Part shown: piece after piece, positions 1-26,006 of the stretch
Position numbering within the stretch: the first letter of the stretch is position 1
Layout: every line of letters begins with the position of its first letter
Notes under the pieces: model-generated
The model's database searches: none
Told to the model about the DNA's origin: nothing
Seen by the model: only the letters and a program-made list of their open reading frames with translations
Translations under genes and position numbers: made by a program
Source: a virus
IMG/VR virus record: IMGVR_UViG_3300024328_000050
Span: 1 to 26,006 of that record
Length of the DNA stretch: 26,006 bases
Direction: 5' to 3' (one strand)

Positions 1-330
1 GTTCAACGTTTTGTAAAAGGTAAAACAACTTGGGGAACTATTCAGTTTACACTATTTGATCCAATTACACCATCTGGTGCACAATCAGTAATGGAATGGG
101 TTAGATTACACCATGAATCAGTAACTGGTAGAGATGGTTATAGTGATTTCTATAAGAAAGATCTTACAATCAATGTACTAGGACCTGTAGGTGATGTTGT
201 ATCAGAATGGATCATCAAAGGAGCAATGATTACAGAAGCTTCATTTGGAGATTATAACTGGGATACTGAAAATGCTGCTCAAGAAATTACAATGACAGTT
301 CAACCAGATTACTGTGTATTAAATTTCTAA
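1..330 (+). CDS. 19: Tail tube protein, gp19-like (5' end outside window)
   Basis: The frame is open from base 1 and stops at 330, giving the last 109 residues; the true start is upstream. It reads as the C-terminal part of a T4 gp19-type tail tube subunit, whose hexameric rings stack into the inner tube that DNA passes through. Visible features are a beta-rich pattern, a run around residues 24-50 (PSGAQSVMEWVRLHHESVTG) and a C-terminal strand with AQEITMTVQPDYC, which is typical of tube proteins. T4 gp19 is about 163 residues, so roughly a third is missing here. It is followed by a strong terminator and then baseplate and tape measure genes, the expected neighbourhood. The internal ATG at 91 is not a real start because the upstream codons continue the same fold. 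The family call is from pattern reading. Confidence 0.72.
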   Translation, partial: VQRFVKGKTTWGTIQFTLFDPITPSGAQSVMEWVRLHHESVTGRDGYSDFYKKDLTINVLGPVGDVVSEWIIKGAMITEASFGDYNWDTENAAQEITMTVQPDYCVLNF

Positions 331-360
331 AAATTTTACTCACCCCTAATTTAGAAAATT

Positions 361-386
361 GCTTGCCCTTGGGCAAGCTTTTTTTT
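361..386 (+). terminator. Rho-independent terminator after tail tube gene
   Basis: Inverted repeat GCTTGCC (361-367) and GGCAAGC (372-378) around loop CTTG, followed directly by eight T (379-386). It lies 30 nt after the tail tube stop and is the clearest intrinsic terminator in the window. It probably separates the highly expressed tube gene from the baseplate genes. Confidence 0.85.
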
Positions 387-393
387 ATATTGT
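362..393 (+). promoter_or_regulatory. Possible -33/-7 promoter overlapping the terminator
   Basis: CTTGC at 362-366, then exactly 19 nt, then TATATTGT at 386-393. This matches the spacing of the other members of this family in the window, but the first box lies in the terminator stem and the spacer is its T-run, so chance is possible. It would serve the gp26-like gene at 435. Confidence 0.35.
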
Positions 394-403
394 ATATTTA
401 TAA
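394..403 (+). promoter_or_regulatory. Partial late-type motif before gp26-like gene
   Basis: ATATTTATAA matches the first 10 bases of the 15-mer ATATTTATAATAAAA found before the tape measure gene and elsewhere. It is 31 nt before the ATG at 435. The remaining five bases (CTGAT) do not match, so this is a weaker copy. Confidence 0.45.
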
Positions 404-434
404 CTGATAAAAACGTTTTAACCAAATAAAGATT

Positions 435-1178
435 ATGGCCGAATTTAAATTCCCAACAGAAGAAATAGAATTACCCTCTAAAGGATTATTATATCCTAAA
501 GACAATCCCCTTTCTAGTGGTAAAGTAGAAATCAAATATATGACTGCTAAAGAAGAAGATATTTTATCTAATCAGTCATTTATTGAAAAAGGTAATGTAT
601 TAGACAAATTATTAGAATCTGTAATTGTATCTAAAATAGATTTAAAAGATTTAGTTATAGGTGATAAAAATGCTATCCTAATTGCTACCCGTATTTTAGG
701 GTATGGATCAGAGTATAAAACTATAGTAAATGGAAAAACAGAAACTATAGATTTATCGGAATTAGAAAATAAAGAATTTGATAGCTCTTCTATGATTGAG
801 GATAAAAATGAATTTGCTTTTACCCTACCACATAGCGGTACTAAAATTACTTACAAATTATTAACAGGTCATGATGAATCTAAAATTGAAAGAGAATTAA
901 AAGGTTTAAAAAAGATTAATAAAAATGCTTCTTATGAAGCTTCTACTCGATTAAAATATACCCTTACTTCGGTTGATGGAGAAACTGAAAAAAAAGATAT
1001 TAGAGAATTTGTTGATAATTACTTTTTAGCTCGAGATGCTAGAGCCTTTAGACAACACTTAACTTTAACTTCCCCCGACGTAGATCTTAATGTAACCTTA
1101 GATTCAGGAGAGGAGGTAGTTGTGCCCATTGGGCTTAACTTTTTTTGGCCTGACTTCGGAGACAGCTCCTCAAATTAG
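435..1178 (+). CDS. 26: gp26-like baseplate hub / tape measure chaperone protein
   Basis: A 247-residue protein resembling the T4-like gp26 family as seen in marine T4-like phages: N-terminal ELPSKGLLYP (residues 12-21), then KVEIKYMTAKEEDILSNQ, and a C-terminal FFWP segment. T4 gp26 is about 208 residues and acts in baseplate hub assembly. The position just before the tape measure gene, with an overlapping second frame, also fits the G-type tail assembly chaperone role of other phages. The ATG at 435 follows AAATAAAGATT, the A-rich start context common here. The last 59 bases overlap the next frame at a run of seven T (1140-1146), so part of this product may be extended by frameshifting. The family call is fairly good; the chaperone role is inferred from context. 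Confidence 0.7.
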   Translation: MAEFKFPTEEIELPSKGLLYPKDNPLSSGKVEIKYMTAKEEDILSNQSFIEKGNVLDKLLESVIVSKIDLKDLVIGDKNAILIATRILGYGSEYKTIVNGKTETIDLSELENKEFDSSSMIEDKNEFAFTLPHSGTKITYKLLTGHDESKIERELKGLKKINKNASYEASTRLKYTLTSVDGETEKKDIREFVDNYFLARDARAFRQHLTLTSPDVDLNVTLDSGEEVVVPIGLNFFWPDFGDSSSN

Positions 1179-1440
1179 ATTAAATATATTTAAACAAATC
1201 CATGAAATAGTTTTTCATGGTAAAGGTGGATACGATTACAATACTATTTATAATATGCCTATTTGGCTACGTAAATTTACATTTAAGGAAATTAATGACT
1301 TTTACGAAGCAAAAGCCGCTGCAGAAAATAATGAAATGAGCGCTGGTAAAACTTCATTAGTAAATTCTGAAGGTAAAGTAAATGCCCCTCAATTTAAACA
1401 AGCATCTAAAGCATATGAAGGAAAGAGTAGCTATAAATAG
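1120..1440 (+). CDS. 51: gp51-like hub assembly frame, possibly made only by frameshift from gp26
   Basis: An open frame of up to 106 codons, +1 relative to gp26 and overlapping it by 59 bases. The core (KQIHEIVFHGKGG, then YNMPIWLRKF, then an acidic helix) looks like the short gp51 family of marine T4-like phages, a hub assembly factor. There is no ATG before the conserved core: a TAG at 1117-1119 opens the frame, and only TTG at 1120 and 1129 or CTG at 1150 could start it. AGGAGAGGAGG (1106-1116) lies only 3 nt from TTG 1120, and such sites are not how other genes here start. The likelier route is a shift on the seven T at 1140-1146, giving a gp26-gp51 fusion like lambda G/GT. The C-terminal 30 residues are low-complexity and polar. 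The frame is solid; start and exact family are less sure. Confidence 0.6.
   Translation: MCPLGLTFFGLTSETAPQIRLNIFKQIHEIVFHGKGGYDYNTIYNMPIWLRKFTFKEINDFYEAKAAAENNEMSAGKTSLVNSEGKVNAPQFKQASKAYEGKSSYK
1137..1169 (+). promoter_or_regulatory. Candidate programmed frameshift site (+1 or -2)
   Basis: Frame-0 codons are AAC TTT TTT TGG. Seven consecutive T (1140-1146) let the P-site TTT codon re-pair either +1 (skipping one T) or -2, both leading to GGC at 1147 in the gp51-like frame. A short inverted repeat GCCC-ATT-GGGC lies just upstream (1124-1134), and a 4-bp stem GGAG/CTCC (1158-1161, 1166-1169) just downstream. Both structures are weak; the main evidence is the overlap, the slippery run and the missing start codon. 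Confidence 0.5.
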
Positions 1441-1452
1441 TTACTCTTTTTC

Positions 1453-1467
1453 ATATTTATAATAAAA
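1453..1467 (+). promoter_or_regulatory. Late-type promoter motif before tape measure gene
   Basis: Exact ATATTTATAATAAAA, 9 nt before the ATG at 1477 and after the gp51-like stop. Identical copies occur at 3999 and 18533, and single-mismatch copies at 10635, 15516, 20873 and 24783. It is probably read by a phage late sigma factor; this is inferred from position. Confidence 0.6.
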
Positions 1468-1476
1468 TAACTTTAT

Positions 1477-3975
1477 ATGGCACTCGGAGACGGAAAAGCT
1501 AAAAAAGAAGCACAAGACTTAAAACAGGAGTTAGCATTTATGTATGATGCTATTACCTCTTTGGGTGATAAATTAATTAATTCTTTTGAACAAGCGGTTG
1601 ATGAGGCAGGTAATATGAATAGTGCCTTTGAAATTGCTAGTAAAACATTTCAAAGAGGTTTAGCTGCTGATCTAAAACAAAGTGTAAAAAATACAGATGA
1701 ATTAATTGATTTGTATGCTAAGTTAAAAAGTGATACTCTTACCCAAAAAGATTTAGCTAAAGCACAAGAAAAAATAGATTCTAATCGACTTAGATTACAA
1801 GTTAAAAGAAAGGCTTTAGGTAATGATATTACAAAACAACAACAAGAATTTTTTGTCTTACAATCAGCTGAATTAGATAAACAACAAGAAAAGGTAAACG
1901 AATATACTAAGGCAAATGATATTTTACAAAAGCAAAAAGGTTTTTTTCAATTAATCCGAGAAAATGCTGGTGGTTTAGCTGATAAATTAGATAAAAGTGG
2001 CACATTATCAAAAATACTCTCAGGAAATATTTTAAAAACTTTAACTCCCCTTAGATTATTTGAAATAGCAGTTTTAGGTATATTTAATGCTTTTAAAGGT
2101 CTAGATAAAACTACAAAAGATGTTGCCCAACAATTAGGGGTAAGTTATCATGAAGCACAAGGGATGAATAAAGAATTCTCCCAAATTGCACAAGATTCTA
2201 ATAGTATTTTTGTTACTACCCAAGGAGTTGCAAAATCCCAAATAGAATTATCTAAAATTCTTGGAACTAATGCAATGTTTACTGCTGAGATGTTACAAAC
2301 TCAAACGCAGTTAACACACCAATTAGGATTAAGTGCCGAAACGAGTGGAGAAATTGCTAAACTTGGTTTACTAACGGGTAAGACATCAAAAGAAATAGCA
2401 TCTAATGTATTAGGCCAATCAGTAGCTATGAATGCTGCTAATGGTACTGCAATTACAGAAAAAGAAATATTAAAAGAAGTAGCAAAGTTATCTAGTAGTA
2501 TCCAATTAAGTATGGCTAATAACCCTATTGAATTAGCTAAAGCAGTTCAAACCGCTAAGCAATTTGGTATGGAGTTAAGTGCTGTTGATGGTATAGCAGG
2601 TAGTTTAATGGATTTTGAATCTTCTATAACAAATGAATTAGAAGCAGAATTATTATTAGGTAAAAATATTAATTTAGAAAAAGCTAGACAAGCAGCATTA
2701 AATAATGACTTAGCAACTGTAGCAGAAGAAATAGCTAAACAAGCAGGATCAGCAGCTGAATTTACTGCTATGAATAGAATACAGCAAGAAGCATTAGCTA
2801 AAGCTGTAGGAATGAATAGAGAAGATTTAGCAAAAACTTTACAAACCCAAGAAATATTAACTAAACTAGGAGGTCAAGATGCAAGTACAAAGGAAGCATA
2901 CAATAGATTAGTTAAAGAAGGTTTATCACAGGATCAAATAGCAGCAAAATTAGGAGATAAAAAATTAGCAGATGCTCTACACGCGGAATCTATACAAGAT
3001 AGATTTAATGCTTCTCTTAATAAAGCAAAAGAATTATTTGTTCAAGTTGCAAATGCTATGTTACCTATAATTGAACCCCTAGCTGATGCCGTAGGTTATA
3101 TGGCTAGTTTAATCTCTGAATCTATGACTTTCTTAAAAGTATTAGGAAGTATAGCAGCAGTTTATAAAACTCTTCAATTTTTAGGTAATAATGTATATAG
3201 AAACCAAGTTTTAACAAATATTGCTTCCAAAGCAGGACTTATTACTGAACAACAAGTAAATGTCCAGAAAAAAATATCTCAAATCCATGATAAGGGAATA
3301 ATTTCTAGTAAAGGAATGCAAAATATATTAGCTGAAAAAGGATTAATAACAACAATAAAAGAAAACTTCCAGAAAAAATTAGGAAATGTGTCTTTATTAA
3401 AAAGTGTTGGTATTTACTTAAAAAGAAGTGCTATAAGAGCAAAAGATTTTATCATAGAAAAAGCAGGATATACTTTAGATTTAGCCCGTAATGCGGCAGC
3501 AACAATTGGTAATGCTATTTCAACTGTTGGAAATGCAATTAAAAAATCAGGGTTATTAGCTGATATAGCACAAATGGCAATGAGAGCTTTCTCTTCACTA
3601 TCCGCAATTCCATTTATTGGTCCTATTTTAGGTGTAGCGGGTGCAGCATCTGCCTTAGCTTTAGGTTATTCTTTTTATAGCAAAGCAGATGATTTAATGT
3701 CCCCAGGTGCTTCAAGTGGTTATGGTTCTAGAACATTAATGGGTCCTGAAGGAGCAATAGCATTAAACAATAAAGATACAGTTATAGCGGGTACTGACTT
3801 ATTTGGAGGAAACTCAAATACAACATCACAACCACAAACAACAATAGTAAAACAGGATAATTCTAAAATGGAAAAATTATTAGAAAAAGCCATTAACAGA
3901 CCCGATCCTGTAATTCAAATGAATGGAGATGATTTAGGTACCGCTGTTGGAAAATACGCTTATTCTGTTCAATAA
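1477..3975 (+). CDS. Tail tape measure protein (gp29-like role)
   Basis: An 832-residue protein with tape measure architecture. Residues 1-165 are helical and K/Q/E-rich (coiled coil). A hydrophobic patch lies near 190-205 (RLFEIAVLGIFNAF). A long alanine- and glutamine-rich helical middle runs to about 500, hydrophobic helices appear at about 545-570 and 705-735 (IPFIGPILGVAGAASALALG), and the tail is glycine- and asparagine-rich. A motif SRTLMGPEGAIALNNKDTVI near 750 is common at the C-terminus of tape measure proteins. It would set tail length and be ejected with the DNA. T4 gp29 is about 590 residues; 832 predicts a longer tail if the usual length relation holds. It follows the gp26/gp51-like chaperone pair and precedes tube cap and baseplate genes, as expected. 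Confidence 0.8.
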   Translation: MALGDGKAKKEAQDLKQELAFMYDAITSLGDKLINSFEQAVDEAGNMNSAFEIASKTFQRGLAADLKQSVKNTDELIDLYAKLKSDTLTQKDLAKAQEKIDSNRLRLQVKRKALGNDITKQQQEFFVLQSAELDKQQEKVNEYTKANDILQKQKGFFQLIRENAGGLADKLDKSGTLSKILSGNILKTLTPLRLFEIAVLGIFNAFKGLDKTTKDVAQQLGVSYHEAQGMNKEFSQIAQDSNSIFVTTQGVAKSQIELSKILGTNAMFTAEMLQTQTQLTHQLGLSAETSGEIAKLGLLTGKTSKEIASNVLGQSVAMNAANGTAITEKEILKEVAKLSSSIQLSMANNPIELAKAVQTAKQFGMELSAVDGIAGSLMDFESSITNELEAELLLGKNINLEKARQAALNNDLATVAEEIAKQAGSAAEFTAMNRIQQEALAKAVGMNREDLAKTLQTQEILTKLGGQDASTKEAYNRLVKEGLSQDQIAAKLGDKKLADALHAESIQDRFNASLNKAKELFVQVANAMLPIIEPLADAVGYMASLISESMTFLKVLGSIAAVYKTLQFLGNNVYRNQVLTNIASKAGLITEQQVNVQKKISQIHDKGIISSKGMQNILAEKGLITTIKENFQKKLGNVSLLKSVGIYLKRSAIRAKDFIIEKAGYTLDLARNAAATIGNAISTVGNAIKKSGLLADIAQMAMRAFSSLSAIPFIGPILGVAGAASALALGYSFYSKADDLMSPGASSGYGSRTLMGPEGAIALNNKDTVIAGTDLFGGNSNTTSQPQTTIVKQDNSKMEKLLEKAINRPDPVIQMNGDDLGTAVGKYAYSVQ

Positions 3976-3998
3976 AGTTTATTCCTTAAATAAAACTA

Positions 3999-4013
3999 AT
4001 ATTTATAATAAAA
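3999..4013 (+). promoter_or_regulatory. Late-type promoter motif before small virion gene
   Basis: Exact ATATTTATAATAAAA, 27 nt before the ATG at 4041 and 23 nt after the tape measure stop. The leader between is A/T only apart from one CC. Confidence 0.55.
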
Positions 4014-4040
4014 TAATAATTAACCTTAAAAATTAAAATT

Positions 4041-4226
4041 ATGCCTTTACTTAAAAAGTTTGAAACTGAAGGATCTCAATTAACACCATTAACTGGTAAC
4101 CAACCTTCTGCACCATTAAAAAATGCAGGAACAATCCCAGTTAATAATACGTTCTCAAAAGGAACATATATTGATTTTGTTTCAGAAACACCAAGAGCAG
4201 TAGATACAACAGGAAACGTACAGTAA
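4041..4226 (+). CDS. Small protein of tail gene cluster, unknown
   Basis: A 61-residue protein rich in T, P, N and G, with no Cys and no membrane segment. Its N-terminus MPLLKKFETEG resembles the first residues of the next gene only in MPL. It has its own late-type motif and sits between tape measure and tube cap genes, with the next ATG 3 nt after its stop, so translation is probably coupled. It is likely a minor virion or assembly protein. I do not recognise a family. That it is real is supported by the promoter motif, clean spacing and codon use like its neighbours. Confidence 0.6.
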   Translation: MPLLKKFETEGSQLTPLTGNQPSAPLKNAGTIPVNNTFSKGTYIDFVSETPRAVDTTGNVQ

Positions 4227-4229
4227 TCT

Positions 4230-6326
4230 ATGCCATTAGTTAACCTAACAACCAACCTAAAATCTTTAAGGTATGGGAGTGATAGACGTGATCAAGGTTC
4301 AAGCAACCAACCTTACGTTACCACCTCTATACCCAATGGAGAAGGACCAGGTTTTGGTGATGAAGATTTTCTATTAAGAGGAGGATCTTTACTACCAGGA
4401 GCAGTGGTAAGGGATGTTTCTAGGTTAACTCAAATGATGTTTGATTTTAAATCTCCAAATGGACTTTTATTTACTGTCAAACAAAATGCACTTTCTAGAA
4501 GTGGAGTTAATGTTAAAGCCCAGGGTGAATCTAATAGTATAATAGGAAATCCTAATAAATTACCTCTAAATAACGGTATTTACCTACCAACATCTACATT
4601 AGCACAGGCTGCGGTTAACCCATTAGGTGGACATTTACTTAAACAAGGAATCAACCCATTTGCCAGTACAAATGATGTAGCTAATGGTAATTCTTTATCA
4701 ACAGGTTTTGGAGGATCCCTTCCATTATCTCAACCTATCTATCTAAATACATTAGCTCAAAACGAAAGACAAAACTCTACTGAACCAGGTACTAGTAGAT
4801 TAATTCAATTTACTAATTCCTTTATAAAAGATGGAGTACGCAAACCAGATAACCCTGGTAGATATGTAGTACAAGAAGCAACAGAACTTTATTCATACTC
4901 AGGAGGTCCAGGATCTACATTAGGAGTAGGTAAAACAAGGGTTTCTATATCAAAAAATAGAACGGGAAGAAATAATCCTAATTTAGCAGGAGATAAATCA
5001 ACAACTGATCGTTTCTTTAGTACTAGTAATAAAACAACAAAACCAATTCCAAAACCTACATTTGGTACAGGGCTATTTGGACAAGATACTACTCCAACTC
5101 CTTCATTTGGTACTTTTGGTTCTGGTGCATCAACCCTTAATTATGGAAGAGAAGACTATTCAGTTTTTGCTAGACCTTCAGTGTATTACCAAGCAGCAAA
5201 AATATTTGGTAAAACTTTAAGTACTGTTTATCAGTCAATGGGTGGTGTAGATCTTTTCCAAGGAAAATATACTCAAGTAAATAATACAAACGTATTACAA
5301 GATTTTTCAACAAATGTATTTCAAACTGGTTCTTTTAAATCTAATCAAGCAAATGTTAATGGTCTAGAAAACACTTTAGATTATAACCAATTAATGGTTG
5401 CAGGTAATTCTGGGTCTGTAGATAATGCTATCTTACAAGATTTTAGAAAAAACACTAAATCTAATTCTCCGGAATCCATAGATTATAATGATATAAATCA
5501 AAGATTAGATGGTAGAGTTAACCAAGGATCCCCAGGTAGAAAATTTGCAAGAACTAGTTATGTAACAGGCAGGGGTGAAGCTTTAGACAAAATAAACGCT
5601 CTACAAATATATAAATCAGATAATGTTGATACATCAAAAGAAATAAATGATTTATGTAAATTTAGAATAGGGGTAATAGATAATAACGATCCTTCTTTAA
5701 AAACATATATCCATTTTAGAGCTTTTATAGACTCTATGGATGATAATTATAGTGCTGATTGGGGCTCACAAAACTTTATGGGAAGAGCTGAATCACTTTA
5801 TAATTACCAAGGGTTTGAAAGAAATGTTAATTTATCTTGGACTGTTGCTGCCCAATCTAAACAAGAATTAATGCCCATGTACCAAAAATTAAATTATTTA
5901 GCATCAGTATGCGCTCCTGATTATTCATCAGATGGGTATATGAGAGGTAATTTAATAGAATTAACTATAGGTGGTTATTTATTTAATCAGGTGGGTATAA
6001 TGAAAGGAATTTCATTCTCAGTTCCTCAAGAATCACCATGGGAAATTGGTATTAATGATTCTTCAATCCCTGGAGCAGGATTTAATGAAAATAGATCAGA
6101 CAAAAGTGTAAAAGAATTACCTTTCATAATTAAAGTATCAGGTTTTAATTTTGTACCTATTCATAATTTTGTTCCACAAGTACAAAAGAACATTTTTGCA
6201 GAGACAAACCAAGAAGGAACAAGCACTCAAGGAGATTTAGTAACATTTGGGTCTGAAAGATATATTGCTTTAAGTAATGGTTTTACTCAAAACTACACTA
6301 AAAATGGAGATGGTGTTACAATATAA
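4230..6326 (+). CDS. Baseplate tail-tube cap protein, gp48/gp54-like, with long N-terminal extension
   Basis: 698 residues. The C-terminal third (about 475-645) has the pattern of T4-like tube cap/initiator proteins: KFRIGVIDNNDP, a FRAFIDSMDDNYSADW stretch, a QNFMGRAESLYNYQGFERNV stretch, QSKQELMPMYQKLNYLAS, then DGYMRGNLIELTIGGYLF and a SPWEIG motif. Such proteins sit on the hub and nucleate tube polymerisation. T4 gp48 is about 364 residues and gp54 about 320, so this is nearly twice the usual size. The first 470 residues are rich in N, S, G, T and P, with repeated motifs such as FGTG/FGTF (about 275-300), and look like surface or linker sequence. It starts 3 nt after the preceding stop. 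Whether it stands for gp48, gp54 or both is unresolved. Confidence 0.68.
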   Translation: MPLVNLTTNLKSLRYGSDRRDQGSSNQPYVTTSIPNGEGPGFGDEDFLLRGGSLLPGAVVRDVSRLTQMMFDFKSPNGLLFTVKQNALSRSGVNVKAQGESNSIIGNPNKLPLNNGIYLPTSTLAQAAVNPLGGHLLKQGINPFASTNDVANGNSLSTGFGGSLPLSQPIYLNTLAQNERQNSTEPGTSRLIQFTNSFIKDGVRKPDNPGRYVVQEATELYSYSGGPGSTLGVGKTRVSISKNRTGRNNPNLAGDKSTTDRFFSTSNKTTKPIPKPTFGTGLFGQDTTPTPSFGTFGSGASTLNYGREDYSVFARPSVYYQAAKIFGKTLSTVYQSMGGVDLFQGKYTQVNNTNVLQDFSTNVFQTGSFKSNQANVNGLENTLDYNQLMVAGNSGSVDNAILQDFRKNTKSNSPESIDYNDINQRLDGRVNQGSPGRKFARTSYVTGRGEALDKINALQIYKSDNVDTSKEINDLCKFRIGVIDNNDPSLKTYIHFRAFIDSMDDNYSADWGSQNFMGRAESLYNYQGFERNVNLSWTVAAQSKQELMPMYQKLNYLASVCAPDYSSDGYMRGNLIELTIGGYLFNQVGIMKGISFSVPQESPWEIGINDSSIPGAGFNENRSDKSVKELPFIIKVSGFNFVPIHNFVPQVQKNIFAETNQEGTSTQGDLVTFGSERYIALSNGFTQNYTKNGDGVTI

Positions 6327-6340
6327 TAATATAAAAAAAT

Positions 6341-6643
6341 ATGGGAAGGTATATAAATATAAGAGATAGAAAAACTGTAGGTGGAAAAAATTATAAGTCT
6401 ACTACAAAATATCCTAATATTCCTTTAAGTTTTGATGATGTTTATGTTTATACTGATATAGGTGATAGATTTGATATACTCGCTCAAAATAACTTTGGTG
6501 ATCCTAGTTTATGGTGGATTATCTCAATAGCTAACCCTCAATTACCACAAAATACAATGTATCCTCCTTTAGGAGTTCAAATTAGAATTCCTAGGAATAT
6601 AGCACAAATTTTATTAGATTACGACCAATTAAACTCTAAATAG
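6341..6643 (+). CDS. 53: Baseplate wedge subunit, gp53-like
   Basis: A 100-residue protein with the gp53 pattern: an N-terminal RYINIRDRKTV, then PNIPLSFDDVYVYTDIGDRFDILAQNNFGDPSLWW, and a C-terminal PPLGVQIRIP. The GDRFDILAQNNFGDPSLWWII segment with the late LRIP-type strand is the LysM-like fold of T4 gp53, which joins neighbouring wedges when the baseplate forms. T4 gp53 is about 196 residues, so this is essentially the core domain alone. It lies 14 nt after the tube cap gene and 2 nt before the hub gene, clearly co-transcribed. Confidence 0.78.
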   Translation: MGRYINIRDRKTVGGKNYKSTTKYPNIPLSFDDVYVYTDIGDRFDILAQNNFGDPSLWWIISIANPQLPQNTMYPPLGVQIRIPRNIAQILLDYDQLNSK

Positions 6644-6645
6644 TT

Positions 6646-9600
6646 ATGGGAAATTTAATAGGAGAACCAATTAGTCCTAGAATATTAGAACAAATAGACA
6701 GCAGGCAAAAAATGCATGGTGCTGGTTATAATTCTGAATCAATTAACCGTAACCCTTTAGTATTAAATTATTTAAACAATAGAAATTCTTGGATAAAAAT
6801 GGCATCTGGTGTTTCTATAGAAGGAGAGAAAGGAAAAGAAAAATTAAAGGATATTTTTTCTCAAGCTTCTGATCAAACAACTAAAAGCACAGATATTGAA
6901 AATTTAAAAGGTACTGGTTTAGCAAAAAATCTAGTATTATTTAATACAATCCAATCTATAAATGATTATGATACTAATTTACCACAACCCTATCTTTCAA
7001 GAAGTGGTGTAAGAAAAGACAATCTATTATCAAATAGTATAGATAAAATGTACGGTGGTTTAGGAGGTAATTCTCAAGGTTTACAACCTGTGGGGGGTAT
7101 AACTGATTTTACAGTTGAATCCTTAAATAGAGGATCTATCAGAAAAGCATCAGTAAATATTAAAGTTTATAATAAATTTCAATTTAATTTAGTAGAATTA
7201 GTTTATCTAAGATTAGGGTATATTATGATATTAGAATGGGGTTGGGACAAATATGTTTCTAATATTGAAAAAATAAAAGATTCTCCTAATACTCCTCCTA
7301 ATGTAACTATAGAACAAATGGGTTCAACTATTATTGAGGAAAGCTGGTTTAAGGAAAATACTTTTACTCAACAATCAATGTTGAAAAAAATAGATACTAT
7401 AAGAAAAAAAACTCAAGGTAATTATGATGGTTTTTTTGGAAAAGTATCTAATTTTTCTTGGAAAGTAAATAAAGATGGTAGTTATGATATAAAAGTAGAT
7501 TTAATAACTTTAGGTAGTGTTATAGAATCTATAAATGTTAGAAAACCTGCTGTAGAAATTACCACAGCATCAATTCCCTACATTCAAGAAGAATTAGCAG
7601 ATAAATTTGATGTTGATAAAAATGATGATGGTAGCTATGATAATTCCCTTATTAATAATATAGGATCAAATGTGATATCACAATGGTTAGGTCAAACTAT
7701 TTTAAATTTTCCTACAAATGATAATTATTTTAATCTAGATGTTTCTGCTAAAAAAAATCAATACCTTAATGGTGTACCCCAAACTCAAAGGTATTATATA
7801 AGATTAGGAGATTTTTTAGAAAACCTTCAAGAAAAAATATTTAGAGATATTACAAATGGTAACACCCCTAAATTTAAACAAGTTACTATTGATACTGGAG
7901 CTGAAACTAATAGATGTAATTATATATTTAATCTAATCCCTTTAGATCCAGGAATATGTATTTTTGATTTTAAATTTACTGAAGAATTTTCTAATTTTTC
8001 TTATTTTAGAACACCTCTTACAGAAGATGTAAGTTATAATGGGGCACAATCTAAAGGTACTAGACCTTTTGTAGTCTGGGATCCAGTTAATAAAGTTACA
8101 TATGGTAAACTAATGAACATTTATATGAACATTAATTTCCTTCAATCAGAACTAGATAGTAATCTTGATGGTAAAGGTGATTTAAGTTTATTTCAATATC
8201 TTCAAGGTATATGTAATGGTATTAATAAATGTACAGGTGGTACTACTAATATAGAACCTGCTGTAAAAGATGATAATGTTATATATTTTTTAGAACAAAA
8301 CCCTATTAAAGGATTAGACGGATTAAAACCTTTTCAAGATACAGCCCCTATTGAGATATTAGGTTATAGTAGTAAAGGAGAATCTAATTTTGTTAAAGAT
8401 TTTTCTTTCAATACTAAAATAACCCCTGATTTAATGTCTATGATTTCTTTGGGTGCTACTGCTAATGGTGATGCTGCATCAATCCCTTTTAACAATTGGA
8501 ATGATGGTCTTGTAAATAGATTTGAAGAAAAATCCGAAGAAGTAGAAAATGACCCTAGTACAAATGAATACATTGGTAGTAAAAAATCCCCAGAAGAAGG
8601 TGTTAGTTCTCCATCTGAAATAATAACTCTTTTTAAACAAGATATGTCTACAAAGGGTGATAAAAGTACAATAGATCAAGATGGATTTGTTTCACTTGGT
8701 ACTTTAAATTATGATTGGGAATGGCAAAATACTAATATTGATGATCTTGGTTGGGATAATGATGAACTTACCGGGGATTGGGAACAAGATGCAAATAATA
8801 AAAAATTATTAGATGAGGTAGTCTCAAAAGTACAAGCAATCCAAAGATCAGACAAAAAGAAATTCCCAAATAGAAAAATAATCGATCCAACACTTGTAGA
8901 TAGTGAAACAGTTTTAGAAAATTTAAATATCCTTCCAGGAGAAGAATATAAATCTTATATAATTTCTGCTTTTGGTGGAGATACTGGTCTTTCCTCTAGA
9001 AATGGTCAAAAAGTTACAATATATGCTAGTAATGCTTTATGGTATAAATCAATAGAGGATTCTGGGTTTGTTAATCGTGGTATTAATAGTTTTAAAACTT
9101 ATATAAATAATATAAATGTTGCTGAATTTACAGAATCTGGGGTTCAATCTAGTTTAAGTGGTTTTATTCCTGTAGAATTAGACTTAACTACAGAAGGATT
9201 AAGTGGTATGAAAATTTATAATAAAATAAGTATAAACCAAAGATTTCTACCACCTGCTTACCCTAAAGCTCTTAAATTTGTTATCCGTGGAATTAACCAT
9301 TCTGTAAAGGGTAATTTATGGGAAACAAATATAAAAACAATATCAACTAGTCTTACAGACCAACCTCCATCACTAAAACCTTCTCATTTTAAGAAAAGAG
9401 AAACAACACAAACTAAAGGTCCTATAGAAGTTAAAGGTCCTATTCCACCTAAAGATCCTAATGAAAAATTGAAAATTTTAGATAATAGAACGGTAGCAGG
9501 GTCTCCTTTTGATGCTAGAACATATCAAAAATATCAAGGTATAGATTGGTTAGTAGGTGAATTAAATATTAATACTCAAGATACTTGGAAAAAATTTCTT

Positions 9601-9993
9601 AATGAATTAGATGAAAAATATCCTGGGTATACTTTAATAATAAATGCTACTTACCGTACATATCAACGATCTATTGAATTAAAGGCTCAAAACTCAAATA
9701 ATGCAACTCCGGGGTATTCACCTCATAACTATGCTTATGCTATAGATATGAATGTTAAAGATACTAATGGTAATGTTTATTTAAAAAAAGATAGAAAACC
9801 TTGGATAGAATCTGGTATTCCTGCGATTGCAAAATCACTAGGCATGAGATGGGGAGGTGATTTTAATAATTATGTAGACTGTGTTCATTTCGATGTAACT
9901 CGTGTTACAGACGCTTCTATAGCAAATGCTAAAAAAGATAATGAGGGGTTACCTCAATCACAGTGGAATACTAAAAACACAAATTACGTATAA
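6646..9993 (+). CDS. Baseplate hub protein with C-terminal M15 peptidoglycan peptidase
   Basis: 1115 residues. The N-terminal part has a gp27-like hub flavour: ITDFTVESLNRGSIRKASVN near residues 150-170 and LRLGYIMILEWGWDKY near 190-205. The middle is long, with beta-rich virion-like segments. The C-terminus (about 960-1100) is an M15/VanY-type zinc peptidase: zinc ligands H1027 and D1034 in SPHNYAYAIDM, WGGDF near 1070, and D1078/H1081 in DCVHF, matching the HxxxxxxD and DxxH pattern of phage L-Ala-D-Glu endopeptidases such as the T5 endolysin. It probably cuts cell-wall peptides during injection, the job the gp5 lysozyme does in T4. Two calcium-loop-like stretches occur (DKNDDGSYD near 325 and DSNLDGKGD near 504). 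The gene starts 2 nt after gp53 and its stop overlaps the next start as TAATG. Confidence 0.75.
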   Translation: MGNLIGEPISPRILEQIDSRQKMHGAGYNSESINRNPLVLNYLNNRNSWIKMASGVSIEGEKGKEKLKDIFSQASDQTTKSTDIENLKGTGLAKNLVLFNTIQSINDYDTNLPQPYLSRSGVRKDNLLSNSIDKMYGGLGGNSQGLQPVGGITDFTVESLNRGSIRKASVNIKVYNKFQFNLVELVYLRLGYIMILEWGWDKYVSNIEKIKDSPNTPPNVTIEQMGSTIIEESWFKENTFTQQSMLKKIDTIRKKTQGNYDGFFGKVSNFSWKVNKDGSYDIKVDLITLGSVIESINVRKPAVEITTASIPYIQEELADKFDVDKNDDGSYDNSLINNIGSNVISQWLGQTILNFPTNDNYFNLDVSAKKNQYLNGVPQTQRYYIRLGDFLENLQEKIFRDITNGNTPKFKQVTIDTGAETNRCNYIFNLIPLDPGICIFDFKFTEEFSNFSYFRTPLTEDVSYNGAQSKGTRPFVVWDPVNKVTYGKLMNIYMNINFLQSELDSNLDGKGDLSLFQYLQGICNGINKCTGGTTNIEPAVKDDNVIYFLEQNPIKGLDGLKPFQDTAPIEILGYSSKGESNFVKDFSFNTKITPDLMSMISLGATANGDAASIPFNNWNDGLVNRFEEKSEEVENDPSTNEYIGSKKSPEEGVSSPSEIITLFKQDMSTKGDKSTIDQDGFVSLGTLNYDWEWQNTNIDDLGWDNDELTGDWEQDANNKKLLDEVVSKVQAIQRSDKKKFPNRKIIDPTLVDSETVLENLNILPGEEYKSYIISAFGGDTGLSSRNGQKVTIYASNALWYKSIEDSGFVNRGINSFKTYINNINVAEFTESGVQSSLSGFIPVELDLTTEGLSGMKIYNKISINQRFLPPAYPKALKFVIRGINHSVKGNLWETNIKTISTSLTDQPPSLKPSHFKKRETTQTKGPIEVKGPIPPKDPNEKLKILDNRTVAGSPFDARTYQKYQGIDWLVGELNINTQDTWKKFLNELDEKYPGYTLIINATYRTYQRSIELKAQNSNNATPGYSPHNYAYAIDMNVKDTNGNVYLKKDRKPWIESGIPAIAKSLGMRWGGDFNNYVDCVHFDVTRVTDASIANAKKDNEGLPQSQWNTKNTNYV

Positions 9994-10619
9994 TGTATTA
10001 TCCAAAATCACAAATAAAAACAAATTTATTCACCATTGGTGATGAATATGTACATCTAGGCACTAACAAAGTATATTCTGGATCTTATTTTAAAACAGGT
10101 GATGGAAAAGCATTTACTGGTAGAAACCCAAATGACAAACCTAATTTACCTTTAGAACTTTCCTCAATTAATTTAAACGATTTCCAACCATTTAACCCAG
10201 AATTAGAAGAATTTCCTAATTCCTATAACATAATAGATGATGAATATTATTGGGCTAAAGGAATAAATTTAAATGATACAACACCAGTCCCAAAACCCCC
10301 TATTCAGATCCAACCTCTACCTACTTCAAATAATTATAGTATAGGAGAAATACAAAGGTACTTTGCATTTAAAATAAATGAAATTAAATATGTAGAAATA
10401 AGTAAATCTCAATACAATTTATTTTTAAATAAAGATTCATCAGTACAATATACTCTATATGAGGCTTTCCAACTTCCATGGGTAATAACAGGTGATAGAA
10501 CTGAGATTTATAATGTTAATTTAAAAACCATTAATAGGGTACAAAAGAATTTTAAACTACAAGGTTTTAAATCATATTTCAAAGGTAGATATGATCAATT
10601 CTTCAAATCAAACTCCTAA
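9993..10619 (+). CDS. Tail-module protein of unknown function
   Basis: 208 residues. The start overlaps the hub gene stop by one base (TAATG), so the two are translationally coupled. It is rich in N, Y, F and P, with a proline-rich linker near residues 97-110 (TPVPKPPIQIQPLP) separating an N-terminal part with YSGSYFKTGDGKAFTGRNP from a C-terminal basic, aromatic part (KLQGFKSYFKGRYDQFF). There is no signal peptide or membrane segment. The last place in the late block suggests a baseplate or tail-fibre-attachment protein. I do not recognise a characterised family. Confidence 0.6.
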   Translation: MYYPKSQIKTNLFTIGDEYVHLGTNKVYSGSYFKTGDGKAFTGRNPNDKPNLPLELSSINLNDFQPFNPELEEFPNSYNIIDDEYYWAKGINLNDTTPVPKPPIQIQPLPTSNNYSIGEIQRYFAFKINEIKYVEISKSQYNLFLNKDSSVQYTLYEAFQLPWVITGDRTEIYNVNLKTINRVQKNFKLQGFKSYFKGRYDQFFKSNS

Positions 10620-10634
10620 AAGAGCTTACATATT

Positions 10635-10649
10635 AAATTTATAATAAAA
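10635..10649 (+). promoter_or_regulatory. Late-type motif copy at the virion/replication junction
   Basis: AAATTTATAATAAAA differs from the 15-mer at one position. It lies 15 nt after the last virion gene and 66 nt before the polymerase ATG. It could allow late transcription of the replication block, or be a decayed copy. Confidence 0.4.
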
Positions 10650-10667
10650 AAACCAACTTAAAATATA

Positions 10668-10699
10668 TTTGGATATTAACAATATCATTCGTATATTAG
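10668..10699 (+). promoter_or_regulatory. Bacteroidota-type promoter before DNA polymerase
   Basis: TTTGG (10668-10672), 19 nt, TATATTAG (10692-10699), preceded by TTCG. The -7 box matches 7 of 8 positions of the Bacteroidota consensus TAnnTTTG, with matching spacing. The ATG is 16 nt after the box, as for the helicase promoter at 16074. Confidence 0.7.
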
Positions 10700-10715
10700 A
10701 GTAAAATAAGGTTAT

Positions 10716-11987
10716 ATGTACTGGCTTGTAGAAGACGAGGAACAGTTAAATGTTTTGAAAAATAGTGGTTATAAAAAGGCTTTCATTGAGGTAATACCTT
10801 ATAATGATATGATACACCCTACCCAAAATCACGTAAGTTTGGTGTATATTAGACCAATTGAAGCAAACAAAGGCTTTATGGTATGCATTGCACATAGTGA
10901 ATGTTTAAATGTATTAAACACGCATATAAACGATTTACTAAATAAGTTCGAAGTATTATATTGTAGAGATAAAAAGGAGATATTACATTATTTTCCAAAC
11001 AAAACTCTTTACGACATAACACCACCACCTCATACGTATATACGTCCTACAACACAAACACACGATTTATACTACCGTAAACACAAAGATAACCGTGAGT
11101 TAAACCTAATTATACCGATTGTTAAACACTACGAATTGTGTGAGACGATTTTTAGAGATCTAAAAGCGAATATTAACATAGAAAAAACAAAATATGATGA
11201 GTTCTTTAACAGTAGAGTATCCGTGGTATTCAACGCCATCGAGAGAAATGGAGTACGAATACATAATAAAACCTTCGAAGAATACTTCCATCCCGTTGAT
11301 GGTGAATACGTCTACACTCAGTTCAACTTAAAAACAACAACAACAAGACCCTCAAATAAATTTAAAAACGTAAATTATGCCGCACTTAATAAAGAAAACG
11401 GATGTAGAAAAAGTTTTATACCACGTAATAATAGGCTCGTGGAAATTGACATCAGCGCTTACCATCCTAGCTTGTCTGCTCGCCTTATTGGTTATGATTT
11501 TGCCAATGTTGATATTCACGCTCATTTTGCAACCTTATATGGAGTGGATTATAAAAAATCGAAAGAACTTACCTTCAAACAGCTCTATGGAGGCGTTTTT
11601 GACAATTACAAAGGCTTGGAATTCTTTCAAAAAATCGAGAAATACGTATTAGATCTCTGGAATAAGTTTGAAAGCGACGGGTTTGTAGAATGTGAGGTTT
11701 CTGGATATAGGTATGAAAAGGAAAAATTAGATAATATGAATCCACAAAAATTATTTAATTATATATTACAAAATTTGGAGACGTCAATGAACGTTCGTAT
11801 ATTATGGGATATGTTTTGTATACTAAGAAATTGCAAAACAAAATTGGTATTATATACTTATGATTCGTTTTTATTTGATTTAGACGATAGTGAGAAAAAC
11901 ATACTAGAAAAAATTAGAAATGTATTTAAAAAATACCAATTAAACATTAAAGAAATAGAAGGTTATGACTACAATTTTACAGAATAA
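10716..11987 (+). CDS. Small family A (Pol I-like) DNA polymerase
   Basis: 423 residues carrying the family A palm and fingers motifs. Upstream, TTTTRPSNKFKNVNYAAL (about 208-225) matches the TxRxSSxxPNLQN stretch. Motif A is EIDISAYHPS with catalytic D245. Motif B is KELTFKQLYGG with K283, F287 and Y291 in the K(x3)F(x3)YG spacing. Motif C is LYTYDSFLFD with D383, where the usual HDE is replaced by YDS. It would be the phage replicative polymerase. E. coli Pol I is 928 residues and the T7 enzyme about 704, so this is very short: residues 1-200 could hold only a reduced or degenerate exonuclease domain, and no exonuclease motifs are evident. It heads the replication block behind its own promoter; the next gene overlaps its end by 23 bases. 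Its middle part (11040-11690) uses more C/G-ending codons than neighbours. Confidence 0.82.
   Translation: MYWLVEDEEQLNVLKNSGYKKAFIEVIPYNDMIHPTQNHVSLVYIRPIEANKGFMVCIAHSECLNVLNTHINDLLNKFEVLYCRDKKEILHYFPNKTLYDITPPPHTYIRPTTQTHDLYYRKHKDNRELNLIIPIVKHYELCETIFRDLKANINIEKTKYDEFFNSRVSVVFNAIERNGVRIHNKTFEEYFHPVDGEYVYTQFNLKTTTTRPSNKFKNVNYAALNKENGCRKSFIPRNNRLVEIDISAYHPSLSARLIGYDFANVDIHAHFATLYGVDYKKSKELTFKQLYGGVFDNYKGLEFFQKIEKYVLDLWNKFESDGFVECEVSGYRYEKEKLDNMNPQKLFNYILQNLETSMNVRILWDMFCILRNCKTKLVLYTYDSFLFDLDDSEKNILEKIRNVFKKYQLNIKEIEGYDYNFTE
11774..11805 (+). promoter_or_regulatory. Internal promoter in the polymerase gene
   Basis: TTTGG (11774-11778), 19 nt ending TTCG, TATATTAT (11798-11805): the same boxes and spacing as the promoters at 10668 and 12433, though inside coding sequence. 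It could give extra expression of the gene at 11965. Confidence 0.5.
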
Positions 11988-12432
11988 TACTAATACGTAT
12001 AATGCGAATTATGATGTTATAAAAAACATCCAAAACGCAGGAGATTTGAATAATAAACTATTTTGCACCTTTACCGATCTAGAAGGGTTAGATGCACTTA
12101 TCGAAAATATACAGTCAAAATATACAATTATATATAACAAAATGTTTGTTTTAGAAATTGTAGGAAAAGATGAATATGTGGTTACATATAATGTAGACCA
12201 AGGAAATGTACACACAATACCAGATAATACTATTTTGGTACATAGAAAAAAGGAATCTAACACCTTATACACCATTAATGCCCTTAACGAACTTATTAAA
12301 AAGTTAAATGGTGGTGTAGTAGATACTAAATTTAAAGTAGATTGGCAACATTATAGAAATTGTGTTTTACTTACACAACATAATGATTTAAACCAATTAA
12401 ATACAAAAATATATAAAATAATCGAAGTATAG
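11965..12432 (+). CDS. Conserved-looking protein of unknown function in replication block
   Basis: 155 residues, overlapping the polymerase gene by 23 bases in another frame and starting in the context GAAGGTT-ATG shared with other genes here. It is a soluble alpha/beta-looking protein with no Cys motif or membrane segment. The segment LFCTFTDLEGLDALIENIQSK (about 32-52) and the end (QLNTKIYKIIEV) are plausible helix and strand elements. Position between polymerase and gp32 with tight overlap suggests a replication accessory role, but no family is recognised. A promoter follows immediately, so it ends a transcription unit or is read into the next. Confidence 0.6.
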   Translation: MTTILQNNTNTYNANYDVIKNIQNAGDLNNKLFCTFTDLEGLDALIENIQSKYTIIYNKMFVLEIVGKDEYVVTYNVDQGNVHTIPDNTILVHRKKESNTLYTINALNELIKKLNGGVVDTKFKVDWQHYRNCVLLTQHNDLNQLNTKIYKIIEV

Positions 12433-12464
12433 TTTGGTTTCCCAAACCTTAGTTCGTATATTAG
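12433..12464 (+). promoter_or_regulatory. Bacteroidota-type promoter before gp32
   Basis: TTTGG (12433-12437), 19 nt ending TTCG, TATATTAG (12457-12464). The last 12 bases, TTCGTATATTAG, are identical to those of the promoter at 10668. The inverted repeat GGTTT-CCC-AAACC (12436-12448) covers the first box and could be an operator or stem. The leader to the gp32 ATG is 40 nt after the box and holds GTTACAT twice (12466-12472, 12497-12503). Confidence 0.7.
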
Positions 12465-12504
12465 AGTTACATATAAACAGTTATAATTAAAAATAAGTTA
12501 CATT

Positions 12505-13341
12505 ATGGATTTAAATGCACTAAAGCAGAAATTGGATACCCTCCAATCCAAACCACAGGGTGGTCAAAAGACCGATTACACAACAATTTTTTGGAGACCT
12601 ACAGTAGGTAAACAACAAATTAGAATCGTACCATCAGCGTATGATGCTTCTAACCCATTTACTGAGTTGAAGTTTTATTATGGTATTACTAATAAAGTAA
12701 TGATTTCACCTCTTAATTTTGGAGAAAAAGACCCAATTGCTCTATTCGCTGGAAAACTACGTGAAGGTGAGTATAATAAAGAAAACTATGTACTTGCTAA
12801 AAAACTAGATGCTAAAAACCGTATTTTTGTTCCTGTAGTAGTACGTGGAGAAGAAGATAAAGGTACTAGACTATGGCAATTTGGTAAACAAGTATATGAA
12901 GAATTATTAGCACTTGCTGTTGATGATGAAATTGGAGATTACACTGATATTGTAAATGGTAGAGACCTTACAGTTGAAACAGTAGGACCAGAATCAACTG
13001 GTACTCCTTATAATAAATCATCAGTACGTGTTCGTTTAAAAACATCACCACTTAGTGAGGATGCTAGTTTGGTAGAAAAATGGACAAATGAGCAACCAAA
13101 CCCAAAAGAAGGTTTATTTAAACGTTTTAGTTTTGATGAGATGAAATCAGCATTAGAAAAATGGTTATCACCAGAAGAAGATTCTGAGGAAATTGTTGCA
13201 ACACCTGTTGTATCAACTCCAAAACCTCCTTCAAATTTTAGTTTAGATACTAATCAGGCTAAACAAAGTAAGGTAGACAAATTTGATTCATTGTTTGATG
13301 ATTCAAATAGTGGTAATAAAGTTGATGATCTACCTTTCTAA
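12505..13341 (+). CDS. 32: Single-stranded DNA-binding protein, gp32-like
   Basis: 278 residues laid out like T4 gp32 (301 residues): a short basic N-terminal segment (LNALKQKLDTLQSK), a core starting TTIFWRPTVGKQQIRIVP, and an acidic, flexible C-terminus (about 220-278) ending DDSNSGNKVDDLPF, the type of tail that binds replication partners. It coats ssDNA in replication and recombination and helps load UvsX and helicase. The protein has no cysteine at all, so the zinc site of T4 gp32 is missing. uvsX starts 2 nt after its stop. It is probably made in large amounts from the promoter at 12433; the repeated GTTACAT in its leader could serve autogenous control, as known for T4 gene 32. Confidence 0.8.
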   Translation: MDLNALKQKLDTLQSKPQGGQKTDYTTIFWRPTVGKQQIRIVPSAYDASNPFTELKFYYGITNKVMISPLNFGEKDPIALFAGKLREGEYNKENYVLAKKLDAKNRIFVPVVVRGEEDKGTRLWQFGKQVYEELLALAVDDEIGDYTDIVNGRDLTVETVGPESTGTPYNKSSVRVRLKTSPLSEDASLVEKWTNEQPNPKEGLFKRFSFDEMKSALEKWLSPEEDSEEIVATPVVSTPKPPSNFSLDTNQAKQSKVDKFDSLFDDSNSGNKVDDLPF

Positions 13342-13343
13342 AT

Positions 13344-14417
13344 ATGGCAAGAAAAGCATCGAAGTCTCTCTCGGCGGCAGTGTCCGCCGAGATTAAGAGC
13401 AAATTTGACTTAAATAAATTTAAATCATCTAAAGGTTTAGATAAAAATGTCAAATTTAAGGAACAAAAGTGGATACCATTATCACCTGCTTTTCAAGAAA
13501 TTGCTGGAGTACCTGGAGTACCAATGGGACATATCTCATTACTTAGAGGACATTCCGATACAGGAAAAACAACTGCTTTGCTTGAAGCAGCAGTATCAGC
13601 ACAAAAAATGGGAATATTACCTGTTTTTATTATTACTGAGATGAAATGGAATTGGGAACATGCCGCTCAAATGGGATTAGAAGTTAAACTAATCAAAGAT
13701 GATCAAGGTAATGTTATCGATTATGAAGGTAATTTTATTTATGTTGATAGAGAAACTTTACATACCATTGAAGATGTAGCAGCATTTATAATGGATCTAC
13801 AGAATGAACAGAAAAAAGGTAATCTACCTTATGATTTAGCATTTTTCTGGGATAGTATTGGATCAATTCCTTGTGCAATGTCAGTTGAAAAACTGAAGAA
13901 CAATAATGAATGGAATGCAGGTGCAATGTCAACCCAATTTGGTAATACAGTTAATCAAAGTATTGTAATGTCTCGTAAAGAATCATCACCCTATACTAAT
14001 ACCTTAATTTGTATTAATAAAGTATGGACCGCCAAAGCAGAATCACCTATGGGACAACCAAAGATGATGAATAAAGGTGGAATGGCAATGTGGTATGATG
14101 CAACATTTGTAGTTACTTTTGGTAATGTTTCTAATGCTGGTACATCTAAAATTAAAGCAATTAAAGGTGGTAAGCAAGTAGAATGGGGTAAAAGAACAAA
14201 CTTACAAATTGATAAAAACCACGTTAATGGTATGCAGTCAAGAGGTAAAATTGTTATGACAAACCATGGTTTTATCCAAGATACAGATAAGGATAAAAAC
14301 GCTTATAAGAAAGCACATTCAGATGAATGGACTAAAATCTTAGGTGGTGGAACATTCAAAATTGTAGAAGACCAAGAGGACGTAACCCCTGTACTTTACG
14401 ACGTACAAGACTTATAA
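13344..14417 (+). CDS. uvsX: UvsX RecA-like recombinase
   Basis: 357 residues. The RecA core holds Walker A GHSDTGKT at residues 69-76 and Walker B LAFFWDS near 165-171, followed by IPCAMSVE and a loop with NAGAMSTQFGN, as in T4 UvsX (about 391 residues). It forms filaments on ssDNA with gp32 and drives strand exchange, repair and recombination-dependent replication. The start is 2 nt after gp32; the basic N-terminus (ARKASKSLS) is usual. Codons 9-16 form a GC-rich hairpin (13369-13392) unlike the rest of the gene. It is followed 9 nt later by the RNase H gene. Confidence 0.92.
   Translation: MARKASKSLSAAVSAEIKSKFDLNKFKSSKGLDKNVKFKEQKWIPLSPAFQEIAGVPGVPMGHISLLRGHSDTGKTTALLEAAVSAQKMGILPVFIITEMKWNWEHAAQMGLEVKLIKDDQGNVIDYEGNFIYVDRETLHTIEDVAAFIMDLQNEQKKGNLPYDLAFFWDSIGSIPCAMSVEKLKNNNEWNAGAMSTQFGNTVNQSIVMSRKESSPYTNTLICINKVWTAKAESPMGQPKMMNKGGMAMWYDATFVVTFGNVSNAGTSKIKAIKGGKQVEWGKRTNLQIDKNHVNGMQSRGKIVMTNHGFIQDTDKDKNAYKKAHSDEWTKILGGGTFKIVEDQEDVTPVLYDVQDL
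13369..13392 (+). promoter_or_regulatory. GC-rich hairpin inside the start of uvsX
   Basis: A perfect 9-bp inverted repeat, TCTCGGCGG and CCGCCGAGA, with loop CAGTGT, starting 25 nt after the A of the uvsX ATG. No T-run follows, so it is not a simple terminator. It is the most GC-rich patch seen in the window and may act on translation, mRNA stability or coupling with gp32. Confidence 0.6.
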
Positions 14418-14426
14418 AACAAACAC

Positions 14427-15467
14427 ATGAAACACAAAGAGTTATTTAATCTTCTGGATGATATCCAGGAAGATCAGGAGATCCCTACCCAAAATAGACA
14501 CGATAGAGTATTAATTTTAGATGGTTTAAATCTATTTTTTAGAAACTTTGCAATGATGAATATGGTAAATCCAGATGGGGTTCATATTGGAGGGTTAGGA
14601 GGATTCTTTCGCTCTTTGGGTGCTATGATTAGACAAACAAATCCAACTTCTGTTTATGTAGTATTCGACGGGGCAGGTTCAACAGTAAATCGTAAGAACC
14701 TGCTCTCCGAGTATAAGGGAACAAGGAATTTATCTAGAATTACTAATTGGGAAGCATTTGATAATATTGAGGAAGAACATGACTCAAAAATTGACCAAAT
14801 AGTACGTATAATACAATATTTAAAGCTATTACCTGTTAAAACCACCATACTCGATAAAGTAGAAGCGGATGACATTATAGCCGTGTTAGCTGAAAAACTA
14901 GTAGAAAAACATGATTCAACTTGTTTTATAGTATCTAGTGATAAGGATTTCTTACAGCTAGTAACAGACAAGATTATTGTATATAGACCAATGGAGAAAG
15001 AATATTATACTCCAAAAACTGTAGAAGAAAAATTTGGCTTAAAACCTAATAATTTCATTTTACATAAAGTTTTATTAGGTGATAATTCAGATAATATTAG
15101 AGGAGTTAAGGGTTTAGGTGCTAAAGGTATATTTAAAAAGTTCCCTGAATTAAAAACGCAAGATTTAACCTTAGATGATATTTTCGACATATCTGCTAGG
15201 AAATTCAAGGACCATATCGTATATTCACGTATCGTTCAAGAACAAGCTAGAATTGAAACTAATTATAAAGTTATGGATTTAAGCATTCCAATGATCGATG
15301 ATAGAGGAAAAGAACACATAGATAATTTAATAAGTGAAGATTTACCTGAATTTAATCCTGAAATGTTTGTATCATTTTATAATGAAGACAAATTAGGAGG
15401 GATGATTAGAAATTTAGATTCATGGTTAAAAGACATATTTGCTCTATTTCCAACTTATGAAAAATAA
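14427..15467 (+). CDS. rnh: RNase H / 5'-3' exonuclease (FEN-like), T4 rnh type
   Basis: 346 residues with the acidic metal-site motifs of the FEN/T4 RNase H family: LILDGLNLFFRN (D32), VVFDGAGS (D81) followed by basic KNLLSEYKGTR, VEADDII, IVSSDKDFLQLV, and LLGDNSDNIRGVKGLGAKG (the helix-hairpin-helix-like DNA-binding part). T4 RNase H is 305 residues. It removes RNA primers and trims 5' ends on the lagging strand, stimulated by gp32. It lies 9 nt after uvsX. The ATG at 14427 gives an extra acidic N-terminal helix of about 25 residues before the fold. The region after its stop holds a GIY-YIG endonuclease insertion before the helicase gene. Confidence 0.87.
   Translation: MKHKELFNLLDDIQEDQEIPTQNRHDRVLILDGLNLFFRNFAMMNMVNPDGVHIGGLGGFFRSLGAMIRQTNPTSVYVVFDGAGSTVNRKNLLSEYKGTRNLSRITNWEAFDNIEEEHDSKIDQIVRIIQYLKLLPVKTTILDKVEADDIIAVLAEKLVEKHDSTCFIVSSDKDFLQLVTDKIIVYRPMEKEYYTPKTVEEKFGLKPNNFILHKVLLGDNSDNIRGVKGLGAKGIFKKFPELKTQDLTLDDIFDISARKFKDHIVYSRIVQEQARIETNYKVMDLSIPMIDDRGKEHIDNLISEDLPEFNPEMFVSFYNEDKLGGMIRNLDSWLKDIFALFPTYEK
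15196..15227 (+). promoter_or_regulatory. Weak possible promoter inside rnh
   Basis: CTAGG (15196-15200), 19 nt, TATATTCA (15220-15227), preceded by TCG. It keeps the spacing of the promoter family but lacks TTG and lies in coding sequence, so it may be chance. Confidence 0.25.
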
Positions 15468-15515
15468 AAAGGTTATAAAGATTGACACTTTCTACGACAA
15501 ATACCATACCTATTA

Positions 15516-15530
15516 ATATGTATAATAAAA
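15516..15530 (+). promoter_or_regulatory. Late-type motif before first GIY-YIG gene
   Basis: ATATGTATAATAAAA, one mismatch from the 15-mer and identical to the copy before the second GIY-YIG gene (24783). It ends 8 nt before ATG 15539, inside the replication block. Confidence 0.5.
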
Positions 15531-15538
15531 TATTAGAT

Positions 15539-16096
15539 ATGGTTAGTGTATATATTTTAACTGAAGGTGATGTTCCTTTTTATGTGGGAAAAACAAAAAA
15601 TATTCAACGTAGATTTTCTGAGCATAAAAGAACTTATGGCCAATATATAAAAATTAAAGAAATAGATAGAGTTGAAGATAACAATTGGGTATTTTGGGAG
15701 AGATTTTACGTTCAAAAATATAAAAAACTAGGATATTCTTTAAAGAATAAAAACAAGGGTGGGGGTGGTCCTTCATTTTATAATAAAGAAACTAGACTTA
15801 AAATGAGCATAGGAAGAAAAAATAAAGGTATGGGTAAAAATCCAAAAATTAGTGCTGCTAAAAAAGGTGTATCTCGTAATATTACTTGGGGGGATAAAAT
15901 TAGTGAGGCAAAAACTGGTTCCCCTAAAAAGGGAAAATCAATACTCCAAATTGATCCTATTACTAATAAAATAGTAAATACCTTCTCCTCTATAACAGAA
16001 GCTAGAAAAACTTTAGGTAACAATGGAATTCCAAATGCTTTAAAAGGAATATCAAAAACCTCTGGGGGATATATTTGGAAATACAAAGAAGATTAG
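15539..16096 (+). CDS. GIY-YIG homing endonuclease with NUMOD-type DNA-binding repeats
   Basis: The frame is open from 15482 (TTG), but ATG 15539 is chosen: it sits 8 nt after the late-type motif and directly before the fold, giving 185 residues. The nuclease domain shows VYIL (residues 4-7, where G of GIY is V), YVG (15-17), the RRFSEH helix (24-29) and an acidic helix WERFYVQKY with the expected catalytic Glu. Basic modules follow (NUMOD3-like TRLKMSIGRKNKG and ISEAKTGSPKKG) and a C-terminal NUMOD1-like helix-turn-helix ending GGYIWKYK. It makes site-specific DNA cuts that spread its own gene. It is freestanding between rnh and the helicase gene; both neighbours look intact. The ATG 15518 is a possible alternative start but overlaps the motif. 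Confidence 0.88.
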   Translation: MVSVYILTEGDVPFYVGKTKNIQRRFSEHKRTYGQYIKIKEIDRVEDNNWVFWERFYVQKYKKLGYSLKNKNKGGGGPSFYNKETRLKMSIGRKNKGMGKNPKISAAKKGVSRNITWGDKISEAKTGSPKKGKSILQIDPITNKIVNTFSSITEARKTLGNNGIPNALKGISKTSGGYIWKYKED

Positions 16097-16105
16097 TTAT
16101 ATTAA
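16074..16105 (+). promoter_or_regulatory. Bacteroidota-type promoter before helicase
   Basis: TTTGG (16074-16078), 19 nt, TATATTAA (16098-16105); the box ends 16 nt before the helicase ATG, exactly as at the polymerase gene. Its upstream part lies inside the last codons of the GIY-YIG gene. Confidence 0.6.
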
Positions 16106-16121
16106 AATAAAAGTTATATAA

Positions 16122-17495
16122 ATGACATTAAATAGCATTCAAAATTACGGGCATAAATTCCAAATACAGGTCTTATCATCCTTATTAACTCATAAAGAGT
16201 TTTTAGTTAACATCCATGATATTATTTCAGATGAATATTTTGAAAATCCTGCTATTAAGTGGTCTATAAAAGAAGTGCTTAAATATTTTGATAAATATCA
16301 TACAGTTCCTTCATTAGATATTCTAAAAGTTGAATTACAAAAAGTAGATAATGAAGTGTTACAAATATCTATTAAAGAGCAATTAAAACAAGCATTTGTT
16401 ACTTCTGATGATGATTTAGAATATGTACAAGAAGAATTTACAAACTTCTGTAAGAACCAACAATTAAAGAAAGCACTAATGTCATCTGTAGATTTATTAA
16501 AAGCAGGTGATTTTGATGGTATTCGTTTTATTGTAGATAATGCTTTAAAAGCAGGACAAGATAAAAACATAGGACATGAGTATGTTAAGGATATTGAATC
16601 TAGATATAGAGAAAATTCCAGAGAAACAATCCCAACTCCTTGGCCGCGTATTAATGATTTATTACAAGGTGGACTTGGAAATGGAGATTTTGGTTTAATT
16701 TTTGGTAATCCTGGAGGTGGTAAATCTTGGTCATTAGTTGCTTTAGGAGGACATGCTGTAAGATTAGGATATAATGTTTTACACTATACTCTAGAATTAG
16801 GGGAAGATTATGTTGGAAAGAGATATGACGCTTTTTTCACTAAAATCCCAGTTAATAAAGTAGATTCACATAGAGAAACTATTGAAGAAATCATACCTCA
16901 GCTACCAGGAAAGTTAATAATTAAAGAATACCCAACAGGAAAGGCAACAATCTCAACTATTGAATCACACATTGCGAAAGCAACAAGTATGGGATCTAAA
17001 CCAGATTTAGTAATTATTGATTATGTAGATCTTCTTTCATCAAGAAAGAAAAACAGAGAGCGTAAGGACGAAATTGATGATATTTATACAAGCACTAAGG
17101 GATTAGCTAGACAATTAGATATTCCAATTTGGTCAGTTTCTCAAGTAAATCGTGCAGGAGCAAATGACAATGTCATTCAGGGGGATAAAGCAGCAGGATC
17201 GTATGATAAAATTATGATAACTGATTTTTGCATGTCTCTTTCACGTAAAAAAGAAGATAAAGTTAATAATACAGGTAGATTCCATTTAATGAAAAATCGA
17301 TATGGGATGGATGGGCTTACCTTTGGTATTGAAGCAGATACTTCTACTGGACATTTTACAGTTAAAGATGAATATTTTGAAGGTGAAGAATCTGAATCAT
17401 TAGCTCCAACAACTCGTTCTAATAAATTTGATACTGATGTAGATAATTTTGATAAACAATTATTACGAAAGAAATTTTTTGAATTAAATCCTTAA
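16122..17495 (+). CDS. 41: Replicative DNA helicase, DnaB/gp41-like
   Basis: 457 residues, close to T4 gp41 (475). An N-terminal helical domain (1-150) is followed by a linker and the RecA-type ATPase: Walker A GNPGGGKS at 195-202, LHYTLELGEDYVGKRYDA (H1a region, near 222-240), Walker B LVIIDYVDLL with D300, then WSVSQVNRAG with the sensor Gln, and an arginine-rich end FHLMKNRYGMDG. It unwinds DNA at the fork as a ring on the lagging strand. The C-terminal tail (about 420-457) is acidic then basic. No separate primase is seen in this window. A promoter in the end of the GIY-YIG gene probably drives it. Confidence 0.92.
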   Translation: MTLNSIQNYGHKFQIQVLSSLLTHKEFLVNIHDIISDEYFENPAIKWSIKEVLKYFDKYHTVPSLDILKVELQKVDNEVLQISIKEQLKQAFVTSDDDLEYVQEEFTNFCKNQQLKKALMSSVDLLKAGDFDGIRFIVDNALKAGQDKNIGHEYVKDIESRYRENSRETIPTPWPRINDLLQGGLGNGDFGLIFGNPGGGKSWSLVALGGHAVRLGYNVLHYTLELGEDYVGKRYDAFFTKIPVNKVDSHRETIEEIIPQLPGKLIIKEYPTGKATISTIESHIAKATSMGSKPDLVIIDYVDLLSSRKKNRERKDEIDDIYTSTKGLARQLDIPIWSVSQVNRAGANDNVIQGDKAAGSYDKIMITDFCMSLSRKKEDKVNNTGRFHLMKNRYGMDGLTFGIEADTSTGHFTVKDEYFEGEESESLAPTTRSNKFDTDVDNFDKQLLRKKFFELNP

Positions 17496-17524
17496 ATTAA
17501 TAAAAATAAATAAATAAATAAAAA

Positions 17525-18511
17525 ATGGCAAAAACTTCATTACTACAAGAAAGAATAGTATACAAACCCTTTGAATACCAAACAGCATCTGACTATTGGT
17601 TAAAACAACAACAAGCACACTGGTTACATACAGAAGTCCCCATGATGTCTGATGTTAATGATTGGAAACAAAACCTATCAGAAACAGAAAAGAATATTAT
17701 TGGAACTATATTAAAAGGATTTGCTCAAACTGAAACTGTAGTAAATGATTACTGGTCAACTTTAGTTACTAAATGGTTTAGAAAACCAGAAGTAATTAAA
17801 ATGGCGGTTACTTTTGGAGCATTTGAAACAATACATGCTGAAGCTTATTCTTTATTAAATGAAGAATTAGGTTTAGATGATTTTAGTGAATTCTTAGAAG
17901 ATGAAGCAACAATGGCTAAAATAGAAGCTTTAACCACTGTAAGAGATTCTCATGATGGTACTCCTAATTGGCATGAAAGAGCTAAATCATTAGCTGTGTT
18001 TTCTGCATTTACAGAAGGAGTAAATTTATTTTCTTCATTTGCTGTTTTACTATCATTTAAATTGAGAAATCTAATGAAGGGGGTAGGAAGTATTGTGGAA
18101 TGGAGTATTAGAGATGAGTCACTACACTCAGAAGCGGGATGCTGGTTGTTTAGGACTCTAATGCAAGAACACCCAGAATTTAACACTCCAGAATTAAGGA
18201 TAGATATTGAGAAAGCCGCAAAGTTATCTCTAAAACTTGAATTAGACTTTATTGATAAAGTATTTGAGATGGGAGATTTAGATGGGTGTTCAAAGTATGA
18301 TTTAGTATCCTTTATCAAACATCGTACCAATACTAAAATGGGTGACCTAGGATTTGAACCTATAGTAAATGGAATTGACCCAGAATCAATTCAAAGGATG
18401 AAATGGTTTGACAACCTTTCAGGTGGAAAACAACACACCGATTTCTTCAGTACAAGGGTAACTAATTATTCCAAAGGAGCCCAAAACTGGGATGCAAATG
18501 ATTTATTTTAG
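17525..18511 (+). CDS. nrdB: Ribonucleotide reductase class I small subunit
   Basis: 328 residues with the di-iron site: E70 (in place of the usual Asp of E. coli D84), E101 and H104 in FETIHAEAY, E164 in FTEGVNLF, E198 and H201 in RDESLH. The radical Tyr is Y108, four after H104, as in E. coli Y122. The protein generates the radical that NrdA uses to make dNDPs, raising dNTP supply for phage DNA. The start lies after an A-rich leader with AAATAAATAAATAAATAA, and no promoter of either class is obvious within 60 nt. It is followed by an HNH endonuclease inserted before nrdA. The order B then A is the reverse of many cellular operons. Confidence 0.96.
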   Translation: MAKTSLLQERIVYKPFEYQTASDYWLKQQQAHWLHTEVPMMSDVNDWKQNLSETEKNIIGTILKGFAQTETVVNDYWSTLVTKWFRKPEVIKMAVTFGAFETIHAEAYSLLNEELGLDDFSEFLEDEATMAKIEALTTVRDSHDGTPNWHERAKSLAVFSAFTEGVNLFSSFAVLLSFKLRNLMKGVGSIVEWSIRDESLHSEAGCWLFRTLMQEHPEFNTPELRIDIEKAAKLSLKLELDFIDKVFEMGDLDGCSKYDLVSFIKHRTNTKMGDLGFEPIVNGIDPESIQRMKWFDNLSGGKQHTDFFSTRVTNYSKGAQNWDANDLF

Positions 18512-18532
18512 TCAACTATTTGGCCCTCCATT

Positions 18533-18547
18533 ATATTTATAATAAAA
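18533..18547 (+). promoter_or_regulatory. Late-type motif before HNH endonuclease gene
   Basis: Exact ATATTTATAATAAAA, ending 8 nt before ATG 18556, between nrdB and the HNH gene. Confidence 0.58.
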
Positions 18548-18555
18548 TTATAAGT

Positions 18556-19065
18556 ATGGAGACCAAAAAATGTACTGAATGTAAAAAAATTAAAAATGTA
18601 GAAGAATTTTATTGGAGAAAAACAAGAAATAATTTTTCACCAAAATGTAAAATTTGTTGGATTGAAGATTCTAAAAAATATAATATAAAACATAAATCTG
18701 AAAGAAAAGAATATTTAAAAGAGTGGAGAAAAGATAATGATAAACTTCGTAAATATCAAAGGGAATATAAACGCAAAGCCCCATCTCAGGATAGAATTAT
18801 CTTTAATTTAAGAAACAGAGTATATAAATTAATGTTAAAAGAATTTCAATCTCAAAAAACATTAGAACTTATAGGATGTTCAAGACAGAAGTTTATGGAT
18901 CATTTACAAAACCAATTTACAGATGAAATGAATTGGGGGAATTATGGGGATTATTGGGAAGTAGATCATATATTACCCTTAAGTAAAGGAGGAACTATAC
19001 ATTGGTCTAACTCCCAACCCTTAACAGTATCAGAAAATAGAAAAAAAAGTAATAAAATAATATAA
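18556..19065 (+). CDS. HNH homing endonuclease between nrdB and nrdA
   Basis: 169 residues from ATG 18556; the frame is open from 18520, but the motif at 18533 and the zinc finger beginning at residue 6 favour this start. The N-terminus has a four-Cys zinc module (C6, C9, C31, C34). A basic helical region follows, then HNH: D137-H138 in VDHILPLSKGG, N152 in WSNSQPL and N161 in SENRKKSN. It is a site-specific nuclease of the homing type, freestanding in the nrd operon; T-even and related phages also carry mobile endonucleases around nrdA/nrdB. The stop codon abuts the nrdA ATG with no gap, so nrdA translation may be coupled to it. Both nrd genes look complete. Confidence 0.88.
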   Translation: METKKCTECKKIKNVEEFYWRKTRNNFSPKCKICWIEDSKKYNIKHKSERKEYLKEWRKDNDKLRKYQREYKRKAPSQDRIIFNLRNRVYKLMLKEFQSQKTLELIGCSRQKFMDHLQNQFTDEMNWGNYGDYWEVDHILPLSKGGTIHWSNSQPLTVSENRKKSNKII

Positions 19066-20781
19066 ATGGAAAACAACGCATTACAGGTAGATTATACAAA
19101 TTGGGAGAAAGGTAAAAACTATCCAGAGTGGATGGATGAAATTTCTTTAGCAACTATCTCTAAAGGTTATTTATTACCTGGAGAAGATGTAAAAAAAGCA
19201 TATAGAAGAGTAGCTAATTCTTCAGCTAATAGATTAAAAAAACCAGAATTAGCTAACAAATTCTTTAAAATCATGTGGAATGGTTGGTTAGGGTTAGCAT
19301 CACCTGTGTTATCAAATATGGGAACTGATCGTGGTTTACCTATTTCATGTTTTGGTGTTGATACACCTGATTCAATACGTGGAATCGGTTTAACTAACGC
19401 GGAACTAATGAAGTTAACAGCATCCGGTGGTGGTGTAGGTATTTCGTTAAATCGCATTAGAGAACGTGGAACTGAAATCTCTGGAAATGGTAAAAGTGAA
19501 GGTGTAGTACCATGGGCTAAGATATTTGATTCATCAATAATCGCAACTAACCAAGGAAATGTTAGAAGAGGAGCAGCTTCTGTTAATTTAGATATTGAAC
19601 ATGGAGATATAGATGAATTTTTACAAATTCGTAGACCTAAAGGTGATCCTAATAGACAATGTCTAAACTTACACCAATGTGTAGTTGTAGGAGATTCATT
19701 TATGAGAAAATTAGAAGCTAGAGATCCTGAATCAATGAATAGATGGGCTACAGTTTTAAAATCAAGAATGGAAACAGGTGAACCTTATATAATGTATAAG
19801 GATAATGTAAATAAAGATAATCCGATTGCTTATAGATTAAATAATTTAGAAGTATCTATGACTAATATATGTTCTGAAATTACACTATTTACAGATGAAG
19901 AACATAGTTTTATTTGTTGTTTATCATCTATGAATTTATCTAAATATGATGAGTGGAAAGATACAGATGCAGTTGAATTAGCAACTTGGTTTTTAGATGG
20001 TGTAATGCAAGAATTCATTGATAAATCTGCTGGTAAAGATTCATTACAAAGAACTTATAACCATGCTCGTAAGGGACGTGCTTTAGGTTTAGGTGTAATG
20101 GGTTGGCATTCATTTTTACAACAAAAAGGCTTACCATTTAACTCTATAGCTTCTACAGCACATACCCATAATATATTTAATGATATTAGAGGTAAAGCAG
20201 AAAAAGCATCTATGGCTTTAGCGCAGGAATATGGAGAACCTTTATGGTGTAGGGGAACAGGTATGAGAAATACTCATTTATTAGCAGTTGCCCCAACAGT
20301 ATCTAATTCAGTTATTTGTGGTGGTATTAGTGCTGGTATTGAACCTTTACCTGCTAATATTTATACTTTTAATGGTGCTAAAGGTACTTTTATTAGAAAA
20401 AATAAAGTATTACAATCTATTTTAGCTGAAAAAGGTGAAGATAAAGATAAATGGTGGGATCAAATGCTAGCCGAAGAGGGATCAGCACAAGGTTTACCTG
20501 ATAATATTTTAACCCCAGATGAAAAGGAATTATTTTTAACATTTCCTGAGATAAATCAATTAGAATTAGTTAGACAAGCAGCAATTAGACAAAGATATAT
20601 TGATCAAACACAATCATTAAATTTATCTTTTGACGTAAACGATTCCCCAAAATGGATAAATCAAGTCCATTTAGAAAGCTGGAAATTAGGAATTAAAACC
20701 TTATATTATTTAAGAACAGATTCCGTAATTAAAGGTGACTTAGGTTCAAGGATGAGTGAGTGTCTTTCTTGCGATGGATAA
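19066..20781 (+). CDS. nrdA: Ribonucleotide reductase class I large subunit
   Basis: 571 residues, against 761 for E. coli NrdA: the N-terminal ATP-cone is absent, so the usual dATP activity switch is missing, as in many phage enzymes. Catalytic residues are present: C95 in ISCFGVD, the N267-I-C269-S-E271 active-site loop, C284 in CCLSSMNL, paired Tyr in LYYLRTD for radical transfer, and a C-terminal CLSC pair for re-reduction by thioredoxin or glutaredoxin. It reduces ribonucleoside diphosphates with NrdB. The ATG directly follows the HNH stop. No thioredoxin or glutaredoxin gene is seen nearby. Confidence 0.96.
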   Translation: MENNALQVDYTNWEKGKNYPEWMDEISLATISKGYLLPGEDVKKAYRRVANSSANRLKKPELANKFFKIMWNGWLGLASPVLSNMGTDRGLPISCFGVDTPDSIRGIGLTNAELMKLTASGGGVGISLNRIRERGTEISGNGKSEGVVPWAKIFDSSIIATNQGNVRRGAASVNLDIEHGDIDEFLQIRRPKGDPNRQCLNLHQCVVVGDSFMRKLEARDPESMNRWATVLKSRMETGEPYIMYKDNVNKDNPIAYRLNNLEVSMTNICSEITLFTDEEHSFICCLSSMNLSKYDEWKDTDAVELATWFLDGVMQEFIDKSAGKDSLQRTYNHARKGRALGLGVMGWHSFLQQKGLPFNSIASTAHTHNIFNDIRGKAEKASMALAQEYGEPLWCRGTGMRNTHLLAVAPTVSNSVICGGISAGIEPLPANIYTFNGAKGTFIRKNKVLQSILAEKGEDKDKWWDQMLAEEGSAQGLPDNILTPDEKELFLTFPEINQLELVRQAAIRQRYIDQTQSLNLSFDVNDSPKWINQVHLESWKLGIKTLYYLRTDSVIKGDLGSRMSECLSCDG

Positions 20782-20799
20782 TATATATTTTTATATTAA
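20768..20799 (+). promoter_or_regulatory. Possible promoter at the end of nrdA
   Basis: CTTGC (20768-20772, in the last nrdA codons), 19 nt, TATATTAA (20792-20799). Boxes and spacing match the family. It points at a terminator 47 nt further on, without an ORF between. Confidence 0.45.
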
Positions 20800-20805
20800 C
20801 AATCG

Positions 20806-20872
20806 AAGACCTAAAAGAAAAAAAGCAATAACAAATAAATTAAGAGGGAGTGCGTTAGTACTCCCTTTTTTT
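20806..20872 (+). ncRNA. Candidate short RNA (promoter to terminator, no ORF)
   Basis: From the predicted start, about 7 nt after the box at 20792, to the T-run of the terminator there are about 67 nt without an open frame. The body is A-rich and unstructured, and the 3' end is the terminator hairpin, like many small regulatory RNAs. It could equally be plain leader and terminator sequence after nrdA. Confidence 0.3.
20844..20872 (+). terminator. Rho-independent terminator after nrdA
   Basis: GGGAGT (20846-20851) pairs with ACTCCC (20860-20865) around loop GCGTTAGT, followed by seven T (20866-20872). It closes the replication and nucleotide block before the lysis genes. Confidence 0.8.
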
Positions 20873-20887
20873 ATATTTATAAGTAAA
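20873..20887 (+). promoter_or_regulatory. Late-type motif before lysis cassette
   Basis: ATATTTATAAGTAAA, one mismatch from the 15-mer, directly after the terminator and 28 nt before the ATG at 20916. Late timing fits lysis genes. Confidence 0.5.
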
Positions 20888-20915
20888 TAAAGTTATCAAT
20901 TAATATAGTTATTTT

Positions 20916-21176
20916 ATGTTGAATTACTTAAAAAAAAGGTGGATGGCTTTTAAAGATATCTTCAAAGATGAAAATGACATTAACGAAAAATCAGTAGTTG
21001 GGTTTGCATCCTTTACAATAATGGTAATATTTGCAGTAGCTGATATAATTACTGGATTTTTTGGTAAAGACCTAGTAATACAAGAGTTTATATATGATTC
21101 CTTTTTATTTATTACCTTAGGTAGTTTTGGAATTGCTGAGGCAGGTAAAATTTTTGGAAAAAAAGATAGCGAATAA
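20916..21176 (+). CDS. Small two-helix membrane protein of lysis cassette
   Basis: 86 residues. A basic amphipathic N-terminus (LNYLKKRWMAFKDIF) is followed by two predicted membrane helices at about 27-49 and 58-78 and a charged C-terminus (GKKDSE). The hairpin topology fits a holin or a lysis accessory protein, but no family is recognised. Its stop overlaps the start of the YkuD-like gene (TAATG), so they are co-translated. A second holin-like gene lies after the enzyme gene, so the two may act together or as holin and antiholin. Confidence 0.62.
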   Translation: MLNYLKKRWMAFKDIFKDENDINEKSVVGFASFTIMVIFAVADIITGFFGKDLVIQEFIYDSFLFITLGSFGIAEAGKIFGKKDSE

Positions 21177-21778
21177 TGTCATATACAAGAGAACAAATTC
21201 AAAAAGCTGTAGAATCTAAAGGACATAAATGGTTCGAAGGTGGTGACTACAACCTAAATATAATAGGAATACGAAATTCAGATACTAATGAGGTTGTAAC
21301 AAACAAATTTGATGATAAATTAACAGTTTCTTATTCAATAAATAGTGAAATGAAATATCATGAGTTTGATGCTACAACAGACCCAGGACAACATTGGGAA
21401 AAAAACTTACTTAATGTAGATGGTGTAGCTATTCTAGTTCCTAACCAGTATAGAGGATCTCACGAAATTAGAAAACATCAAGGTAAATATGAAGCTTTAT
21501 GTCAGAAAAAACCAGTTAAAGTTTATAGAGACAATAATAAAGATGGTAAATATGATATGCTAGAAGAAAACATTAAAGAAGGTATTTATGGTATTAATAT
21601 TCACAAAGCAGGTTCTAGAATAAATGGATCAACTCAAATAGATAAATGGTCCGCAGGTTGTCAGGTATTTTCCAAAGAATCAGATTTTAATCAATTAATG
21701 GATTTAGCTTATAAAGCTAAAGATTTGTATGGTAATTCTTTTACATACACCTTAATTGAATCAAAAGACGTAATTTAA
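21176..21778 (+). CDS. YkuD-like (L,D-transpeptidase fold) enzyme, candidate endolysin
   Basis: 200 residues. The C-terminal half holds the YkuD-type motif: H143-K-A-G146, then S159-A-G-C162, with the spacing of HxxG and SxGC in L,D-transpeptidases, C162 being the nucleophile. There is no signal peptide, so it would need a holin or other route to reach the wall, and flanking membrane proteins provide one. Residues 119-130 (DNNKDGKYDMLE) form a calcium-loop-like motif just before the catalytic part. Cellular YkuD enzymes cross-link peptidoglycan; in a lysis cassette this one is more likely to cut peptide bonds or attack cross-links, which is inference. The TAATG overlap with the gene before and a 1-nt gap to the next show one operon. 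Confidence 0.65.
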   Translation: MSYTREQIQKAVESKGHKWFEGGDYNLNIIGIRNSDTNEVVTNKFDDKLTVSYSINSEMKYHEFDATTDPGQHWEKNLLNVDGVAILVPNQYRGSHEIRKHQGKYEALCQKKPVKVYRDNNKDGKYDMLEENIKEGIYGINIHKAGSRINGSTQIDKWSAGCQVFSKESDFNQLMDLAYKAKDLYGNSFTYTLIESKDVI

Positions 21779-21779
21779 A

Positions 21780-22199
21780 ATGAAATCAACATCAACCTTA
21801 TATATAGCAATAACAAGTATGTCATTAGGATTTATATGTTCTTATTTTATGGAACTCACAATGCAAAACGCAGAACAATATTTAGTTATTACTACTTTGG
21901 TATTTACCGACGGTTTTTTTGGCATAATTGCCGGAATTAAAAGAGAGGGTTTTAAAACCTATAAGGCGATTAAAATTTTAAAAACTCTACTATTTTGGAT
22001 TATTATGTTAACCTTAATACTAGCCATTGAAAAAAGCATCCCAGGAGCTGGGTGGTTAAGTGAAACAATGCTTATGCCTTTAGTAATCTTTCAACTAATA
22101 AGTGCTATAAAAAATGCATCAATGTCTGGATTTATTAGAGCTGATATTTTAAATAACATTTTAGATCGTATAGATAAACATAAAGGTCTTAGGGAGTAA
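21780..22199 (+). CDS. Holin-like membrane protein
   Basis: 139 residues with three or four predicted membrane helices: about 7-24, 34-51, 67-83 and 94-108. Between helices 2 and 3 is TDGFFGIIAGIKREGFKTYKAIKILK, a basic loop that resembles the DxxxGxxxAxKxG pattern of the phage holin_4 family. Holins make membrane holes that release endolysins at a set time. It starts 1 nt after the YkuD-like gene. The C-terminus (ADILNNILDRIDKHKGLRE) is charged and cytoplasmic-looking. The class is reasonably supported, the exact family less so. Confidence 0.62.
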   Translation: MKSTSTLYIAITSMSLGFICSYFMELTMQNAEQYLVITTLVFTDGFFGIIAGIKREGFKTYKAIKILKTLLFWIIMLTLILAIEKSIPGAGWLSETMLMPLVIFQLISAIKNASMSGFIRADILNNILDRIDKHKGLRE

Positions 22200-22224
22200 C
22201 TTGCTTCACCGTTACCTTTTTTTT
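22194..22224 (+). terminator. Weak terminator after holin-like gene
   Basis: GTAAC and GTTAC form a 5-bp stem around a 10-nt loop, followed by CC and eight T. The stem is short, so termination would be partial. Confidence 0.4.
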
Positions 22225-22231
22225 ATATTAT
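22200..22231 (+). promoter_or_regulatory. Possible promoter overlapping the terminator, 4 nt before ATG
   Basis: CTTGC (22200-22204), 19 nt, TATATTAT (22224-22231), ending 4 nt before the ATG at 22236. If real, the transcript starts at or next to the ATG. The layout copies that at 362-393. Confidence 0.4.
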
Positions 22232-22235
22232 TGTT

Positions 22236-23573
22236 ATGATAAAAAAACTAAAACAAGGAATGTTTCCCTTCCTAATTGGGTTCTCTGCCTTATCCGTTTC
22301 TGCTTCTGCCGCCTTCTATTCTGTTAGTGGTCTAAGTAAACTATTTGCAGGCGCCTCTTTAGAAGTTATTATAATGGCGGGTTCATTAGAATTTGCTAAA
22401 TTAGTAACTGCTTCACTTTTATATCAATATTGGGATACAATTAATAAAACACTACGAACTTATTTATCTATTGCCACTATTATATTAGTATTAATTACTA
22501 GTATGGGTATCTATGGGTTTTTAAGTGCAGCTTACCAAGAAACATATTCTAAGCTATCAATTATTGAAAATCAAAAGAGTTTTATTCAACAAAAAATAGA
22601 CTTTTATAAAAATGATGTAACACGATATGATACAGAAATTGAAAGAATATCTAATAATATTAGTACTTTATCTAATGCAAAAGCTTCGACCATCCAAGTA
22701 CGAGACACCTCGGTATCTGGGGGATTTAGACAGACAATCTCTACAACTGAGCTTAGAATGGCGCAGAATCGTATTAATATTGAGGAGGAGAATCGTAAAT
22801 TGGCACAATCAAAAAGATCAATAGCATCAGATAGCCTTCAAAAATTCCAATTACAAGTATTGGGTTTAAATAATAATAACGAAGTAGCTGGAGAATTGGG
22901 ACCACTGCAGTATATATCGAGTTTGACGGGTTATCCTATGGATAAAATTATAAATTGGTTATTACTTGTTATAATATTTGTTTTTGATCCATTAGCTATT
23001 TCATTAGTAATTGCAGCTAATTTTGCATTTGATAAAGCTTACCCAAAAAAGCAGTATAGAGAAAATCTATATGGTGAAGATGATGATAGTGATGATATAG
23101 AAGAACATCTACAAACCATAATTGATAATGACCAAGAAATGGGATTATGGGATAATACTATTAACGATGGTTTAGAAGAAGTAGAATTAGATGAAGAAGA
23201 TTATCCTTTACCTAATGAAGCTTTAACTAAAGCCTCTATAGAATTTGAAGTTAAAGACGCTGAAGAGTTAAAGACTAATAAAGAGTTTATGGATAACCTT
23301 GATAATCTTGAAAAAATTAAAGATTGGGAAGCAGCAGAACGAAGAATGGAAATTATAGGTCAGAATGGAAATAATGGTGAACACTATTCTAAATATGATT
23401 TAAATAAAGATGGAAAAATAGACCAAAAGGAATATGAATTTGCTTTAAATAGAATAAAACAAATAAAAAATACAAAGGGTGGGGATTTAAAACCTAATAG
23501 TGAAATGGAAAAGGAATTAAAGACTCTAAAAAAATTAATAGATAATCAAGATGATTTAACTAAAACTTATTAA
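22236..23573 (+). CDS. Membrane protein with coiled coil and EF-hand loop, unknown
   Basis: 445 residues. Three predicted membrane helices near 11-32, 38-60 and 76-97 are followed by a long helical, probably coiled-coil stretch (about 100-205), a fourth membrane helix (about 238-262), an acidic region (275-325), a helical region and a C-terminal helix. Residues 388-399 (DLNKDGKIDQKE) fit a canonical EF-hand calcium loop at positions 1, 3, 5, 6, 8, 9 and 12. The phrase LITSMGIYGFLSAAYQETYSKL joins helix 3 to the coil. The shape suggests a membrane-anchored sensor, scaffold or defence/exclusion protein, but no characterised family is recognised. It follows the lysis cassette behind a possible promoter of its own. 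Confidence 0.6.
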   Translation: MIKKLKQGMFPFLIGFSALSVSASAAFYSVSGLSKLFAGASLEVIIMAGSLEFAKLVTASLLYQYWDTINKTLRTYLSIATIILVLITSMGIYGFLSAAYQETYSKLSIIENQKSFIQQKIDFYKNDVTRYDTEIERISNNISTLSNAKASTIQVRDTSVSGGFRQTISTTELRMAQNRINIEEENRKLAQSKRSIASDSLQKFQLQVLGLNNNNEVAGELGPLQYISSLTGYPMDKIINWLLLVIIFVFDPLAISLVIAANFAFDKAYPKKQYRENLYGEDDDSDDIEEHLQTIIDNDQEMGLWDNTINDGLEEVELDEEDYPLPNEALTKASIEFEVKDAEELKTNKEFMDNLDNLEKIKDWEAAERRMEIIGQNGNNGEHYSKYDLNKDGKIDQKEYEFALNRIKQIKNTKGGDLKPNSEMEKELKTLKKLIDNQDDLTKTY

Positions 23574-23595
23574 TCAAAAAATAATACACCAGAGG

Positions 23596-23627
23596 CTTGG
23601 CTACCCGGGAGAGAGTTCGTATATTTA
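23596..23627 (+). promoter_or_regulatory. Bacteroidota-type promoter before small gene
   Basis: CTTGG (23596-23600), 19 nt with CCCGGG and ending TTCG, TATATTTA (23620-23627). The leader to the ATG at 23667 is 39 nt and holds TGTTGAGCGATTAAGCACAAC, an imperfect inverted repeat. Confidence 0.6.
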
Positions 23628-23666
23628 CCATGTTGAGCGATTAAGCACAACATTAAAATCAAGGTT

Positions 23667-24035
23667 ATGAGTAAAATTTCAATTAAAAATCAGGAAGATA
23701 GAAATGATGTGATGGTGTGGGTTTCAGACCTATTCAAAGATGTTAATGGGTTTAGACCTAGAGGGTATAAATTTAATGAATGGTCTAACCAGGAATTAGA
23801 GGATTTCGTTAATGATCTTATTGAGATTTCTGAAAAGCAAGCAGCTGAAGAAAGAGCTTGGGAAAATAAAGCTATTAATGATGTAATGTCTGTAGGTGCT
23901 GATGATAAAGAAACAGCATTAAGATGGTTAGATCAAGCTGATGCTTACTTCATGTATGGTGATGATGATTTTTATGAAGATAGTATTGAAAAGTATGGTT
24001 GGGTTGCTAAATATTTTGAAAAAACAGCAGCATAA
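23667..24035 (+). CDS. Small acidic protein, unknown
   Basis: 122 residues, acidic, without Cys or membrane helices. A plausible helical bundle: NEWSNQELEDFVNDLIEISEKQAAEERAW is a long helix region (about 38-66), and the C-terminal half holds ALRWLDQADAYFMYGDDDFYEDSIEKYGW. It starts in the context AAGGTT-ATG and has its own host-type promoter, which points to early or middle expression and a role in takeover of the cell. No family is recognised. Confidence 0.6.
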   Translation: MSKISIKNQEDRNDVMVWVSDLFKDVNGFRPRGYKFNEWSNQELEDFVNDLIEISEKQAAEERAWENKAINDVMSVGADDKETALRWLDQADAYFMYGDDDFYEDSIEKYGWVAKYFEKTAA

Positions 24036-24038
24036 AAA

Positions 24039-24070
24039 TTAGGCTCCCCTAATAAGGAGTCGTATATTAA
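24039..24070 (+). promoter_or_regulatory. Bacteroidota-type promoter before micro-protein gene
   Basis: TTAGG (24039-24043), 19 nt, TATATTAA (24063-24070), preceded by TCG. A stem GGCTCC/GGAGTC (24042-24047, 24056-24061, one G-T pair) lies across the spacer and may regulate it or end the upstream transcript. Confidence 0.5.
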
Positions 24071-24098
24071 GGTATATTAATTAAAACAAATAAAGGTT

Positions 24099-24215
24099 AT
24101 GAAAAAATTTATTAGAAAGCACAAATCAGAAATAGATACAGTATCAGGTTTTTTGTTTATTGCAGCAGTATTTTATACATTATACTTTGCTTTATGGATA
24201 GTTTGCCCTTGTTAA
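24099..24215 (+). CDS. 38-residue single-span membrane protein
   Basis: Too short for routine gene finding, but convincing: ATG after TAAAGGTT (the recurring start context), 28 nt after a promoter box, a basic N-terminus (KKFIRKHKSEID) and one membrane helix at about 14-34 (TVSGFLFIAAVFYTLYFALWI), ending VCPC. N-terminus inside is predicted by the positive charges. It may modify host membrane function or superinfection; this is inference from shape only. Confidence 0.55.
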   Translation: MKKFIRKHKSEIDTVSGFLFIAAVFYTLYFALWIVCPC

Positions 24216-24234
24216 TAGTTTTAAAATAAAGTTT

Positions 24235-24744
24235 ATGTTTGATATACCCATGTCAAGAAAAGAAGTAGATAAGCAATTATCTCAATATCAAAAAATAAAT
24301 TACAACCAATTTAGGTGGTGGAGGAGTTATCAACCTAAAAATAAACCACTTGATAATCGAAAACCTCTCCGTGAACGCATATTGAATGGTGATTTTGATT
24401 ATTCATGTTATAGGGCACAACAATATCTTGTTGAATATCAATTAAATGATATACTAGAAGAATGTAAAACAGACTACCAAATGTATCTTGAAAAAACATC
24501 AGTCATTAGAGCACGAAGAAAACGTTTGATTGAAGATTTTGAGAAGGATGAAGCTGAAAGATTACGTTCTTTATCAGTTGAATTTACAAAATATTTTAGA
24601 TGTAATAAAGAACAGGTAGAAGAAGAAATGTTAGAATGTAGTGGCTCCCTGATAGATCTTTATTATATTATAGAAGAAAAATATAAAATAGTCCATATAC
24701 CATATCCACTGAAGCGTAGAGGACGACCTAAAAAAGTTATATAA
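24235..24744 (+). CDS. Basic protein with C-terminal AT-hook, unknown
   Basis: 169 residues, strongly charged. The first 60 residues are basic and aromatic (QFRWWRSYQPKNKPLDNRKPLRERIL), followed by a long helical K/E/R-rich middle (about 75-115) and a C-terminus with KRRGRPKK (about 160-167), which is the core RGRP of an AT-hook that binds the minor groove of A/T-rich DNA. This suggests a DNA-binding role in transcription control or host nucleoid takeover. It starts after AAATAAAGTTT. No family is recognised. Confidence 0.6.
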   Translation: MFDIPMSRKEVDKQLSQYQKINYNQFRWWRSYQPKNKPLDNRKPLRERILNGDFDYSCYRAQQYLVEYQLNDILEECKTDYQMYLEKTSVIRARRKRLIEDFEKDEAERLRSLSVEFTKYFRCNKEQVEEEMLECSGSLIDLYYIIEEKYKIVHIPYPLKRRGRPKKVI

Positions 24745-24748
24745 ATGA

Positions 24749-24784
24749 TTTATTGTCTCCCACATTTTTTATTGTCTCCCACAT
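24749..24784 (+). repeat. Tandem direct repeat, two 17-bp units
   Basis: TTTATTGTCTCCCACAT occurs at 24749-24765 and again at 24768-24784 with TT between, a 19-bp period. It lies 5 nt after the AT-hook gene and ends overlapping the late-type motif of the GIY-YIG gene. Perfect identity suggests either a recent duplication or a two-site operator. Confidence 0.8.
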
Positions 24785-24797
24785 ATGTATAATAAAA
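24783..24797 (+). promoter_or_regulatory. Late-type motif before second GIY-YIG gene
   Basis: ATATGTATAATAAAA, identical to the copy at 15516 and ending 7 nt before ATG 24805. Its first two bases belong to the second tandem repeat unit. Confidence 0.52.
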
Positions 24798-24804
24798 CAA
24801 CATT

Positions 24805-25395
24805 ATGCGAAGTGGAATTTATAAAATAACAAACCCCGAAGGGAAGGTTTATATTGGGAAAAGTAAAAATATTGATATTAGATGGAATAGACATTCAAAA
24901 TATAAAACTCTTCCATCTCAACCAAAATTACATGGTTCTTTTGATGAATTTGGGTTTGAAAATCATACATTTGAAATAATAGATACTAATATAGAATTAG
25001 AAGAACAATATATTCAAAAATATGATTCATATAAAAATGGATTAAATGGTAATTTTGGTGGTGGTGGGGTTATAAATCATAGTAAAAAGGCTAGGAAACT
25101 AATTAGCATAGCAGGTAAAAAAAACAAAGGTAAAAGGATGATTTCACATAGAAAAGGTAAAAAGATAAGTGAAGAACATAGATTAAATATAAGTAAAGGC
25201 AAAAAAGGAATCCCAAACCCTAAAAATGCCAAAATTGTATTACAATATGATAAAAATAATAATCTTATCGCTGAACATCCCAGCATAGAACAAGCTGCTA
25301 TTTCAGTAAATGGGAATCCTACAGCTATAAATAATGCATTAAAAAAGGGTGGAGGAGCAACATCTTCTTCATATATTTGGAAATATAAAAAATAA
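24805..25395 (+). CDS. GIY-YIG homing endonuclease with NUMOD repeats
   Basis: 196 residues. The nuclease domain shows GIY (4-6), YIG (16-18), R26 and H30 in IRWNRH, then ELEEQYIQKY with the expected catalytic Glu, and GLNGN. Basic modules follow (KGKRMISHRKGKKISEEHR with NUMOD3-like SEEHRLNISKGKKG), then a NUMOD1-like C-terminal domain (IEQAAISVNGNPTAINNALK) ending SSYIWKYKK. It is a freestanding homing endonuclease, related in layout to the copy at 15539; both share the C-terminal YIWKYK and the promoter variant, but the nuclease domains differ enough that they are not recent copies. It sits between the AT-hook gene and the TIM-barrel gene. Confidence 0.9.
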   Translation: MRSGIYKITNPEGKVYIGKSKNIDIRWNRHSKYKTLPSQPKLHGSFDEFGFENHTFEIIDTNIELEEQYIQKYDSYKNGLNGNFGGGGVINHSKKARKLISIAGKKNKGKRMISHRKGKKISEEHRLNISKGKKGIPNPKNAKIVLQYDKNNNLIAEHPSIEQAAISVNGNPTAINNALKKGGGATSSSYIWKYKK

Positions 25396-25401
25396 TAAAT
25401 T

Positions 25402-26006
25402 ATGAAAGTATCACACGAAGTACCAAGGTGTTTATTAAATATGTCAGACGCATTTAATGATTATTCATATTGCCTCCCTCATTTACTAGATATAGATGAA
25501 GAATATAAACAATATTTTTATAAGGCTAAAGATGAAGGGCGTTATATTATTATGGATAATTCACTTCATGAATTAGGAGAAGCATACAATTTTGACAGAT
25601 TAAAATATTGGGTTAACGAATTAGAACCAGAAGAATTTATGGTACCTGATGTTTGGATGGATTGTCATCAAACAGCAGCACAAGCTAAATATTGGTTACA
25701 ATTTGATTTCCCAGAAAAAACTAAAAAAATAGCAGTAATTCAAGGTAAGGATAAAAATGATGCTTATCTGTGTGCTGGTTTATTAAGAGGATTAGGTTAT
25801 GATAAATTATGCGTATCTTATGGTGCTACTTGGTATAATGATTTTTTCCCACATACTAACTCAGATATGGGAAAGGCATTAGGTAGAGTACGATTTGTAC
25901 AAGGTTTATTAAAATTAGATCACTTAAAAGATGTTAAATTTCATTTATTAGGTTGTTCAATACCACAAGAATTTGGTTGGTATGATGATGGTTTTCCATC
26001 AAGAAT
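25402..26006 (+). CDS. TIM-barrel protein resembling tRNA-guanine transglycosylase/DpdA (3' end outside window)
   Basis: 201 codons are open to the window edge. ATG 25402 is 6 nt after the GIY-YIG stop. Features are IIMDNSLHELGEAYNFDRL (about 50-68), FMVPDVWMD (about 80-88), AVIQGKD (about 112-118), a GYDKLCVSYGATWY strand-loop, and FHLLGCSIPQEF (about 183-194). This alternation of MDN, PDV, QGK, and HLLG strand ends resembles the (beta/alpha)8 fold of TGT enzymes and phage DpdA proteins, which put 7-deazaguanine bases into tRNA or phage DNA. The C-terminal zinc site, if any, is beyond the edge. No queC/D/E or folE-like gene is visible in this window. Moderate confidence in the fold, low in the substrate. 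Confidence 0.48.
   Translation, partial: MKVSHEVPRCLLNMSDAFNDYSYCLPHLLDIDEEYKQYFYKAKDEGRYIIMDNSLHELGEAYNFDRLKYWVNELEPEEFMVPDVWMDCHQTAAQAKYWLQFDFPEKTKKIAVIQGKDKNDAYLCAGLLRGLGYDKLCVSYGATWYNDFFPHTNSDMGKALGRVRFVQGLLKLDHLKDVKFHLLGCSIPQEFGWYDDGFPSR

Follow-up and report, generated by a model that had tools for sequence, protein, structure and literature searches.

A compact DpdA-like gene at the end of an uncultured phage contig and the 7-deazaguanine genes of its relatives

A gene cut off by the end of an uncultured virus contig raises the question of whether its product exchanges bases in DNA, in tRNA or in neither. The window, that is the whole stretch of DNA analysed here, is the entire record IMGVR_UViG_3300024328_000050 (26,006 bases, with no sequence beyond). 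From its letters alone, the last open reading frame had been suggested to resemble, by the motifs MDNS, VPDV, VIQGK and HLLG, the transglycosylases that insert 7-deazaguanine. We consider it highly probable that this gene encodes a compact DpdA putting a self-made preQ0-type base into phage DNA against restriction. The DpdA reading is directly supported by homology, fold, motif conservation and the gene neighbourhood of relatives; we infer catalysis, DNA as the substrate, the identity of the base, the degree of replacement and protection. Such a 7-deazaguanine swap in DNA is a known strategy, most likely met here in a new phage group, and the gene is an ordinary, well-founded addition to the phage DpdA family.

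The cut-off gene and its phage

The reading frame is present on the + strand at 25402-26004, with an ATG start, 201 codons and no stop before the contig end, and all four motifs were located in it. Full-length relatives mostly count about 260-270 aa, and some 66 C-terminal residues are absent from the window protein; since the record stops at 26,006, the gene cannot be extended inside the window. The features of the locus are as follows.

24235..24744, + strand: protein of 169 aa with no assigned function, its cluster found in 72/83 compared loci, just 5' of dpdA
24805..25395, + strand: free-standing GIY-YIG/NUMOD1 homing endonuclease, an insertion that separates dpdA from the conserved 169-aa gene
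25402..26004, + strand: dpdA-like gene, N-terminal 201 codons (ORF, homology, predicted fold of a relative)
25552..25563, + strand: MDNS motif, residues 51-54 (sequence, alignment of relatives)
25642..25653, + strand: VPDV motif, residues 81-84 (sequence, alignment of relatives)
25735..25749, + strand: VIQGK motif, residues 112-116 (matched by hhalign to IIQG of E. coli TGT)
25942..25953, + strand: HLLG motif, residues 181-184 (paired with YLMGVG in the E. coli TGT)

The window phage is myovirus-like, and its genes include those for a baseplate hub protein, a UvsX-like recombinase, an exonuclease, a DnaB helicase and both ribonucleotide reductase subunits. Flavobacterium phage immuto_2-6A has a recombinase 62% identical to that of the window, and the one other phage match was to a Bacillus phage (27% identity), so that a Bacteroidota host is likely; the clade probably consists of uncultured flavobacterial phages. 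The longest blastn matches between the window and its relatives (76-90% nucleotide identity) cover the helicase gene, nrdA and nrdB as well as genes closer to dpdA. An Rfam scan of the window gave no matches, and no tRNA genes were found in it. Besides the endonuclease gene next to dpdA, two further homing-type endonuclease genes were seen, one GIY-YIG between the exonuclease and the helicase (15482-16096) and one HNH between nrdB and nrdA (18520-19065), all three being free-standing. In one relative (L010), the counterpart of the 169-aa gene directly adjoins dpdA.

Motifs, homologues and fold

Motifs were counted with regular expressions over 160 IMG/VR relatives, comprising a close set (best 80 of 88, 73-90% identity to the window fragment) and a distant set from a profile A1 scan (best 80 of 575, 31-42% identity). 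DNS[ILV] occurs in 159 of the 160, PD[AV] after V or I in 155, V[VI]QG in 148 and HLLG in 158, so the four window motifs are not due to chance. DTSNP, of the motif IDTSNP, is carried by 155; three of the five misses are truncated by contig ends and two (L132, L135) are without the pattern. Asp52 (MDNS) likely corresponds to TGT's first catalytic Asp, which we take to be Asp102 in Z. mobilis, and Asp83 (VPDV) is likely the base-binding Asp. The nucleophile is presumed to be the Asp of IDTSNP in relatives, with codons past the window's contig end. Of the two catalytic-type Asp residues, the DNS one is thus in the window and the IDTSNP one is seen in relatives only; we infer their equivalence to those of TGT. 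Variants of the gene were seen as well. A 327-aa frame in L022 (6919-7902) carries a duplicate of its HLLGC...IESIDTSNP block at the C-terminus, and in L053, L054 and L055 a 359-aa frame reads through into about 90 additional C-terminal residues which, by eye, resemble the small ORF after the L010 dpdA.

A tblastn search of 50,697 phage records with the window fragment matched 26 records. Campylobacter phages account for 14 of them and Flavobacterium phages for 4, all at 36-37% identity over 97-98%; the other 8 are weak matches (Chryseobacterium, Aeromonas, Bacillus and Weizmannia phages). The nearest annotated homologue is the 'DNA guanine transglycosylase' (DpdA, YP_010114477.1) of immuto_2-6A, at 36% identity with 98% of the fragment covered (E 7e-33). 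CP220 and kin match at E about 1e-28, and the CP220 protein, gp056, retains every motif; it is annotated as hypothetical, unlike the immuto DpdA, and homology and structure now tie this unannotated gene to DpdA. The expectation that a version from Bacteroidota phages would enlarge the known set holds in weaker form, deposited Flavobacterium and Cellulophaga phages already carrying relatives.

A DpdA profile (A3) matched immuto, CP220, phiST and phi13:1, and MaInes weakly (E 1e-5). In the phiST and MaInes proteins, DN, PD or LD, QG and terminal D-T/S motifs are legible by eye. The DpdA of phage 9g and the DpdA2 of Vibrio phage nt-1 belong to the same fold family as the window gene; unlike the window group, the 9g and nt-1 genomes gave no match to profile A3 at E 1, and none was obtained in Dp-1 or HVTV-1. 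On sequence grounds, the window gene is grouped with CP220, immuto and phiST, apart from DpdA1 and DpdA2, in a subfamily whose name we take to be DpdA3. According to Cui et al. 2023, DpdA3 reportedly leads to complete guanine replacement and covers Campylobacter and Bacteroidota phages; the term was not found among the open-literature matches listed.

With the window fragment as query, neither Pfam nor NCBIfam nor the PDB sequences yielded a family, and PF01702 (tRNA-guanine transglycosylase) gave no match. That Pfam miss is uninformative, because PF01702 likewise fails to match any of 12 phages searched, 9g and nt-1 with their published DpdA among them. The profile search proposed by the sequence-only reading thus came back without a Pfam or NCBIfam family, and it was tblastn that led to DpdA. 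The fragment matches phrog_19058, whose function is unassigned (E 5.7e-32). Profile alignment by hhalign gives, taken alone, a weak link to E. coli TGT (probability 9.5%, E 0.0034), and profile A1 against PDB sequences reached DpdA 7ui4 only at E 0.77, with a PadR protein and two designed barrels ranked above it.

The window protein itself being cut, a full-length relative (L002, 90% identical to the window fragment) was modelled with AlphaFold2 from an alignment with 41 other proteins, the window fragment included. The model (pLDDT 94.1, pTM 0.90) has eight strands. All 50 entries listed by VIA-align were TGT, ArcTGT or DpdA (Z 16.2-16.7), among them Z. mobilis TGT with preQ0 (Z 16.7, 233 aligned, rmsd 3.4) and the DpdA crystal structure 7ui4 (Z 16.5, 232 aligned, rmsd 3.4). 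The top Foldseek matches were 6ygl TGT (9.7e-6) and 7ui4 (1.8e-5). A viral structure library gave a match to the phiST protein M4SLA5 (TM 0.84, 20% identity) and, ranked lower, to nt-1 R9TGF0 and to queuine transferases from Mycobacterium and archaeal viruses. The likeness to TGT and DpdA first seen in the letters was thus recovered in the relative's model, which supports placing the window gene product in the TGT/DpdA superfamily, with a TGT-type barrel.

Pathway genes, predicted base and substrate

Homologues of immuto genes were searched for in close relatives (best 80 of 88) within flanks of at most 10 kb, with a partial QueC query. The preQ0 pathway genes, which had been proposed as a check, were found right after dpdA in these relatives: QueC in 63 of the 80, QueD in 54, QueE in 51 and FolE in 43, with a phosphoribosyltransferase in 42, a PRA-PH-type hydrolase in 41, and QueF and formyltransferase in none. 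Restricted to the 55 of these loci in which 3 kb or more follow dpdA, the tally is QueC 54, QueD 51, QueE 49, FolE 43, phosphoribosyltransferase 42, hydrolase 41, QueF 0 and formyltransferase 0. The window gave no preQ0 pathway gene match and ends at dpdA, just short of where relatives carry these genes. The usual order in relatives is dpdA, small ORFs, queC, a thioredoxin-like gene, queD, queE, folE, the phosphoribosyltransferase, the hydrolase and a split family B DNA polymerase. In the L010 set, QueC, QueD, QueE and FolE score under the curated NCBIfam cut-offs; QueC, PTPS, radical SAM and GTP cyclohydrolase score over those of Pfam. In L053-L055, QueD, QueE and FolE were not found within 10 kb of dpdA, and the L055 record has FolE elsewhere, beyond 10 kb.

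Other genes of this region were seen in L010. The thioredoxin-like gene (12937-13185) is immediately 5' of queD in the clade, and immuto has a thioredoxin-domain gene too; the PRA-PH-type pyrophosphohydrolase gene (15948-16490) is near that of the phosphoribosyltransferase, and immuto also has it. The family B DNA polymerase is present as two ORFs (16517-18298 and 18953-19888) with small ORFs between, and the split polymerase clusters occur in 38 and 32 loci.

In whole records of the clade (20, picked mostly for length), QueC was found in 20/20, FolE in 17/20, the phosphoribosyltransferase in 18/20, and QueF and formyltransferase in 0/20. An importer, also suggested earlier, did not turn up: the YhhQ type (PF02592) is in 0 of the 20 clade records and 0 of 22 records overall. 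The QueC frames, of 264-297 aa, would leave no space for a fused amidotransferase. Given the lack of QueF and formyltransferase in the 20 records and of room for an amidotransferase in QueC, preQ0 is predicted from sequence as the inserted base; preQ1 could be supplied via a host QueF. Immuto resembles the clade in having folE, queD, queE and a phosphoribosyltransferase near dpdA, and differs in carrying QueF and formyltransferase there as well.

In the proposed mechanism, DpdA would act after replication, cleaving guanines from phage DNA at their glycosidic bond via a covalent Asp intermediate, and a 7-deazaguanine base would be put in at the emptied positions. The phage would make this base itself from GTP by FolE, QueD, QueE and QueC, whose genes would be placed just past the contig end, as in close relatives. 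The inserted preQ0 might occupy most or all guanine positions, and the outcome would be resistance to host restriction enzymes. Precedents come from other phages. For 9g and nt-1, passages of PMC6884629 place the preQ0 pathway in the same genomes as DpdA. For CP220 and CPt10, passages of PMC8306585 give 100% replacement of dG by dADG, a product different from the preQ0 predicted for the window clade; complete guanine replacement in the window phage would be an extrapolation by analogy. In the passages of PMC6884629 that concern Campylobacter phages, no DpdA is recognised and a dGTP route is discussed. The homology found here would supply those phages with a transglycosylase. Cui et al. 2023 are said to have likewise assigned them one, DpdA3. 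The uncultured, probably flavobacterial and myovirus-like group of the window would thereby be placed among phages rebuilding their DNA with 7-deazaguanine, and modified DNA is to be reckoned with when such phages are sequenced or restriction-tested.

Other roles for the protein were weighed. A tRNA-guanine transglycosylase, raising queuosine-type modification of host or phage tRNA, would share the fold and motif order, and the top Z values are indeed those of tRNA enzymes, with DpdA tied within 1 Z unit. However, these enzymes are longer (375 aa for E. coli TGT against about 265 here) and carry CxCxxC, part of the structural zinc site of TGT, which the regular expression found in 0 of the 160 relatives (best 80 of 88 and best 80 of 575). 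The CP220 homologue, moreover, sits in a phage with fully substituted DNA according to passages of PMC8306585. DNA would thus be favoured over tRNA as the substrate, and we regard a tRNA enzyme as improbable. No better chance is given to a route in which modified dGTP is made first and incorporated by the DNA polymerase, the phosphoribosyltransferase making the nucleotide from 7-deazaguanine and the TGT-like protein having another job. Such a route was previously proposed for Campylobacter phages, as passages of PMC6884629 relate, and would fit both the Gpt-like phosphoribosyltransferase adjoining FolE in relatives and the ribonucleotide reductase encoded in the window; yet it would leave a TGT-like gene retained with two catalytic-type Asp motifs and no evident role. 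A TGT fold is by itself no guide to the substrate, and Cap10 of type IV CBASS (PMC11996544) is a case with a protein target. A target of this kind is very improbable here, as no CBASS genes are among the annotated window ORFs or the annotated downstream clusters (a subset of ORFs), the full preQ0 set lies near replication genes in relatives, and homologues occur in phages with modified DNA (passages of PMC8306585). A different TIM-barrel family, an outcome that the sequence-only reading had named as a refutation, has next to no chance: oxaloacetate decarboxylase and further barrels appear in Foldseek from E 4.6e-4, but TGT and DpdA come first there and in VIA-align, where about 232 of 267 residues align at Z 16-17.

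A phosphoribosyltransferase beside folE

The gene adjoining folE in relatives encodes a compact guanine/xanthine-type phosphoribosyltransferase. By sequence, the solved structures nearest to it are 1vdm and the Gpt enzymes of Sulfolobus; by fold, they are 1vdm (Z 15.0), HGXPRT (14.7) and E. coli XGPRT (14.4), compared through a moderate model of pLDDT 82.4 (the other four models reached 55-59). Between two strands, the enzymes of the window clade and immuto are about 30 residues shorter than those of phiST, MaInes and BUCT-ZZ01, a stretch in which the flexible catalytic loop is presumably located.

Among the 50,697 phage records, only 34 match the phosphoribosyltransferase at E 1e-3 (Campylobacter 15, Cellulophaga 5, Flavobacterium 4, Stenotrophomonas 3, Brevundimonas 2, Pseudomonas 2, fecal 2, Synechococcus 1). 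A second query matched 22 records, two small Escherichia and Salmonella records being new to the list. A near full-length dpdA match was obtained in 18 records, and 16 of these appear on the 34-record list; the remaining two both represent a single segment of phage IBB_35, and the list includes the records of its other segments. None of the 8 weak tblastn records is listed. A phosphoribosyltransferase profile (A4) matched 8/8 phages chosen for the enzyme or dpdA and 0/4 of nt-1, 9g, Dp-1 and HVTV-1, with QueD in 11 of these 12. Profile A4 was built partly from four of the phages tested, and only the four misses and the following test are informative. Eighteen longer dpdA records of the distant set (best 80 of 575) were picked by length, the phosphoribosyltransferase not being considered: 14 match it, 10 with E <1e-15 and 4 between 1e-7 and 1.2e-5, and 4 do not. 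It lies at most 2.2 kb from dpdA in 11 of the 18, at 8.4 kb in one and at 28-30 kb in two.

Its position varies: it adjoins folE in MaInes and stands between queE and queD in BUCT-ZZ01. In Stenotrophomonas phage ply2008005c, profile A4 and tblastn place the domain at the N-terminus of the FolE protein, in what appears to be a fusion, although PF00156 did not reach E 0.01 there. As profile A3 finds no match in the Stenotrophomonas and Synechococcus lineages that have the phosphoribosyltransferase, its partner may be the pathway rather than the window-type DpdA.

We tentatively suggest, giving it somewhat less than an even chance, a closed base-exchange cycle in guanine-replacing phages. A DpdA3-type enzyme would eject one guanine at each exchange, the phage phosphoribosyltransferase would return it to GMP, and GMP would be converted to GTP, the FolE substrate, the ejected guanine thus feeding synthesis of the replacing base. 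The idea is prompted by the repeated occurrence of the enzyme alongside dpdA and by its apparent fusion to FolE. Counting against it are the roughly 30 residues missing between two strands in the window-clade and immuto enzymes, the moderate model, the 4 of 18 dpdA records with no match, the three in which the gene is 8.4 kb or 28-30 kb distant, and the failure of PF00156 to reach E 0.01 in the Stenotrophomonas protein. The phosphoribosyltransferase could equally act on the 7-deazaguanine base instead of guanine. In the open literature, we found no paper joining xanthine-guanine phosphoribosyltransferase, queuosine and phage, the passages found on phosphoribosyltransferases concerning other ones; we do not claim the link as unpublished. 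If true, it would be a simple answer to the fate of guanine in a whole-genome exchange. A Gpt-like phosphoribosyltransferase was also seen to accompany 7-deazaguanine genes across phage lineages (L166, L167, L168, L169 and CP220).
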